From contig NZ_QNUF01000005.1 in assembly GCF_003385455.1 (NCBI RefSeq), positions 62,001-126,000 on the forward strand: a stretch of DNA of 64,000 nt. The letters are read 5' to 3'. Position numbers and translations under genes: made by a program. The notes beneath the pieces were generated by a model. It was not told the DNA's origin. It saw only the letters and a list, made by a program, of their open reading frames with translations, and did not search any database. Shown one piece after another: positions 1 through 64,000 of this stretch; position 1 is the stretch's first letter, and each line of letters starts with the position of its first letter. This DNA is from Chryseobacterium rhizosphaerae (lineage in GTDB: Bacteria; Bacteroidota; Bacteroidia; Flavobacteriales; Weeksellaceae).

Positions 1-1758
<1,758 letters not shown>

Positions 1759-1965
1759 CTATTTTTTTTCTAAATATATTAAAACTTTTGTAAATCACAG
1801 CGAAGAGAGGGCGGTAATAAGTTGTGGTGAGAAGGGGTTTGAGAGTACTAGAGTAGGAGAGTGGAAGAGTATTAGAGTTTGAGAGTGGGGGAGAATATAA
1901 AATAGCTTTTGGTGTACATATCTGATATCTAGTATCTGACATCTAATATCTAATATTATCCCCTT
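1759..1965. repeat. Low-complexity intergenic stretch with short degenerate repeats
   Basis: Between the GH109 gene and the serine hydrolase lies a 207-base stretch rich in repeated short words. From about 1840 to 1895 it repeats GAGAGT/GAGTA-like units. From about 1918 to 1955 it repeats ATCTGATATCT / ATCTAATATCT units in tandem. There is no plausible ORF. The repeats may be slippage-prone spacer DNA. I see no clear hairpin terminator for the serine hydrolase, whose stop lies at 1966. Confidence 0.5.
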
Positions 1966-3042
1966 TTACTGTCCCAAATAAGCCGTAATCAGTCTTTCTC
2001 TCATTTTATTCAAGTATTTAATGTCTTTTGTATTGGATAGAATAATTAAGGTCAGATCATTTTTATCGGCTAGATGTACCCAGTTGGCACTGTGTCCATA
2101 ACCTTCTCCCTGACGTTCCACAAAAAGGGTATGTACAGAACCAAAGTTTTTAGGGTACACCCAAAATCCCAGTGCTGTATCTTCCAGTTTTTTATCCGGA
2201 GTAAGCATGGTATTCAATGTTGCTTTATTAATCAGAGTATGGTTAAAGAGAGCCTGGTCAAAAATGAGAAGATCCTTGGGCGTAGAATACATGGCTCCAG
2301 CAGAATAAAAATTGTCGATATAGGTGTTGGTAGGAGTGTGGAGAGCAAAAACATTGGTGTCATCAGCAGTATAGCCCTCATCAATATTTTTAATGATGTC
2401 ATTATGGTGAAGAAATCCTGTGTTCTGCATTTTCAGAGGAATTAATATCTGTTCTTTAAGGACGTCTTCAAAAGGCTGATGGTATATTTTTTCAATAATC
2501 TTTCCAAGAAGGATAAAATCCCCATTGTTATAACTGAATTTCGTACCGGGCTTATCGATCAGTTTTTCAGAGAGAAAAGTACTGATGAAATCATCCAGAT
2601 CCCATAACGTATTATCATAAGCCTGATGAATGAGCTCAGGAGAGCTGATGTCTTTATTTTCTCTTCCACTGCTATAGGTGAGGAGATTCCTTATGGTTGC
2701 TTTTTTTGCTGCTTCCCCTTTGTATTCAGGATAATAAGTGGAAATAGGAGCGTCTAAATTTATTTTTCCTCTTTCATAAAGCTGCATGATCAATGCTGCA
2801 GTAAAAGTTTTGGTAAGTGAAAAGATATGAAATCTGGTTTCATCTGAAAAAGGAATATTATAATGCCTGTTTGATAACCCTTTATAGGTAAGTAATTCAA
2901 TTCTGCCACCTTTCGCAACCAATACACTCCCATTGAAATTATCTTTTTTTACACAGGAGTCAATGACTTGCTCAACTTTCTGTATCTGCGGATAGGCCAG
3001 ATGAATCATCATCATCAGGATTCCTGAAAGTATTTTTTTCAT
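1966..3042 (-). CDS. Secreted serine hydrolase, beta-lactamase/class C PBP family
   Basis: 358 residues with a signal peptide (MKKILSGILMMMIHLAYPQ). The three active-site elements of the class C beta-lactamase/DD-peptidase fold are visible: SLTK at 75-78 (SxxK), YNN at 171-173 (YxN) and HSA at 317-319 in the place of the KTG/HxG triad. These periplasmic or surface enzymes act on peptides, esters or beta-lactams; the substrate is not predictable. A second, longer member of the family lies at 55102-56670 but the two are not close copies. It is likely a stand-alone unit, since 88 bases separate it from the M61 gene upstream. Confidence 0.85.
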   Translation of the reverse strand: MKKILSGILMMMIHLAYPQIQKVEQVIDSCVKKDNFNGSVLVAKGGRIELLTYKGLSNRHYNIPFSDETRFHIFSLTKTFTAALIMQLYERGKINLDAPISTYYPEYKGEAAKKATIRNLLTYSSGRENKDISSPELIHQAYDNTLWDLDDFISTFLSEKLIDKPGTKFSYNNGDFILLGKIIEKIYHQPFEDVLKEQILIPLKMQNTGFLHHNDIIKNIDEGYTADDTNVFALHTPTNTYIDNFYSAGAMYSTPKDLLIFDQALFNHTLINKATLNTMLTPDKKLEDTALGFWVYPKNFGSVHTLFVERQGEGYGHSANWVHLADKNDLTLIILSNTKDIKYLNKMRERLITAYLGQ

Positions 3043-3130
3043 GGAAAATATATTTTTAGTTTAGTACCGAATTACTTACGTTAAAAGTAATCAATTATTT
3101 ATGTAGTACAGATCAAATTATATTAAGTAT

Positions 3131-4666
3131 TTATTGGCCTATCCATGCATTCCTTAAAGCTAACTGTTTTGAATCGGGGTTGGAGGAAAGACTCACTTTT
3201 CCGGTAGTTTCATCATAAGTAAAACCCACTTTGGCCAGATATTCTTTCAAAGGAATGGGTTGGGTCCCTTCAATAAAGTCTCTGAAAAATGTACGTATTT
3301 CCGGGAAAGTCATTTTGGTAATTTCATCAAACAGTTCATCATCATTAAAATATTTGCCTTCTCCGTATTTTTTCATCAGCTGCAACATCAGATCCTGGGT
3401 ACCCATTTTTCCTCCGGAAAGCTCCCTTAATCTGATATCCAGACACATGCCCAGTAATGGTCCTTTCTGATAAAAATTCATATACTGGTCCTGTCTTTCC
3501 ATGGCATTTTTGCTGATCTCCGTAAAAGATAATGTGTTGTCAAACTCTTTCATGCCCTTTATCTTTTCTTCCAGGGTTTTTTCAAAATCATCCAGGCTTA
3601 TCATTTTTTGTTTTATAGGCATATGGATGGTGGCATATTCTGTCATTCCCTCATATAGCCAGAGATGTTTAGATAGGGTAGGATTTAGAAAATCATAATG
3701 CTGAATCTCTCCTGAGTGAATGTTGAGAGGCGTAATAATATGAAAGAATTCATGGGAAGCTACTCTGTTTAAAGCAAAAGGAATAAAATTCATACTCCCG
3801 GAGCGGTACAGGCAGACTGTCGAATGAGAATGCTCCAGCCCATCTCCCATAAATCCCTTTTCATTGGCAGATTCATAATAAATCAAAAAGGCATATTTCT
3901 TTACCGGTAGCGACCCTCCCAGATAAGCTTGCTGGTTTTTCAAAATGTTCTCTAGTTCAAGAGCTATTTTTTTTGAATAATGTCTTTCTTTCTTATTATA
4001 AAATGAAACAAGAACTTCAGTATGGCCTATTTTCAGCCAGGTGGTATCAGGAACACAGTATAAAACAGGAGAGTCTACCAACTGGCGGTAATCTTTTGCC
4101 CATACTATATCGGTATTTTTATCTTTCTGTTTGTAATCCAGAGCAGAAGAGGCATAAAAATCTTTATTTTTTGTAATGTTGATTTGGTAGGGAATATCTT
4201 TCATTTCCTCAAAATATCCCACTAAAGAATTGTAATTGATGACAAAAACACTGTCTTTAATAAATGTGCTGCCGGCAGATTTGGCTTCATGGGTATCTTT
4301 TTCTAACGAGTCCCATCCGTCTGCGACCTGATATGATATTTTGTTGACATGCTTAAGGTCATGTACCATCCAGCTGTTTTTGTCCAGACGTTCGGTAAGT
4401 ATCTTTTTCCCTTTTTTATCCGTGGCAACAAGATTGGAGACATACTGCCCAAAATTCATAGCCTGATAGAATCCGGGAACAAGTTTAGGAATGATAAACT
4501 TCCCTTGTGTAAGATTGTTTTTGGGAGGGGTAAAAGAAACTGTGACTTCATCATTCGATACATGAAGAAGATCGATATGGTATGTATAATTTTCCTTTGA
4601 TACCTGGGCAATAATTGTAGAAGGAAACAGAACCAGTACAAAAACTAATTTTATCAGGTTATTCAT
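3131..4666 (-). CDS. Secreted M61 family metallopeptidase (glycyl aminopeptidase type)
   Basis: From the ATG at 4666 the protein has 511 residues and starts with a good signal peptide (MNNLIKLVFVLVLFPSTIIAQ). An ATG 45 bases upstream would add MGNFCTFVSVKKQKQ in front of the signal, which is unlikely, and that stretch holds a near-consensus -7 box (TACTTTCG). The zinc site is clear: HEFFH at about 305-309 and a downstream WLYEGMTEY whose first Glu (about 339) is the likely third ligand. M61 peptidases trim N-terminal Gly or Ala from peptides, acting here in the periplasm or outside the cell. The usual C-terminal PDZ domain is not obvious. Confidence 0.85.
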   Translation of the reverse strand: MNNLIKLVFVLVLFPSTIIAQVSKENYTYHIDLLHVSNDEVTVSFTPPKNNLTQGKFIIPKLVPGFYQAMNFGQYVSNLVATDKKGKKILTERLDKNSWMVHDLKHVNKISYQVADGWDSLEKDTHEAKSAGSTFIKDSVFVINYNSLVGYFEEMKDIPYQINITKNKDFYASSALDYKQKDKNTDIVWAKDYRQLVDSPVLYCVPDTTWLKIGHTEVLVSFYNKKERHYSKKIALELENILKNQQAYLGGSLPVKKYAFLIYYESANEKGFMGDGLEHSHSTVCLYRSGSMNFIPFALNRVASHEFFHIITPLNIHSGEIQHYDFLNPTLSKHLWLYEGMTEYATIHMPIKQKMISLDDFEKTLEEKIKGMKEFDNTLSFTEISKNAMERQDQYMNFYQKGPLLGMCLDIRLRELSGGKMGTQDLMLQLMKKYGEGKYFNDDELFDEITKMTFPEIRTFFRDFIEGTQPIPLKEYLAKVGFTYDETTGKVSLSSNPDSKQLALRNAWIGQ

Positions 4667-4723
4667 CTGCTTTTGTTTTTTAACTGATACGAAAGTACAA
4701 AAATTGCCCAAGGTTAAGGAGCT

Positions 4724-5416
4724 TTATTTTTCTGTAAAATACACTTCTTCATACGGTTGGATCAGTACCCATCCGTTTCCTGAAAACTTCATTTGGAATT
4801 CCTCTCCGCTTCCTCTTCCGATAAGACTTTTAAAGGAAACATTTGTTTTCAGCTCCGGGCTTAGGTTTCCGGACCATGCCACAGTAGCATTAGGATCTGT
4901 GAACACAGGAGTGTCAGGAGTAACCAGTAAAGTCAAAGGATCACCATGGGTAGTTATGGCAATATGACCCGTTCCCGAAAGTTTGGCCTGAAAAAGACCT
5001 CCCGACATCATGCCGGCAACACTTTTAAGCATCGTTATGTCACTCTTTACACTTTGCTCATGCGCTAAAATATCATTACCATTCACGCATACAGATTCGT
5101 TATTTAAATACAGAATACGGACTTTTTTCCCCGAATCTGCTACATACAATTTCCCTGTTCCTTCAGCTTTCATCAGCCTGGCACCCTCACCGCTGATCGC
5201 TTTCTTTAAAAGATTACCAATACCTCCGGCCAGCATTCCCTGTCTTTCAAAATTGATATTGCCCACATAGCTTACCATGCTGCCTCTTTTTGTCCATACA
5301 GCCTGGTTATTAAGATTGATCTCTAAAAGATGTTTGGTCTCCAGCTCAAAATAATCTCTTTGTTGTGGATTCTCTTTTGTTTCATTGATAAAAGCTTCAA
5401 TTGAATATTTGCTCAT
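4724..5416 (-). CDS. AIM24 family protein
   Basis: 230 residues from the ATG at 5416 (MSKYSIEAFI); the longer reading from 5482 adds 22 residues without family character. The protein is a string of Gly-rich beta strands, with phrases such as LLEINLNNQAVWTKRGSMVSY, GEGARLMKAEGTGKLYVA and GTGHIAITTHG that match the AIM24/TerD-like double-psi barrel family (mitochondrial biogenesis AIM24, bacterial YciC-type). No signal peptide is seen, so it is probably cytoplasmic. Its function is not established. It is transcribed away from queA, and the 249-base gap holds the queA promoter. Confidence 0.85.
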   Translation of the reverse strand: MSKYSIEAFINETKENPQQRDYFELETKHLLEINLNNQAVWTKRGSMVSYVGNINFERQGMLAGGIGNLLKKAISGEGARLMKAEGTGKLYVADSGKKVRILYLNNESVCVNGNDILAHEQSVKSDITMLKSVAGMMSGGLFQAKLSGTGHIAITTHGDPLTLLVTPDTPVFTDPNATVAWSGNLSPELKTNVSFKSLIGRGSGEEFQMKFSGNGWVLIQPYEEVYFTEK

Positions 5417-5580
5417 AATTGTAATTATTGATGTTTCATGTATGGGTGAGTATGAATTGTATATTTGTGATAAAATGGACAATTCAGTACATAACTTTTT
5501 TATCTGAGACTAAATTAATCTTTTTTTTCGGTTAAAAATTCCCGTGAAATCACGGTTTTATATTTCATTGTAAATAATAC

Positions 5581-5612
5581 TTGACAAAGGGGTCTTGAAT
5601 GTCGTATATTTG
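5581..5612 (+). promoter_or_regulatory. Bacteroidota-type promoter of queA
   Basis: TTGACA at 5581-5586 and TATATTTG at 5605-5612 match the TTG / TAnnTTTG pattern of Flavobacteria, with 21 bases between TTG and the -7 box. The start codon follows 53 bases later. The match is by eye. Confidence 0.7.
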
Positions 5613-5665
5613 CACTCCGAAAATTACACCTTGTAATTTCAATAATTTTTAAACCGTAATTTAAA

Positions 5666-6715
5666 ATGAAAACATCAGATTTTAATTTTGATCTTCCTGA
5701 GGAATTATTAGCAGAGCATCCATCAGAACACAGAGACGAGGCTAGATTAATGGTTCTTGATAGAAAAACAGAAACTATCGAGCACAAATTATTTAAAGAC
5801 GTTGTGGATTATTTTGATGAGAAGGATTTATTTATTTTTAATAATACTAAAGTTTTCCCTGCACGTCTTTATGGAAATAAAGAAAAAACAGGAGCTAAAA
5901 TTGAAGTTTTCCTTTTAAGAGAGCTTGATAAAGAAACTCGTGTTTGGGATGTATTAGTAGATCCGGCAAGAAAGATCAGAATTGGTAACAAATTATTCTT
6001 TACTGAAGATGAATCTTTAGTAGCTGAGGTAATAGATAATACCACTTCAAGAGGTAGAACTTTAAGATTTTTATTCGACGGTTCTTACGATGAATTCAGA
6101 ACAAAACTAAAGGAATTAGGAGAAACTCCGCTTCCAAAATATATCAAAAGAGCAGTAGAACCTGAAGATGCTGAGAGATACCAGACGATCTATGCAAAAA
6201 TAGAAGGAGCCGTAGCCGCGCCTACAGCAGGTCTTCACTTCTCAAGACACCTAATGAAAAGATTGGAGATCAAAGGGATTGATTTTGCTGAAGTTACGCT
6301 TCACGTAGGATTAGGAACATTCAACCCAATTGAGGTAGAAGATCTTTCTAAACACAAAATGGAATCTGAGGAAATCATTATTGATGAGAAAAATGCTGAA
6401 ATCATCAATAGAGCTGTAGAAACTCACAGAAGAGTTTGTGCCGTAGGAACTACTACCATGAGAGCATTGGAAACTTCTGTTTCTTCAAACAAAAAAATCT
6501 CTGCTTTCAACGGTTGGACTAATAAATTCATTTATCCACCTCACGATTTTGGAGTAGCTAACTCAATGATCACCAACTTCCACACTCCAAAATCAACATT
6601 ATTGATGATGATTGCAGCATTTGCAGGAAGAGATTTCGTAATGCATGCTTATGAAGAAGCCGTAAAAGAAAAGTATAAATTCTATTCTTACGGTGATGCA
6701 ATGTTAATTTTATAA
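5666..6715 (+). CDS. queA: S-adenosylmethionine:tRNA ribosyltransferase-isomerase
   Basis: 349 residues, the usual QueA length. It opens [20 protein letters not shown] and carries family blocks such as [43 protein letters not shown] and [15 protein letters not shown]. QueA transfers and isomerises the ribosyl part of SAM onto preQ1 at the tRNA wobble position 34 to give epoxyqueuosine, in the cytoplasm. It has its own promoter. rlmN follows after a 70-base hairpin spacer, so the two RNA-modifying enzymes may share a transcript. Confidence 0.97.
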
Positions 6716-6724
6716 AAAGATATT

Positions 6725-6782
6725 AGGTTATAGGTTGCAGCTAGATTAATAGCTGCAGCCTGTCATCTACAACCTATCACCT
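6725..6782. repeat. Intergenic palindromic element between queA and rlmN
   Basis: A 58-base hairpin unit: outer arms at 6725-6737 and 6770-6782 pair at 12 of 13 positions, and an inner pair GCAGCTA/TAGCTGC flanks GATTAA. No U-tract follows, so it is not a standard terminator. It fits the small palindromic repeats scattered between flavobacterial genes and could also trim or stabilise the queA-rlmN mRNA. Confidence 0.6.
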
Positions 6783-6785
6783 GAA

Positions 6786-7820
6786 ATGAAAGATATCCGT
6801 ATATTATCATTAGACCAGCTTAAAGACTACTTTGTATCTTTAGGAGAAAAACCGTTTCGTGCGAAACAGGTCTATGACTGGCTATGGAGTAAAAACCTCC
6901 ACTCGATTGATGAAATGACGAATCTTTCGAAATCACTTCGTGAAAAAATTTCCGAAGAATATACCATTAATCCCGTTTCTGTAGACCTTCTTCAAAAAAG
7001 CACAGACGGAACAATAAAAAACGGAGTAAAACTCCATGACGGATTATTGGTAGAATCTGTTCTTATACCAACAGAAACAAGAACTACAGCTTGTGTATCT
7101 TCACAGGTAGGCTGCTCACTCAACTGCGAATTCTGTGCTACGGCGAAACTGAAAAGGATGAGAAACCTTGAAGTGGCGGAGATCGTAGATCAGGTAGCCC
7201 TGATTGACAGCCAAAGTAAAATGTATTTTGAGAGACCCCTTACCAATATCGTATTCATGGGAATGGGAGAACCAATGATGAACTACAAAAATGTAGTGGA
7301 AGCCATCAGAAAGATCACCCAGCCGGAAGGTTTAGGAATGTCTCCAAGAAGAATTACCGTATCTACATCCGGAATTCCTAAAATGATCAAAATGCTTGCT
7401 GACGATGAACTGCGTGTGAAACTGGCATTATCCCTTCACTCTGCCATCGAATCAAAGCGTAATGAGATCATGCCTTTCTCAGATAAATTCCCGTTAACGG
7501 ATATCATGGACTCACTTCAGTACTGGTACCAAAAGACTGGTTCAGTTATTACGTTTGAATATTGTGTCTGGAAAGGAATTAACGATGGAGATGAAGATAT
7601 TAAAGCTTTAATCAAATACTGTAAACAGGTTCCTTCTAAAGTAAACCTTATTCAATACAACCCGATTGGAGACGGAAAATATGATCAGTGTAACAAACAG
7701 GCGGAAGAAAACTATATTCGTCAGCTTGAAAATGCCGGAATTACGGTAATGGTCAGAAGAAGTCGTGGTGGTGATATTGATGCTGCCTGCGGACAATTGG
7801 CCAATAAGGCTACCGATTAA
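6786..7820 (+). CDS. rlmN: 23S rRNA/tRNA (adenine(2503/37)-C2)-methyltransferase
   Basis: 344 residues. The radical-SAM cluster CSLNCEFC (CxxxCxxC) follows ACVSSQVG, and the C-terminal stretch SRGGDIDAACGQL carries the catalytic Cys that forms the methyl-protein intermediate. FMGMGEPMMNY and VSTSGIPKMI are standard RlmN blocks. The enzyme puts a methyl group on C2 of A2503 in 23S rRNA and A37 in some tRNAs. The ATG at 6786 follows directly after the hairpin element. All key residues are present. Confidence 0.97.
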   Translation: MKDIRILSLDQLKDYFVSLGEKPFRAKQVYDWLWSKNLHSIDEMTNLSKSLREKISEEYTINPVSVDLLQKSTDGTIKNGVKLHDGLLVESVLIPTETRTTACVSSQVGCSLNCEFCATAKLKRMRNLEVAEIVDQVALIDSQSKMYFERPLTNIVFMGMGEPMMNYKNVVEAIRKITQPEGLGMSPRRITVSTSGIPKMIKMLADDELRVKLALSLHSAIESKRNEIMPFSDKFPLTDIMDSLQYWYQKTGSVITFEYCVWKGINDGDEDIKALIKYCKQVPSKVNLIQYNPIGDGKYDQCNKQAEENYIRQLENAGITVMVRRSRGGDIDAACGQLANKATD

Positions 7821-7870
7821 AATTTCCTTAAAAAAGGTTAAAACCCCCTTTACTACATTGTCTAAAGCCC

Positions 7871-7878
7871 TACCTTTG
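7871..7878 (+). promoter_or_regulatory. -7 promoter box before the sterol-desaturase-family gene
   Basis: TACCTTTG fits the TAnnTTTG consensus and lies 16 bases before the first ATG. No well-spaced TTG box is seen upstream. Confidence 0.5.
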
Positions 7879-7894
7879 CACAAATTATTTTGTG

Positions 7895-8845
7895 ATGATG
7901 GACTTTTTTATGAATGAAGATGGGTTAGAAAATGTATATGCATGGTCAATTCCACTTCACGCTACAGTTATCTTGGCTGAAATGATTTACAGCCATATTT
8001 CTGAAGCTAAATTATACAGTGGGAAAGATCTTGCCACCAATGTTTACCTGGCATTGATGAACTTCGGCCTCGATCTTATTATGAAAGCTTTTGCAATGGG
8101 GGTAATGTTTTTCTTTTACCATCACAAGCTTTTCTCATGGGATTTTAGCATCTGGTATTTTTTGATCTGTTTTATTGTGACAGACTTCGCCTATTATGTG
8201 CTGCATTATGTGGATCACCGTTCCAGAGCATTCTGGGCTGTTCATATTACACACCATAGTTCAGAGTATTTTAACCTGACAACAGGATTCAGAAGCCCTG
8301 TGCTGCAGCCACTTTACAGATACCTATACTTTTCTCCTCTGGCCTTTTTGGGCTTTAATCCCTGGCATATTATGGTGGTTTATGCCATCGGACAGGTATA
8401 TGGAACCTGGGTGCATACACAGACTGTGAAGACTATGGGAATCCTGGAATATATTCTGGTAACCCCTTCTCACCACCGTGTACACCATGCCTGCAATATT
8501 AAATACCTGGATAAAAATATGGGAATGTGCCTTATTATCTGGGATAAAATATTCGGGACCTTTCAAAAAGAAGATCCCAATGTTCCTATTAAATACGGAA
8601 TCTATCCAAAAATGCCGGATAACCGACCGGATACCGTTCTTTTCTATGAGTGGAGGAAAATCTGGAAAGACCTTAAACAACCTGGATTAAAATTCACAGA
8701 CAGAATCAATTATATTTTTAATTCTCCGGGATGGAGACATGACGGCACTGGAAAGACCGTAAGACAATATCAGAAAGAGTATTTTGCAAGACAGGCTAAA
8801 AAGAAAGAACAGCCGCAAAATCAGGAAACACAGAAAATTGCTTAA
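7895..8845 (+). CDS. Sterol desaturase / fatty acid hydroxylase superfamily membrane protein
   Basis: 316 residues from the ATG at 7895 (a GTG lies one codon earlier and another ATG one codon later). Several hydrophobic segments surround the eight-His di-iron site of the superfamily: HYVDH, HITHH and HRVHH in the expected order. Family enzymes use O2 and a di-iron centre to hydroxylate or desaturate lipids in the cytoplasmic membrane. The substrate is unknown; carotenoid, fatty acid and sterol-like roles all occur. The C-terminal 30 residues are polar and rich in Lys and Gln. It has its own -7 box, and a terminator follows at 8882. Confidence 0.88.
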   Translation: MMDFFMNEDGLENVYAWSIPLHATVILAEMIYSHISEAKLYSGKDLATNVYLALMNFGLDLIMKAFAMGVMFFFYHHKLFSWDFSIWYFLICFIVTDFAYYVLHYVDHRSRAFWAVHITHHSSEYFNLTTGFRSPVLQPLYRYLYFSPLAFLGFNPWHIMVVYAIGQVYGTWVHTQTVKTMGILEYILVTPSHHRVHHACNIKYLDKNMGMCLIIWDKIFGTFQKEDPNVPIKYGIYPKMPDNRPDTVLFYEWRKIWKDLKQPGLKFTDRINYIFNSPGWRHDGTGKTVRQYQKEYFARQAKKKEQPQNQETQKIA

Positions 8846-8881
8846 CCTATAAGTTAATTTTAAATAAAAATCTATCATGAG

Positions 8882-8908
8882 AACGGGCTTTTTAGCCCGT
8901 TTTCTTTT
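8882..8908 (+). terminator. Rho-independent terminator after the sterol-desaturase-family gene
   Basis: AACGGGCT (8882-8889), loop TTTT, AGCCCGTT (8894-8901), then a T-rich tail TTTCTTTT. It lies 37 bases after the stop codon at 8845. Confidence 0.85.
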
Positions 8909-9074
8909 GAGATCATCCCGTCAATCTCAGATTTCTCACTCCTTTTCGGGGAGTAAAATGATCATACATCAAACTGTGGTCTTTCTATACAATAAATCAA
9001 TGAGCAAAATGTACTTATTTCTTTTATCCCACGAATCTCAACCCGTGTCTTCTCTCCGTTTAAACTTAAAGCCC

Positions 9075-9082
9075 TATTTTTG
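9075..9082 (+). promoter_or_regulatory. -7 promoter box almost touching the next start codon
   Basis: TATTTTTG is a perfect TAnnTTTG and ends only four bases before the ATG at 9087. If used, transcription would begin at or next to the start codon, giving a leaderless mRNA. Confidence 0.5.
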
Positions 9083-9086
9083 TCTT

Positions 9087-9965
9087 ATGAAAAAAATCCT
9101 TCTGGTTACTAGCCTTATCATTGGTCAGTTCGCATTTTCACAGCAAACTGATTTTCTAAAAATAAAAAAATACAGAGTCAGTTATCTGGATCATAAAATT
9201 GAGGAAACTTCAGGATTGAGTATGTTCAATGGAAAATTATATACCTTCAATGATAGCGGTAATGCTCCGGAATTGTTCGAGATCAGCAAAACATCAGGAG
9301 AGATTTTACATACTTTAAAAGTAAATGCTAAAAACACAGATTGGGAAGCTCTTACCAATGATGGTACTCATTTTTATATAGGAGATTTTGGAAATAATGA
9401 CGGAAGCAGGAGGCATCTTAAGATTTTTAAAGTGCCCGTACAGAATGATAGCCTGCAAAACAGCAGCCTAAAGGAAATTCTGTTTCACTATCCGGAGCAG
9501 ACGGACTATATATCCAGCTATTATAATACGGATTTTGATGCAGAAGCCATGGTATATGCTCATGGGAAAATTCATCTTTTTACAAAAGAATGGGCAGCGA
9601 AAGCCACCACACATTATACAATAGAGCCTGAAGTATATGAAAAGCAGGGAGCTGTAAAGACAGAATCTTATAAAACCAATTTTATGGTAACGGATGCCGC
9701 TTACTTTGATAAGAAACTTTATTTAGTGGGCTACACCAAGAAAACAGAGGTTTTTCTGGATGTTTTTACGGAAACAGAACCGGGGGTATTTTTTAAAGAA
9801 AGACCCAGGCATTATTATCTTGGAAGTGCTACAGCCATTGGGCAAATAGAAGGAATAGCAGTAGATGAAAGCGGAATATATTTATCCGGTGAAAAATTCA
9901 GATATTCAGTAGTGAGAACAAAGCAGGCATTTTATTTTATTCCTAAAGAAAAACTCAAAGATTAA
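9087..9965 (+). CDS. Secreted protein of unknown function, possible beta-propeller
   Basis: 292 residues from the ATG at 9087, where a clean signal peptide begins (MKKILLVTSLIIGQFAFSQ). The open frame extends back to 8877 but that part overlaps the upstream terminator. The mature part repeats short beta-strand units with phrases such as LSMFNGKLYTFNDSGN, HFYIGDFGNN and EGIAVDESGIYLSGE, which suggest a propeller of the SMP-30/NHL or TolB kind. I do not recognise a specific enzyme. It is probably periplasmic or surface-exposed. The next gene has its own promoter. Confidence 0.75.
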   Translation: MKKILLVTSLIIGQFAFSQQTDFLKIKKYRVSYLDHKIEETSGLSMFNGKLYTFNDSGNAPELFEISKTSGEILHTLKVNAKNTDWEALTNDGTHFYIGDFGNNDGSRRHLKIFKVPVQNDSLQNSSLKEILFHYPEQTDYISSYYNTDFDAEAMVYAHGKIHLFTKEWAAKATTHYTIEPEVYEKQGAVKTESYKTNFMVTDAAYFDKKLYLVGYTKKTEVFLDVFTETEPGVFFKERPRHYYLGSATAIGQIEGIAVDESGIYLSGEKFRYSVVRTKQAFYFIPKEKLKD

Positions 9966-9992
9966 TTTTTCTTAAAATTGACCGAAAAAAAT

Positions 9993-10000
9993 TATCTTTG
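9993..10000 (+). promoter_or_regulatory. -7 promoter box of the polyprenyl synthase gene
   Basis: TATCTTTG matches TAnnTTTG, 37 bases before the GTG start at 10038. A TTG at 9978 is too close to be the -33 box. Confidence 0.5.
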
Positions 10001-10037
10001 TGAGAATAAATAATTATTCACCCAGCATTCGCAGATT

Positions 10038-11015
10038 GTGGCAAACATTGTAGAAGACATTAAGCAACCGATCAATGAGGAAATGAAACTTTTCGAACAG
10101 AAGTTTTATGAATCAATGCAAAGTAAAGTTCCCTTATTAGATAAAGTAACCCGCTTTATTGTTACAACCAAAGGGAAACAGATGCGACCTATGTTTGTAT
10201 TTCTTTGTGCTAAACTGGTGGGTAATGTTAATGAAAAGACCTACCGTGGAGCTTCTATGATTGAGCTGATTCACACGGCTACTCTGGTACATGATGATGT
10301 AGTGGATGAAAGTTTCAAACGTCGTAATTTCTTTTCTATTAATGCTTTATGGAAAAATAAAATTGCTGTTTTAGTGGGGGATTACCTTTTGTCAAAATCA
10401 GTATTATTATCTACAGACCATAAAGATTACGATTTACTGGGTGTCATTTCCAGAACAATCCGTGAAATGTCTGAAGGTGAGCTTTTGCAGCTTGAAAAAG
10501 CCAGAAAACTTGATATTACAGAAGATGTTTATTATGAAATTATCCGTCAGAAAACAGCGACTTTAATTGCTGCCTGCTGTGAAATTGGAGTGCTTTCCAA
10601 TAATGCGGACGAAATACTTGCCAAAAAAATGCAGGATTTCGGTACTTACACCGGAATGGCCTTTCAGATTAAGGATGACCTTTTTGATTATTTAAGTTCT
10701 AATGTAATTGGAAAACCCGTAGGAATTGATATTAAAGAGCAGAAAATGACGCTTCCTTTGATTCATGCTCTGGAAACAGCCAGTGAAAAGGATAAGAAAT
10801 ATTACTTTGATACCATAAAACGTTATAACAATAATCCTAAAAGAGTAAAAGAGCTTATAGAATTTGTTAAAAGTTCCGGAGGATTAGAATACGCAGTAAA
10901 AATCATGACAGAATTTCAGCAAAAGGCTAAAGATATTCTTAATGAGTTTCCGGACTCTGAAGCGCGAAGCTCTTTACATAGTATGCTGAGCTATGTTATT
11001 GAAAGGAAATTTTAA
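10038..11015 (+). CDS. Trans-polyprenyl diphosphate synthase
   Basis: 325 residues. Both aspartate-rich motifs of chain-elongating prenyl synthases are intact: DDVVD at 86-90 and DDLFD at 213-217. GKQMRP near 46-51 is the first conserved block. The enzyme condenses isopentenyl diphosphate onto an allylic diphosphate in the cytoplasm. In Flavobacteria the usual role is the side chain of menaquinone-6, so a hexaprenyl-type product is likely but not proven by sequence. Translation probably starts at GTG 10038, because no ATG fits before the conserved N terminus. A bidirectional terminator follows. Confidence 0.92.
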   Translation: MANIVEDIKQPINEEMKLFEQKFYESMQSKVPLLDKVTRFIVTTKGKQMRPMFVFLCAKLVGNVNEKTYRGASMIELIHTATLVHDDVVDESFKRRNFFSINALWKNKIAVLVGDYLLSKSVLLSTDHKDYDLLGVISRTIREMSEGELLQLEKARKLDITEDVYYEIIRQKTATLIAACCEIGVLSNNADEILAKKMQDFGTYTGMAFQIKDDLFDYLSSNVIGKPVGIDIKEQKMTLPLIHALETASEKDKKYYFDTIKRYNNNPKRVKELIEFVKSSGGLEYAVKIMTEFQQKAKDILNEFPDSEARSSLHSMLSYVIERKF

Positions 11016-11036
11016 GAATATAAATACATAATAAAA

Positions 11037-11069
11037 AATCGGAGTGCTTATGGCATTCCGATTTTTTCT
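11037..11069. terminator. Bidirectional terminator between convergent genes
   Basis: An 11-base stem (11037-11047 with 11053-11063, one G-T pair) with a five-base loop, flanked by a run of A on the left and a run of T on the right. It can end both the prenyl synthase transcript and the convergent surface-protein transcript. Confidence 0.85.
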
Positions 11070-11070
11070 T

Positions 11071-11862
11071 TTAAATTTTCTGAATCGTTACATTGGTTAC
11101 ATTACCACTTCCGGTACTTCCGGTTTCCGTCGCAAGAACTGTACAGTTTTGGTTAGGTGCGGCTGTAAAACGGATTTGATAACCGGCGGTAGGAATGACC
11201 AGCATGGTGGTATAATTCATAAGTTCTCCTACAGTTCCGGAAGTTGCTGTAGCATTATAATGACTTCCCCTTCCCAGATAATTGGCATCAGGAACAGGAC
11301 GTACTCCCAGAAGTAGCTGGGTTCCGGCTGCCGCATTTGAGAAACTGGCCTGCAGGGTAATCAGGTAATTTCCCGGCTGGTTGAACGTCAAAATTCCTGT
11401 ACTTGTATTATAGGAATAAAATGGCGAAGTTGCTAATGGAGTAGAAAATAGTAATGTGCTAATAGAAAGAGTTGTAAGATTTTGGCTGGCTGTAAGGCGG
11501 GCATGAAATAACGAATAATCCGTAAAATTGATGGTCTTTAATACTCCGTTTGCATCGGCTACCACAACTCTGTCGTTTCCTCCCACCCCAATATTGGAGT
11601 TAATATTTCGAATTCTGACATTTCCTGAACTAACATCCAGTTTGTCCGTAGGTACAGTAGTTCCAATACCTATATTTCCTGTTCCCGTTACAACAAAATC
11701 ATTAGCCTGTTGCAGGACAGAAGGGCTTCCGGTTGTCGGATTATCTTTTGCTGCATCAACGTGGAAGGCAGCTTGGGGATTACTTGTATTGATCCCTACC
11801 TGTGCAATTGTAAACATGGGAAATGCGAAAGCATTTACCAACGTCAATAATGTAATTTTCAT
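11071..11862 (-). CDS. Secreted surface protein with AQVGINT N-terminal module and probable jelly-roll C terminus
   Basis: 263 residues with a signal peptide ([20 protein letters not shown]). The mature protein starts [17 protein letters not shown], a module common in Bacteroidota surface proteins, then repeats G-N-I-G-I-G-T-type beta units (about 60-115). The C-terminal half (about 118-263) has phrases such as [19 protein letters not shown], which resemble the beta-sandwich of C1q/TNF-like domains; this is an inference from pattern. There is no type IX sorting domain. A related protein, sharing the N-terminal module only, lies at 29507-30388. Role unknown, probably adhesion or surface structure. 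Confidence 0.7.
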
Positions 11863-12042
11863 TTGTTTTTTTTTTGAGTTATGCAGGAGTAAAATTACAA
11901 ATATGATATCGAAAAAGCAAATATTTCATTAAGTTGTGACTTATTTGCTTATTTAAGTGTTTTTTATTTGTTAATTTTAATATTTATTCATTTAATTAGT
12001 AATTTTAAACAGATTTTAAAGAAATAAATAGGATAATATTAA

Positions 12043-12336
12043 TTAAAGTATTTTCATGGTTACAATAATAACAGCTAGAACTATACAAAATAAGGCGAAT
12101 AAAAATAAATAATCCGCAATAGTCTCAAACTTGCTTTCCTTCTTTTCTGCTTTTGTTCTGATAGCCAGGAAAGAGAAAAAACAACTGCATGCGAAAAGTA
12201 GGCAAGCTAGCCCTGCAAATTCGTCTAAATATGTATTGCGACTGATTTTACTGATTTTCAGTGAAGTAATAATGATCAGTGAGAATCCTAAAAGATTGCT
12301 CGATGCATTAAGAATATGAGGTGACTTTTTTTCCAT
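12043..12336 (-). CDS. Small integral membrane protein, function unknown
   Basis: 97 residues from the ATG at 12336 (MEKKSPHILN); an upstream start at 12366 would add ten residues. Three hydrophobic segments are visible: about 10-28 (LLGFSLIIITSL), 38-58 (LACLLFACSCFFSFLAI) and 73-95 (LFLFALFCIVLAVIIV), with a charged KAEKKESKFET loop between the last two. The pattern ASSNLLGFSLIIITSLKIS is one I associate with conserved hypothetical membrane proteins of many bacteria. No function is known. It stands alone, with an AT-rich region of about 180 bases downstream. Confidence 0.7.
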   Translation of the reverse strand: MEKKSPHILNASSNLLGFSLIIITSLKISKISRNTYLDEFAGLACLLFACSCFFSFLAIRTKAEKKESKFETIADYLFLFALFCIVLAVIIVTMKIL

Positions 12337-12473
12337 CTTTACAATTTTTTTCAAAATAAAGCACAATTTTTTTTATTATCAAATTTTTAAAAAAGATTAT
12401 TAAAAATTAAAATTAATTTAAAAAGTGTATATTAGCAAAATACTTGAAGAATAAAAAACTTTTTTACTTAGCT

Positions 12474-14906
12474 ATGCAAACAACCTATATTGAAACACAG
12501 CAAATATCCTTTCAAGATTTTAAAAATCAGATACTTGGAGATTACAAGTTAGGAAGGATCTCTCGTGAAATGTCTTATCTCGGAAGAAGAGAAGTTCTCA
12601 CAGGAAAAGCTAAATTCGGAATTTTTGGAGATGGTAAAGAACTTCCTCAGTTGGCAATGGCGAAAGTTTTCAGAAATGGTGACTTCCGTTCAGGATATTA
12701 CAGGGATCAGACTTTTGCATTAGCAGTAGATGCTTTAACAGTAGAAAGCTTCTTTGCACAATTATATGCTGACACCAGCGTAGAAAGAGAGCCGGCTTCA
12801 GCAGGAAGACAAATGAACGGACACTTTGCAACAAGAAGTTTACATGAAGACGGAAGTTGGAAAGACCTTACAGCACAGAAAAATATTTCTTCTGATATTT
12901 CTCCTACTGCGGGACAAATGCCTAGATTGTTAGGATTAGCTCAGGCTTCTAAAATCTATAAAAGCGTAACCTTTGAAGGTTCTGAAAAATTCTCGAAAGG
13001 AGGGAATGAGGTTGCTTTTGGAACCATTGGTGATGCCTCTACAGCAGAAGGTCATTTTTGGGAAACATTGAATGCTGCATGCGCGCTTCAGGTTCCTATG
13101 ATCGTATCTATCTGGGATGATGGTTACGGAATTTCAGTTCCTACAAAAAATCAGAGAGCTAAAGCAGATATCAGTGAAATGTTAAGTGGTTTCCAGAGAA
13201 AAGAAGGAGACAACCAGGGTTGTGAAATCATCCAGGTAAAAGCTTGGGATTATCCTGCCTTATTAGATGCTTATGCAAGAGCAGAAAATTTTGCAAGAAC
13301 AGAAAGTGTTCCTGTGGTAGTGCATGTAGTGGAAGTTACTCAGCCTCAGGGACATTCTACATCTGGATCTCACGAAAGATATAAAAATGAAGAGCGTCTT
13401 GTTTGGGAAACGCAGTTTGACGGACTGGTAAAATTCAAAGAATGGATTTTGAACTATTCTATTGAAATTGAAGGAAAAGACGAAGTCATTGCTACCGTTG
13501 AAGAACTGGATGCCATTGATGATGAAGCTAAAAAAATAGCAAAAGCAGGTCAGAAAGTGGCTTGGGACAGCTATCAGAAAACAATTACAGATTTGGTGCA
13601 GTCTATCTTGCCTTTAGTGGAAAATCTTAAAGGTCAGAATACTGAAGTTGAAGCTTATATTGCTCAATTCAACAAACTGGTTTCTAAAGCTAAAAAAGAT
13701 GTTTTCCACTTAATCAGAAAATCTTTACTGGCAACAAGAGGAACTCATTCTGCAGAAAGAAATCAACTGATGCAGAAGTACAATGAAGTTTTTGAAATTG
13801 AAAAAGACAATTATTCTTCTCACCTGTACTCTCAGTCTCAATGGAAGGCTGAAAATGTAAAGGAAATAAAGCCGGTATACTCAGATAGCTCTGAAGATGT
13901 GGACGGAAGAGTAGTTGTAAGAAATAACTTTGATAAAATTTTTACAAAATATCCTGAAACTTTAGTATTTGGTGAAGATGCCGGAAATATCGGTGACGTT
14001 AACCAGGGGCTTGAAGGAATGCAGGAAAAGTATGGCGAATTGCGTGTAGCAGATACCGGAATTCGTGAAGCTACCATCCTTGGACAGGGGATTGGTATGG
14101 CAATGAGAGGATTAAGACCTATTGCCGAAATCCAGTACTTAGACTATGTTCTTTACTGTTTACAGGGGATGAGTGATGATTTGGCTACCGTACAATATAG
14201 AACAAAAGGGGGGCAGAAAGCTCCTGTAATCATCAGAACAAGAGGCCACAGATTAGAAGGAATCTGGCACTCAGGTTCTCCAATGGCGGGGATTCTGAAC
14301 CTTTCAAAAGGAATCCTGGTATTAGTTCCAAGAAACTTAACAAAAGCTGCAGGATTTTACAACACGATGCTTCAGACGGATGAGCCTGCAATTATTGTAG
14401 AATGTCTGAACGGATACAGATTAAAAGAAAAGCAGCCTGATAACTTAGGTGAATTCACTGTTCCTGTAGGTAAAATTGAGGTTACTAAAGAAGGGAAAGA
14501 CGTTACATTGGTAACTTATGGTTCTACCTGGAGAGTGGTTTCTGAAGCCGCTAATGAATTAGAGAAATTAGGAATCTCTGCAGAGGTTATTGATATCCAG
14601 TCATTAATCCCTTTCGATTTATCTCATGAGATTGCGGAAAGTGTAAAGAAAACCAACAGATTAGTAGTAATCGATGAAGACGTTGAAGGAGGAACTACAG
14701 GATTTATTTTACAGCAAATTTTAGAAAAGCAGAAAGCATTCAGATACCTGGATTCAGATCCGTTAACGATTTCTGCCAACGATCACAGACCAGCATATGC
14801 AAGTGATGGAGATTACTTCAGTAAGCCGTCTACAGATGATATGGTAGAAAAGATCTATGCTATGTTCAATGAAACAAATCCTCAGAAATATCCTGCGATA
14901 TTCTAA
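12474..14906 (+). CDS. 2-oxoacid dehydrogenase E1, fused alpha and beta subunits (branched-chain type)
   Basis: 810 residues from the ATG at 12474; a TTG ten codons upstream gives a poorer start. The N-terminal half is an E1-alpha with the thiamine-diphosphate motif GDASTAEGHFWETLN (about residue 186 on). The C-terminal half (from about 480) is an E1-beta with VFGEDAGNIGDVNQG, RTRGHRLEGIWHSGSP and the transketolase C domain. Such fused E1 proteins in Bacteroidota decarboxylate branched-chain or related 2-oxoacids and pass the acyl group to lipoyl-E2. The lipoamide dehydrogenase at 31366 could serve as E3. E2 is not in this window. A strong terminator follows. Confidence 0.92.
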   Translation: MQTTYIETQQISFQDFKNQILGDYKLGRISREMSYLGRREVLTGKAKFGIFGDGKELPQLAMAKVFRNGDFRSGYYRDQTFALAVDALTVESFFAQLYADTSVEREPASAGRQMNGHFATRSLHEDGSWKDLTAQKNISSDISPTAGQMPRLLGLAQASKIYKSVTFEGSEKFSKGGNEVAFGTIGDASTAEGHFWETLNAACALQVPMIVSIWDDGYGISVPTKNQRAKADISEMLSGFQRKEGDNQGCEIIQVKAWDYPALLDAYARAENFARTESVPVVVHVVEVTQPQGHSTSGSHERYKNEERLVWETQFDGLVKFKEWILNYSIEIEGKDEVIATVEELDAIDDEAKKIAKAGQKVAWDSYQKTITDLVQSILPLVENLKGQNTEVEAYIAQFNKLVSKAKKDVFHLIRKSLLATRGTHSAERNQLMQKYNEVFEIEKDNYSSHLYSQSQWKAENVKEIKPVYSDSSEDVDGRVVVRNNFDKIFTKYPETLVFGEDAGNIGDVNQGLEGMQEKYGELRVADTGIREATILGQGIGMAMRGLRPIAEIQYLDYVLYCLQGMSDDLATVQYRTKGGQKAPVIIRTRGHRLEGIWHSGSPMAGILNLSKGILVLVPRNLTKAAGFYNTMLQTDEPAIIVECLNGYRLKEKQPDNLGEFTVPVGKIEVTKEGKDVTLVTYGSTWRVVSEAANELEKLGISAEVIDIQSLIPFDLSHEIAESVKKTNRLVVIDEDVEGGTTGFILQQILEKQKAFRYLDSDPLTISANDHRPAYASDGDYFSKPSTDDMVEKIYAMFNETNPQKYPAIF

Positions 14907-14923
14907 TTGGAATTTAAAATAAT

Positions 14924-14963
14924 AAAACGGCGAGCTTTCAGAATTCTGAAAGCTCGCCGTTTT
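14924..14963. terminator. 40-base perfect palindrome, bidirectional terminator
   Basis: The arms 14924-14940 and 14947-14963 are perfectly complementary around a central GAATTC. A runs and T runs flank it, so it can serve both the E1 gene and the convergent AhpD-like gene. The core CTTTCAGAATTCTGAAAG resembles the one in the hairpin at 18177-18211. Confidence 0.9.
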
Positions 14964-14989
14964 TCATCATAAAAAGTAGATCTGAAATT

Positions 14990-15406
14990 TTAATCTGTTT
15001 CGGCCAGAGTGATCCGCAACTTATTCAGCGTATTCATTAAAGTGATACTTGCTGTTAGCTCTACAGCTTCCCGCTCTGTAAAATGTTCGGCCAGTTTTTC
15101 TTTGATCTCATGCCAATCATTGGTATGGTGAATGACAGCCTCTGCCCAGCTTAAAACAAGCTTTTGCTTAGCATCAAATGCATAGGTGTGTTTCCAGCCC
15201 GGAAGCTTATTAATAACATCTTGTTCAAAGCCAAAGCGGAGGAGCTCGTTAGCATGGTAACTACAGCAATAGGGACATCCGTTAATCTGGGATATCCGTA
15301 ATTCTACCAGAGCAATAAGCTTTTCGTCAATACCGGATTTTCGGATACTGGTGTGCGCTTTATACAGGTGGCCAATGGTTTCTTTAGCTATTTCTTTATA
15401 ATTCAT
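14990..15406 (-). CDS. Carboxymuconolactone decarboxylase / AhpD-like family protein
   Basis: 138 residues from the ATG at 15406 (MNYKEIAKET); a start six codons earlier is possible. The core motif CPYCCSYH (C44, C47, H51) within ELRISQINGCPYC is the redox CxxC-H site of the AhpD-like alkylhydroperoxidase family. Members reduce peroxides or act as thiol-disulfide proteins in the cytoplasm. It is a small single-domain protein, complete at both ends, all-helical as the family expects. It is convergent with the E1 gene and alone in its transcription unit. Confidence 0.88.
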   Translation of the reverse strand: MNYKEIAKETIGHLYKAHTSIRKSGIDEKLIALVELRISQINGCPYCCSYHANELLRFGFEQDVINKLPGWKHTYAFDAKQKLVLSWAEAVIHHTNDWHEIKEKLAEHFTEREAVELTASITLMNTLNKLRITLAETD

Positions 15407-15515
15407 AATGGAAATTTTATACAAATTTGAACTATAAACATATCAATAGCTATATACTTACTTTTTCGTGTTATACTTACCCTTTTGAAAGTATCCCGGA
15501 TCAGAACTCTACATA

Positions 15516-16124
15516 TTAATAAAATTGCTTCACCGTCTCAATAGCTCCAGTTTCAGGATCAGCAAAGAGATAGACACCTCCGTTATCGTGGAATATATCA
15601 CCGTTCTTAATGGCTATTTGTCCTAAAAAGAATAAAGGTTTGTTGTTTTTAATCGGCCAATTGGGATTTTGTATCCATTGAGGAGGTTTCGTCTGATATT
15701 TAAAAAGCTCAGCATACCGTTGTTTCATGTACAGCTTTTGATCAGTTTTTGAAAGGGTTTTATCTTCCGGTAAAATGTATTTTTCAATAAAGTCTGGTTC
15801 TGCATCGATATATTTGGGACTTGTACTTAGAATCAGATTATACTCATCGGAGTATTGGGTTGAAGAAGTGAATTCAACTCCTATTTTTGAAAGAAATAGC
15901 TTTACGGTCCCATGGGCGTTTAATTTTCCGATAGAACTCTTATAATCCTGTTCTGCTAAATATAAAAATGGATTGGTATCCTGTAAATAGGTTCCTTGCC
16001 AAGTAATGCTAGTGTCTGAAAGGATTTTTTCTAAATCCGGATTGGTATAAAGCTGTTGTTCAAAATCTTTTTCAGAAATTGTATTCCCAACAAAGTCTTT
16101 TAAAATCTGTATCCCGTCTGCCAT
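15516..16124 (-). CDS. Hypothetical protein, possibly YwqG-like C terminus
   Basis: 202 residues, no signal peptide, no membrane segment. I do not recognise a named family. The C-terminal 60 residues (PPQWIQNPNWPI, PLFFLGQIAI, GGVYLFADPETG) resemble the LGQ-D-GG-Y-F pattern of YwqG/DUF1963-type proteins, which often act as immunity proteins against polymorphic toxins. No toxin gene is nearby, so this is only a hint. It sits between the AhpD-like gene and hxlR, with 110 bases to the former. Probably cytoplasmic. Confidence 0.6.
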   Translation of the reverse strand: MADGIQILKDFVGNTISEKDFEQQLYTNPDLEKILSDTSITWQGTYLQDTNPFLYLAEQDYKSSIGKLNAHGTVKLFLSKIGVEFTSSTQYSDEYNLILSTSPKYIDAEPDFIEKYILPEDKTLSKTDQKLYMKQRYAELFKYQTKPPQWIQNPNWPIKNNKPLFFLGQIAIKNGDIFHDNGGVYLFADPETGAIETVKQFY

Positions 16125-16410
16125 CTGAAAATATAGTTTGTCTTAAAAATTATTGCTACAGACCAAATGTACGTATTATCCGGCTGTGCTTTATGCTTTG
16201 TAACTTACATTCCCGGTCACATTTTTAAGTTTTATATATAGATTTGCTGAGCCGGATTATGTAATTCCTGTATTATTGATTCAGTTTGTGATGTTTCTGA
16301 TTACATTTTTTATCCTGTCATTATTGATGAAAAATAACGCTAAGAAGTACGGTAAGCCAAATTTCTCTCCTTTAAAGAAATCCGAATATATCCGAGTTGG
16401 AAATAAAACA

Positions 16411-16440
16411 AAAGGCTGTCAAACATTGACAGCCTTTTTA
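16411..16440 (-). terminator. Terminator overlapping the hxlR stop codon
   Basis: On the minus strand the arms AAAGGCTGTCAA-type (16411-16422 and 16427-16438) pair around a short loop and are followed by TTTTGTTTT. The TGA stop of hxlR lies inside the hairpin, so the last codons form part of the stem. Confidence 0.75.
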
Positions 16441-16802
16441 CTTTCTTTATTCAGTATACTACAATCTTTTGTTTGTAGTCCTTTAACCTGGTATTTTGCT
16501 TCCCATTCCTCAAGCAGGTATAGAATAGGCAGTAAAGCCAGTCCTTTTTCCGTAAGAGAATATTCTACCCTTGGAGGAAGTTCTTTAAATTCTTCACGGA
16601 TCACCAGACCATCACTTTCCATTTCCCGTAACTGGTCAGTCAGAACCTTTCTTGAAATAACATTAATACGCACAGCAAGCTCTCCAAAGCGTAATTTCCG
16701 GTCTTTGATCACCAGTACAATAATGGGTTTCCATTTGCTTCCCAATGCGGCCATTGCCTTACCCAAAGGGCAGCTGTATTGCATTAATTCATTCTTTTTC
16801 AT
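16419..16802 (-). CDS. HxlR family winged-helix transcriptional regulator
   Basis: 127 residues from the ATG at 16802 (MKKNELMQYS); the frame is open to 16847. The HxlR signature is complete: CPLGKAMAALGSKWKPIIV with the conserved Cys, LRFGELAVRI, ISRKVLTDQLREME and the wing with EFKELPPRVEYSLTEKG. HxlR/DUF24 regulators often sense electrophiles or redox stress through that N-terminal Cys and repress a neighbouring oxidoreductase. Here the neighbour is an old yellow enzyme transcribed divergently. The gap between them carries repeated GTTACT sites. The Cys fits this redox-sensing model; target control is an inference. Confidence 0.93.
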   Translation of the reverse strand: MKKNELMQYSCPLGKAMAALGSKWKPIIVLVIKDRKLRFGELAVRINVISRKVLTDQLREMESDGLVIREEFKELPPRVEYSLTEKGLALLPILYLLEEWEAKYQVKGLQTKDCSILNKESKKAVNV

Positions 16803-16849
16803 AGGGAAATATTTATTTTTTAAGCACATATAGAATTGAGATTCCATAT

Positions 16850-16946
16850 GTTACTTTGATGTTACTAATGTAAGTTACTGCGAAGTTACCACTATTTTTT
16901 TAATAAGAGATACAAAAATGAACTATTATTAGTTACTTTGTGTAAC
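16850..16946. promoter_or_regulatory. Probable HxlR operator cluster and OYE promoter
   Basis: GTTACT occurs at 16850, 16861 and 16874, and GTTACC at 16885, with steps of 11, 13 and 11 bases, so all lie on nearly one face of the helix. A perfect 5-5-5 palindrome GTTAC-TTTGT-GTAAC lies at 16932-16946. It overlaps a near -7 box (TTACTTTG, 16933-16940). The location between hxlR and the enzyme gene suggests that HxlR binds here. Confidence 0.6.
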
Positions 16947-16968
16947 AATTATAAAACAATATTTAAAA

Positions 16969-18030
16969 ATGAGCACATCGTCATTATTTAAACCGTTTCA
17001 ATATAAGAATTTACAGCTTAAAAATAGAATTGTAATGGCTCCTATGACCAGAGCACAATCTGATAATGGAGTTCCTACACAGAATATAGCAGACTACTAT
17101 GGGAGAAGGGCAGCTTCAGAAGTTGGATTGATCCTTTCTGAAGGAACTGTCATCAACAGACCCGGATCGAAGAACTTACAGAATATCCCGGATTTTTACG
17201 GCAATGAAGCCCTAAACGGATGGAAAAACGTCATTGATACCGTACATCAGAATGGAGGTAAGATGGGTCCACAGATCTGGCATGTAGGGGACACAAGAAT
17301 GTCTGAAGACTACCCTCTGGTTTCTATGGAAAAAGCTTCTACAATGACCATTGAAGATATTCAGGATACTATTGCCCAGTTTGCGGCATCAGCGAAATCT
17401 GCAAAAGATCTTGGTTTCGACTGTCTTGAAATTCATGGAGCACATGGCTACCTTATCGATCAGTTTTTTTGGGAAGTAACCAATACCAGAACAGACGAAT
17501 ATGGCGGTAAAACATTAAAAGAAAGAAGCCGATTTGCCGTGGAGGTAGTAAAAGCCATCAGAGCAGCAGTGGGAGAGGACTTTACGATTATCATCCGTCT
17601 TTCACAATGGAAGCAACAGGATTATAAAACAAGGTTAGCATTTACTCCCAATGAAATGGAAGACTGGTTATTACCTTTAAAAGAAGCTGGAGTAGATATT
17701 TTCCATTGTTCGCAACGTCGTTTTTGGGAACCTGAATTTGAAGGTTCTGATTTAAATTTTGCAGGATGGGCTAAGAAAATTACCGGTCAGCCAACCATTA
17801 CGGTAGGTTCTGTGGGATTAAACGGAGACTTCCTTAATGCTTTTGCCGGTCAGGGGACAGAAAAAACTGACCTTACAGAACTGATCAGAAGACTTGATCA
17901 TGAAGAATTTGATCTGGTGGCAGTAGGAAGAGCAATCTTACAGGATCACCAATGGGTCAATAAAATCAAAGAAGGAAATACAGCAGAACTTCTTGATTTC
18001 TCAGCAGAAAGTATGGGCGTATTATTTTAA
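16969..18030 (+). CDS. Old yellow enzyme family NADH:flavin oxidoreductase (alkene reductase)
   Basis: 353 residues. FKPFQYKNLQLKNRIVMAPMTR opens the FMN-binding TIM barrel, followed by the substrate-binding HGAHGYLIDQF with its conserved His pair and Tyr, and the C-terminal VAVGRAILQDHQW phosphate-binding loop. Enzymes of this family reduce activated C=C bonds of electrophiles such as quinones, enones or N-ethylmaleimide using NAD(P)H, in the cytoplasm. It is divergent from hxlR, a pairing typical of electrophile-inducible detoxification. All conserved blocks and normal length are present. The true substrate is unknown. Confidence 0.93.
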   Translation: MSTSSLFKPFQYKNLQLKNRIVMAPMTRAQSDNGVPTQNIADYYGRRAASEVGLILSEGTVINRPGSKNLQNIPDFYGNEALNGWKNVIDTVHQNGGKMGPQIWHVGDTRMSEDYPLVSMEKASTMTIEDIQDTIAQFAASAKSAKDLGFDCLEIHGAHGYLIDQFFWEVTNTRTDEYGGKTLKERSRFAVEVVKAIRAAVGEDFTIIIRLSQWKQQDYKTRLAFTPNEMEDWLLPLKEAGVDIFHCSQRRFWEPEFEGSDLNFAGWAKKITGQPTITVGSVGLNGDFLNAFAGQGTEKTDLTELIRRLDHEEFDLVAVGRAILQDHQWVNKIKEGNTAELLDFSAESMGVLF

Positions 18031-18036
18031 ATGGAG

Positions 18037-18117
18037 TGGTGAATAGGGGATGAGTTTCGCTGTCAATTTTTTAACAGCATATTTTATTCACTGCGAAGCA
18101 AAATTGACGATTCACCA
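18037..18117. repeat. Nested inverted repeats downstream of the OYE gene
   Basis: Outer arms TGGTGAAT (18037-18044) and ATTCACCA (18110-18117) enclose inner arms GTCAATTTT (18062-18070) and AAAATTGAC (18100-18108). No ORF is credible here. It fits the class of small palindromic intergenic elements also seen at 6725-6782. The whole 18031-18495 gap holds only this, two terminators and an unexplained 200-base stretch at 18212-18412. Confidence 0.5.
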
Positions 18118-18176
18118 TTCAGTTTATCATCATAATTCACTTTATTTTATATTTAATTTTTTCACCTATTTATTAA

Positions 18177-18211
18177 AAAACCGGCTTTCAGAAATTCTGA
18201 AAGCCGGTTTT
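18177..18211. terminator. Strong hairpin terminator
   Basis: 17-base arms (18177-18193 and 18195-18211) around a single base, with an A run before and a T run after. It can end the OYE transcript on the plus strand and reads as a terminator on the minus strand too. Confidence 0.85.
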
Positions 18212-18412
18212 GATTCTAGTTCTGGTATCTCCATGCCGTAACGGCAGATTCGTAAATCCAGTCCATTAGCTTTCCAAACTCTTTCCAAAATATGCAGCAG
18301 TTTTATGTTGGATGGATTTTGCAATATGTTGTGAAATGAATTAATATATGTTATCCTGTTTGTATAGGATCCTGCACAAAAAAATACTGGGTATGAGAAG
18401 TCAGGATAAAAC

Positions 18413-18445
18413 AAACCCGCTCCCGGAAAATCCGGGAGCGGGTTT
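18413..18445. terminator. Terminator downstream of the papain-fold peptidase
   Basis: 15-base perfect arms (18413-18427, 18431-18445) with a three-base loop. On the minus strand TTTGTTTT follows, 50 bases after the peptidase stop codon. On the plus strand it also has a T run. Confidence 0.85.
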
Positions 18446-18495
18446 TTAACAGATTTAAATATCTAAAACTGCCTTATAGCGGCAGAAGTGATTTC

Positions 18496-19698
18496 CTATA
18501 AACCAATATTTTTTGTTGGTTTCAACTGCTTCAAAATACTTTTTGGAATTGCATTTTTGTGAACCAAAATAGCAGTTGATTTGTATTCAACATAAGGTCT
18601 TGATACATAAAGGTATCCTGCAAAGTCATTGGTAACTCCCCAAGAATTTTTTACCATATAATATTCTTTACCGGTCTGGTCTTTGGCCAAACCTACGATA
18701 TGCATACCGTGATCATCTGTTGTAGAAAGGTTGTTTAGAGCTTTCTGACGCATATCTTCAGTAATTGTTTTATCCTTTTTAGGCTCTGTAAACAACGTCT
18801 GCTTATTTTCAGCCGTAATTTGCTCTAAGTCCATATCAGGAACATAAGCTACCCCATTTTTGTAAGAAAAATAAGGCTCAGAAACATCAGTTGCCCACCC
18901 GATAGAATATCCTTTATTCACAGCATTGTCGATAATAGCTGTAAAATCTTTCATTGGAACATTCCAGTCAGAATCATGGCTCCAGTTATCTGGAATTGGA
19001 ACTACAAATTTCTGATAATAAGGATAATCTTTGTAAGATGATAATTCTACATAATCTTCAGGATTAATTCCTACCACTTCTTTCGCGAATGTTTTGGGAG
19101 TGTAGTTTTTCCCCTCATACGTAAAATTAGCAGGTACTTTTCCTAAATATTCATCAAGAATAGCATCCACAGAATCCATCCAGTTATCGGAAAGCTTTCC
19201 TTTTGAAGAAGCCTGAACCAGACTATCCAATACCGGCTTTATTTTTCCCTGCATTTCTTTGAAGTTGTTCACTGTTTGTCCGGCTTTTAATCCAGAATAA
19301 ACATCTTGAGGAACAGCTCCATACTTTTTGTACATATTGATTACATCGTGGAGTTCTCCACCGTCACCCCAACTGATAGCTCCGTTATTTAAAACATATA
19401 ACTTCGCTTTATCATGATAAGAGTTTCTGGCCGTGAAAATTTCAGCAAGATCTACAGGCTTTTTGCCCATTCTCTGCATTTCAGATTCAAGGAAAGAATT
19501 TCCTGAGTAGCTCCAGCAAGTTCCTGATGAACCCTGGTTCTTTACAGAAGTAGCACCAACGTCTTTTAGTGTTGTGAACTGAAAATTAGCATTTTGTGAG
19601 TGGTTATTTTTTAACTTATTGATTAAGTCATCTTGGGCAAACATCATACTTCCTGCAGACAAAACAAAAAGCAATGATGCGATTTTCGCATTTTTCAT
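18496..19698 (-). CDS. Secreted C1 family (bleomycin-hydrolase-like) cysteine aminopeptidase
   Basis: 400 residues with a signal peptide (MKNAKIASLLFVLSAGSMMFAQ). Papain-fold catalytic elements are all visible: Q55 in NQGSSGTCW, C61, H330 in DDHGMHIVG and N351 in VKNSWG. Order and length fit the C1B/PepC branch, which trims N-terminal residues from peptides; most relatives are cytoplasmic, so export is a notable point of this lineage. It is probably periplasmic or secreted. It forms a single transcription unit with its own terminator. The gap upstream to the sigma factor is 317 bases. Confidence 0.88.
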   Translation of the reverse strand: MKNAKIASLLFVLSAGSMMFAQDDLINKLKNNHSQNANFQFTTLKDVGATSVKNQGSSGTCWSYSGNSFLESEMQRMGKKPVDLAEIFTARNSYHDKAKLYVLNNGAISWGDGGELHDVINMYKKYGAVPQDVYSGLKAGQTVNNFKEMQGKIKPVLDSLVQASSKGKLSDNWMDSVDAILDEYLGKVPANFTYEGKNYTPKTFAKEVVGINPEDYVELSSYKDYPYYQKFVVPIPDNWSHDSDWNVPMKDFTAIIDNAVNKGYSIGWATDVSEPYFSYKNGVAYVPDMDLEQITAENKQTLFTEPKKDKTITEDMRQKALNNLSTTDDHGMHIVGLAKDQTGKEYYMVKNSWGVTNDFAGYLYVSRPYVEYKSTAILVHKNAIPKSILKQLKPTKNIGL

Positions 19699-20015
19699 TA
19701 CTATAAAAAGATTATTTGTATTAATAGTCGTTGATAATAGAGATTTGTTACAGAGGGAAAAGTTAAATGTAAAATGAAAAATTTTTCATAAAAAACTAAA
19801 AACAGTGAAAAAGCTAAGAATAAATTTTAGGATTCAGAATGAAAAACAGATTCAGGATTAATCAGTACATTCACTTAGAGCTTCCTCTGATCCACCTTTC
19901 TGCTTTCTCAGGCGTCTTTGCCTATTCATAATATTTACTCTATTTTAGGAAAAAGTTTACCATGTTTCCAACCTACTCAAAAGTTTCTGCATCTATCCTG
20001 ATATAACTCCTGACT
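19699..20015. other. Intergenic region without recognised features
   Basis: 317 AT-rich bases between the divergent peptidase and sigma-factor genes. I see no ORF, no clear TAnnTTTG box and no strong hairpin. It must hold both promoters. Confidence 0.5.
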
Positions 20016-20534
20016 ATGGAACGAAAATTATTATTAGAATGCCAGCGTAACGACCGCAATGCCCAGCGGAAGGTTTACGAGAAAATGGCGGGCAGACTGT
20101 ACGCTGTCTGCAGACGCTATCTGAAAAATGATGAAGATATTGAAGAAGTATTGGCAGATACCTTTTACAAGATCTTCACAAAGATTGACCAGCTTCAGAA
20201 TCCTGAAACCTTTGAAGCCTGGGCAAGGAAAATTGCAGTGAATGAATGTCTGCAGAAACTAAGAACCAATAAAGTGATGTTTATTTCTTTAGAAGAGAAC
20301 TTTAGCCATTCTTCAGATGGAACGGCTGAAAATATTTCTTTTGAAAAAGATATTATGAGCCTGCTTAGTTTTCTTCCCGAAGGATGCAGAGCAATCTTTA
20401 ATCTTTTTGCCATTGAAGGCTATCCTCACAAAGAAATTGCCACAATGCTTTCCATAAGTGAAGGAACATCCAAATCTCAGCTCAATTTTGCGAGAAAGAA
20501 ATTACAGGAACTCTTGGTGAATCAAAACATTTAA
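20016..20534 (+). CDS. ECF-type RNA polymerase sigma factor
   Basis: 172 residues with the two-domain ECF layout. Region 2 (about 10-75) includes RKVYEKMAGRLYAVCRRYLKN and DIEEVLADTFYKIFTKI; region 4 (about 110-165) includes FLPEGCRAIFNLFAIEGYPHKEIA and a helix-turn-helix ISEGTSKSQLNFARKKLQ. It directs core RNA polymerase to specific promoters in the cytoplasm. The next gene begins 12 bases after its stop, and the N terminus of that protein looks like an anti-sigma factor. Co-transcription and control by that partner are therefore likely. Confidence 0.95.
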   Translation: MERKLLLECQRNDRNAQRKVYEKMAGRLYAVCRRYLKNDEDIEEVLADTFYKIFTKIDQLQNPETFEAWARKIAVNECLQKLRTNKVMFISLEENFSHSSDGTAENISFEKDIMSLLSFLPEGCRAIFNLFAIEGYPHKEIATMLSISEGTSKSQLNFARKKLQELLVNQNI

Positions 20535-20546
20535 ACTTTTACAACA

Positions 20547-22991
20547 ATGGAAAATAATCATATAGATCAACAATTCAATGAAGCTTCGAAGCTTTCAGAA
20601 GAACCTACGGTTTTTCCTGGTTTTGAAAAAGTCTGGGGAAAAATTGAAGAGAAATTAGACCATAAAGAAGAGAAAAAAAGGATGGTCCCTATTTGGTTTC
20701 CTTACGGAGTTGCCGCCAGTCTGGTCATAGGGTTAGGTGCTTTATACTTTCTGAATACAAAAGATGCATCAGAGTCTGTACAGCAGTCAATGGCAGATAT
20801 CAGAACTTCAAAAGAATCTGTTGTCAGTACTAATATTGCCCAAATCGACAGTATAACAAAGATGAACATTCAGAAAGATAAAAATAATGCTGAGCCTGCT
20901 GTAGAAAAAATAGCTGTTCATACAGATCCGGTTTCTGGGCAGCCTTTTGATGTGGCGATGCCGTTACCTGTGCCTGCTCCACCCATACCATCAATTCCTA
21001 AAATCCAGGTGTCAGCAAATGAATATTATGTGCAAAATGCCAAAAATATTGAAGTTTCAGACAGAAGAAAAGAGGTATATCCACCAGATGGTTATTATAC
21101 CCAAAATAAAAACGCTGGCGAATCTACCCAGTCAATTGGGGAGGTTGTAGTGACTGCAATGGGGGTTAAAAGGTCTAAAGCTTCTACGGCATCAGCATCG
21201 AGTGTTATTACTTCAAACAGTATTGCTCCTCAAACCTCTGTTGTCAGTACTTTACAGGGAAGAGTTGCAGGAATACAGATAGGATCGTCAACAAACAATC
21301 AGGTAACCATCAGGGGGGTGGCATCTGTTGCTCCCGGAAAAGATCCTTTGTACATTGTGAATGGAAAAATTGCTGGTGCTGATGATTTCAAAGCGTTGGA
21401 GCCCAGTAAAATTGAAAACGTAGCCATATTAAAAGATGCAGCAGCCACAGCATTATACGGAAGCAAAGCCGCTAATGGAATCATTGTGGTTACCACCAAA
21501 AAACTTTCAAGAAGGGAAAGAAAAAGAATAGAAAAACTTCAGGAAGAAATCAATAAACAGAAACAGATTTCTCCTGTAGCCAATGATGAAAGCTATGATG
21601 CTTTTATAGAAAATCCGTTTGAACTGACCCAAAGTCAGCCATTATCTACATTTTCCATAGACGTGGATAACGCTTCGTATTCCAATGTTAGAAAAATGAT
21701 CAATAATGGAGAGGCTGTCAATAAAAATGCAGTACGGGTAGAAGAGATGATCAATTACTTTACATATGATTATCCACAACCTAAAAATGCAGATCCGTTT
21801 TCTATTAATACGGAATATAATAAAGCACCATGGAATCCTGACCATCAATTGTTGAAAATAGGACTTCAGGGGAAAAATATTCCAATGGATCGTTTACCTG
21901 CTTCCAATCTGGTTTTTCTTATTGATGTCTCCGGATCAATGGATGAACAGAATAAGCTGCCGCTACTGAAATCATCTTTTAAGGTACTGCTGAATCAGCT
22001 CAGACCTAAAGATAAAGTAGGAATTGTAGTATACGCAGGAAGTGCCGGAATGGTTTTGCCTCCCACATCAGCTGGGGAAAAAGATAAAATTGTTCAGGCT
22101 TTGGATAGATTACAGGCTGGAGGAAGTACAGCAGGAGGAGAAGGAATTGAATTAGCCTATAAATTAGCCCAGGAAAACTTTGTAAAAGACGGAAATAACC
22201 GTGTGATCATTGCAACCGATGGAGATTTTAATGTTGGAGAATCATCTACGTCAGATCTTCAGACGCTTATTGAAGGCAAAAGAAAATCCGGAGTTTTTCT
22301 TACCTGTTTAGGCTTTGGAATGGGTAACTATAAGGATAATACCCTGGAAACCCTGGCGGATAAGGGAAATGGAAATTATGCCTATATCGACAATATGCAG
22401 GAAGCCAATAAGTTTTTGGGAAGAGAATTTGCAGGAAGTATGTATGCCATTGCCAAAGATGTAAAAATTCAGATTGAATTTAATCCGGAGTTTGTAAAAT
22501 CCTACCGATTGATCGGCTACGAAAACAGGAAGCTGAGAAATGAAGACTTTGTGAATGATAAAATAGATGCCGGAGAACTGGGAAGTGGGCATACGGTTAC
22601 CGCTTTGTATGAGATCATTCCTGCCAATATAACATCTGATTATCTTCCTAAAGAGAACGGATTGAAATATACACAGACTATTTCTTCAAAGAAATTTGGA
22701 GAAGAGCTGGCTACCATCAAATTCAGGTATAAAAAACCGGATGAAGAAAAGAGTCAGGAGATCAGTCAGGTTGTTAAAAATTCTAACCGTAATATCTCTT
22801 CAGCTAGTCCGGACTTTAAGTTTGCTTCTTCTGTAGCATGGTTTGGATTGGTACTAAGAGATTCCAAACTAATTAAAGTAAAAGACTTACATGCAATTGA
22901 GAGTTTGGCCAAAGAAGGGAAAAGTAAAGATGAAGAGGGATATAGAAGCGAATTTATAAGGTTGATAGAAAGCTATAAAACAAGTAAATAG
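20547..22991 (+). CDS. Anti-sigma-like / TonB-plug-like / von Willebrand A fusion protein
   Basis: 814 residues in four parts. (1) A cytoplasmic N terminus (1-46) rich in acidic and Lys residues, with FEKVWGKIEEKLDHKEEKK as in anti-sigma proteins of Bacteroidota. (2) One membrane segment (about 48-69). (3) A plug-like domain (about 199-319) with EVVVTAMGV, LQGRVAGIQIG, VTIRGVAS and ATALYGSKAANGIIVVTTK, as in SusC-type TonB receptors but with no barrel. (4) A YfbK-type VWA region with NPFELTQSQPLSTFSIDVD, MIDAS DVSGS (D460, S462, S464) and a DUF3520-like C terminus. The single polypeptide would place the plug and VWA domains in the periplasm. Function unknown; signal sensing for the sigma factor is inferred. 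Confidence 0.85.
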   Translation: MENNHIDQQFNEASKLSEEPTVFPGFEKVWGKIEEKLDHKEEKKRMVPIWFPYGVAASLVIGLGALYFLNTKDASESVQQSMADIRTSKESVVSTNIAQIDSITKMNIQKDKNNAEPAVEKIAVHTDPVSGQPFDVAMPLPVPAPPIPSIPKIQVSANEYYVQNAKNIEVSDRRKEVYPPDGYYTQNKNAGESTQSIGEVVVTAMGVKRSKASTASASSVITSNSIAPQTSVVSTLQGRVAGIQIGSSTNNQVTIRGVASVAPGKDPLYIVNGKIAGADDFKALEPSKIENVAILKDAAATALYGSKAANGIIVVTTKKLSRRERKRIEKLQEEINKQKQISPVANDESYDAFIENPFELTQSQPLSTFSIDVDNASYSNVRKMINNGEAVNKNAVRVEEMINYFTYDYPQPKNADPFSINTEYNKAPWNPDHQLLKIGLQGKNIPMDRLPASNLVFLIDVSGSMDEQNKLPLLKSSFKVLLNQLRPKDKVGIVVYAGSAGMVLPPTSAGEKDKIVQALDRLQAGGSTAGGEGIELAYKLAQENFVKDGNNRVIIATDGDFNVGESSTSDLQTLIEGKRKSGVFLTCLGFGMGNYKDNTLETLADKGNGNYAYIDNMQEANKFLGREFAGSMYAIAKDVKIQIEFNPEFVKSYRLIGYENRKLRNEDFVNDKIDAGELGSGHTVTALYEIIPANITSDYLPKENGLKYTQTISSKKFGEELATIKFRYKKPDEEKSQEISQVVKNSNRNISSASPDFKFASSVAWFGLVLRDSKLIKVKDLHAIESLAKEGKSKDEEGYRSEFIRLIESYKTSK

Positions 22992-22996
22992 TGATA

Positions 22997-23027
22997 AAAA
23001 CAGGCATCTACAAAGGATGTCTGTTTT
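22997..23027 (+). terminator. Terminator after the VWA gene
   Basis: AAAACAGGCATC (22997-23008) pairs with GATGTCTGTTTT (23016-23027, one G-T pair), followed by ATTTT. It ends the sigma-factor operon. Confidence 0.75.
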
Positions 23028-23034
23028 ATTTTAA

Positions 23035-23083
23035 AATTAATTTTCAAAAATTATTGAAAATTCAAAAAATATAATTAGATTTG
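23035..23083 (+). promoter_or_regulatory. Palindromic operator overlapping the gbsR-type promoter
   Basis: TTTTCA-N8-TGAAAA (23041-23060) is a 6-8-6 inverted repeat. Its right arm overlaps a TTG box at 23054-23056, and TAGATTTG at 23076-23083 follows after exactly 19 bases, an ideal Flavobacterium promoter. A near copy of the palindrome lies at 23649. Binding by the regulator would block the promoter, so autorepression is likely. Confidence 0.7.
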
Positions 23084-23109
23084 TAATAGAAATTGAAAAG
23101 CTAAACACA

Positions 23110-23613
23110 ATGCAACTTTCAGAAGCAAAAGAAAAATATATTCAAACCTGGGGAACCTTTGCTACCAATTGGGGAATTAACCGTACCATGGCACAGGTAC
23201 ATGCCTTACTGTTGGCAAGTGATAAACCTTTGTCTACAGATGAGGTAATGGAGCAGCTGGAAATTTCAAGAGGAAATGCCAATATGAATCTGCGGGCTTT
23301 AATGGATTGGGGTATTGTAAGAAAGGAATTTATTAAGGGAGACCGGAAAGAATATTTCGTAGCAGAAAAGGATGTGTGGTACCTGTTCAAACAAATTACC
23401 AAGGAGCGTAGAAAAAGAGAAATTGAACCTGTCATTTCTTTCCTTGAGGAACTGAAGAATATTGAAGATAAGGATTCGGAAGGGGCAAAAGAATTCATCA
23501 AGTTAATGGAAGATTTCAGCTCTGTCACCGGAAAGATCAACAATATTATGGATCTGGCGATAAAAAGCGATGATCACTGGCTGGTAGGAAAAATTACTAA
23601 TTTATTGAAATAG
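23110..23613 (+). CDS. GbsR/MarR family transcriptional regulator
   Basis: 167 residues. A winged helix-turn-helix occupies about 25-95 (AQVHALLLASDKPLSTDEVMEQLEISRGNANMNLRALMDWGIV), followed by a wing with KGDRKEYFVAEKD and a long C-terminal helical dimerisation region. The length and layout match GbsR-type MarR relatives. It should act as a cytoplasmic DNA-binding dimer. Matching palindromes precede this gene and the following operon, so it probably controls both. The ligand is unknown; the target genes point to membrane lipid or stress signals. Confidence 0.9.
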   Translation: MQLSEAKEKYIQTWGTFATNWGINRTMAQVHALLLASDKPLSTDEVMEQLEISRGNANMNLRALMDWGIVRKEFIKGDRKEYFVAEKDVWYLFKQITKERRKREIEPVISFLEELKNIEDKDSEGAKEFIKLMEDFSSVTGKINNIMDLAIKSDDHWLVGKITNLLK

Positions 23614-23648
23614 AAAGAGGATGAAAATCCTTTTTTATTTCAAATTAA

Positions 23649-23690
23649 CTTTCAAAAATTACTGAAAGTTTTAAATAAATAATAATTATG
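23649..23690 (+). promoter_or_regulatory. Second copy of the palindromic operator, before the lipid operon
   Basis: CTTTCA-N8-TGAAAG (23649-23668) matches the site at 23041 in spacer length and nearly in sequence. The two arms have changed together (T to C and A to G), so symmetry is kept. CTG at 23662 and TAATTATG at 23683-23690, 18 bases apart, make a weak promoter overlapping the operator. Confidence 0.65.
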
Positions 23691-23750
23691 AAAAACTTTA
23701 TCATTCATTTATTTCTGATTTTGTATTTCAGAAAAAGAGGAACCCATTAA
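23688..23750 (+). CDS. Possible 20-residue small ORF
   Basis: ATG at 23688 to TAA at 23748 encodes MKNFIIHLFLILYFRKRGTH, a short hydrophobic peptide with a basic end. It lies between the operator and the first gene of the operon. It could be a leader peptide or chance; its ATG overlaps the putative -7 box, which argues against it. Confidence 0.25.
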   Translation: MKNFIIHLFLILYFRKRGTH

Positions 23751-23761
23751 AAATAATTATC

Positions 23762-24127
23762 ATGAAAGAATTTACAAAAAATGATTACTACATCCAAGTA
23801 TTCTTTATTATAGCGGGAATTGTTATTTCAATTGCAGGAATGAATTATTGGGGATTTATGGCATTTTATTTCGTAGTTGGCATTTCACAACTGATAAGCT
23901 TCCTGATCAGGTTGTTTATAAAATCAAAAAAAACGATGGCTTATATCATTTATGGAATAGCAATACTACCGGTTTGGATTTCCTTATTGATGATCGTTCT
24001 ACTTAGTCATGATAATAGTTCTACCAATTTCTTTGGCTATATTTTAATTGGTGCACTGTTATACAGCCCGGTAATGGCAGGACTTTATGTGTACGACTGC
24101 TACAAAACATATCAATTTTACAAATAA
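23762..24127 (+). CDS. Small four-helix membrane protein, function unknown
   Basis: 121 residues with about four hydrophobic segments (residues 12-28, 30-50, 60-80, 87-112) and short charged ends. I do not recognise a family. Its stop TAA shares a base with the ATG of the next gene (TAATG), so the two are translationally coupled. It is the first sizeable gene after the regulated promoter, and probably forms part of the lipid-related unit that runs to 27955. Confidence 0.75.
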   Translation: MKEFTKNDYYIQVFFIIAGIVISIAGMNYWGFMAFYFVVGISQLISFLIRLFIKSKKTMAYIIYGIAILPVWISLLMIVLLSHDNSSTNFFGYILIGALLYSPVMAGLYVYDCYKTYQFYK

Positions 24128-24945
24128 TGACCATGAAGACCTTAAAAAATCATACGTTAATCTACGACAATGAATGTCCGATGTGTAATCTATATTCCCG
24201 GGGCTTCACAAAATCAGGGATGCTTGATGAAAACGGCAGAGAAGCTTTTACAGAAATCTCATTAAGAAATAAAGACCTGATAGATATCCATCGGGCAAAA
24301 AATGAAATTGCATTGGTAGACCATAACAGCAATGAAGTGATCTATGGATTAGACAGTCTACTTCTGATTATTGGAAATTCTTTCCCACGGTTGGAAAAGA
24401 TAGCAAGACTACAACCTCTTTATTGGTTTTTCAAAAAACTCTATTCTTTTGTCTCTTACAATAGAAAACAGATTATTCCATCAGCAGAAAATGGTGCGGA
24501 AGATGCCTGTGTTCCTGACTTTAACTTAAAATACAGACTATTGTATATAGCGTTTGTTGCGGTTTTCTCTGCTTGGATTTTAAGTGTGTTTTCCGGAAAG
24601 CTGGGGGTAAACTTGGACCGTAATTTCTTAAGAGAGTTTGCTGTTTGCCTGGGGCAGATCTTCTGGCAGGCTGTTTTTCTAAGAATCTATTTAAAAGATA
24701 AAATCTGGGATTACCTGGGAAATATGATGACAGTTTCTTTAATCGGAACCCTACTCCTGATACCGACTTTGTGGACAGATTTTGATTCTGTTTTTTACAT
24801 GATTTATTTCGGAATTGTAGTTTTTATCATGTTTCTGGAGCATTTGAGAAGGTGTAAAATACTAAAGCTCAATTATATTCCTACTATTTCCTGGATTCTA
24901 TTCAGAACACTAGCATTGGGTATCATTATTCTGACAACTCTTTAA
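24127..24945 (+). CDS. DCC family thiol-disulfide oxidoreductase with membrane C terminus
   Basis: 272 residues. The N terminus holds the DCC/YuxK signature (YDNECPMC; D14, C17, C20) of the DUF393 thioredoxin-like fold. From about residue 140 on there are four or five hydrophobic segments, which most DCC proteins lack, so the protein is a soluble redox domain joined to a membrane domain. Its start overlaps the upstream gene by one base, and the desaturase follows after ten bases. The redox partner is unknown; supply of thiol reduction to a membrane enzyme of the same operon is possible. Confidence 0.85.
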   Translation: MTMKTLKNHTLIYDNECPMCNLYSRGFTKSGMLDENGREAFTEISLRNKDLIDIHRAKNEIALVDHNSNEVIYGLDSLLLIIGNSFPRLEKIARLQPLYWFFKKLYSFVSYNRKQIIPSAENGAEDACVPDFNLKYRLLYIAFVAVFSAWILSVFSGKLGVNLDRNFLREFAVCLGQIFWQAVFLRIYLKDKIWDYLGNMMTVSLIGTLLLIPTLWTDFDSVFYMIYFGIVVFIMFLEHLRRCKILKLNYIPTISWILFRTLALGIIILTTL

Positions 24946-24955
24946 AATAAAAACA

Positions 24956-25738
24956 ATGAACCACCTGGAACTTATCAGACAAGTAGAATGGAAAGATCTT
25001 AAAAAACTTTCTGTTAAAGAAATGTTGATTGAAAATAATATCAGCCTGCCATGGCTTTTTATTTCATTGATTTTAGCGTATCATGGGTATTATGGGATCG
25101 CATTGCCGTTTTCAGGATTTTATTTTCTGACAGCACTGAGGCAGGTACATAACGGTTTTCACAACTCATTGGGAACCGGAAAGTTGCTGACATGGCTGTC
25201 TCTGTACCTGAACAGTATTTTAATGATGGCTTCTATTCATGCGGTAAAGTTCAATCATATCAGACATCATAAATTTTGTCTGTCTGAAGAAGATTATGAA
25301 GGAAAATCTGCTTCTATGAAATGGTATGAAGCTATTTTATATGGACCCCAACATATGTTTTTGATTCACTGGATTACTTTAAAGAAAGCAAATACAGTGT
25401 ATGTGAAAAATATGATGGTAGAGCTGCTTTCAATAGCTGTTTTTATATCTGTCGTATTTTATTTTCAAATCCACTTTCTGATGTACCACCTACTGATCAT
25501 GCTTTTTGGTGAACTTTTGATGGCCTTTTTTGCGGTGTGGACAGTTCATCACGACACTCATGAAAATCCAAATGTAGCAAGAACTCAGCGGGGATTTTGG
25601 AAAAACAAACTGACCTTCAGTATGTTTTATCATATGGAACATCATCTTTTTCCCGCTGTTCCCACCATTAAACTCCCGGAATTGGCAGAAAGAATAGATA
25701 AAACCTTACCGGAATTACATAAAAAACAAACTTTTTGA
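24956..25738 (+). CDS. Membrane fatty acid desaturase family protein
   Basis: 260 residues. The His boxes of di-iron membrane desaturases are present: HNGFH at 65-69, HIRHH at 101-105 and HMEHH at 226-230, with VHHDTH at 198-202. Hydrophobic segments lie at about 32-60, 78-96 and 155-195. Such enzymes use O2 and reduced electron carrier to introduce double bonds or hydroxyl groups into acyl chains or carotenoids at the cytoplasmic membrane. The SRPBCC gene starts two bases after the stop. The operon context suggests membrane lipid change controlled by the GbsR-type regulator. Confidence 0.88.
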   Translation: MNHLELIRQVEWKDLKKLSVKEMLIENNISLPWLFISLILAYHGYYGIALPFSGFYFLTALRQVHNGFHNSLGTGKLLTWLSLYLNSILMMASIHAVKFNHIRHHKFCLSEEDYEGKSASMKWYEAILYGPQHMFLIHWITLKKANTVYVKNMMVELLSIAVFISVVFYFQIHFLMYHLLIMLFGELLMAFFAVWTVHHDTHENPNVARTQRGFWKNKLTFSMFYHMEHHLFPAVPTIKLPELAERIDKTLPELHKKQTF

Positions 25739-25740
25739 AA

Positions 25741-26205
25741 ATGTCTGACATATATTTAGAAACACTAATCGATGCTGATATACACCATGTTTTTGATCTG
25801 GCAAGAGATATTGATCTGCACCAAAAATCAACTTCAAGATCCAATGAAAAAGCAATTGCAGGACGGACATCCGGCCTGATTGAAAAAAATGAAACCGTGA
25901 CCTGGAGAGCAAAACATCTGGGGGTCTATCAAACCCTTACCACTAAGATCATCAGTATGGAAAAACCACATCAATTCACCGATATTATGCTGAAAGGCGC
26001 TTTTAAATCTATGCGGCATCAGCATATGTTCAGAGACGTAGAAGGAAAAACCCTGATGACAGATCGTTTTGAATTTGAATCTCCATTCGGAATCATAGGA
26101 AAACTGTTGAATAGAATCTATCTCACTCACTACCTCAAAACCTTTCTTCTGGAAAGAAATGAGTTAATAAAAACCATCGCTGAAGAATCCGAAATGAGGG
26201 ACTGA
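25741..26205 (+). CDS. SRPBCC family protein
   Basis: 154 residues from the ATG at 25741, two bases after the desaturase stop; a TTG two codons earlier is a worse start. The pattern YLETLIDADIHHVFDLARDIDLH at the N terminus and FEFESPFGIIGKLLNRIYLTHYLKTFLLERNELIK at the C terminus is that of the START-like polyketide cyclase/dehydrase group (SRPBCC). These make a helix-grip fold with a deep hydrophobic pocket that carries or modifies lipids. The position in the operon fits a lipid-related role. Confidence 0.85.
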   Translation: MSDIYLETLIDADIHHVFDLARDIDLHQKSTSRSNEKAIAGRTSGLIEKNETVTWRAKHLGVYQTLTTKIISMEKPHQFTDIMLKGAFKSMRHQHMFRDVEGKTLMTDRFEFESPFGIIGKLLNRIYLTHYLKTFLLERNELIKTIAEESEMRD

Positions 26206-26271
26206 ACAACCATTTAATCTGGGATAGGATACAATTTTATTAAAGATATAACAATCAAAAAATACACGATT

Positions 26272-26976
26272 ATGAATTTTTTAAAAGCCGAATGGCGGAA
26301 ATTAGCCATCATTAATTACGAATTCGATCCTGAAGTATTGCTGACCTATTTACCTCAGGGGACTGAGCTGGATTTTTATAAAGGGAAGTGCTATGTAAGC
26401 TTGGTGGGTTTTATGTTTTTAAATACAAAATTATTAGGCTTTCCTATTCCTTTTCACAGAAATTTCGAAGAAGTAAATCTTCGGTTTTATGTAAAGAAGT
26501 ATGAAAACGGAATTTGGAAAAGAGGAGTGGTTTTTGTCAAAGAAATAGTCCCTAAACCGGCTTTGAGTTTTGTAGCCAATTCTATTTATCAAGAAAATTA
26601 TCATACAATGCCTATGAAAAATAAGATCTGTGAGAGTGGCAATGAGCTGCTGATCAAATATTCCTGGAAAGACAAAAACTGGCATTCCATTCAGATTACA
26701 GCGGACAATACAGCGCAACCCATGGAGACTGATTCTGAATTTGAATTTATCACAGAACATTATTATGGTTTTACCAAAAAAGATCATACAACTTCAGAAT
26801 ATGAAGTCTGCCATCCAAAATGGGAGTTTTATCAGGTGAAAGATCATGAACTGGAAATTGATTTCGGAACAGTCTACGGTCAGGATTTTGAATGCCTGAA
26901 CCTTCAGATACCTATTTCTGTAATGCTTGCGGAAGGTTCTGATATTAAAGTGAAAACGAAGAAATATATAGGGTGA
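26272..26976 (+). CDS. DUF2071 (YqjF-like) family protein
   Basis: 234 residues. The opening FLKAEWRKLAIINYEFDPEVLLTYLPQGTELD and the later YVSLVGFMFLNTKLLGFPIP with FEEVNLRFYVK match the DUF2071/YqjF family, also described as acetoacetate decarboxylase-like in fold. No signal peptide is seen. The role is unknown; in Bacillus relatives are linked with lipid or stress genes. It lies 66 bases after the SRPBCC gene, in the same direction, and is followed by the SDR epimerase. A joint role in the operon is likely but its chemistry is not shown. Confidence 0.85.
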   Translation: MNFLKAEWRKLAIINYEFDPEVLLTYLPQGTELDFYKGKCYVSLVGFMFLNTKLLGFPIPFHRNFEEVNLRFYVKKYENGIWKRGVVFVKEIVPKPALSFVANSIYQENYHTMPMKNKICESGNELLIKYSWKDKNWHSIQITADNTAQPMETDSEFEFITEHYYGFTKKDHTTSEYEVCHPKWEFYQVKDHELEIDFGTVYGQDFECLNLQIPISVMLAEGSDIKVKTKKYIG

Positions 26977-27055
26977 AAGAAACTTATTGGAGAAGACATC
27001 ATATAAACATTGTAAAATCCAATACCTTATACCTCAAATTTTTAAACCTCAGAAA

Positions 27056-27955
27056 ATGAAAATTATCATAGCCGGTGGAACCGGATTTCTCGGCGACAAC
27101 CTGGAAAAGTATTTTACTGAAAAAGGCGATCAGGTACTCATCTTAACCCGAAAGCCCAAACGTAAAAATGAATTGTACTGGAATGCAAAAACTGTAGGGG
27201 AATGGAGAAATAGCCTTGAAAAAGCAGATGTTCTGATCAACCTTACAGGAAAATCTGTTGATTGCCGCTATACAGAGAAAAATAAGCGGGAGATTTACTC
27301 TTCCAGAATAGACTCTACTCAAGTATTGCAGGAAGCCGTAAACAATTGCCTGGATAAGCCGGAAATCTGGCTGAACGCAAGCTCTGCAACCATCTATGTA
27401 CATTCAGAAAAACATTTGAATACTGAGGAAAGTGGAGTGATAGGCGATGATTTCTCAATGAATATCTGTAAGAGTTGGGAAGAAGAGTTCTTTACCGTTA
27501 AAAATGAAGAGACCAGAAAAGTAGCACTCCGTACCTCTATTGTTATGGGAAATAACGGAGGGGCTTTTCCAAAATTAAAACTGATTACAAAGTTGGGCTT
27601 GGGAGGCAAACAGGGACGAGGTCAGCAAATGGTAAGCTGGATTCATATTGATGACTTCTGTAAAGCTGTGGAATGGATTATAAATAATGAAAATATTCAG
27701 GGAGCAGTCAATGTAACCGCTCCAAATCCTGTATCCAATGAAGAGATGATGAGAAAATTAAGAAAACAGCTGAATATTCCTTTTGGACTTAATGCACCGG
27801 TTTGGCAATTGGAAATAGCCTCTATCCTGCTGAAAACAGAGACCGAGCTGTTGCTCAAAAGCCGGAACGTTTATCCTGAAAAACTGAGTAAAACAGGATT
27901 CGAATTTTCTTATCTCCGGATAGATGAAACTATAGATCATCTTTTGAAAACCTGA
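27056..27955 (+). CDS. TIGR01777-type epimerase, extended SDR
   Basis: 299 residues from the ATG at 27056 (MKIIIAGGTGFLGDNLEKYF); the open frame reaches back to 26987 with a TTG. The Rossmann loop GGTGFLG, the phrase LINLTGKSVDCRYTEKNKREI with SRI, and the C-terminal DUF1731-like stretch (PVWQLEIASILLKTETELLLKSRNVYPEKL) are diagnostic of the YfcH/TIGR01777 family. NAD(P) binding is expected; the substrate is unknown. It ends the GbsR-controlled operon. Its length is normal. Confidence 0.9.
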   Translation: MKIIIAGGTGFLGDNLEKYFTEKGDQVLILTRKPKRKNELYWNAKTVGEWRNSLEKADVLINLTGKSVDCRYTEKNKREIYSSRIDSTQVLQEAVNNCLDKPEIWLNASSATIYVHSEKHLNTEESGVIGDDFSMNICKSWEEEFFTVKNEETRKVALRTSIVMGNNGGAFPKLKLITKLGLGGKQGRGQQMVSWIHIDDFCKAVEWIINNENIQGAVNVTAPNPVSNEEMMRKLRKQLNIPFGLNAPVWQLEIASILLKTETELLLKSRNVYPEKLSKTGFEFSYLRIDETIDHLLKT

Positions 27956-28003
27956 TATTGTATTTCATGGAAAGATAATTAAATTAGCCAAAACGATTTC
28001 CAT

Positions 28004-29446
28004 ATGCCAGCCAGACAAAAAACAAAAGTTATTGTTCTTTCTTCATTTTTGATTACTGCAAAGCTTTTATCTCAAGCCCATAATGTTTCTGAAGGGTATC
28101 AAAAGCCTGTAGATCCTGTTGTTGCAAAAAATGTAGAAGAATGGCAGGATCTGAAATTCGGTTTGTTTATGCATTGGGGAACTTACAGTCAATGGGGAAT
28201 TGTTGAAAGCTGGAGCTTATGTCCTGAAGATGAGTCCTGGACTCAGAGAAAGCCCGAACATGGGAAATCGTATTATGAGTATGTGAAAAACTACGAAAAC
28301 CTTCAGACCAGTTTCAATCCTGTAAGGTTTAATCCTCAAAAATGGGCGGATGCCACAAAAAAAGCAGGAATGAAATATGTGGTTTTTACTACAAAACACC
28401 ACGATGGCTTTGCCATGTTTGATACAAAACAGTCCGATTATAAAATAACATCAGCAAAAACCCCGTTTTCTAAGAATCCGAAAGCAGACATTACAAAAGA
28501 AATTTTTAGTACATTCAGAAAAGAAGGTTTTAAAATCGGAGCTTATTTTTCGAAACCTGACTGGCATTCAGACGACTATTGGTGGTCTTACTTTCCACCG
28601 AAAGACAGAAATGTAAATTATGACCCGAAGAAATACCCTGAAAAATGGAAAAGCTTTAAGGACTTTACTTTTAATCAGCTGAATGAGATTACTTCCGGAT
28701 ACGGAAAAATTGATATTCTTTGGCTGGATGGAGGTTGGGTCCGCCCTTTCAATACAATAGATCCAAAAGTAGAGTGGCAGAGGACTATCAAAGTGGAACA
28801 GGATATTGACATGGACAAAATAGGTGCAATGGCCCGTAAAAATCAACCGGGGATTATTATGGTAGACCGTACCGTTCCCGGAAAATGGGAGAATTATATA
28901 ACCCCCGAGCAGGCTGTTCCGGAACAGCCTCTTTCTGTTCCTTGGGAAAGCTGTATCACTATGGGCGATTCTTTCTCCTATGTTCCCAATGACAATTATA
29001 AATCAACTCAAAAAATCATTGAGACCCTGGTGAAAATTATTTCCCGGGGAGGAAATTACCTGATGAATATTGCACCGGGGCCCGATGGTGATTATGATGC
29101 CGTGGTTTACGAAAGGTTAAAAGAAATTTCCGGATGGATGGAGAAAAACCAATCGGCGGTATTTGCAACAAGAAGCGTAGCCCCTTATCATGAAGGTGAA
29201 TTTTATTATACCCGGAGCAAAGATGGCAATACTTTAAATATTTTCCATCTGGATACCCAGTCAGAATACCGGGCTCCGTCAGAGCTTACCTTTGCTATTC
29301 CAGAACAATTCACTCCAACATCACTGAAAATTCTCGGTATTTCTTCTCAAGTTCAATGGAAGAAAAACGGAAATACAATTAAAGTACAGCTTCCGCAAGA
29401 CCGGACAGCATTAAAATATGCTGCTGTCATTCAGGTAAGGCAGTAA
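28004..29446 (+). CDS. Alpha-L-fucosidase, GH29
   Basis: 480 residues. The N-terminal stretch (about 1-25, KVIVLSSFLITAKLLSQA) is a probable signal peptide. The GH29 catalytic barrel is clear from FGLFMHWGTYSQWG, KYVVFTTKHHDGFAMFDT, and DILWLDGGW, where D242 is the expected nucleophile. A C-terminal beta domain follows from about residue 390. The enzyme removes alpha-linked L-fucose from glycans, in the periplasm or at the surface. It stands alone: no SusCD pair or other glycosidase is next to it. A terminator follows at 29460. Confidence 0.92.
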   Translation: MPARQKTKVIVLSSFLITAKLLSQAHNVSEGYQKPVDPVVAKNVEEWQDLKFGLFMHWGTYSQWGIVESWSLCPEDESWTQRKPEHGKSYYEYVKNYENLQTSFNPVRFNPQKWADATKKAGMKYVVFTTKHHDGFAMFDTKQSDYKITSAKTPFSKNPKADITKEIFSTFRKEGFKIGAYFSKPDWHSDDYWWSYFPPKDRNVNYDPKKYPEKWKSFKDFTFNQLNEITSGYGKIDILWLDGGWVRPFNTIDPKVEWQRTIKVEQDIDMDKIGAMARKNQPGIIMVDRTVPGKWENYITPEQAVPEQPLSVPWESCITMGDSFSYVPNDNYKSTQKIIETLVKIISRGGNYLMNIAPGPDGDYDAVVYERLKEISGWMEKNQSAVFATRSVAPYHEGEFYYTRSKDGNTLNIFHLDTQSEYRAPSELTFAIPEQFTPTSLKILGISSQVQWKKNGNTIKVQLPQDRTALKYAAVIQVRQ

Positions 29447-29459
29447 ATACAAAATAAAA

Positions 29460-29482
29460 AAGAGCAGAATGGATCTGCTCTT
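29460..29482. terminator. Terminator between the fucosidase and a convergent surface-protein gene
   Basis: AAGAGCAGA (29460-29468) and TCTGCTCTT (29474-29482) with a five-base loop. A-rich flank on the left serves the minus-strand gene; the plus-strand T tract is weak (TTATAAAA). Confidence 0.7.
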
Positions 29483-29506
29483 ATAAAATATAATATTTTA
29501 AAATCT

Positions 29507-30388
29507 TTAGTATTTTCTGGCCAACAGAAGGTTCAGTAAGAAGGTACCAGTCCAGTTACTGTTGTTGGTACCGTTAGCTCCAATGAAATCTATACGGGCA
29601 ACAGATACGGTAAGTCTGGTTTTTCCACTTGTTCCGTTATTAGCAAGACTTACAAATGATGCTGTAAATACATCAGGAAAACTTGAATTATTTCCTGCTG
29701 TAAGAATAGGGTACATATTGGTTACGTTGAAAGGGGCTCCCTGATATTCATAAACAATAGTCATTCTACTTGTATTGGAATACGAAGCTGTATGGGCATT
29801 GGTTACTGATGATTTACTGATAATCCACCATAGATCTGTTCCTGATCCGGTATCATAAGAAGTATTGGCATGGTTTGTCCAGTCTGCAACTCCCGGTGAT
29901 CCGTTTCCATGAGGAGGAATAGACAATTGAGAACCGTAAATCTCCACGTTACTTGGCTTAGGAAGAACGGTAAAAGAGAGATCCCAAGTTCCACCAGTAG
30001 TATTCGCATTGTTCACTACTTCCGCATAAGCTCCTACCGGCACTACAAAAGAAGGAACAGGAACACTGTCTATTCTCAAAGTATTACCTCCGGAAGGTTG
30101 AATGGTAAGGTTAGAGGTAGAAATATTTTTAATTTTATAAATCCTACCAGTATAGCTGCTTGTTCCACTTCCAATAACCGGAAGCGTAAAAGTGGTATTA
30201 CCTGTCCCGTTATAGGTAATATAATGATCAGTAGCGGTAATAGCATATGTGTTCGTTGTTACTTCCTTGTAGCCCGCTCTCAGAGATCCGTTTACTGCTA
30301 AAGTACTGTTGGGAGTTGAGGTGTTAATACCAACCTGTGCATTCAGCGTAAGTGCCCCGAATAAGAAAATCGAAATGTATTTTTTCAT
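29507..30388 (-). CDS. Secreted surface protein with AQVGINT N-terminal module
   Basis: 293 residues from the ATG at 30388 (MKKYISIFLFGALTLNAQ signal); ATG 30394 is two codons earlier and the frame is open to 30475. The mature end QVGINTSTPNSTLAVNGSLR repeats the module of the protein at 11071-11862. Residues 40-130 are Thr/Gly/Asn-rich beta units. The C-terminal part (about 150-293) has no family that I recognise. No type IX sorting domain is seen. It is probably a surface or appendage-associated protein. A perfect TATTTTTG box lies on the minus strand at 30420-30413. Confidence 0.7.
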   Translation of the reverse strand: MKKYISIFLFGALTLNAQVGINTSTPNSTLAVNGSLRAGYKEVTTNTYAITATDHYITYNGTGNTTFTLPVIGSGTSSYTGRIYKIKNISTSNLTIQPSGGNTLRIDSVPVPSFVVPVGAYAEVVNNANTTGGTWDLSFTVLPKPSNVEIYGSQLSIPPHGNGSPGVADWTNHANTSYDTGSGTDLWWIISKSSVTNAHTASYSNTSRMTIVYEYQGAPFNVTNMYPILTAGNNSSFPDVFTASFVSLANNGTSGKTRLTVSVARIDFIGANGTNNSNWTGTFLLNLLLARKY

Positions 30389-30874
30389 ATTCATTTTTTT
30401 TAATTGTTTGTACAAAAATATAAAAAATTCATACGTAATTTGCTTTATGTTAAACATTTTATATATTCTTAACATAAATCTCCAATGCGTGATATTTAAT
30501 ATTTATTAGACTTATTTTTAAACAAGCTTATAGGTAATTCACTCATTTTCTGAAAGATAATAGCTATAATGCTATCGAAAATAACCTTCACAAATGATCC
30601 ACTCACTTTCTCTATTCATCAGTAATCAAGATGGCTTTTTTTGTCTTTTGCAGACTATTTTAGATTTTTTTTTCAAGTAAAAATAGTAGATGTTTTATAT
30701 TTTTATGGTGCCGGAATGAAAATTAATGGAAAATAAATTATAAATATATTTTATTGTATAATCTTAAATGCAATTTTTTGAATATGGTATAGTATGTGCA
30801 TTCTTATGATGAATATGAATAATTTTAATTCAATATAATTAATTGATTAATATTATTTTAAAAATATAAACATC
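30389..30874. other. AT-rich intergenic region, one promoter box seen
   Basis: The -7 box of the surface-protein gene lies at 30413-30420 on the minus strand. The remaining 450 bases are very AT-rich. A word TCACTCATTTTCT / TCACTCACTTTCT occurs twice, near 30539 and 30601. I see no credible ORF or terminator. Confidence 0.5.
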
Positions 30875-31138
30875 ATGAATAAGTTATTTATTTCCACGTT
30901 GTTGGTACTAGGTTTATCAATGAATGTTTGTGCCCAAAAACGTCCACCTCTTCCTCCACATCCGTCAAAAACTGAGCTGGTAGATGCTAAAATGCGTGAA
31001 CTCGATAAAAGATACAATACTGAAAAGAAATTGATTTTGAATCATCCGCTTGCGACCAAACAGATGAAAAGAGATCAATTAAAAGCTTTAAATAAAAGAT
31101 ATCAAAGTGAGAAACGATTGCTTAGAAGTCTTAAATAA
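30875..31138 (+). CDS. Small secreted charged protein with internal repeat
   Basis: 87 residues: a signal peptide (MNKLFISTLLVLGLSMNVCAQ) then a Pro-rich linker (KRPPLPPHPSK) and a helical, strongly basic body. The body holds two copies of one unit, ELDKRYNTEKKLI and ALNKRYQSEKRLL, separated by about 17 residues. I do not recognise a family. It is probably periplasmic and may bind nucleic acid or another acidic partner, but that is only suggested by charge. It stands alone before the lipoamide dehydrogenase region. Confidence 0.7.
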   Translation: MNKLFISTLLVLGLSMNVCAQKRPPLPPHPSKTELVDAKMRELDKRYNTEKKLILNHPLATKQMKRDQLKALNKRYQSEKRLLRSLK

Positions 31139-31173
31139 TATGGATTTCTTGCACTTATTAAAATAAGATAAGT

Positions 31174-31205
31174 CAAATTTCACATATTTGATTTTGTGAA
31201 ATTTG
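31174..31205. repeat. Perfect inverted repeat upstream of the terminator
   Basis: CAAATTTCAC (31174-31183) and GTGAAATTTG (31196-31205) with a 12-base spacer. It may be an operator or a processing hairpin. No T-run follows, so it is not a terminator. Confidence 0.45.
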
Positions 31206-31227
31206 TAATTCTCTATATGATTTATTG

Positions 31228-31258
31228 AAAAAGGGCGCTATTGTGTGCTCTTTTTTTT
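31228..31258 (+). terminator. Terminator after the small secreted protein
   Basis: AAAAAGGGCGC (31228-31238) pairs with GTGCTCTTTTT (31245-31255) with two G-T pairs, followed by a T run. Confidence 0.7.
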
Positions 31259-31365
31259 GTTTAAAATTAAATAGAATAAGCTTGATAATGCATTTTCAGA
31301 TCAATTTCCAGAAACATGAAACATCCAATATTTTTCCTTAAATTCGCATAAAAATTTTTAAAGTA

Positions 31366-32754
31366 ATGAATTACGATATTATTGTCATTGGAAGTGGTCC
31401 TGGTGGATATGTTACTGCGATCAGAGCAGCACAGTTGGGTTTCAAAACCGCAATTATCGAGAAAGAAAACTTAGGAGGGATTTGCCTTAACTGGGGATGT
31501 ATTCCTACTAAAGCTTTATTGAAATCTGCTCAGGTTTTTCATTATATTAACCATGCTGAAGATTACGGATTGAATAAAGTGGAAGCTAGCTTTGAGTTCC
31601 CGAATGTTATTCAGAGAAGCCGTGGGGTAGCCAGCAAAATGAGCAAAGGAATCGAATTCTTAATGAAAAAGAACAAGATTGACGTAATTCTTGGTACAGC
31701 AACTGTTCAGAAAGGTAAAAAAGTTTCTGTTACAGATAAAGATGGTAAAGTAACTGAATATTCAGGAAGCCATATTATCATTGCTACAGGAGCTCGTTCA
31801 AGAGAATTACCAAACTTGCCACAAGACGGTAAAAAAGTAATCGGATACAGACAGGCATTATCTCTTCCTGAGCAGCCAAAATCTATGATTGTTGTAGGTT
31901 CTGGAGCAATTGGAGTAGAATTTGCCGATTTCTATAATACAATGGGAACAAAAGTAACTGTTGTAGAATTTATGCCAAATATCGTTCCTGTAGAAGACGA
32001 GGAAATCTCTAAGCACTTAGAGAAATCTCTGAAGAAGACAGGAATTGAAATCATGACCAACGCTTCTGTAGAAAGTGTGGATACAAGTGGAGAAGGAGTA
32101 AAAGCTACTGTAAAAACAGCTAACGGAACTATTACCTTGGAAGCTGATATCTTATTATCTGCTGTAGGTATTGCTGCGAACATCGAAAACATCGGTTTAG
32201 AAGAAGTAGGAATCCAAACGGATAAAGGAAGAGTTTTAGTAAATGAATGGTACGAAACTTCAGTACCGGGTTACTATGCGATTGGAGATATCATCCCAAC
32301 TCAGGCATTAGCTCACGTAGCTTCAGCAGAAGGAATCACTTGTGTTGAGAAAATCAAAGGATTACACGTTGAAAAAATCGACTATGGTAATATTCCTGGA
32401 TGTACTTACTGTCACCCTGAAGTAGCTTCTGTAGGTCTTACAGAAAAGCAGGCTAAGGAAAAAGGATACGAAATCAAAGTAGGTAAATTCCCTCTTTCTG
32501 CAAGTGGTAAAGCTACTGCAAACGGAAATACAGATGGTTTCATCAAAGTTATTTTTGACGCTAAATACGGAGAATGGTTAGGATGTCATATGATTGGTGA
32601 AGGAGTAACTGATATGGTTGCTGAAGCTGTGGTAGCAAGAAAACTTGAAACTACAGGTCATGAGATCATCAAGTCTATTCACCCTCACCCAACTGTTTCT
32701 GAGGCGATCATGGAAGCAGCAGCAGCAGCTTACGGTGAAGTGATTCACATTTAA
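31366..32754 (+). CDS. lpdA: Dihydrolipoyl dehydrogenase (E3)
   Basis: 462 residues. FAD-binding GSGPGG at the N terminus, the redox-active disulfide C40-LNWG-C45 in GGICLNWGCIPTK, the second Rossmann GSGAIGVEFADF, and the C-terminal active pair H441/E446 (HPHPTVSEAIMEA) are all intact. It reoxidises dihydrolipoamide on 2-oxoacid dehydrogenase and glycine cleavage complexes and passes electrons to NAD, in the cytoplasm. The fused E1 at 12474 is a possible partner. It is a single-gene unit with its own terminator at 32793. Codon use is clean and regular, as in highly expressed genes. Confidence 0.95.
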   Translation: MNYDIIVIGSGPGGYVTAIRAAQLGFKTAIIEKENLGGICLNWGCIPTKALLKSAQVFHYINHAEDYGLNKVEASFEFPNVIQRSRGVASKMSKGIEFLMKKNKIDVILGTATVQKGKKVSVTDKDGKVTEYSGSHIIIATGARSRELPNLPQDGKKVIGYRQALSLPEQPKSMIVVGSGAIGVEFADFYNTMGTKVTVVEFMPNIVPVEDEEISKHLEKSLKKTGIEIMTNASVESVDTSGEGVKATVKTANGTITLEADILLSAVGIAANIENIGLEEVGIQTDKGRVLVNEWYETSVPGYYAIGDIIPTQALAHVASAEGITCVEKIKGLHVEKIDYGNIPGCTYCHPEVASVGLTEKQAKEKGYEIKVGKFPLSASGKATANGNTDGFIKVIFDAKYGEWLGCHMIGEGVTDMVAEAVVARKLETTGHEIIKSIHPHPTVSEAIMEAAAAAYGEVIHI

Positions 32755-32792
32755 GACATAGAAAAAGAGCAAAACTCTTTATTAATGATATA

Positions 32793-32819
32793 AAACCACA
32801 GATTTTGTCTGTGGTTTTT
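32793..32819 (+). terminator. Terminator after lpdA
   Basis: AAACCACAGA (32793-32802), loop TTTTG, TCTGTGGTTT (32808-32817), then TTC. It lies between lpdA and the S9 peptidase gene, whose ATG is at 32855. Confidence 0.85.
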
Positions 32820-32854
32820 CTATTAAAAATACCTAATTTCGGTAAAAAATTAAC

Positions 32855-34798
32855 ATGAGGAATAAATCTATCATAGCCGCTTTTGCTTTAGCAGGAACAC
32901 TCTTCTCTGCACAGGAAAAAAATGAATTTGTAGCTCCCAATGAAAACCTTGTTGCACAAAATATTCTGCCAATTCCCAAAAGTTTAGGCCAGAGTCTTAA
33001 AAAATATTCTGAAAGCAGAAATGCCTCTCTGGCAGATATACATCCGAACGGAAATGAAATTATTGCCGTTACCCGTTTTGCATCTACCAATCAGCTGTAT
33101 AGAATTGCTATGCCTATGGGGGCCAGAAGACAGATCACCTTCTTTGATGAACCTGTTAATATTGCTTCTTATGAGCCCACAAAAGGGGAATACCTGGTCT
33201 ATTCAAAAGATACGGGAGGAAACGAATTCGGGCAGCTTTATACATTAAACCTCAAAACATTGGAATCTAAACTGCTTACCGATGGAGGAAGAACCCAAAA
33301 TGGTGGTATTACCTGGAAAAAAGACGGTTCAGGATTTTATTTTACCTCCACCAAAAGAAATGGGGGTGACCGTGATATTTATTATATGAATCCCTTAAAA
33401 CCTGAAGAAACCAAGCCTGTTCTGGAACTTAAAGGTGGTGGATGGGGAATCAGTGATATTTCTGATGATCATAAGAAGCTGCTGATCACAGAATATGTCT
33501 CTGCCAATGATTCTTATCTGTATATCTACGATACGGAAACAAAAAAATTAGAACCCGTTACGGACAGAAAGGAAAAAGGAATTGTTCAGCTTAATGCTTC
33601 TTTCGGTAAAAATCCTGATGAAATCTACTATATTACAGACAGGGATAATGAGTTCAGCAGACTGGCTGTATTCAATCTAAAAACAAAAAAGATCAGCTAT
33701 CTGACGACTTCTATTCCATGGAACGTAGAAAATTATGATCTTTCTAAAGATAAATCCAGACTTTCTTTCATTACCAATGAGAGTGGGATCAATAAACTGT
33801 ATCTAATGAATACAGATAACCGGAAATATACACCTGTAAGCGATATTCCTGTTGGACTTATCGGTGGCGGAAAATTTTCAGGAGATGGAAAATCCCTGTA
33901 TTTCTCACAGTCGGCAGCTAATTCAGGATCAGATATCTATAAAATGGATATAGCTTCTCAAAATATTGAAAAATGGACAGAAAGTGAGCAGGGAGAAATG
34001 CAGTCTGCAGATATGGCTGTTCCAAAACTGATAGAATGGAAAAGTTTTGACGGTATGAAAATTACAGGATTCTACTATCCTGCGCCAGCAAAGTTTACCG
34101 GGAAAAGACCGGTTCTGATTTCAATTCACGGAGGTCCGGAAGGACAGTCTATGGCTACATCACTTGGGCAGGCCAATTATTTCCCCAATGAAATGGGCAT
34201 CGCAATGATTGCACCTAATGTAAGAGGATCTTCAGGCTTCGGAAAGACTTATATTGCAGCAGATAACGGATATTTGAGAATGAACTCTGTGAAAGATATC
34301 GGGGCTTTATTAGATTGGATTACAACACAACCTGAATTGGATAAGGACAGGATTATGATTACAGGAGGAAGTTACGGAGGGTTTATGACGTTGGCTACAG
34401 CATATGAATATGCAGACAGAATCAGATGTTCCATGGATGTAGTAGGGATTTCTGACTTCAATACATTCCTTAAAAATACTGAAGAATACCGAAGAGATCT
34501 GAGAAGAGTAGAATACGGTGATGAAAGAATCCCTAAAATGGCAGAATTCTTCACCAAAATTGCTCCTTTAAATAATATTGATAAGATTAAAAAGCCTATG
34601 TTTATTGTTCAGGGAACCAATGATCCAAGAGTTCCTGTATCAGAAGCTATTCAGATGAGAGATAAGCTGAAAGCTCAGGGAAAAACCGTATGGTATCTGG
34701 AGGCAAAAAATGAAGGCCATGGCTTTAGAAAAAAAGAAAACATCGATTTTCAACGCCTTGCTATGATCAGATTTATGCAGGAATATCTGTTGAAATAA
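32855..34798 (+). CDS. Secreted S9 family serine peptidase (prolyl-oligopeptidase type)
   Basis: 647 residues with a signal peptide (MRNKSIIAAFALAGTLFSAQ). Residues about 40-390 are WD-like/TolB propeller repeats with AREA phrases such as GGWGISDISDDHKKLLITEY. The C-terminal alpha/beta-hydrolase carries GGSYGG (S506), NDPRVP (D590) and NEGHGF (H622), the catalytic triad of acylaminoacyl peptidases and prolyl oligopeptidases. It should cleave short peptides in the periplasm. It stands alone with a terminator at 34820. The family contains several specificities, so exact substrate preference is open. Confidence 0.92.
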   Translation: MRNKSIIAAFALAGTLFSAQEKNEFVAPNENLVAQNILPIPKSLGQSLKKYSESRNASLADIHPNGNEIIAVTRFASTNQLYRIAMPMGARRQITFFDEPVNIASYEPTKGEYLVYSKDTGGNEFGQLYTLNLKTLESKLLTDGGRTQNGGITWKKDGSGFYFTSTKRNGGDRDIYYMNPLKPEETKPVLELKGGGWGISDISDDHKKLLITEYVSANDSYLYIYDTETKKLEPVTDRKEKGIVQLNASFGKNPDEIYYITDRDNEFSRLAVFNLKTKKISYLTTSIPWNVENYDLSKDKSRLSFITNESGINKLYLMNTDNRKYTPVSDIPVGLIGGGKFSGDGKSLYFSQSAANSGSDIYKMDIASQNIEKWTESEQGEMQSADMAVPKLIEWKSFDGMKITGFYYPAPAKFTGKRPVLISIHGGPEGQSMATSLGQANYFPNEMGIAMIAPNVRGSSGFGKTYIAADNGYLRMNSVKDIGALLDWITTQPELDKDRIMITGGSYGGFMTLATAYEYADRIRCSMDVVGISDFNTFLKNTEEYRRDLRRVEYGDERIPKMAEFFTKIAPLNNIDKIKKPMFIVQGTNDPRVPVSEAIQMRDKLKAQGKTVWYLEAKNEGHGFRKKENIDFQRLAMIRFMQEYLLK

Positions 34799-34819
34799 GA
34801 CATTATTTTATCTGAAATA

Positions 34820-34852
34820 AAAACACTCCCGTAAATTTTATGGGAGTGTTTT
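34820..34852 (+). terminator. Terminator after the S9 peptidase
   Basis: AAAACACTCCC (34820-34830) pairs with GGGAGTGTTTT (34842-34852), followed by TATTT. The inner part of the loop can pair further. Confidence 0.85.
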
Positions 34853-35007
34853 TATTTACAATGAAAAGGGGATAAAATAAAACGATACAAATAAATTAAA
34901 TGAACCTATAAACCGGAAATACCTGTTATTTGTTAAAATAATTTTAAAATCAACATATTTATAAAAATTAATCTGATTTTCTCAGCCTGATTTCTTACAT
35001 TTATTCT

Positions 35008-35808
35008 ATGAATTTTGAGAGAGTAGGACTTGTTTTATCAGGAGGTGGTACGAAAGGGATCGCCCATGCAGGAGTATTAAAATTCTTGAAGGAAAAAAAC
35101 ATAGAAGTAGATATCCTTTCATGCTGTAGTGCAGGATCTATCGTAGGATGTCTGCATGCTGTTGGCAAAACACCTGAAGAAATTCTCGAGTTCTTCAATT
35201 CAATTTATTTTTTCAACTGGAAACATTTTACCTTCAACCAGCCAGGATTGGTTTCTTCGGTCATTTTCAGGAATTATCTTAAACCTATTTTTCACGATAT
35301 GAAATTAAAGGATTTGGATATTGAAGTGAAAATTGTAGCCACAGAGCTGGTTTCCGGAACGCAGAAAATTTTTGATGAAAATTTTGAAATAGTAGATGCT
35401 ATTATTGCCTCTTGTTCGATTCCCGGAATCACAACACCTTACATCATTGATGAAGAAATGTATTGTGACGGAGGAGTGCTCAATAATTTTCCGGCAGACA
35501 TTATCAGAGACGAATGCGACAAGCTTATCGGAGTTTTTGTATCACCGCCTCATGATACCAATATTAATGATTTAAAATCAATTAAAGCCATTGTTTCACG
35601 TTCTTATGACCTTCTTTCCTATAGGATCGAAAAAGTGAAGTTTGAGTATTGTGACTGGTTTATTACTTCACAGAAGCTGTCAACATACGGAATGTTTGAG
35701 CGTAGAAAAGACAGGCTGGAGGAAATTTTTGATATTGGGTATAAATCCGCTGCAGAAAGTTTTGAAGCCAGCCAGTATCAGACGGAGCTCAAAAAATTAG
35801 GAACATAA
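35008..35808 (+). CDS. Patatin-like phospholipase family protein
   Basis: 266 residues. LVLSGGGTKGIAHAGVL is the oxyanion-hole loop of patatins, SAGS holds the serine S41, and DGGVLNNFP holds the aspartate D154, the Ser-Asp dyad. The serine motif reads CCSAG, so the first Gly of the usual GxSxG is Cys; the dyad itself is complete. No signal peptide is seen. It should hydrolyse acyl ester bonds of lipids in the cytoplasm or at the inner membrane. It has its own terminator and a single-gene arrangement. Confidence 0.9.
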   Translation: MNFERVGLVLSGGGTKGIAHAGVLKFLKEKNIEVDILSCCSAGSIVGCLHAVGKTPEEILEFFNSIYFFNWKHFTFNQPGLVSSVIFRNYLKPIFHDMKLKDLDIEVKIVATELVSGTQKIFDENFEIVDAIIASCSIPGITTPYIIDEEMYCDGGVLNNFPADIIRDECDKLIGVFVSPPHDTNINDLKSIKAIVSRSYDLLSYRIEKVKFEYCDWFITSQKLSTYGMFERRKDRLEEIFDIGYKSAAESFEASQYQTELKKLGT

Positions 35809-35812
35809 AAAT

Positions 35813-35839
35813 AAATCCTGCATTCATCATGCAGGATTT
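35813..35839 (+). terminator. Terminator after the patatin gene
   Basis: AAATCCTGCA (35813-35822) and TGCAGGATTT (35830-35839), loop of seven, followed by TATC. It also faces the convergent secreted protein gene at 35900. Confidence 0.8.
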
Positions 35840-35899
35840 TATCTGATACAACGTAAAGGAAATATGCTTTATGGATTGAAATCCACGTTGCATCTATTC

Positions 35900-36340
35900 T
35901 TAGTTTTTAACTACCTGCCCGTCCTCACGTACAATTTCACGACCATTTTCGTCATTTACAGTAAGGGTGTAGGGTGCTTTTTTAGGTGAATCGGTAAGAT
36001 AGTTTCTCCAAACCTGATAACTGTACCCCTGATTATTAAAGTCAATATAATAGTTTCCTCCTGTACCGTCAGGAACCAGTTCACCATCACTGATGATCAT
36101 ACTTGGTTTTGCCGTGATTTTAGCATTTGCATTCCATGACTGATACAAATACTTGCCGTTGGGCTGTTTGTCAATTCTTATCTTAAATTTTTTTGTTTTA
36201 ATAATGACCGTTTTGGGTACTTTTTGAAAAGTAGCATAAGAGACTACTCGGTGGTCTTTAGATTCATTCGGAACTTCTTTTGCATATACAAAAGAAAACT
36301 GAGCCAGGCAGAAAGTCCCTAATAAGAAGCTTTTAATCAT
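35900..36340 (-). CDS. Small secreted protein of unknown function
   Basis: 146 residues with a signal peptide (MIKSFLLGTFCLAQFSFVYAK). The mature protein is a single small beta-rich domain with phrases ICTKKFKIRIDKQPNGK-like, YLYQSWNANAKI and YYIDFNNQGYSYQVWR. I recognise no family. It is probably periplasmic. It stands alone between the patatin gene, which converges on it, and a repeat-rich gap of about 780 bases. Confidence 0.7.
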   Translation of the reverse strand: MIKSFLLGTFCLAQFSFVYAKEVPNESKDHRVVSYATFQKVPKTVIIKTKKFKIRIDKQPNGKYLYQSWNANAKITAKPSMIISDGELVPDGTGGNYYIDFNNQGYSYQVWRNYLTDSPKKAPYTLTVNDENGREIVREDGQVVKN

Positions 36341-37117
36341 ATTTTTAAAGGTTATTGGTTACTAATCAGAGTTTCATCAAATATAAAGCCATTTTTAAAG
36401 AGATAAGGTATCGGATAGAATGGAGTTGTCTTTATGCTCTTCAAAAATCCGAAAAGATGAGCTAAGTATAGCAAAGAGAATTAGAAAGCTTAGATTCTTA
36501 CAAGATAAGAGATAGAGAATAGAGTCTACCGATGCCATTGTCATTCCGTAGGAATCTAAACACATATACACAATGAAATCAGAGACTTTTATCAAAATTT
36601 TGATTACATCGGATCTTCGGTTTGTGGTCAAAAATCAAATTAACATCATTAACCACCCCGTCAAAAATTCTTCGAATTTTCGCCACCCCTCCGGAGGAGG
36701 GGAATATAGAAGCTTCCATTGTCATATTCACTATGAAAATCGTAGATTTTGAAAAGCTTAGGTGTACTTTTCAGCAGTGTGATAGTCACTTTATAAATCT
36801 TAAGTGTATAAAGCTTTTGTGATTGATATGTTCTCTCTCGGATTGAGCAGATCAAGCAGATTTTTATTTCTTATTATGCTAACATTCTATACTTAGATTC
36901 CTACGGAATGACAAAATGAGTGGACAGACAAAATCTGTTATTTATAATTCTGAAGGAATCTAGATTTGTATACACAAGAAAATCAAAGCTTTTCATTAAG
37001 CTTAGGTGTACTTTTCAGCAGTGTCATAGGCACTTTAAATCTTAAGTGCCTAAATCTTTTGTGACTTTTGTGGTTGATATTTCTTTCGCAGATTTATCTT
37101 ATTTAAAGCTGTAAATT
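36341..37117. repeat. Repeat-rich, gene-poor intergenic region
   Basis: 777 bases without a credible gene. Two direct copies of an about 80-base unit lie at 36755-36830 and 36998-37080; both begin AAGCTTAGGTGTACTTTTCA and end TTGATAT and are about 85 percent alike by eye. A 20-base inverted pair lies at 36540-36559 and 36893-36912. A hairpin CCCCTCC-GGA-GGAGGGG sits at 36686-36702. The short ORFs in both strands here have no family character. The region looks like degenerate small mobile or palindromic elements. Confidence 0.65.
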
Positions 37118-37822
37118 TTAGTTGGATAGAGCGGTATAGCTTGCAAAAGCCTCTTCCAGGCTGTCAAATCTACCCTTAAATTCATCAATAGAGCAGTCCT
37201 GAAGGATATTCCCTTGATGAATCAGAATAACACGGGAACAAAGAGCTTCCACTTCCTGCATGATATGCGTAGATAGTAAAACCGTTTTTTGCTGTCCGAT
37301 TTCCTTTACCACATTTCTGATCTCAATAATCTGGTTGGGGTCAAGCCCATTGGTTGGCTCATCCAAAATTAACAAATCAGGCTGATGAATAATAGCCTGG
37401 GCCAGCCCTACACGTTGCTTATATCCTTTAGATAGCTGACCTATTTTTTTTGATTTTTCCGGAGTGATCCCTACAAGCTGAATCACTTCATCAACTCTGG
37501 CCTCGGAAATTTTATGAATGTTTGCAACAAACTGAAGATATTCCTTGATATACATTTCCAGGTAAAGCGGATTGTTTTCAGGAAGAAATCCTATTTTTTT
37601 CTTGCTTTCAATAGCATGTTCAGAAATATTTTGACCATTAAAAATAATTTCACCTTCATCAATTTTCAATGCACCAACGATAGATTTCATCAAAGTAGAT
37701 TTTCCGGCACCGTTAGGACCAAGAAGACCGATGATCTCATTTTTATCAATAGAAATGTTGATATTGTTAAGGGCAGTTTGTTCCCCAAACTTTTTAGTCA
37801 AATTGATTATCTGAAGCGGCAT
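37118..37822 (-). CDS. ABC transporter ATP-binding protein, GldA-like
   Basis: 234 residues: Walker A GPNGAGKST (35-43), Q-loop FLPENNPLY, signature LSKGYKQRVGLAQ, Walker B LLILDEP with TNGLDPNQ, and the switch LSTHIMQEVE. The block order and wording (PENNPLYLEMYIKEYL, GYKQRVGLA, STHIMQEVEALC) strongly resemble GldA, the ATP-binding subunit of the gliding-motility ABC transporter. GldA is normally near 300 residues, and this protein lacks the C-terminal extension, so it may instead be a paralogue. It is cytoplasmic and must pair with a membrane subunit that is not encoded next to it. Confidence 0.85.
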   Translation of the reverse strand: MPLQIINLTKKFGEQTALNNINISIDKNEIIGLLGPNGAGKSTLMKSIVGALKIDEGEIIFNGQNISEHAIESKKKIGFLPENNPLYLEMYIKEYLQFVANIHKISEARVDEVIQLVGITPEKSKKIGQLSKGYKQRVGLAQAIIHQPDLLILDEPTNGLDPNQIIEIRNVVKEIGQQKTVLLSTHIMQEVEALCSRVILIHQGNILQDCSIDEFKGRFDSLEEAFASYTALSN

Positions 37823-37857
37823 AATAATGAATGTCTTTCTGCAAAAATAAAATAAAA

Positions 37858-37881
37858 AAACTCATTCGATGGAATGAGTTT
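37858..37881. terminator. Terminator of the 37903 minus-strand gene
   Basis: AAACTCATTC (37858-37867) and GAATGAGTTT (37872-37881) with a four-base loop. On the minus strand it is followed by a T run. It lies just before the ABC ATPase start at 37822. Confidence 0.8.
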
Positions 37882-37902
37882 CACAATATTTTTAAATAAT
37901 AT

Positions 37903-38454
37903 TTATTTTTTTGATTTCTTCCCATTACCAGTGGATCCCGGGGTTGCTGTAGAGGCTGTATTGACACCTGATTTTGAATTTACAGCAGATCTTTCATATA
38001 ATGCATATTTACCATTCGTTTTACCGAAAATTTTCTCAACCTGTTTTTGGGTTAAAAACTGAGATTTTCCGACATACTTTCGGTTTTTGTTGATGATCTG
38101 AATAAACTGGACCGTCGGCTGACCGTAGTTTTTTTCATAGTGAAGCTCAATAATATCATTAGGAAGTTCCAGAATGATGTTTTCATCAGGAACAGCCGTT
38201 ATAAAGCCTTCCATGATAAGTTTATAAAGTCCTGATACATCTCCATTCAGGTTTTGGAATGAGAAGGATCGGATGGTATTCAGGTTGCTGGTGTTCAAGT
38301 CCTGGTAATTGATTGTAAACTTATCTTCCTTTTTATATAAACCTACGGAATTATCTTTACCAATTTCCACTAAACTCTCATTTTTCAACACTTTAATTTG
38401 TGAGAAAACTGAAATGCTGAACATGCATGTAATAAGTAGAATTATTTTTCTCAT
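37903..38454 (-). CDS. Secreted protein of unknown function with low-complexity tail
   Basis: 183 residues with a signal peptide (MRKIILLITCMFSISVFSQ). The body (about 20-150) is compact and shows no family that I know. The last 25 residues are Ser/Thr/Gly/Lys-rich (TASTATPGSTGNGKKSKK), probably disordered. The gene ends at a strong terminator. Upstream there is a 386-base gap to the LytTR response regulator. Probably periplasmic; function unknown. Confidence 0.7.
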   Translation of the reverse strand: MRKIILLITCMFSISVFSQIKVLKNESLVEIGKDNSVGLYKKEDKFTINYQDLNTSNLNTIRSFSFQNLNGDVSGLYKLIMEGFITAVPDENIILELPNDIIELHYEKNYGQPTVQFIQIINKNRKYVGKSQFLTQKQVEKIFGKTNGKYALYERSAVNSKSGVNTASTATPGSTGNGKKSKK

Positions 38455-38840
38455 GAATTGAATTTTAATGTTTTACAAATTGGTGTACATAAACTTACTA
38501 ATAAAAAAGTTAAATAACAATTTTTATTTGTTAAACAAAAGTAACACTTTTTTTTGATATTCATAAGGAATTGCCTGTGGGAGCTATGGATTGGTGTTTG
38601 TTTGTAATGAATTGTAAATCATTTGTTTATTGCTTTTTTATGAATGTACTCCTGTTTGAATCTCTGAAAAAAGCAGATCAGAAATTATAGGGTGTAATGT
38701 ATTGAAAAACAGGTTGGAAATGAGTTTGCAGCGTGTTGAATTAAAAATTATTTAAAATAAGTGTTGAATTTTATGATGATAAAAAAAGAAATGATGGTGC
38801 AAATAGCATTTTTGACGAAAGCGATAATTCACCAATAAGC
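38455..38840. other. AT-rich intergenic region, nothing recognised
   Basis: 386 bases between two minus-strand genes. No ORF with family character and no strong hairpin is seen. It should hold the promoter of the secreted-protein gene at its left side. Confidence 0.5.
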
Positions 38841-39536
38841 TTATAATAATCTGTTTTTTGACACTGCGGATATGAAAGCGTCAAATTCCTGGCGATAGCT
38901 TCTTCCAACAGGAATATGATGATTGCCAAGAAGCACTTCGGTGGTGTTGAAAGCACTAACGAAATCAATATTGATCAAAAATGATCTGTGAATTCTTATG
39001 AAACCTTTGGAGGAGAGGGTTGCTTGTAGATCTGTTATTTTATTCTTTGAAATAAAACTTTCCTTTGTGGCCAAAACAACCTTGATATCATTTCCCTGGC
39101 TCTCAAAATAAATGATTTCCGAAAGAAAAATTTTGTGCTGCATTCCTTCTGTCCTGAATATGATAAAATCTTCCTGAGGAGCCGCTGTATTTCTTAGAAT
39201 ACGTTCTACCGATTTAAAAAAGCGTTCAAAAGTAATGGGTTTAAGAAGATAATCTACCGCTTCCAGCTCAAAACCTTCAATGGCAAAATCACGGTAGGCT
39301 GTGGTGAAAATAGTGGCTGGCTTCTGAGACAGTGATCTTAAAAAATCAATTCCGTTTAAGTGGGGCATCTGAATATCCAGAAACATCAGCTCTACAGATT
39401 GACTCTGAATCATTTTATAGGCTTCCATTGCATTGTCAGCTTTCCCGATCAGTTTCAAATGATCGATTCTGAAAATGTGATTTTCCAGTAACTTTGCTGC
39501 CAAAGGCTCATCATCTACGATAATACAGTTAATCAT
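38841..39536 (-). CDS. LytTR family response regulator
   Basis: 231 residues. The receiver domain has the acidic pocket (DDE at 8-10), phosphorylated D54 in LMFLDIQMP, and K99 in YLLKP. The C-terminal LytTR DNA-binding domain (about 130-225) includes IIYFESQGNDIKV, LSSKGFIRIHRSFLIN and LGNHHIPVGRSYR. It pairs with the histidine kinase directly upstream; the two genes overlap by 8 bases. Such LytS/LytR-type pairs in Bacteroidota act on membrane or efflux genes. No target site is obvious nearby. Confidence 0.93.
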   Translation of the reverse strand: MINCIIVDDEPLAAKLLENHIFRIDHLKLIGKADNAMEAYKMIQSQSVELMFLDIQMPHLNGIDFLRSLSQKPATIFTTAYRDFAIEGFELEAVDYLLKPITFERFFKSVERILRNTAAPQEDFIIFRTEGMQHKIFLSEIIYFESQGNDIKVVLATKESFISKNKITDLQATLSSKGFIRIHRSFLINIDFVSAFNTTEVLLGNHHIPVGRSYRQEFDAFISAVSKNRLL

Positions 39537-40587
39537 ATTGTGAAGGAGTGATTATTTCAACTTTAAAAATATTGTTTTCCCGGGAAATTCTGAAAGTAAA
39601 ATTTTCATCATAATGATGCCGGAGCTGTTTTTTGATATTTTGAAGGCCAATTCCTTTCTCATTATCAGTCTGATCCTCATGGTAAGTATTTTCAATTGTA
39701 AAGACTGAATGTTGGGGGTTGGTTTCCATTTCTATTTTTATTTCTGTCTGCTGGATATTTTTTCCTGCGCCATGTTTAAAAGCATTTTCTACTAAACTGA
39801 GATATAAAAGCGGAGGGATGGTATTGGAAGAATTTAGTAGGACCTGCTTGCTTATCTGTAACCTGTCCGTATGGTAGCGGAGACTTTCCAGAGCGATATA
39901 ATCTTCAATAATATCCAGTTCATCAGAAACGGATACCCATTTTTTCTGTCCTTTGTATAAAATATAATCTAAAATATCCGAAAGCTGGCTAATGGACTGG
40001 GAAGTCTTTTCAGAATGGCTGAGGGAAAGCGAATAGATATTGTTCAGTGTATTAAACAGAAAGTGAGGGTTTAGCTGGGATTTGAGGGCTTTCAATTCCA
40101 GTTCGGCTTTCTCTTTCTGCAGGTTGGCTGCTTTTTCTTTTTCATCTTTGTAGCGGATAAAAAACATCATTGAAATAAAAATGAAGGCCCCGCTGATGAT
40201 CGGAAAAGTATAATGAATTAAAAGGTATTTCAGGTCTGTGAAAATACTGAAAATACTGTCTTTTGTTTCATTGATAAAAAAGGGCTCGGCAATATAAACA
40301 ATAAAGAACCTGTTGATGACTGATAGGAGATAAAGGCTGATGATAAGAAATACTGAACATTCAAGGTATTTTTTCTTATCAAAAAAATGCCTGATGAGGA
40401 TAAAATAAATAAAATTAGCGGCAATAATCTGGAAAATCCAATGACAGAAATTATAAATAATTATGTCTGAAGATAATCCATCGTATTCTCCGTAATTTCT
40501 TGCGGTTCCAAACAGAAATAAAGCTGTCCAAAAAAACAGCTGGAAATATAGGGTACGTCTGATATGAACCTCTGACTCATTTTTCAT
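39529..40587 (-). CDS. LytS-type sensor histidine kinase
   Basis: 352 residues from the ATG at 40587. Four hydrophobic segments (about 15-30, 43-67, 78-100 and 125-145) form the sensor. A coiled-coil linker rich in Glu/Lys follows, then the His_kinase domain with H175 in QLNPHFLFNTLNN. A HATPase_c domain (from about 255) has SLVENAFKHGAG (N box) and GIGLQNIKKQL (G box). The family autophosphorylates and passes phosphate to a LytTR regulator. The regulator gene overlaps its 3' end, so they are co-translated. Confidence 0.92.
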   Translation of the reverse strand: MKNESEVHIRRTLYFQLFFWTALFLFGTARNYGEYDGLSSDIIIYNFCHWIFQIIAANFIYFILIRHFFDKKKYLECSVFLIISLYLLSVINRFFIVYIAEPFFINETKDSIFSIFTDLKYLLIHYTFPIISGAFIFISMMFFIRYKDEKEKAANLQKEKAELELKALKSQLNPHFLFNTLNNIYSLSLSHSEKTSQSISQLSDILDYILYKGQKKWVSVSDELDIIEDYIALESLRYHTDRLQISKQVLLNSSNTIPPLLYLSLVENAFKHGAGKNIQQTEIKIEMETNPQHSVFTIENTYHEDQTDNEKGIGLQNIKKQLRHHYDENFTFRISRENNIFKVEIITPSQYD

Positions 40588-40770
40588 CTTCAAAAATATA
40601 AAATCTAAAGTAGAGCTGACGAAAAATGTTGCTGACGACGATCAATTGGAGATGAACAACCTTATTTGATATTCAGAAGACTTATTGTACTGTTGACATC
40701 AGTTGAGCTGTTTTCCAAATGTCACGGTAAAAAGTATTCCGGAATCTGACAACATTTGCAAAAAAATGAA

Positions 40771-41889
40771 ATGAAAGAACAGTCGGAAAGGTTGTATGGG
40801 TTGGATCACCTGAGATCCGTGGCCATTGTATTGGTTTTAATGTATCATTATAGGGCATTCACGCACCCGGCATGGATTGACAATATTGGCCGATTCGGCT
40901 GGACGGGTGTTGATCTTTTTTTTGTTTTAAGTGGTTTTTTAATAGCAAGCCAGCTGTTTAAAGAAATAGAAAATAAGCAGACCATCAGTCTGAAAATATT
41001 TTATATTAAACGTTTTTTCAGGATTATTCCACCTTATGGGGTTACCCTGTTGCTGTATTTTATTTTTCCTTTTTTCAGAGAGAGGGAAGCACTGCCGCCT
41101 CTATGGAAGTTTATTTCCTTTACCCAGAATTTTGGATTGAATGTTATTGATCAGGGTACATTTTCCCACGCATGGTCATTGTGTATTGAAGAGCAATTTT
41201 ACCTTCTCCTTCCTTTGTCTCTTTTGATGGTAAAGCGGATCAAGCTGTTTCAATATCTGGCTGTTTTAATTATTCTCCTGATCCCTTTTTCTTTGGTACT
41301 CAGATTCTTTATGTGGAATCAGTTTTTAGTTTCTGTTGATAGTAATTCTATGGAATTCTGGCGTTTGTGGTATATGAAAATCTATTATCCTACGTATACC
41401 CGGTTAGATGGTCTGGGAATAGGTGTGTTTATTGGCTATTTAATGCAGTATTCATCAGTATTTAAGAGATTTGTTCATCATCATGGAAATACGTTTTTTT
41501 TCCTGGGATTGGTACTGTTGGGTGTTTCATTCTGGGTTTGTAATGAGCAGGGTTCAAAAGAAGCTTCTGTCTTTGGATTTACTTTGGTGGCTGTTAGTTA
41601 CGGAATACTGGTAATGTCTGCTGTATCTGAATCTTCATTTCTTTCCCGGTACAGATGCTATACTACCACGCAGCTGGCTGCTTTATCTTATGCCATATAT
41701 CTTTCACATAAAGGAATTATCCACATGGTACAAAGCGGCCTGGATAATTTGGGAATTCAAACTTCAGACAATATAAGCCTTATGATCTGTTTTTTTGCCT
41801 GCATTGGAGGAGGATTGCTATACAGATTCCTCATTGAAAAACCATTTTCGAGACTTAAATACAAACTGTTGAATGCCAATTATCATTAA
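40771..41889 (+). CDS. Acyltransferase 3 family membrane protein (OafA/YrhL-like)
   Basis: 372 residues from the ATG at 40771; a TTG five codons earlier is the only earlier option. About ten hydrophobic segments are seen. The N-terminal motif YGLDHLRSVAIVLVLMYH with the catalytic His, the following FGWTGVDLFFVLSGFLI, RFFRIIPPY and HAWSLCIEEQFYLLLP are the acyltransferase 3 hallmarks. These inner-membrane enzymes put acetyl or other acyl groups on sugars of the cell surface. It has its own terminator and no sugar-biosynthesis neighbour. Confidence 0.93.
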   Translation: MKEQSERLYGLDHLRSVAIVLVLMYHYRAFTHPAWIDNIGRFGWTGVDLFFVLSGFLIASQLFKEIENKQTISLKIFYIKRFFRIIPPYGVTLLLYFIFPFFREREALPPLWKFISFTQNFGLNVIDQGTFSHAWSLCIEEQFYLLLPLSLLMVKRIKLFQYLAVLIILLIPFSLVLRFFMWNQFLVSVDSNSMEFWRLWYMKIYYPTYTRLDGLGIGVFIGYLMQYSSVFKRFVHHHGNTFFFLGLVLLGVSFWVCNEQGSKEASVFGFTLVAVSYGILVMSAVSESSFLSRYRCYTTTQLAALSYAIYLSHKGIIHMVQSGLDNLGIQTSDNISLMICFFACIGGGLLYRFLIEKPFSRLKYKLLNANYH

Positions 41890-41895
41890 CAATAA

Positions 41896-41928
41896 AAATC
41901 CCCAAATAGAAATACTTTTTGGGGATTT
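41896..41928 (+). terminator. Terminator after the acyltransferase gene
   Basis: AAATCCCCAAA (41896-41906) pairs with TTTGGGGATTT (41918-41928), loop of 11, followed by a weak T stretch. It lies before the convergent araC gene. Confidence 0.75.
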
Positions 41929-42006
41929 AACTTCTATAATGCCAGGAAAACAGCAGAAATTAAGACTTCAAATAAAAACAGTCCTATTCATCTGAAGAGA
42001 TACGTT

Positions 42007-42822
42007 TTATGGTAAGCCTGGTTTAAGCTGTGTTGGCGATATTCCATATTTCTTTTTAAAAGCAAAAGAAAAGTGGGAGAGGTCCTCAAATCCTACTTCA
42101 AGGAAAACGTCTTTGGGTTTTCTGTTCTTTTCTGACAGCTGGTAATAGGCCAGTTCAAGCCTTTTGGCAATCAGCCATTTCTGGGGAGTATTGTTAAAAT
42201 GCCTTTTAAAATCCCGGTTAAAAGTAGACAGGCTGCGACCCGTGAGGTATCCAAGTTTTTCCAAAGGCATATTGAACATGAAGTTCCGTTCCATAAAATG
42301 GATAAGATCTATTTTTCCCGGGGCATCGAAATGGGCAAGAACTTTATCTACATCAGGATTTACCGATCTGAGGATGGCTATTGCTTCGGTTATTTTAAGG
42401 GAAGCAATATGTTCAGGAAAGGTTTCCTCCATTTCAAAATAAGGAAGCAGAGAGTTTAAATAACTTTTCAGTAGCGGATGGTTATTAAAACTGTAAATAC
42501 ATTGCTCCGGCCGTATGGGTTTAGGTAGATCAATTTTTTCATAATAATGCTTCAGGCGTTCTACCGAGAGATGGAGGACGACTGTTTTATGAGGTAGCCC
42601 GTCCTTAGGATAGTTGACAACTGTAGCTAACTGATTTCGGGGAATTAAAAAAGTATCGCCGGCATGGAAGTAATACGTTTTGTCTGCCTGTATGATTTTG
42701 GTTTCACCTGAAATAAACCAGACCAGCATATGATCATCAAACATAAGATCTGACTTGAATAGTTTATCCTCATAGCAGGATAATTTGATCTCCTTTGTCA
42801 GGTATTTTGAAATATGATCCAT
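42007..42822 (-). CDS. AraC family transcriptional regulator
   Basis: 271 residues. A cupin-like N-terminal sensing domain (about 10-140, KTYYFHAGDTFLIPRNQLATVV) precedes the two helix-turn-helix motifs of AraC proteins (about 175-270): MPLEKLGYLTGRSLSTFNRDFK and DVFLEVGFEDLSHFSFAFKKKYGISP. It lies 57 bases downstream of the SDR gene in the same direction. Direct repeats suitable for AraC dimers sit before the SDR gene, so activation of that gene is likely. The effector is unknown. Confidence 0.93.
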   Translation of the reverse strand: MDHISKYLTKEIKLSCYEDKLFKSDLMFDDHMLVWFISGETKIIQADKTYYFHAGDTFLIPRNQLATVVNYPKDGLPHKTVVLHLSVERLKHYYEKIDLPKPIRPEQCIYSFNNHPLLKSYLNSLLPYFEMEETFPEHIASLKITEAIAILRSVNPDVDKVLAHFDAPGKIDLIHFMERNFMFNMPLEKLGYLTGRSLSTFNRDFKRHFNNTPQKWLIAKRLELAYYQLSEKNRKPKDVFLEVGFEDLSHFSFAFKKKYGISPTQLKPGLP

Positions 42823-42879
42823 GGCTCATGATATTTTTAGACTAATAAATATAATACATTTTGCAGTGTCTTTTTTGCC

Positions 42880-43875
42880 TTATTCAACCGGAAAACGGAT
42901 GCCTGTTATTTTCTCACTCCAATCCCATAAACGGATGGCACTGGATTGATCCAAAGAATAGGGTTTTACCCCTTTTGTTATTGCATTTTCAAGTGCTAAT
43001 GGGGCAATATCCGTATCTTCACAGTAGACTCCTCCGATAGCATTAAGTTGTGGGCTGGTAGCACACCATACTGTTGTGGCAGCACCCTGAGGAATTGTTT
43101 TTAAGGTAGAGAGTATTTCCTCAGGAATATTCCCGTGAGCGTCTGCCAATCCCATTTTTTGGAAAAGTTCCAGGGGAGCTTCTCTTCCCAGTTCTGTACC
43201 GGCAATTGATCCCGGATGTAGAGAATATACTCTTACTCCTGCTGATCTTGCCCGGTTATCCAATTCAAGAGAAAAAAGATTCACTGCTGTTTTAGATTGC
43301 CCATATCCCTGAAGAGTTTCATATTCACGGGTAAGGAAATTAGGATCTTCAAAGTTGAAAGGAGCAAACTGATGTCCTTGTGATGATACATTAACCACTC
43401 TGGCTCCCTGGGCATTTTTAAGAGCCGGCCATAGCCTTGCTGTTAACTGAAACTGAGCGAGGTAATTTGTAGCCAGCTGAGACTCAATACCCCGTTCATC
43501 TTTACGTAAAGGTACCCACATAATACCTGCATTATTGATCAGCAGGTGAAGAGACCTTCCGGATGCGATAAATTTTTGGGCAAAATCATCAATAGACGAG
43601 GGATTCATGAGATTCATAGGCTCGATTTCTACGTTTTCAATTCCCTTCAGGTTTTCTACGGCCTTTTGTATATTCCGTGCAGGGATAATAACTGTTGCTC
43701 CCGCTGCAGCCAAAATTTTAGTCGTTTCCAGGCCGATACCTGTATTTCCTCCGGTAACAATGGCGATCTTTCCCGTAAGATCAATCCCTTTGATCACTTC
43801 CTCTGCTGTCGACTGTGCATTAAACCCTGAAATAATAGGCTTTTGCATTGTACCCTGATAATTACTGTTTTGCAT
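42880..43875 (-). CDS. Short-chain dehydrogenase/reductase
   Basis: 331 residues. Classical SDR marks are present: TGGNTGIG (41-48) for NAD(P) binding, NNAG (114-117), the catalytic Ser in VNVSSQGHQ, and YGQSK with Y191 and K195. The C-terminal extension with PGSIAGTELGREAP resembles oxidoreductases of the WW-domain/retinol dehydrogenase-like branch. It should reduce or oxidise a small carbonyl or alcohol in the cytoplasm. The promoter has a perfect -7 box but no -33 box, with AraC-type repeats where a -33 box would be. Confidence 0.93.
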   Translation of the reverse strand: MQNSNYQGTMQKPIISGFNAQSTAEEVIKGIDLTGKIAIVTGGNTGIGLETTKILAAAGATVIIPARNIQKAVENLKGIENVEIEPMNLMNPSSIDDFAQKFIASGRSLHLLINNAGIMWVPLRKDERGIESQLATNYLAQFQLTARLWPALKNAQGARVVNVSSQGHQFAPFNFEDPNFLTREYETLQGYGQSKTAVNLFSLELDNRARSAGVRVYSLHPGSIAGTELGREAPLELFQKMGLADAHGNIPEEILSTLKTIPQGAATTVWCATSPQLNAIGGVYCEDTDIAPLALENAITKGVKPYSLDQSSAIRLWDWSEKITGIRFPVE

Positions 43876-43901
43876 TGTTTTGGTATTTAAATGTTATACA
43901 G

Positions 43902-43962
43902 CAAAGGTATTCCGGATTTATTCTTTTCATTTTGTTGTAAGCGTCAATTTACTTTGTTGTAA
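43902..43962 (-). promoter_or_regulatory. SDR promoter with AraC-type direct repeats
   Basis: On the minus strand the -7 box is TACCTTTG (43909-43902). Upstream of it, the plus strand shows TTTGTTGTAA at 43931-43940 and again at 43953-43962, 22 bases apart, each followed by a related N2-GTC. Two-turn spacing and position next to the -33 region fit binding of an AraC-type activator, probably the product of the gene at 42007. Confidence 0.65.
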
Positions 43963-44072
43963 CTGTCGTGGTATTAGTTTTCTGTATTTTGTCTGAATAT
44001 CATTTTAGAGGAATTTTTACGTTATAACATGAGCAGAATTAATAAATTAGCAAGTCAGATAAAACTCAATAC

Positions 44073-45401
44073 ATGATCACTATTACAATGAAGAATACAT
44101 TAAGCAGGCTGTTAAAAACAGAATCATTCAGAAAAATAAAAACAATACATACAGCAATGTTGTTTGCTTTGTTATGTATTTCTTTTACAGGGTTCGGGCA
44201 GACACCTGCTTCTGCATTTGATATGATATACGGTCAAATGAAGCAAAAGAATTTTTTTGAAGCCCGTACATCTTTTGCTGCGCATAAGAAAAAACTGCCT
44301 GTGGAATATCAGTATTTTACAGAAGCGGTACTTGATAATGCATTTAACAAACCTCAAGAATCTAACCTGAAAATTGCAAAGCTGGAAATGTTGAAGCCTT
44401 CATTTCCGGATTCCCTGATGCTTAAAATAGGGCGTATAAAAGAAGATAACTGTATGAAACAGTATGATTATGCCGGAGCTAAAAAAGCGGTACAGGGGAC
44501 TCTTCAACAATATGACAGGCTACTTACACAAGATGAAAAGGATGACCTTAAGAATAATCTGAAAATCTGGACCGCGCTGGAAAATGAGCCCCGTCAGAAA
44601 ATTGTCATGAACGGTTCAACTCGTTTGAAAATGGAAAAAGATGCGGCAGGGTTGAAAAACCTGAAAGTGGATATAGGAGAAGGTACCATGAACTTTATTT
44701 TTGATACGGGTGCCAATATTTCTACAATTTCAACTTCAGCGGCCCAGCGTTTACATATGAAGATCATTCCGGCTGCTATTGATGTAGATGCCATTACCGG
44801 TATTTCTGTTAAAGCTGATCTTGCAGTCTGCAAAAAACTGGTTCTTGGAAATATTACCGTTGAAAATGCTGTATTTCTGGTGTTTGCAGATAGCGCACTC
44901 AGTTTTCCTCAAATCAAATACCAGATCAATGGTATCCTCGGTTTTCCTGTGATCGAAGCATTAAAAGAAGTTCAGCTGACTAAGGACGATTACTTTATAG
45001 TGCCAGACACAGAAACGAAAATAAATACAGTCTCCAATCTGGCTATTGACGGATTATCTCCCCTTATTTTTATCGATGGGAAACATTTTTCATTCGATAC
45101 GGGAGCAGACCATACCATTTTGTATGCCCCTTTTTATCAGGAGAATAAAAAAAATATTGACAGGCAGTATCAGATGACTAAGATCAGCATGGGGGGAGCC
45201 GGTGGGAAAATTGAATATGACGGATTTAAGATCAATCATACTTTTCATATCCTGGATAAGAAAATTCCTCTTGAGAATGTAAGTGTGCTAACAACCAAAA
45301 TTAATAAAGAAACGGTTTACGGAAATATTGGGCAGGACGTGATCCGTCAGTTTAATACAATGACCATGAATTTTGATCAGATGTTTATCAGGTTTGACTG
45401 A
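44073..45401 (+). CDS. Secreted protein with two retropepsin-like aspartic protease domains
   Basis: 442 residues; a hydrophobic stretch at about 25-42 (TAMLFALLCISFTGFGQ) is the signal peptide. Residues 50-180 form a helical TPR-like region. Two retropepsin-like units follow: FIFDTGANIS (D211) with GILGFPVI, and FSFDTGADHT (D342) with GNIGQDVI. Each has the DTG catalytic triplet and the downstream Gly-rich flap or hydrophobic-hydrophobic-Gly element. One chain therefore carries both lobes that a retropepsin homodimer would supply. It may be a periplasmic aspartic protease. Its target is unknown. Confidence 0.82.
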   Translation: MITITMKNTLSRLLKTESFRKIKTIHTAMLFALLCISFTGFGQTPASAFDMIYGQMKQKNFFEARTSFAAHKKKLPVEYQYFTEAVLDNAFNKPQESNLKIAKLEMLKPSFPDSLMLKIGRIKEDNCMKQYDYAGAKKAVQGTLQQYDRLLTQDEKDDLKNNLKIWTALENEPRQKIVMNGSTRLKMEKDAAGLKNLKVDIGEGTMNFIFDTGANISTISTSAAQRLHMKIIPAAIDVDAITGISVKADLAVCKKLVLGNITVENAVFLVFADSALSFPQIKYQINGILGFPVIEALKEVQLTKDDYFIVPDTETKINTVSNLAIDGLSPLIFIDGKHFSFDTGADHTILYAPFYQENKKNIDRQYQMTKISMGGAGGKIEYDGFKINHTFHILDKKIPLENVSVLTTKINKETVYGNIGQDVIRQFNTMTMNFDQMFIRFD

Positions 45402-45440
45402 TCAGAGGTAGGAAATTAAGAACATTTATCATTATAATAG

Positions 45441-45499
45441 AATAGCACCATTTAATGAAAATGGTGCTATTCGGTTTAATGAACAGGAAAAACCTGTTC
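45441..45499. other. Two hairpins between convergent retropepsin and SusD genes
   Basis: AATAGCACCATTT (45441-45453) pairs with 45459-45471, and GAACAGG (45481-45487) pairs with CCTGTTC (45493-45499). Neither is followed by a strong T run, so they are candidate but imperfect terminators for the two facing genes. Confidence 0.5.
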
Positions 45500-45536
45500 T
45501 AGATACAAAATATGATTGATATGAATGTGACTTTAT

Positions 45537-47000
45537 TTACGGATTCTGGGTAATCTGTGGGTTGTTATTGATTTCTTTATTAGGGATCTGAAACCTGAAT
45601 TTGTCCGGTGATAGATTAAACCTTCCGAAAGTATGGTTCGTTCCCGGGTATATCCTTTCCAATGGGGTATTTAATCTTTTCATATCAAACCAGGCGTAGC
45701 CTTCTCCCCAAAGCTCTATTCTTTTTTGAAGGATAATTTCACTGATCAGTTCATTTCCTGTTTTTGAAGAAAGGGTGTATGCCTTATCTCTTTTGGATGA
45801 AATCTCAAATAATACCTGTCTGGCCTCGGCTTCTCTTCCCTGTCTGGCAAGGGCTTCAGCTTCTATATAGTAAAGCGAGGAAGCTCTGATATAGATATAA
45901 TCGCCCTCAAAAAGACTAGGATCTTTAAACTTCCAGCTTACATAGGCAGGATAGTTTTTGGTTTTTCCATTAAAAGTATATGAAGCACTTTGGCTGCCAT
46001 TGAAAACTTTTTTCCGGTAATCCGTTTCCGGAATAGCATCATAAAGACGTTTGTCTATCAGTTTACGGATCTGCGCAGCTCCGGCATAGCCTTCATTGGT
46101 ATTATCAAACATAGAGAAGAAAGAAGCATAATAATTCCCGATACTCATAGTGGATATGGTATTGTGGAACCCCCATATTGCTTCGGGATTGCTGACAGTA
46201 GAGAATCCGGTAGTGGTATAGTCGTTTTCTGTCATCAGGGCAATACCCTGTTTACTTTCTTCTGCATATTGGGCAGATTTAGCATAATTTCCTGTTTCCA
46301 AAAATACTTCAGCAGCAATAGCCTTAGCTGTCCTCTGATCAATCTGAGCTTTAGAAGGGCGGGCAAAAGTATCCAGAAGGACAATAGACTCTTCAATATC
46401 TTTAACAATTTGCCCATATACTTCTGAAACGGTTGATCTTGGAAGTCCCTGGCTTGGGTTACTGCTTGTCAGGACTAAAGGAACGCCGGGTTCCGACTGA
46501 TGTTCTTTGTAGCTGTTAGCATAAAAACGTACCAAATAAAGATAGGAATAGGCTCTTAATGCAAGCAGTTGCCCTTTAATAGCTCTGTTTTTGGTACCCG
46601 TATCATTTTTCAGATCATCAAGAAGCTTATTGATTACAAATATTCTTGCATAAAAAGTGGTCCATACAATTTCTGAGGCAGAATTGCTGGCATTGGTTGC
46701 CTCATAATTATAAAACATTCCCAAATGCTGATTGGTAGACTGTATAACATCATTGGACATCAGGTCTGCACCTGCTTTTATTCCCATAATCCCAAAATCG
46801 GAATGAGAGGTCGTTCCTCCGGCTCCATTGCTTCGGAGATCAAGATAGATTCCGCCCAATATTTTTTCAGGGCTTGATGAGTCATTATTTAATTGCTCTC
46901 CGGATATATCGCCTTCCGGCAGCGTATTGAGGTCACTGGAGCAGCTATGCGCTATCAATCCGATGCTTATAGCAGTTATAAAGTATTTTATTGTTTTCAT
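45537..47000 (-). CDS. SusD/RagB family nutrient-binding lipoprotein
   Basis: 487 residues. The lipobox HSCSSD near residue 18-23 places a lipidated Cys at about 20, so the protein is an outer-membrane lipoprotein. TPR-like blocks typical of SusD (ALRAYSYLYLVRFY, RTAKAIAAEVFLETG, YIEAEALARQGREAEAR, KRIELWGEGYAWFDMKRL) run through the sequence. It binds the nutrient above the SusC channel. It ends 8 bases after susC on the same strand. There is no glycosidase in the pair, so the nutrient may not be a glycan. Confidence 0.95.
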   Translation of the reverse strand: MKTIKYFITAISIGLIAHSCSSDLNTLPEGDISGEQLNNDSSSPEKILGGIYLDLRSNGAGGTTSHSDFGIMGIKAGADLMSNDVIQSTNQHLGMFYNYEATNASNSASEIVWTTFYARIFVINKLLDDLKNDTGTKNRAIKGQLLALRAYSYLYLVRFYANSYKEHQSEPGVPLVLTSSNPSQGLPRSTVSEVYGQIVKDIEESIVLLDTFARPSKAQIDQRTAKAIAAEVFLETGNYAKSAQYAEESKQGIALMTENDYTTTGFSTVSNPEAIWGFHNTISTMSIGNYYASFFSMFDNTNEGYAGAAQIRKLIDKRLYDAIPETDYRKKVFNGSQSASYTFNGKTKNYPAYVSWKFKDPSLFEGDYIYIRASSLYYIEAEALARQGREAEARQVLFEISSKRDKAYTLSSKTGNELISEIILQKRIELWGEGYAWFDMKRLNTPLERIYPGTNHTFGRFNLSPDKFRFQIPNKEINNNPQITQNP

Positions 47001-47008
47001 AAGTTCTT

Positions 47009-49963
47009 TTAAAATGTTAGTTTAAAGCCGAGAGAGACACTTGATAGCGTAGAATATTTGTATGAATCTGAAACTCCGGTTAATGAAGTTCTGGGATCAT
47101 ATCCTTTTCTCTTGGACCATAGGTAGAGGTTGTTTCCTGTGAGGTAAACTTTTAAACCGGATAAACCAGCCTGTCCTGCAAAATCATCAGGCAGCTGATA
47201 AGACAGCGTAACATCCTGAAGGCTGATGTAATCTGATTTGATAAGATAGAGTGTTGAATTTCCATTCTGATTGGTTGATGTCAGGTCCACTCTTGGTAAA
47301 GCTGCACCGGGGTTTTCAGGAGTCCATGTTTTATCCAGATCCGTAGAGTAGTTAGAGGCATAGGTATCCGAATGGAATAAGCTTCTGTAAATATCATCAT
47401 ACCCATAGCCGCCAAACTGATAAGCAAAATTAACAGACAGGTTCAATCTCTTATAGGTTACATCTGTTCCAAAACCACCATACACTTTAGGAATAGCTGA
47501 TTTTCCAGTATTGTAGTCTGTAGCCTCCTTATAATTATTGGTTATGGTTTTTTCTTCCTTTTGAGTGGTTGGGTTGATGACTGTACGGTACCATAAGGCA
47601 TCCCCGTTATTGGGGTTTACACCGGCAAACTCTTTAAGGTAGTAGGTATATCTGTCACCGCCTTCCGCCAAAATAAACAGGCCGCTGACAAGACCCGTAT
47701 TTCTCTGTTCAGCAGGTAATCTGGTAATTGTATTTTTATAATGGGTCGCATTGGCGTAGATATTCCATTGGAAATCATCGGTACGAAGAACATCCACATT
47801 GATATTAGCCTGTACACCTCTGTTTGTCATGTCTCCTATATTTCCGTATTTTACATAAGATCCGGCATTGGAGGGAGGAAGAGGAAGCGTATAAATCATA
47901 TCTGAGACTTTCCTTTCAAAATAATCAGCATTTAAGGTAATCCTGTTTTTCAACAGGGAGATTTCAACACCGGCATTCAGATTCTTGGAAGTTTCCCATT
48001 TTAAATCTTTGTTTCCTTGCTTTTTGAGGGATAGCACAGGCTTGTCATCCCCAAAATTGTTGATCCCATAGATATCCTGATACGCATAATAATCCCTATT
48101 GGTCCCGTCTAACAGGATGTTGTCATTTCCCTGCTGTCCGTAGGAAGCTTTTAACTTTAAAGAATTGATCAGCGCATTATCTTTAAGAAAGTTTTCTTTG
48201 GCCACATTCCATGCTACTCCCAATCCATAGAAATTTCCCCATCTGCTTTCCGGAGAAAAAACAGAAGAGCCATCTCTTCGTACATTGGCATTAAAGAAAT
48301 ATTTACCGTCATAATTATAGAGTAATCTGGAGAAATACCCTTCTACAGCATACTCATAGCCATTCCCGGACAGGTCTGTTATTTTTACGGCATTATCAAA
48401 AGACAATGAATTCGGTAATAAAAGTTGTTGTTTTGATCCGGAAAATCCTTCATTTTTTATTTTGTTTAATTCGTGGCCTACAAGGATGTTGAAACTATGA
48501 TTGCCTAATTTCTTTTGATAGGTAAGCAACTGCTGATGATTCAGGGTATATTTGAAAATTGAACCTTTGGAAATAGTACCGCCCACGGATGATGATGTAC
48601 CTCCTTCTGTATTTCCAAACTGAAGGTTGGTGACATTCTCAAGATAAGCTCCGAAATTATAAGTAAAGTCCAATCCTTTAATGATTTCATAGTTTAACCC
48701 CAGGTTGATATTCGTAATATTGCTGGTGGTTTGAGATTTATCCTTTTGGAGATTGCCCACCGGATTTTCAAACACAGCATAAGACCTTGTAGCTCCGTTA
48801 GGACCTTGCCCGTCACCATAATCATACAGAGCATTTCCATTAGTGTCGTAGAGCTGTTGATAATTATTATCTCTGAGGAAAACAGGATAAAAAGGAGATA
48901 TATTTCTGGCAAACTGAAAAGGATTGGAAAAACCACCTGATTCTCCAAAATCCTGCTTGCTGTAAGTATAAGAAAGGGCTGTCGTTAATTTTAGTTTTGA
49001 GGTAATAGAATAGTCCAGGTTGGATCTTATCCCAAACCTTTCAAATCCGGAGGAGATAAGATAGCCTTTATCATCCAGGTAGTTTAAGGACGTATAAGAT
49101 TTTACCTGATCACCATTGGCACTGATTCCTACAGTAGCTTCCCTTCTTAGGGCAGGTTTGAACAGCAGCTTTTTCCAGTTATCCTGATACAATAACTGAG
49201 CATCCGGATTAAATTGACCGTCTTTTGTAATCAGCTGATTAAAAGGAGTGTTGTAAACATTGTATCCCAGTTTGCTTAAAGCAGCCAATCCCGCAGCATG
49301 AGGACTGGCAGCAGAAGGTATAGCACCCGGTTGCTGGAGTCTTGCCACTTCTCCAATCCTCGCCCTGTTATAGTATGCGGTATAATAATCCTGTGGAGAG
49401 GTATAAACCGAATAATCTTCAATAGATCTGAAATTAACCCCGGTTCTCACATCAGCTTCAATATGTAACCCCTTCGTTTTGCCTCTTTTGGTGTTGACAA
49501 TAATAACACCGTTGGCTCCTCTTGATCCGTATAAAGCATTGGAAGAAGCATCTTCAAGAAAGGAAATACTTTCAATATCTGAGGCTGCAATACTGTTGAG
49601 GTTTCCGCTGTAGGGGATACCGTCCAGAACGATGAGTGGATCACTGGAGGCGTTAATAGAACCTATTCCTCTCATTCTTATAGTTGGCTGTGAGCCGGGT
49701 TGTCCTGAAGAGATTACCTGTACACCGGCAACCTTTCCACCAATTCCCTGAAGAATGTTTCCGTTTTGAAGGTTAGACAGGTCTTTAGCTTTTAAGGACT
49801 GTACAGATCCGGTGATCTCTTCTTTTTTCTGTTTTCCAAAGGCTACCACCACCACTTCTTTGATCGAGGTTTCTTTGGAGAGGCTGTCTTTACTTTGTGC
49901 AAAGCCATATTCTGCGAATAAAAGCACAGCCAATACACCAAGTTTGCATTGTTTTTTTCTCAT
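47009..49963 (-). CDS. SusC/RagA family TonB-dependent outer-membrane transporter
   Basis: 984 residues. After a signal peptide (MRKKQCKLGVLAVLLFAEYGFAQ) comes the plug (about 35-160: SIKEVVVVAFGKQKKEEITGSV, RMRGIGSINASSDPLIVLDGIPY, EDASSNALYGSRGANGVIIV). The rest is a large beta barrel ending in an F residue (LGFKLTF). The usual N-terminal carboxypeptidase-regulatory-like domain is absent, so the chain begins near the TonB box. It drives uptake of a nutrient with SusD using TonB energy. A long leader with a Met/Cys-rich short ORF precedes it, which hints at sulfur-amino-acid control. Confidence 0.95.
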   Translation of the reverse strand: MRKKQCKLGVLAVLLFAEYGFAQSKDSLSKETSIKEVVVVAFGKQKKEEITGSVQSLKAKDLSNLQNGNILQGIGGKVAGVQVISSGQPGSQPTIRMRGIGSINASSDPLIVLDGIPYSGNLNSIAASDIESISFLEDASSNALYGSRGANGVIIVNTKRGKTKGLHIEADVRTGVNFRSIEDYSVYTSPQDYYTAYYNRARIGEVARLQQPGAIPSAASPHAAGLAALSKLGYNVYNTPFNQLITKDGQFNPDAQLLYQDNWKKLLFKPALRREATVGISANGDQVKSYTSLNYLDDKGYLISSGFERFGIRSNLDYSITSKLKLTTALSYTYSKQDFGESGGFSNPFQFARNISPFYPVFLRDNNYQQLYDTNGNALYDYGDGQGPNGATRSYAVFENPVGNLQKDKSQTTSNITNINLGLNYEIIKGLDFTYNFGAYLENVTNLQFGNTEGGTSSSVGGTISKGSIFKYTLNHQQLLTYQKKLGNHSFNILVGHELNKIKNEGFSGSKQQLLLPNSLSFDNAVKITDLSGNGYEYAVEGYFSRLLYNYDGKYFFNANVRRDGSSVFSPESRWGNFYGLGVAWNVAKENFLKDNALINSLKLKASYGQQGNDNILLDGTNRDYYAYQDIYGINNFGDDKPVLSLKKQGNKDLKWETSKNLNAGVEISLLKNRITLNADYFERKVSDMIYTLPLPPSNAGSYVKYGNIGDMTNRGVQANINVDVLRTDDFQWNIYANATHYKNTITRLPAEQRNTGLVSGLFILAEGGDRYTYYLKEFAGVNPNNGDALWYRTVINPTTQKEEKTITNNYKEATDYNTGKSAIPKVYGGFGTDVTYKRLNLSVNFAYQFGGYGYDDIYRSLFHSDTYASNYSTDLDKTWTPENPGAALPRVDLTSTNQNGNSTLYLIKSDYISLQDVTLSYQLPDDFAGQAGLSGLKVYLTGNNLYLWSKRKGYDPRTSLTGVSDSYKYSTLSSVSLGFKLTF

Positions 49964-50004
49964 TATATTATCATCTTTAAGTTTAAAATCGTAGGATATG
50001 ACGG

Positions 50005-50119
50005 CCTGTACTTCCAGTTAAGGAATAAGAAGTCCCGGCCTCCCTTTTTGGGGAGGTTCCAGTGAAAAGCTTATAATGGGTACAGGGTTAGTTAAGCCTT
50101 GAAATAAAAGGCCCTACAG
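50005..50119 (-). promoter_or_regulatory. Structured leader RNA before susC, with alternative pairings
   Basis: On the minus strand a 7-base closing stem (50080-50086 with 50005-50011) encloses a 6-base hairpin (50039-50044/50051-50056) and a 4-base hairpin (50012-50015/50022-50025). A third hairpin lies at 50096-50100/50108-50112. The base word TACAG occurs at 50081 and 50115, both complementary to CTGTA at 50006-50010, so two mutually exclusive folds are possible. The element lies between the stop of the short leader ORF and the susC start. Confidence 0.45.
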
Positions 50120-50140
50120 TATCAGATTGTGTATGTGAAG

Positions 50141-50296
50141 TTATGACATCATCATTGTACACATCGAAAATTCAAAACACATATTTTGAGAAGTATGATC
50201 GTGCTGTGAAAGACATAGATATGCACTGCGGTTATGTTGGGCAGACATCCTATCGACGATGGTGAACAGGTAAGTATCGGAGTAATTTTTATTCAT
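50141..50296 (-). CDS. Short Met/Cys-rich leader ORF upstream of susC
   Basis: 51 residues from the ATG at 50296 (MNKNYSDTYL) to the TAA at 50141. The last 13 residues, MCFEFSMCTMMMS, contain five Met and two Cys. An upstream stretch has TTTTGACAC and a TAAACTTTA-like box, so the ORF probably starts soon after a promoter. The sequence has no family I know. The composition near the stop codon is that of an attenuation leader peptide, where scarce Met or Cys would stall ribosomes. That reading is an inference. Confidence 0.45.
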   Translation of the reverse strand: MNKNYSDTYLFTIVDRMSAQHNRSAYLCLSQHDHTSQNMCFEFSMCTMMMS

Positions 50297-50329
50297 GAGA
50301 ATAAAGTTTATTTTTTTTAACTGTGTCAA

Positions 50330-50679
50330 AATTATTTAATTATTTGTAAATCCTTATCAATAGGGGATATGAGATATATCATATAAGTCTACTAATTTAG
50401 TAGGGTAATGGGGATTTAAGTATTTGAAGTATGGATTTTAAATGTAATATATTTTAAATCAGTAAGTTATTTATTTCGTTGAAATGCGAGATAAAGTCTC
50501 TATTAAGCTTCTTATATGGTGTGAATAAATCTTAATAATAAAAGTCTATTGTTTTTGTAGACTTTTTGTTTATTTTATGGGAATGAGATGAGTTTGTTTT
50601 TGGCTAAGAAGAAGTGAGATTGAGCGAAGTCTGTTTTAAGCGGTATTCAGAATTTTACATCAACAAAAAATAGATAAAA
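50330..50679. other. Intergenic region with an orphan terminator-like hairpin
   Basis: 350 AT-rich bases upstream of the NmrA-like gene. A hairpin AAAAGTCTA/TAGACTTTT at 50540-50566 is followed by TTTTGTTT, but no gene precedes it on the plus strand. A smaller stem CTACTAA/TTTAGTAG lies near 50388-50403. A short non-coding transcript could run between them; otherwise nothing is seen. Confidence 0.4.
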
Positions 50680-51585
50680 ATGAATATTGTTTTAACAGGT
50701 TCCATCGGGAACATTGGAAAACCACTTACAGAAGAGCTCGTACGAAAAGGACATTCGGTAACCGTTATCACCAGTACTACAGAAAGAGTATCCGCTATTG
50801 AGATGCTGGGAGCAAAAGCTGCTGTAGGAAATATGTTTGATGTAGATTTTCTGACCAAAACATTTGAAGGGGCAGATATTGTTTATTTAATGGAAACTAT
50901 GGAGGCCGTGGGAGATCTATTTGATAAGAGTATTGATTTCATTGGTGAGATCAGTAGGATAGGGCACAACTACAAAAAAGCTGTTGAACGGTCCGGTGTT
51001 CAAAAAATCATACATCTCAGCAGTATTGGCGCACATACCGACAAAGGAACAGGTATCATTGTTTTTCATTATGATGTAGAGCAGATACTCAGAGAATTGG
51101 CGGAGGCTATTTCTATTAAATTTATTCGCCCGGTGGGTATTTACTTCAATCTGTTTTCCATGATTACCGGCATCAGAAACAAAGGAGCGATTGTTTCCAA
51201 CTGGGGAGGCGATAAAAAAGAACCCTGGGTTTCCCCATTGGATATTGCAGAAGCTATTGCAGAAGAAATTGAAAAACCCTTTGAAGGAAGAAGTGTTCGT
51301 TACGTAGCCAGCGATGAGGTATCTCCCAATGAAATTGTGAACGCTTTGGGAGAGGCTATTGCTAAGCCGGATTTACAATGGCAAATCATTCCGGATGAGG
51401 AATTATTCAATCATTGGGTGGATATCGGATTCAATGAGCAGGTGGCAAGAGGTTTTGTAGAAACCCAGGCAGCACAGGGGAGTGGTATATTATACGAAGA
51501 CTATTATCAACAGAAACCTGTTTTAGGAAAAATAAAGCTGGCAGATTTTGCTAAAGAATTTGCTGCTGCCTATCAAAATGAATAA
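50680..51585 (+). CDS. NmrA-like NAD(P)-binding atypical SDR
   Basis: 301 residues. MNIVLTGSIGNIGKPLTEELVRKGHSV is an N-terminal Rossmann loop of the GxxGxxG type. The catalytic Tyr/Lys pair of true SDR enzymes is not evident, as in NmrA/HSCARG proteins that bind NAD(P) as redox sensors or act as quinone reductases. Phrases VQKIIHLSSIGAH and FIRPVGIYFN fit this branch. It is cytoplasmic. The AraC regulator follows 95 bases downstream in the same direction and may control it. Confidence 0.88.
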   Translation: MNIVLTGSIGNIGKPLTEELVRKGHSVTVITSTTERVSAIEMLGAKAAVGNMFDVDFLTKTFEGADIVYLMETMEAVGDLFDKSIDFIGEISRIGHNYKKAVERSGVQKIIHLSSIGAHTDKGTGIIVFHYDVEQILRELAEAISIKFIRPVGIYFNLFSMITGIRNKGAIVSNWGGDKKEPWVSPLDIAEAIAEEIEKPFEGRSVRYVASDEVSPNEIVNALGEAIAKPDLQWQIIPDEELFNHWVDIGFNEQVARGFVETQAAQGSGILYEDYYQQKPVLGKIKLADFAKEFAAAYQNE

Positions 51586-51602
51586 TACATAGCGCATCAC
51601 CG

Positions 51603-51638
51603 GCAGTCTCAATACATGATGGATAAGGTTGAGACTGC
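51603..51638. repeat. Perfect inverted repeat between nmrA-like gene and araC
   Basis: GCAGTCTCAA (51603-51612) and TTGAGACTGC (51629-51638) with a 16-base spacer. There is no T tail. It may be an operator or an mRNA hairpin. Confidence 0.5.
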
Positions 51639-51679
51639 AATGCTGCTGCAAATCACCACAAATTAGTAACTTTATCCTT

Positions 51680-52600
51680 ATGGAACAGCGGATTACAAAA
51701 AGAATAAAAACCATTACTGAATTTCACCGGTCAAGAGGTTTGCCTCATCCCGAACATCCCCTGGTGAGTGTGGTTGATTATAGTACCGTTATCCGGCCTG
51801 AAGATATTGGTGAGGCCAACTGGGTATTTGATTTTTATATGATTTCTCTTAAAATAGGAATCAATGGTCAATTGAAATATGGACAGCTGGAATATGATTT
51901 TGATGAAGGCACCATGTTTTTTATTTCTCCCAATCAGGTCTTCCGGATTGAAACTGAACCCGCTCTTCAGGAAAAGCAATCCGGGTGGATGCTGCTGATT
52001 CATCCTGATTTCCTTTGGAATACCCCTCTGGCAAAAGAGATCAGGCAATATGATTTTTTTGACTATTCAGTACATGAAGCTTTATTTCTTTCCAAAAAAG
52101 AGGAAAAAACAATCAATGAAATTATAGAAAATATTGAACAGGAATATCGGGCTACTCTTGATAAGTTCAGTCAAAATATTATTATTTCACATATAGAAAC
52201 CCTGCTCAATTATTCCGAAAGGTTTTATGAACGTCAGTTTATAACCAGAAAAATTATCAACCATCACGTTCTTAATCGCCTGGAGGAGGTGTTGAATGAA
52301 TATTTCAATGATAATGCTCCGGTTTCAAAAGGATTACCCACCGTGCAGTATATCGCCCAAAAGCTGAATATTTCTCCCAATTACCTGAGCCGGATGCTTA
52401 CCACGCTTACAGGGCAAAGTACACAGCAACTGATTCAGGATAAATTGATTGAAAAAGCCAAAGAAAAACTCTCTACAACAGATGAATCCATAAGTGAGAT
52501 TGCATATGATTTAGGCTTTGAGCATCCCCAGTCTTTTACAAAACTGTTTAAAAATAAAACGAATCTTTCGCCGCTAAAATTCAGAAATTCTTTTCATTAA
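51680..52600 (+). CDS. AraC family transcriptional regulator
   Basis: 306 residues from the ATG at 51680 (MEQRITKRIKTITEFHRSRG); an earlier TTG at 51629 is unlikely because it lies inside the inverted repeat. The C-terminal DNA-binding domain (about 205-305) has two helix-turn-helix motifs: TVQYIAQKLNISPNYLSRMLTTLTG and ISEIAYDLGFEHPQSFTKLFKNKTNLSP. The N-terminal domain is a cupin-like sensor. The upstream NmrA-like gene is its probable target. A box TAACTTTA lies just before the start. Confidence 0.93.
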   Translation: MEQRITKRIKTITEFHRSRGLPHPEHPLVSVVDYSTVIRPEDIGEANWVFDFYMISLKIGINGQLKYGQLEYDFDEGTMFFISPNQVFRIETEPALQEKQSGWMLLIHPDFLWNTPLAKEIRQYDFFDYSVHEALFLSKKEEKTINEIIENIEQEYRATLDKFSQNIIISHIETLLNYSERFYERQFITRKIINHHVLNRLEEVLNEYFNDNAPVSKGLPTVQYIAQKLNISPNYLSRMLTTLTGQSTQQLIQDKLIEKAKEKLSTTDESISEIAYDLGFEHPQSFTKLFKNKTNLSPLKFRNSFH

Positions 52601-52690
52601 ATGAGATGAGGATTAAAAGCTCAGGATAGGATGTTTGTATAAAGGAATCAGGATATGTTGGGTCTAATGGAAGAATAAAATGAAAATACT

Positions 52691-53186
52691 TTAATGTCCA
52701 TAGCTTACCACTCTTGAGATCATCCAGCCTTCATCAGTATGCTTCCAGATATGAACAAATTTGAACGTTCCACAATGGGTTAAAACTCCATTTTCCAGAC
52801 GACAAAACTGATGTACCCCCGATTGAATAGCTCCGTAATCTTTAACAGGATATACTTCTACGGTACCGGGCACAAGTATTCTCCTGGTATAGGCATAGTT
52901 TTTAGCAACCTTTAGGAAATTATCAACGGTTTCTTCGTATCCAGCCAATCCACCGGTATCATGGAAAAATTCAAGGTCTTTGGTGAAAAAGGTTTTGAGT
53001 TTGTCGATATCTCCACTGTTGGCAGCACTGAAAAGTGTGCTGTCCCTTTCCATAATGGTATGATAGAGTTCCCGGGAAACCGGAGTGTAGGATTTTGTTT
53101 GCGAAAAGGCTGCCGACCCTAATGCACTGCATATCAGGATAGAGAAAGAGCGTGCCCCTATTATTTTTTTTGTAAAAAATGTTCAT
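52691..53186 (-). pseudogene. NTF2-like (SnoaL/DUF4440) secreted protein, frameshifted in an A8 tract
   Basis: The body (52691-53053) encodes ERDSTLFSAANSGDIDKLK and later phrases of NTF2-like ketosteroid-isomerase-fold proteins, DUF4440 type. The same frame continues upstream as a perfect signal peptide (IIGARSFSILICSALGSAAF-SQTKSYTPVSRELYHTI) up to about 53160, but has no start codon. The ATG at 53186 (MNIFYKK) lies in the next frame, and the two meet at a run of eight A on the minus strand (53164-53171). Seven A would join them. This is a frameshift, phase-variable tract, programmed slippage or sequencing error. Confidence 0.7.
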
Positions 53187-53383
53187 TGAATAAATCTAAG
53201 CATTAAATTTTGATCAGCATTTTTAAAAGAATCCATTGATCTATGAAAGCTTGAAATATCGATGATTACCATAAAAGAAATGATGATATGAAAAGAGTCG
53301 GTATAAAAATTAAGCCCATTTTTAGGAGGTATTGAGAGTATTTTTGTAAAATTAATTATATTTTTGATGATGATTTTATTTGT

Positions 53384-53408
53384 ACAATTGATATTCGTGA
53401 TCAATTGT
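53384..53408. promoter_or_regulatory. Palindromic operator before the adenosine-deaminase-like gene
   Basis: ACAATTGAT (53384-53392) and ATCAATTGT (53400-53408) with a seven-base spacer, a perfect inverted repeat. It lies 21 bases before the start codon. Upstream boxes TATTTTTG occur at 53339 and 53359. A repressor could act here. Confidence 0.55.
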
Positions 53409-53429
53409 GTAACGTGAACCCTTACTATT

Positions 53430-54938
53430 ATGATGAGAAAATATTCTACTTATATCCTGCTTTTTGGATTTCCTTTGTTCGGATGCCAAACTAAGGTGGT
53501 TGAAAAACCCACCTATGAGCAGAACTGGATGTTGTTAGAAAAAGATAATAAAGCACTGGCTTTTGATGCCGATATACACTTATCTGATGCTGAACTTACA
53601 TTGGATAAAAAATTATTTGAACTACGAAAACAATTCCTTAACGAAACAGAGAAACAGAAGATCCCTTTATATAACAGCTCTTTTAACGAATTAAAACCGT
53701 TGATAGAAGACAGTAAGCTGTATAAAGTTTTTCAAACGATGCCTAAAGGTGGTCTGCTGCATACCCACAGTGGAGGAGTTACCGATATGAAATGGGTGAT
53801 TGCAGCGGCAAGAAAGTATAAAGAATGTTATGTCTATGACCAAAAAGATAATGATAAGTTTATTGTAGGTCAGCTGGCTTTTTTTGAAAATGGGAAAGTT
53901 CCCCAAGGATTCGTCAGTCTTGATAAAAAACTTCTTTCGGATCCTCATTTTGAAAAAGAGTTATTGGAGCGTCTCACTCTGAAGCGGGATAAATTATGTA
54001 CCTATACCAACTATTGGATTGAGTTTGAAAAACGTTTTCAACGCATCAATCTGCTGTTGCCTTACCGTCCTTTCTTTAAAGAATATTATCTGAAAGGTTT
54101 CCAGGATCTGGCGAAAGATAAAGTACAGCATGTGGAAATCCGATATGTTTTTGAAGAGCTTTATGATTTCCAACATGGAAAATACCCTGTAAAGAAATCG
54201 ATTACCGACCTGCAGGATATCGTTAAAGAAGTACAGAAATCAGACCCTCAGTTCAGCCTGAAACTCATTTATTCAAGTTTTAAGTTTTTAGATCCTCAAA
54301 GTATTGAAAAGCAGCTTGAAACAGCTTTTGAACTTAAAAAAGAATTTCCGGATATGATTTCCGGTTTTGATCTTGTTGCAGATGAAGCGGCAGGCCATAG
54401 TATTTCTTTCTTTGAGAAAAACTGGACCGCATTGGACGGACTTAGTAAAAAATATGGCGTAGAAATGCCTCTTTTCCTCCATGCCGGTGAAAGTAATTCG
54501 GTCTTTAATAAAAATGTTTTTGATACTTCATTGTTGAATAACCGAAGAATTGGTCACGGTTTAAACCTGATCTATTTTCCGAAGACAATGGAGCTGATCA
54601 AAAAACAGAATAAACTGGTTGAGGTAAGCCCAATCAGTAACCAGATTTTAGGATACGTCAGTGACTTGAGGAATCATCCGGCAAGAGTGTTATTAAGTAA
54701 TGGAGTACAGTGTTCCATAAACAGTGATGATCCGTCGGTATATGGATATGAAGGACTCAGCTATGATTTCTGGGTTGCTTTTGTCTATTGGGAGCTGGAT
54801 GTGAAAGCCCTGAAAAAATTGGTTTTCAATTCCATTACTTATTCTTCTATGAATGATAATGAAAAAAAGGTTGCCGTTGCCCACCTGAATAAACAGTGGA
54901 ATGATTTTATTCAGCATACCAATCAGTCATTAAACTAA
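53430..54938 (+). CDS. Adenosine deaminase family lipoprotein (ADGF-like)
   Basis: 502 residues. The N terminus ends in a lipobox (LFGFPLFGC), so the protein is an exported lipoprotein. Metal and catalytic motifs follow in order: HTHSGG (H111, H113), LHAGES, IGHGLNL and NSDDPSVYG, the last two Asp binding zinc. The layout matches adenosine-deaminase-related growth factor proteins. It would deaminate extracellular adenosine or a related purine. A palindromic operator precedes it, so it is probably regulated. ATG 53430 and 53433 are both possible starts. Confidence 0.88.
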   Translation: MMRKYSTYILLFGFPLFGCQTKVVEKPTYEQNWMLLEKDNKALAFDADIHLSDAELTLDKKLFELRKQFLNETEKQKIPLYNSSFNELKPLIEDSKLYKVFQTMPKGGLLHTHSGGVTDMKWVIAAARKYKECYVYDQKDNDKFIVGQLAFFENGKVPQGFVSLDKKLLSDPHFEKELLERLTLKRDKLCTYTNYWIEFEKRFQRINLLLPYRPFFKEYYLKGFQDLAKDKVQHVEIRYVFEELYDFQHGKYPVKKSITDLQDIVKEVQKSDPQFSLKLIYSSFKFLDPQSIEKQLETAFELKKEFPDMISGFDLVADEAAGHSISFFEKNWTALDGLSKKYGVEMPLFLHAGESNSVFNKNVFDTSLLNNRRIGHGLNLIYFPKTMELIKKQNKLVEVSPISNQILGYVSDLRNHPARVLLSNGVQCSINSDDPSVYGYEGLSYDFWVAFVYWELDVKALKKLVFNSITYSSMNDNEKKVAVAHLNKQWNDFIQHTNQSLN

Positions 54939-54981
54939 TGTAAATGTCTGCCCAGTTGTTTTTTTGAATAGACCAGAATAA

Positions 54982-55011
54982 AATAAGGTGAGTTGCTAAA
55001 CTCACCTTATT
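54982..55011. terminator. Terminator between the deaminase and a facing serine hydrolase
   Basis: AATAAGGTGAGT (54982-54993) pairs perfectly with ACTCACCTTATT (55000-55011), loop of six, T run on the right and A run on the left. It can serve both facing genes. Confidence 0.85.
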
Positions 55012-55101
55012 TTATATTTATCCTATTTTTGGGAGATAAGCCCTATTGCTTGATTACCGCTTTTTTAGATTTGAATTATTATTTTATGAGCAGTATATCT
55101 G

Positions 55102-56670
55102 TTATTTTCTTACTTTTTCGAAATTCAGATCCTGAAAGTCGAAGCTAAAATCTATATTGGGAGAGATGCCCTTCATTTTTATATTTTGAGCTTTTCCTTC
55201 TTCATCTAAGTTAAACAGGGCCAATGCATCGCAGTTCATATCTTTATAATCCCATTTAATTGCAAAAGTATTGGCTTTATAAAAACTCATAGGTCCATTT
55301 AGTTTTGGTGACCGATAAGACTTGAACCACAATTGACTTCCTTTTAGGAAAATCTCAATTTTTCCAAACCATTTATCCTCATACAATCCGATTAAATCTT
55401 CGTTCTTTATTGTCGTATTTTTTGCTTTGCTTACGGTCTCCCAAACTTTTTTAGTAACCTCATCTCCGGATTTTTTTTGTGACTCAAAATAAGCAGCATA
55501 CTTATCTACCCAACCGAAATCGTTGAGCCCTAAATAGCTGTCAATAATCGTTTGGCTCACAGAGGAGAAAACACCGGCGCCGCCATTTTCCGTATTGGTC
55601 AAAATAACAATACCTAAATTTAAATCAGGGATCATGGTAACGATAGAAAGCATTCCGGGTAAGCCTCCCGTGTGTGAAACACTGAGATTCCCCTTCACAT
55701 CTGATAAATTCCAGCCTAAACCATATCCATTGAAGTGTTGATTGTATCTTGGATTAGGATTTATTTGATCAACGGTATGGATCGTCCACATCTCATGTTG
55801 TCTTTCTTTAGTAAAAAGCTGTTTGTCTAAATGGGAACCATATTTACCATGGTTGAGCTGAACAAGCATCCATTTAGACATATCATCAACGTTGGAGACT
55901 ATTCCTCCGGCAGCACCATTAACCATTGGTCCGTATAAAGATATTTTTTTTATAGTACCTGATTCTGAGGAATGTGGTGAAGCCATCATACTGAAATCCT
56001 TTACCTGGGCTATAGAGCTGAGAGAATTCTGCATTTGTAATGGTTCCAAAATACGCTTCTGGATAAAGGTTTCCCAGGTCATTCCACTTATTCTTGCAAT
56101 AATTTCACCGGCCACCAAATACAATTGATTATCATAGTTAAACTGGGTTCGGAAACCTGAAACAGGTGTGAAATACTGGAAAGATTTTATCACATCGTTG
56201 ATAGTGAAGTCTGTACCATCCGGAAACATCATTAAATCACCTGCTCCTAAACCTAGTCCGCTACGGTGACATAACAGATCTTCTATGGTAAAATTTTCCG
56301 TCACATAGTCGTTATACATTTTAAATTCCGGAATGTATTTTTTGACATTATCATTCCAGGAGAGTTTTCCTTCATCTACTAAAATTGATAAAGCAGCAGT
56401 TGTAAATGCTTTACTGTTAGAAGCAATTTCAAAGTTGGTATGCTCATCAATAAGCAGTTTTGTATCTATAGATTTTACCCCATAGCCTTTTTTGTGAACT
56501 ATTTTTCCATCCTTTACAATAGCTACAGCGACTCCTGCAACATTGAATTTTTCCATCGCGTTGGCAATCAGCGCATCGATTTCTTTAGAGGGTATTTGTC
56601 CGGGTAAATGACTACTTGCAAATACAGTAATAATGGTAATAATGAATAGAGACCATTTTATTTTTGTCAT
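55102..56670 (-). CDS. Secreted serine hydrolase, beta-lactamase family, with DUF3471-like C terminus
   Basis: 522 residues. After a signal peptide (MTKIKWSLFIITIITVFASSHLPGQ) come SNSK (S84, K87; SxxK), YDN (179-181; YxN) and SHTGGLPG (HxG triad), the class C beta-lactamase/PBP core. The last 100 or so residues (DLIGLYEDKWFGKIEIFLKG on) are a beta-barrel domain of the DUF3471 kind. It probably acts as an esterase or peptidase in the periplasm. It is not closely similar in length to the 358-residue family member at 1966-3042. Confidence 0.9.
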   Translation of the reverse strand: MTKIKWSLFIITIITVFASSHLPGQIPSKEIDALIANAMEKFNVAGVAVAIVKDGKIVHKKGYGVKSIDTKLLIDEHTNFEIASNSKAFTTAALSILVDEGKLSWNDNVKKYIPEFKMYNDYVTENFTIEDLLCHRSGLGLGAGDLMMFPDGTDFTINDVIKSFQYFTPVSGFRTQFNYDNQLYLVAGEIIARISGMTWETFIQKRILEPLQMQNSLSSIAQVKDFSMMASPHSSESGTIKKISLYGPMVNGAAGGIVSNVDDMSKWMLVQLNHGKYGSHLDKQLFTKERQHEMWTIHTVDQINPNPRYNQHFNGYGLGWNLSDVKGNLSVSHTGGLPGMLSIVTMIPDLNLGIVILTNTENGGAGVFSSVSQTIIDSYLGLNDFGWVDKYAAYFESQKKSGDEVTKKVWETVSKAKNTTIKNEDLIGLYEDKWFGKIEIFLKGSQLWFKSYRSPKLNGPMSFYKANTFAIKWDYKDMNCDALALFNLDEEGKAQNIKMKGISPNIDFSFDFQDLNFEKVRK

Positions 56671-56840
56671 AGCTGTTTAATTTGATATCATGGTTTTATT
56701 GACCACTCAGCTTCACGGTTTAAAGCAAGTGGATATTAGCAGCGCTAAATCTATAGATTAAAAGCCTAACTTCAAAATGAAAAGCCAATTTTAAATCAGA
56801 CATGGAAGTTCCAGAATTGGGAAAAAATAGAGGCATTAAA

Positions 56841-56970
56841 ATGGGTGGATGCACCCGTATTTTTTTTAAATAAACAGTTTGTGATATTTTTTTCACAAAT
56901 TACTGCATAGTCTTTGATCAGAAGCTATAAAACAAGGAGTAAAAATCAGTATTATTGTAAGATCAATAAT
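56841..56970 (+). promoter_or_regulatory. Leader of the molybdenum-enzyme cluster: hairpin, CRP/FNR-like palindrome, second palindrome
   Basis: The 311-base gap 56671-56981 holds, from left to right, a hairpin ATGGGTG-GATG-CACCCGT (56841-56858) followed by TATTTTTTTT. Next is a palindrome TTTGTGA-N8-TCACAAA (56878-56899), like a CRP/FNR-type site with two extra spacer bases. Last is ATTATTG-N6-CAATAAT (56951-56970) just before the first gene. A terminator-like hairpin here has no gene in front of it, so it could act as an attenuator, or reflect a short transcript. Confidence 0.45.
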
Positions 56971-56981
56971 TGATACACTTT

Positions 56982-57731
56982 ATGGGACATTGGGAAATCA
57001 TCTTGTTCTTTCTGGTGATAGCGTTTGTTTATTCATCAGTAGGATTTGGAGGAGGGTCAAGTTATCTTGCTGTGTTGGCAATGTATGGTCTTCCATATCA
57101 GGAGATACGCCTGATAGCTCTTATATGCAACGTGATTGTCGTTACGGGAGGAGTTTATATTTATATTAAAAATAAACAGACCGATTGGCGGAAAATACTG
57201 CCCATTACCCTTGTGAGTGTACCCATGGCCTATCTGGGTGCCATACTGAAGATCAGTCAGGAAACTTTTTTTCTGATCCTGGGGATCACCCTGATTATAG
57301 CAGCCATATTGTTATGGATAAAAACAGATGCAAAGAACAACGCTGAAATATCACAGGATTCACAGGCATCCGTCATTCGGAATGGCTTTTTGGGAGGCGG
57401 AATCGGGTTTCTTTCTGGTTTGGTAGGTATAGGAGGGGGGATCTTTCTTTCCCCACTGCTTAATCTGCTGAAGTGGGATACCCCAAGAAAAATTGCTGCC
57501 ACCTCCAGTTTTTTTATATTGGTTAATTCCATATCAGGAATTTTCGGACAGCTCACAAAACTATCCGTAGATATGGACTTCTTTAGAATTCTGAGTTTAT
57601 GTCTGGCCGTTTTTATCGGTGGACAGATAGGTTCCAGAATGTCTCTCAAATGGAACCCCTTAGTTATAAAAAGAGTGACAGCTGTGCTTGTTCTGGTAGC
57701 GGGAATAAATGTTTTAATAAAATACTGGTAA
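56982..57731 (+). CDS. TSUP (TauE/SafE) family membrane permease
   Basis: 249 residues from the ATG at 56982 (MGHWEIILFFLVIAF); an in-frame TTG at 56970 adds four residues. About seven or eight hydrophobic segments lie in two related halves. GFGGGSSYLAVLAM in the first half and GIGGGIFLSPLLNLL in the second are the paired TSUP motifs. The family exports or imports sulfur oxyanions or organosulfonates. Placed first in a molybdenum cluster, it may carry sulfite, sulfate or another anion for the enzyme in the cluster; this is an inference. Confidence 0.9.
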   Translation: MGHWEIILFFLVIAFVYSSVGFGGGSSYLAVLAMYGLPYQEIRLIALICNVIVVTGGVYIYIKNKQTDWRKILPITLVSVPMAYLGAILKISQETFFLILGITLIIAAILLWIKTDAKNNAEISQDSQASVIRNGFLGGGIGFLSGLVGIGGGIFLSPLLNLLKWDTPRKIAATSSFFILVNSISGIFGQLTKLSVDMDFFRILSLCLAVFIGGQIGSRMSLKWNPLVIKRVTAVLVLVAGINVLIKYW

Positions 57732-57744
57732 ACCCCACTTAAAA

Positions 57745-57987
57745 ATGAAACTTAATATATTGGCGTTCGGAATAGCAAAAGATATTTTTGGAACACCGGA
57801 CATGGAAATAGAAACCACAGAAGACTTGAATGTCGGACAGCTAAAAGATATTCTGGAAGACCGTTTTCCACAGCTGAGAAAACTGAAATCTTATTTTATT
57901 GCTGTGGATGAAGAATATGCGGATGATGACCGCATCATAACAGGTACTAACGAAATAGCAGTGATCCCTCCCGTAAGCGGTGGATAA
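57745..57987 (+). CDS. moaD: Molybdopterin synthase small subunit
   Basis: 80 residues with a ubiquitin-like beta-grasp and a C-terminal PPVSGG, the exact GG end needed for thiocarboxylation. It carries sulfur to MoaE during molybdopterin synthesis in the cytoplasm. moaE follows after five bases, so the two synthase subunits are coupled. A ThiF/MoeB-type activating enzyme lies in the same region at 63596. The length is normal. Confidence 0.93.
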   Translation: MKLNILAFGIAKDIFGTPDMEIETTEDLNVGQLKDILEDRFPQLRKLKSYFIAVDEEYADDDRIITGTNEIAVIPPVSGG

Positions 57988-57992
57988 AAAGT

Positions 57993-58409
57993 ATGATTGA
58001 TATAAAAATAACCGACCAGGCACTGAATATAGCTGACTGTTTAGAGGTTGCTCATGATCTGGGCAGCGGAGGAACAGCCACTTTTATAGGAACCGTTCGT
58101 AACAGGACCAAAGAAAAGCCTGTTGTCCGCCTGGAGTTTGAATGTTATCAAACTATGGCGATTAAGGAAATGCAAAAGATAGCCGACGCAGCTGCTGCTC
58201 TGTTTTCCGTTCGCAATATAGTGGTTCACCATCGAGTAGGAATACTATATCCCGGTGATGCGGCAGTGATCATTGTTGTTAATGACGGACATCGTGAGGC
58301 AGTTTTTGATGCCTGCCGGTATATCATTGATACCCTAAAACAAAAAGTTCCGATCTGGAAAAAAGAAATTTTTGAAGATGGAGATGAATGGGTTTCCGCA
58401 CATCCGTAA
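57993..58409 (+). CDS. moaE: Molybdopterin synthase large subunit
   Basis: 138 residues. GGTATFIGTVRNRTK, LEFECYQTMAIKEM, HHRVGILYPGDAAVIIVV and PIWKKE are MoaE blocks; the Lys residues of the last one are in the active site. It converts cyclic pyranopterin phosphate to molybdopterin with two MoaD molecules. It lies directly after moaD. Typical length, no missing motif. Confidence 0.94.
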   Translation: MIDIKITDQALNIADCLEVAHDLGSGGTATFIGTVRNRTKEKPVVRLEFECYQTMAIKEMQKIADAAAALFSVRNIVVHHRVGILYPGDAAVIIVVNDGHREAVFDACRYIIDTLKQKVPIWKKEIFEDGDEWVSAHP

Positions 58410-58456
58410 TGGTAAGGAATAAAATTTCGTATATTTACTATAATACTTCTTGTTAG

Positions 58457-59332
58457 ATGAAAATCAATACCTTGAAATATAATTCAGTACAGAAGATAGA
58501 GATTATCAAAGTTAAGGATAACACAAGTTTTCCCTATACGGATGATATTTCAGTGGAAGAACCATTGGAAATCAGGATTTCATTCGGATCAGAATCCTAC
58601 AGGGAGACGAAAAACCTATCCGTTACCATGAGAACTCCCGGAAATGACAGGGAACTGACAGCCGGTTTTCTATATACGGAAGGGATTATTGAAGACCCAA
58701 AGCAGATCAGAAATGTACAGCATGCTCAGGAGGCATGTTCCAGAACCAGTGAAAATGTGATCATCGTTGAACTTGCAGAAGGATTTGTTCCACAGCTGAT
58801 GAAAACTGACAGAAATTTCTATACCACCTCCAGTTGTGGAGTTTGTGGAAAAGGATCCATCGAATCAATACGAACTGTAAGTGCTTTCCATAAACTGGAA
58901 AAAGAAAAAATTACCCTCAATCTGGAAACCATCTATCAATTATCAGAGAAACTAAAATCTTTTCAGGATAACTTCAGTGCCACAGGGGGAATACATGCTT
59001 CAGGCATTTTTGATCTGGAAGGTAATCTTCTTGCCGTGCGGGAAGATGTAGGAAGGCATAATGCACTGGATAAATTGATAGGATATGCCGTGTTCACTGA
59101 CCAGCTGCCATTGAAACATAAAATTTTAGTATTAAGTGGAAGGGCAAGTTTTGAACTGGTTCAGAAAGCGGCAATGGCAGGTATTCCGGTTATTGCAGCA
59201 ATAGGAGCTCCCTCCAGTCTCGCAGTAGATCTGGCAAAAGAGTTTGATATCACTTTACTTGGGTTCCTTCGGGACAACAGGTTTAATATCTATCACTCGG
59301 GGACTAATTTTGAAATTAAAAATTTGATATGA
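58457..59332 (+). CDS. fdhD: Formate dehydrogenase accessory sulfurtransferase
   Basis: 291 residues. The redox CxxC motif is CGVC (C127, C130) in TTSSCGVCG, and the lobe GGIHASGIFDLEGNLLAVREDVGRHNALDKLIG is the FdhD signature. FdhD gives sulfur to the molybdenum of a formate-dehydrogenase-like enzyme, needed for activity. Its last four bases overlap the next start (ATGA), so translation is coupled. The partner is the large oxidoreductase at 59699. This supports that enzyme being of the FdhF/YdeP type. Confidence 0.96.
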   Translation: MKINTLKYNSVQKIEIIKVKDNTSFPYTDDISVEEPLEIRISFGSESYRETKNLSVTMRTPGNDRELTAGFLYTEGIIEDPKQIRNVQHAQEACSRTSENVIIVELAEGFVPQLMKTDRNFYTTSSCGVCGKGSIESIRTVSAFHKLEKEKITLNLETIYQLSEKLKSFQDNFSATGGIHASGIFDLEGNLLAVREDVGRHNALDKLIGYAVFTDQLPLKHKILVLSGRASFELVQKAAMAGIPVIAAIGAPSSLAVDLAKEFDITLLGFLRDNRFNIYHSGTNFEIKNLI

Positions 59333-59679
59333 AAATAAGAATAAAAGATAATTCCGTGAGATTCCGAATTACCCAATCGGAGGTTACGGAATTGCACAAA
59401 AATGGAATAATCTCCAGCACCACACAATTTATAGACAACCCATTTATATATACTGTTGAAAAAACAGATGAACAACAGCTGTCAGCTGCATTTGTAGAGC
59501 ATAGAATTGTAATGAAAATTCCAGGTTTTATGGTAGAAGAACTGGCTACTACAGATAGGGTGGGTTTCGACGGATTGAGCGGAAAAGTTCAGCTCCTGAT
59601 AGAAAAAGACTTTGTATGCCTTGATAATACCATAGAGGATCAGAGTGATAATTATCCGAATCCAAATATGAAATGCTAA
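59329..59679 (+). CDS. DUF7009 family protein
   Basis: 116 residues. The opening MKIRIKDNSVRFRITQSEVTELHKNG and the C-terminal LLIEKDFVCLDNTIEDQSDNYPNP are conserved features of the DUF7009 family as I know it, found next to molybdenum genes in Bacteroidota. No signal peptide or metal-binding motif is clear, apart from Cys in FVCLD and NMKC. The start overlaps fdhD by four bases. It may help in loading or stability of the molybdoenzyme, but there is no direct evidence. Confidence 0.75.
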   Translation: MKIRIKDNSVRFRITQSEVTELHKNGIISSTTQFIDNPFIYTVEKTDEQQLSAAFVEHRIVMKIPGFMVEELATTDRVGFDGLSGKVQLLIEKDFVCLDNTIEDQSDNYPNPNMKC

Positions 59680-59698
59680 CCCAAAAAAATAAAAGGCG

Positions 59699-62092
59699 AT
59701 GGAAGAACATGATAACAATAAAATAGAAAAGGAAATTAAGAATGAGCCTCAGGCAGAAAATCCTTACAGATTACTTGATCTAAAACTTACACATGTTGAA
59801 AAATCAGCTGCCGGAATTCCTGCAGTATTAGCTGCTTTTAGTGATTTATTTGAAGAAAAAGCCCCTATTCGAGGGATGAGGGCTTTATTTAAAATGAATC
59901 AGATGGGTGGTTTTGACTGTCCCAGCTGCGCCTGGCCGGATCCGGATGATGAACGTTCGGTTCTTGGTGAATATTGTGAAAATGGGGCTAAGGCTCTCGC
60001 AGAAGAAGCGACAACCAAAAGAGTTACCCCGGAATTCTTTAAAGAAAATTCTGTATTTGATCTGGCAAAACTGGACGACTACGAGATCGGCAAGATGGGA
60101 AGACTTACGGATCCCATGTACTTGCCGGAAGGAGCTACTCATTACCAACCAATAAGCTGGGATGAGGCTTTTAAAAAAATAGCAGGACATCTCAATGCAC
60201 TGGAATCTCCGGATGAAGCAGCCTTTTATACCTCCGGAAGAACGAGTAATGAAGCATCTTTTGTTTATCAGCTGTTTGCAAAGGAATTCGGAACCAATAA
60301 TATGCCCGATTGCTCCAATATGTGCCATGAAACTTCGGGATCAGCACTGCGTCCTACCATTGGAATTGGTAAAGGTACAGTGACTTTGGAGGATTTTTAC
60401 GAAGCCGAAGTCATTGTTATTATCGGACAGAATCCGGGAACCAATGCTCCCAGAATGATGAGTGCTCTTTCAAAAGGAAAAAAGAATGGAGCTAAGATTA
60501 TAGCCATAAATCCATTGCCGGAAGCAGGTCTTATGGGCTTTACCAATCCACAGAGTGTTAAAGATATTCTTAATGGCGGAGTACAGCTGGCTGATCTCTA
60601 TCTGCCCGTTAAGATCAACGGTGATATGGCTCTTTTAAAGGCGCTGGAACTTTTGTTGATCGAATTTGAAAAGGAAAATCCGGGCTCTGTGTTTGATGAA
60701 AATTTTATTACAGAAAAAACAGTAGGATATGAGGATTTTATCAGACAGTTTGATCATTATAAACTAGATGAGCTGGCTTCCCTTTCGGGAGTTTCGAAAG
60801 AATTAATCTATGAGGCTGCAGTAACAATAGCATCTAAAAAAAGAATTATTTTCAGCTGGGGAATGGGGCTTACCCAACAGCCCAATGGAGTGGATATGAT
60901 CCGTGAAATTCTCAATATTCTTTTGCTAAAAGGGAGTATAGGCATACCTGGAGCTGGGGTCTGTCCTGTTCGGGGGCACAGTAATGTTCAGGGAAACAGG
61001 ACCATGATGATTGACGAAAAACCTACAGATGAACAACTTGACCGTCTCGAAAAGTTTTATGGTTTCAAAATGCCACGCAAGCACGGCTATGATGTCGTAA
61101 GAGCAATTAAAGCCATACATGAAGAAAAAATAAAGGTCATGTTCTGCATGGGAGGAAACTTCCTTTCGGCAACACCTGATACCACTTATACAGCCCATGC
61201 CCTCAGAAAACTTAACCTTCTGGTCTCTGTTTCTACCAAACTTAACCGGGGACATCTGGTTCATGGAAAAGAAGCACTTATCCTGCCGACCTATGGCCGT
61301 AGTGATAAAGATATTGTGAATGGTAAACTACAGATCGTAACAACCGAAAACTCTATGGGGGTAGTTCAGGATTCAAAGGGAATACTGGATGCCGTATCCA
61401 ATAATCTGATCAATGAAACTCAGATTGTCTGCCGTATGGCAATGGCTACTTTAGGAGAAAGATCTGTGGTCAGCTGGCAGCGTTATCATGACAGCTACGA
61501 TGCCGTACGGGATGATATCGAGCAGTGTATCCCGGGTTTTGAAAATTATAATGTCCGTGTCCGCCAGAAAGGAGGCTTTTATCTTCCGAATGCTGCACGG
61601 GATAAACAGGAATTCTCGAAAGAACTGGGAGGGCGTGCCCCTTTTACCTTGACAGAAGTACCGGATAATACGCTTGCTGCAGATGAATATATGATGGCAA
61701 CCACCAGAACTCATGACCAGTTCAATACAACTATCTATGGATTGGATGATCGCTACCGCGGGATTAAAAATGAGCGCAGGGTAATATTTATGAATCAGAA
61801 TGATATTGATAAAGCAGGTTTTAAAGCCGGAGATCGGGTAGACCTTTACAATTATGATGACGGGATAGAGCGTGTAGCACCACTGTTTATCATTGTTTCT
61901 TATCAGATTCCGGAAAAAAATACCGTTACGTATTTTCCGGAAACGAATGTCCTGGTATCCGTCAATAATGTTGTCAAGGAAAGTAATATGCCCGCATCAA
62001 AATATGTGAAAATCAAAATTATGAAACATGACCCCGAAGTATACAAAAAAGTAGATCAGATGCTTTATCAGGGGGCTATTCAAAGACCGTAA
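59699..62092 (+). CDS. YdeP/FdhF-like molybdopterin oxidoreductase
   Basis: 797 residues. The N terminus has a paired-Cys motif CPSCAWPDP (C74, C77) instead of the four-Cys iron-sulfur motif of classical FdhF. C209 in NMCHETSGSA is the expected molybdenum ligand, in the place of Sec/Cys of formate dehydrogenases. NPLPEAGLMGFTNP, the pterin-binding GIPGAGVCPVRGHSNVQG and a C-terminal molydopterin-dinucleotide-binding domain (from about 680, TRTHDQFNTTIYG) are present. No Tat signal is seen, so it is cytoplasmic. Family members include YdeP (acid resistance) and relatives of formate dehydrogenase; the substrate is unknown. Confidence 0.9.
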   Translation: MEEHDNNKIEKEIKNEPQAENPYRLLDLKLTHVEKSAAGIPAVLAAFSDLFEEKAPIRGMRALFKMNQMGGFDCPSCAWPDPDDERSVLGEYCENGAKALAEEATTKRVTPEFFKENSVFDLAKLDDYEIGKMGRLTDPMYLPEGATHYQPISWDEAFKKIAGHLNALESPDEAAFYTSGRTSNEASFVYQLFAKEFGTNNMPDCSNMCHETSGSALRPTIGIGKGTVTLEDFYEAEVIVIIGQNPGTNAPRMMSALSKGKKNGAKIIAINPLPEAGLMGFTNPQSVKDILNGGVQLADLYLPVKINGDMALLKALELLLIEFEKENPGSVFDENFITEKTVGYEDFIRQFDHYKLDELASLSGVSKELIYEAAVTIASKKRIIFSWGMGLTQQPNGVDMIREILNILLLKGSIGIPGAGVCPVRGHSNVQGNRTMMIDEKPTDEQLDRLEKFYGFKMPRKHGYDVVRAIKAIHEEKIKVMFCMGGNFLSATPDTTYTAHALRKLNLLVSVSTKLNRGHLVHGKEALILPTYGRSDKDIVNGKLQIVTTENSMGVVQDSKGILDAVSNNLINETQIVCRMAMATLGERSVVSWQRYHDSYDAVRDDIEQCIPGFENYNVRVRQKGGFYLPNAARDKQEFSKELGGRAPFTLTEVPDNTLAADEYMMATTRTHDQFNTTIYGLDDRYRGIKNERRVIFMNQNDIDKAGFKAGDRVDLYNYDDGIERVAPLFIIVSYQIPEKNTVTYFPETNVLVSVNNVVKESNMPASKYVKIKIMKHDPEVYKKVDQMLYQGAIQRP

Positions 62093-62105
62093 TAAAAAAT
62101 AAACG

Positions 62106-62618
62106 ATGAGTATAAATCAGAAATCTCTATATTTAGGCAAAATATGGATATTCGCCCTGTTTTTGATTGCGGGTATGGTATCTGCCCAGTCGCAATTTAA
62201 ACTAAAAGTAAGTGGGGAGGTATCACAGCCGCTGGAGCTCTCCTTATCTGATCTTGTAAAAATGCCCAGAAAGGAAGCTAAATTAAAAGATAAAGAAGGA
62301 AATGTTCATGTGTATACAGGAGTTTCTGTTCTGGATATTCTTGCCAAAGCCGGGGTTCCTTCCGGTAAAGAATTACACGGTGAAAACCTTTCCAAATACC
62401 TGCTGGTACAATGTACCGACGGATATCAGGTTTTATTCTCTCTGGCAGAGCTGGATCCGTCGATTGCAGATAAAAATGTGATTGTAGCAGATACCATAGA
62501 CGGTAACCCATTATTGAAGGAAAAAGGTCCGCTCCGTATCATTGCCGAAGGTGAAAAAAAACCGGCCCGGAGTTCTTATCAGGTAGAAGCCTTGATTGTG
62601 GGGCATATTAAAAAGTAA
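62106..62618 (+). CDS. Small periplasmic protein with sulfite-oxidase-type molybdopterin-binding fold
   Basis: 170 residues with a signal peptide (MSINQKSLYLGKIWIFALFLIAGMVSAQ). The mature part (LKVSGEVSQPLELSLSDLVKMPRKEAKL, YTGVSVLDILAKAGVP, YLLVQCTDGYQVLFSLAELDP, PLRIIAEGEKKPARSSYQVEALIVGHIKK) follows the Oxidored_molyb domain. The core Cys-bearing loop is shortened to QCTDGYQ, and the C-terminal half of true sulfite oxidases is missing. It lies 14 bases after the large enzyme and could bind or supply the cofactor or substrate in the periplasm. Confidence 0.75.
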   Translation: MSINQKSLYLGKIWIFALFLIAGMVSAQSQFKLKVSGEVSQPLELSLSDLVKMPRKEAKLKDKEGNVHVYTGVSVLDILAKAGVPSGKELHGENLSKYLLVQCTDGYQVLFSLAELDPSIADKNVIVADTIDGNPLLKEKGPLRIIAEGEKKPARSSYQVEALIVGHIKK

Positions 62619-62644
62619 TTGTAACAAGTAATGACAAAGAAAAT

Positions 62645-63559
62645 ATGATTATTAGGAAAAAAGAGCACTGGTTTAAAATGCTTTTTGTTTGGCATGGATC
62701 TGTATTACCGGCTCTGTTGCCGCGTTTGTTGCTTCTTTTTGTATTTTCTTTGGGAGTGGTTTACTTTCGTGGAATTGTTTTTTCCTTTAAGATTCCGCTT
62801 AATCCCGCACCGCTTACTTTATTTGGTTTTGTACTTGCTCTTTTTCTGGGATTCCGTAATAACGTAAGCTATGAAAGGTTCTGGGAAGGACGCAAATTGT
62901 GGGGAGCTTTACTGAACACTTCACGGTCACTGACACGCCAGGTACTGACTCTTGGGAATACAAAAAATGATACATCAGTCACCGAATTTATTGACCTGCT
63001 CAGTTCTTTTGTTTTTGCCCTAAAACATCAACTCAGGGGAACAGATCCTTATGAAGATTTAAAGGACAGACTGGACGGAAAAAAACGGGAAACTGTACTT
63101 GCTTCGAAATATAAACCTGCAGTTATTATGAAATTAATGGCAGACTGGGTCCGGGAAGCAAAAGAGGGCGGTCGGATCGACTCTATTCAGCAGGCGCGTT
63201 TTGATGAGAATCTGGATAAACTTTCAGATATTGTAGGAGGTTGTGAACGGATTGTTTCCACGCCGATACCCTACAGTTACCGTGTTCTGCTTCATCGTAC
63301 AGTGTATATCTATTGTTCTCTGCTGCCTTTTGGATTAGTAGATACTTTAGGCTGGTTTATGCCCCTGATCGTTGTATTCGTAGCGTATACATTTGTCGCA
63401 TTTGAAGCCATAGCAGATGAAATTGAAGAACCTTTTGGTACAGAGGCTAATGATCTGGCATTGAATAGTATGTGCGAAATGATCAATGCTACCATTCATG
63501 AAATGGCCGGAGAAACGATTCCTGTGGTGCAGAAATCTTCACAGAATATTATCGATTAA
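62645..63559 (+). CDS. Bestrophin family ion channel (UPF0187/YneE-like)
   Basis: 304 residues, membrane-embedded with hydrophobic segments near 22-42, 52-68, 220-240 and 241-260. The motifs SYERFWEGRKLWGALL, CERIVSTPIPYSYRVLLHR and DEIEEPFGTEANDLALN are those of bacterial bestrophins, which form pentameric ion channels. It lies 27 bases after the small periplasmic protein, so it is probably part of the same operon. A role in ion balance or pH stress would fit the YdeP link. No terminator is clear after it. Confidence 0.9.
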   Translation: MIIRKKEHWFKMLFVWHGSVLPALLPRLLLLFVFSLGVVYFRGIVFSFKIPLNPAPLTLFGFVLALFLGFRNNVSYERFWEGRKLWGALLNTSRSLTRQVLTLGNTKNDTSVTEFIDLLSSFVFALKHQLRGTDPYEDLKDRLDGKKRETVLASKYKPAVIMKLMADWVREAKEGGRIDSIQQARFDENLDKLSDIVGGCERIVSTPIPYSYRVLLHRTVYIYCSLLPFGLVDTLGWFMPLIVVFVAYTFVAFEAIADEIEEPFGTEANDLALNSMCEMINATIHEMAGETIPVVQKSSQNIID

Positions 63560-63595
63560 ATATTTTCGGACATTTTAAAACCCACCTCAAGGATT

Positions 63596-64000
63596 TTAGG
63601 GATACATTTTATAAATACCATCCTGTAAAGAAAACACCTCTTTTGCGGGAAAAGCCTTTTTAATTTTCCGGGCTGCTTCCTTGCTGCGTTTTCCGGACAT
63701 GCAGTAGACTAATACCTGGTGGGAAAAACCGGAAATTTCATCAAAATGATTTTCTAATTCATCCAGAGGAATGTTCTTTCCGCCAATATTGAAATTCTGA
63801 TGTTCATGGTCATCACGTACATCGATAAGTTCAAAATGTTCTTGATTTTCTTTAAATTCTTCGAAGGTAAGTGTGGGAACAGTCTGGGGAAGATCTGTAA
63901 TTTGAACAGAGGATTTTCTCAGCTTTATAATTTGTGTTTTTCCACTCATCATATTGATAATCCACAATTTGCCGGCTAATATATCTTCGGAACCTGTAAG
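63596..64000 (-). CDS. ThiF/MoeB-type adenylyltransferase with rhodanese C terminus, C-terminal part
   Basis: The frame runs off the right edge, so 134 C-terminal residues are visible. The first visible residues, LTGSEDILAGKLWIINMMSG, match the C-terminal end of ThiF/MoeB/HesA E1-like adenylyltransferases. Then comes a rhodanese domain (about residues 45-134) with VYCMSGKRS, an intact C-x-S-G-K-R-S active loop. Such proteins adenylate and sulfurate MoaD or ThiS, joining activation and sulfur transfer in one chain. The gene faces the molybdenum cluster, next to moaD. A start within this part is unlikely. Confidence 0.85.
   Translation of the reverse strand, partial: LTGSEDILAGKLWIINMMSGKTQIIKLRKSSVQITDLPQTVPTLTFEEFKENQEHFELIDVRDDHEHQNFNIGGKNIPLDELENHFDEISGFSHQVLVYCMSGKRSKEAARKIKKAFPAKEVFSLQDGIYKMYP

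Follow-up and report, generated by a model that had tools for sequence, protein, structure and literature searches.

In the trp, his and ilv attenuators a short leader ORF carries codons for the regulated nutrient near its stop, and structured RNA separates it from the operon. SusCD pairs are mostly regarded as importers of glycans or peptides whose control is of the sugar type. In mycobacteria, Cys codons cluster at the C-terminal end of conserved small uORFs that precede cysteine genes, an arrangement for which the authors called their own attenuation reading speculative (PMC4633059, in the part of the paper available). In Bordetella, the CruR uORF heads the bfrG operon, which encodes a TonB-dependent transporter; there Rho-dependent termination was shown, with no intrinsic terminator, and CruR is a copper-sensing DUF2946 protein that carries CXXC and RAPP motifs (PMC9426467, available part). 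Within the phylum of the locus studied here, amino-acid leader ORFs have so far been merely suspected, in B. thetaiotaomicron (available text of PMC7366714), and we found no prior report of the Met/Cys leader element described below in the open-licence literature.

The DNA analysed, here called the window, is a 64,000 nt stretch of Chryseobacterium rhizosphaerae (GCF_003385455.1, NZ_QNUF01000005.1 positions 62,001-126,000), and coordinates are positions within it unless another locus is named. It carries on the minus strand a susC gene (47009..49963; 984 aa, SusC/RagA TonB-linked outer membrane protein, NCBIfam TIGR04056, 626 bits) and a susD gene (45537..47000; 487 aa, Pfam SusD-like_3 and SusD_RagB), family matches that confirm the SusC/SusD identity originally given to the pair. 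It had also been described as having no glycosidase partners, and none was seen among the adjoining ORFs, as read from those neighbours; the pair is flanked by an aspartyl-protease ORF and an NmrA-like ORF, and downstream of susC-susD nothing was constant in 14 loci from related genomes. Among solved relatives, the SusD-like entries are described as carbohydrate binding and the SusC homologues include RagA, a peptide importer; these relatives are too distant to decide the cargo and were rejected as a guide to it. Elsewhere in the window, on the plus strand, a single protein (20547-22991) combines a TonB plug domain with von Willebrand and YfbK C-terminal domains, and a run of genes (56970-62618) encodes TauE, MoaE, FdhD, a molybdopterin oxidoreductase and a further molybdopterin-binding protein.

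Upstream of susC lies a 51-codon ORF (50144..50296, minus strand; ATG at 50296, stop at 50143-50141) encoding the peptide MNKNYSDTYLFTIVDRMSAQHNRSAYLCLSQHDHTSQNMCFEFSMCTMMMS. As the original prediction had stated, five Met and two Cys fall within its final 13 residues, MCFEFSMCTMMMS (50144..50182, minus), which composition and pN/pS mark as the candidate control-codon end; the susC start follows 177 nt after the leader stop. This composition is above chance: among the 77 ATG ORFs of 40-60 codons on both strands of the window, the leader has seven Met plus Cys in its last 13 residues and the runner-up two. Likewise, among 934 distinct short ORFs from the loci of named relatives, only leaders (40 of Chryseobacterium type and two from Elizabethkingia) have at least five, the other 892 having at most four. 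The window peptide contains neither a CXXC nor a RAPP motif, and an NCBIfam scan of it gave zero matches.

The leader peptide was detected in same-genus relatives by a tblastn-like search, and a search with a 13-row profile found it once per genome in 66 of 173 same-genus genomes (E<1e-11), the next-ranked matches having E values of 0.05 or worse; it was absent from 107 genomes in the same search. A susC frame starts 160-208 nt past the leader stop in 63 of the 66 leader genomes, including one (G156) in which the susC N-terminus is shifted, and two genomes (G098 and G159) have the leader together with a broken susC. In one genome (G070, locus L057) the leader is retained although the site behind it no longer holds susCD. 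An independent named collection had the leader at 39/39 Chryseobacterium loci where susC has a long frame, a locus with a broken susC (L252) having been left out. In an order-wide SusD search that scored four candidates per genome, 14 genomes of the genus had a SusD with 84% identity or more, and every one of them was a leader carrier.

Over 61 distinct leaders (48-53 codons), Met and Cys account for 59.3% of positions in the final 13-residue stretch, against 9.7% in the remainder, so that codons for the presumably sensed amino acids are over-represented near the end, as in attenuators. Cys40 is present in 61/61 of them, Met50 and Met51 in 60/61 and Met47 in 59/61. Since both Cys codons are used at position 40 (TGC 36, TGT 25), it is the amino acid that is conserved there, beyond the mere bases. 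The pN/pS ratio is 0.43 for columns 1-20, 0.79 for columns 21-38 and 0.23 from column 39 on, and an SQH motif is kept in 67/79 loci. Judged by these patterns of substitution, the leader ORF is real and conserved at the amino-acid level, with its frame kept and pN/pS below 1, as would be expected of the short upstream ORF of an attenuator. The expectation that the Met/Cys content ahead of susCD would be conserved in related genomes was thus borne out.

Leaders in other genera differ in sequence. At two Elizabethkingia loci (SusD 83% identical) we found a leader of 44 residues; its first 30 are unrelated, and its end, FQCMCYMYSM, has a Met/Cys spacing unlike that of Chryseobacterium; at the E. 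miricola locus (L254) there was no long susC frame and no leader was obtained. In Pedobacter nutrimenti, where susC and susD are 67% and 65% identical and were called orthologous to the window pair, a different, 30-codon ORF (L255 1585-1677) stands ahead of susCD, ends in TTSCCCL, with three Cys and no Met, and lies downstream of a -7 box, TACCTTTG, and of an operator-like site bearing three mismatches. This leader was found by eye, and the Met/Cys filter alone would have missed it; with that filter, no leader was recovered ahead of susCD at any of 11 loci from Flavobacterium-type relatives (SusD 43-47% identical). As far as sequence comparison can tell, nothing argues more strongly that the codons matter than these two replacements, which retain sulfur amino acids.

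The promoter region suggests how the leader is transcribed. A -7 box, TAATTTTG (50327..50334, minus), lies 30 nt upstream of the leader ATG and matches the Bacteroidetes consensus TAnnTTTG (PMC7366714, available part), so that transcription likely starts about 25-30 nt upstream of the leader; the consensus ends 28-33 nt upstream of the ATG in 62/62 distinct homologous promoters. Further upstream is a palindromic, operator-like site (50385..50407; TACCCTACTAAATTAGTAGACTT on the minus strand) with the core CTACTAATTTAGTAG at 50389-50403, and this 15-bp core has its only exact copy in the C. rhizosphaerae genome here; neither the box nor this site figured in the original prediction. In the 62 distinct promoters the palindrome core CTACTAAWTTAGTAG occurs with zero, one, two and three mismatches in 29, 23, 9 and 1 cases, respectively, hence with at most two in 61/62, and lies 53-54 nt before the -7 box; at most two mismatches were also reached in 35 of 1996 random 131-nt segments, drawn from loci that include the leader loci. 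With the whole 23-mer at up to three mismatches, the own genome has 10 places and the reversed control pattern 6, so such loose matches mean little; at no more than one mismatch, 29/40 genomes have 1-3 places and the reversed control none. Between operator and promoter lies a second near-palindrome, TATGATATATCTCATA (50368..50383, minus), which is conserved in the promoter alignment, has its only exact copy in the own genome here and takes the form TATGATATATATCATA in Elizabethkingia; as a regulon marker it was rejected, with 115 loose matches against 63 for a control pattern.

The operator-type site recurs at sulfate-assimilation genes. It was present, with 1-4 core mismatches, between an Rrf2 gene and cysH in 17/17 genomes, these being the ones that yielded an Rrf2 gene at E<=1e-40 among 30 searched; the Pfam assignments come from the own genome, and cysH in the 16 others was named by position and start. 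In the own genome (contig C7, L192 8182-8264) an operator-like palindrome lies between the two genes. The Rrf2-type regulator beside cysH (PF02082, 111.6 bits) shares this sulfate-assimilation cluster with two PAPS_reduct proteins, a CysN-type GTPase, a hexapeptide transferase, a PLP enzyme, a tetrapyrrole methylase, a flavodoxin-type reductase and sulfite-reductase domains. Other good sites in the own genome stand ahead of a NIL-domain protein, a 1-Cys peroxiredoxin, a TonB receptor and a second susCD. The palindromes preceding the stand-alone NIL-domain protein (PF09383, 24.6 bits with a cut-off of 24) and the 1-Cys peroxiredoxin are at L197 5761-6152 and L103 about 1501-1540. The second susCD (contig C39), whose SusD is only 28% identical to that of the window, is preceded by a SAM-I riboswitch plus a sulfur-type palindrome. 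That riboswitch (RF00162) scores 66.9 bits, with a cut-off of 44.4, at L196 5165-5262 on the minus strand. From the position of its gene, the Rrf2-type regulator encoded beside cysH is probably the protein that binds the operator. The operator common to cysH and to the susCD with the SAM riboswitch supports the sulfur link guessed in the original prediction; the imported substrate may contain sulfur.

Between leader and susC, three hairpins and a closing stem had been proposed. The window copy is indeed predicted to fold, from leader end to susC, into a closing stem that encloses three hairpin regions (-39.6 kcal/mol), a structure only modestly above chance for a single copy, because its z score against shuffles is -1.82 and 6/200 shuffles were equally good. 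Its closing stem would pair UGUAGG (50113..50118, minus) with CCUACG (49990..49995, minus) and is displaced with respect to the conserved stem ATTACTGT/CAGTAAT; the window copy is without about 20-25 nt found in homologues and pairs differently. The hairpin CCTCCC-CAAAAA-GGGAGG (50039..50056, minus) occurs both in the predicted fold and in homologues, its helix being preserved in 91.8% of cells for the 61 homologues, with 3/5 pairs changed on both sides.

We sorted the 61 homologues by eye into groups g1 (17 sequences), g2 (26), g3 (8), g4 (4) and g5 (6). Folded separately, g2, g3, g4 and g5 are each predicted to form the closing stem ATTACTGT/(A,G)CAGTAAT, which was not predicted in g1 (17/61 sequences). 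In one alignment this stem is formed in 88.4% of cells, and for 3/8 of its pairs one sequence or more has both partners changed. With the two hairpins added, pairing reaches 91.0%, versus 46-75% when slid. For the whole stem set, pairing was above all shuffles and the number of covarying pairs above only 459/500. Since relatedness alone can yield such values, we call the modelled closing stem likely, not proven. RNAalifold on all 61 sequences gave two short weak hairpins only (-1.67 kcal/mol), and covariation in stem P2 was discarded as a signal: its pairs are kept in 81.8% of cells, but 500/500 shuffles covary at least as much. The proposed architecture thus stands up only in part, with a closing stem predicted in g2-g5 and not in g1, and an aberrant copy in the window itself.

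The original prediction also had the 3' word TACAG (50010-50006) pairing with either of two upstream CTGTA copies, at 50119-50115 and 50085-50081 (span 50081..50119, minus). The words are present, and the predicted window fold pairs the second copy with TACAG; five-base matches alone are weak evidence, and the alternative pairing belongs to the aberrant window copy, the odd one out without the stretch seen in homologues, so it was rejected as a conserved switch. The conserved element is the stem ATTACTGT/(A,G)CAGTAAT.

No intrinsic terminator was found between leader and susC in the window or at the Pedobacter locus, and 1/61 homologues had one, against 0-2 of 61 in shuffles, none beyond chance. 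An intrinsic terminator as the output was accordingly rejected, and terminator-type attenuation was not seen; the terminator before the first structural gene, a feature of the classical attenuator, is absent. The C-over-G excess that would point to Rho is slight (12.3, versus 10.7 in shuffles). In a model with the ribosome placed at different codons (59/61 sequences), pairing moves between leader and stem, the mean leader pairing without a ribosome being 0.96 (g1), 0.55 (g2) and 0.53 (g5). In the shuffle control of this competition, run on the same 59, mean z was -1.34 (g1), +0.23 (g2), +0.23 (g3), -1.77 (g4, 3 sequences) and -0.64 (g5), that is, no better than shuffles in 34/59 (g2 and g3) and only moderately better in the others. 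Although the model made it attractive, refolding of the leader codons with the closing stem as a general mechanism is thus unsupported by the shuffles in g2 and g3.

Several other explanations were weighed against a regulatory leader peptide. The control element might be a metabolite- or protein-binding RNA of riboswitch type, with the upstream ORF secondary, and its candidate is a block, ACTGTAGGAATTAAAG, common to the 61 distinct homologues and at least 90% conserved at most columns, g1 included despite the missing closing stem; exact copies of TTAYTGTAGGAATTAAAG number 14 in 40 genomes, 13 of them at leader loci and the fourteenth in G027, and a SAM riboswitch is used by a related susCD. 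However, Rfam gave no window match at the gathering score and a local RNA-family scan to E 10 only one weak, chance-level match on the opposite strand, scans that also led us to reject a tRNA-like or known RNA family identity; Elizabethkingia and Pedobacter are without the block yet keep Met/Cys or Cys codons, and the amino-acid-level selection on the leader end would go unexplained, so we regard this explanation as unlikely. Cys and Met are Cu(I) ligands, and the Met/Cys end of the nascent peptide could instead bind Cu(I), or sense thiol oxidation, and so relieve or cause arrest. The operator found upstream of a 1-Cys peroxiredoxin would suit such a sensor, as would the precedent of CruR, which heads a TonB-dependent transporter operon in the same gene order and acts through Rho termination without an intrinsic terminator (PMC9426467, available part). 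The window peptide has no CXXC, though, the operator keeps company with sulfate assimilation and a SAM riboswitch, and the Met/Cys spacing differs in Elizabethkingia while the Pedobacter end has no Met; metal or redox sensing is to our minds quite unlikely.

Two further explanations deny the leader a sensing role. Were the ORF a functional small protein co-made with susCD and without any cis regulatory part, the purifying selection on its N-terminal third (pN/pS 0.43) and the conserved SQH motif would be accounted for, but not the fast-evolving middle (0.79), the constant place before susC, or the fact that Elizabethkingia has other first 30 residues, and Pedobacter another peptide altogether, with the Met/Cys or Cys end retained, which makes it very unlikely. 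That the leader merely starts translation, or is a chance ORF, we consider exceedingly improbable: leader genes can boost downstream translation by reinitiation, but the 160-208 nt to susC are far above the 10-16 nt optimum (PMC4833913, available part), and the conservation in 66/173 genomes and the Met plus Cys bias speak against both.

The explanation we favour, and think rather probable, is that translation of the Met/Cys-codon leader controls a sulfur-scavenging susCD operon, as an amino-acid leader-peptide regulator. What the analysis shows is a conserved ORF with Met/Cys codons, an operator in sulfur company, RNA structure in most groups and no intrinsic terminator. Transcription would begin about 25-30 nt ahead of the leader, from a promoter with a sulfur-regulon operator, for which the Rrf2-type regulator of the cysH locus is the probable binding protein, and the first 50 or so codons, the last dozen mostly Met and Cys, would then be translated. 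With Met and Cys plentiful, the ribosome would reach the stop and leave, and the roughly 180-200 nt before susC would favour the OFF state; with Met- or Cys-tRNA short, it would stall in the Met/Cys run beside the structured RNA and susCD expression would rise. Stalling, regulator and output step are all conjectural here, and the direction of the response is assumed from nutrient logic. Our best guess for the output is Rho-dependent termination as in CruR-bfrG, with translational control and RNA decay as alternatives.

If its operator, the SAM riboswitch of its sister pair and its Met/Cys leader together link susCD to the sulfur regulon, this would suggest scavenging of organic sulfur at the outer membrane and give a direct route to the substrate of susCD. 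If true, uptake of organic sulfur through SusCD would be a regulated response to sulfur starvation, and the phylum would gain a well-supported amino-acid leader peptide whose output step cannot be a textbook terminator. More generally, the case seems to us evenly balanced that Bacteroidota use Met/Cys-codon leaders as terminator-less sulfur-amino-acid sensors for SusCD importers, under the operator of SAM-riboswitch susCDs, the codons having shifted from Met plus Cys (Chryseobacterium, Elizabethkingia) to Cys alone (Pedobacter).

Set against the known systems, the element works like an amino-acid leader-peptide regulator and falls outside the classical attenuator class on the terminator. It shares with the trp, his and ilv attenuators a short leader ORF, a codon run close to the stop and structured RNA before the operon; unlike them it has no intrinsic terminator and no clear mutually exclusive stems that we could find, would sense Met plus Cys, and precedes an outer-membrane importer, not a biosynthetic operon. 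The SAM-I riboswitch, found before the second susCD of the same genome, controls sulfur-amino-acid genes but is a ligand-binding RNA without a leader peptide, whereas the element studied here has no Rfam match at the gathering score. The Pedobacter end SCCCL has the look of the mycobacterial Cys-rich uORFs, which differ in phylum and target, susCD being the target here, and Met codons prevail in Chryseobacterium (PMC4633059, available part). In CruR-bfrG, too, a uORF leads a TonB-dependent transporter operon without an intrinsic terminator, although the window peptide is without the CXXC and RAPP motifs of CruR (PMC9426467, available part). By analogy, and as far as the available parts of these two papers go, CruR-bfrG would be the closest mechanistic relative without a terminator, and the mycobacterial Cys-rich uORFs the closest by look.
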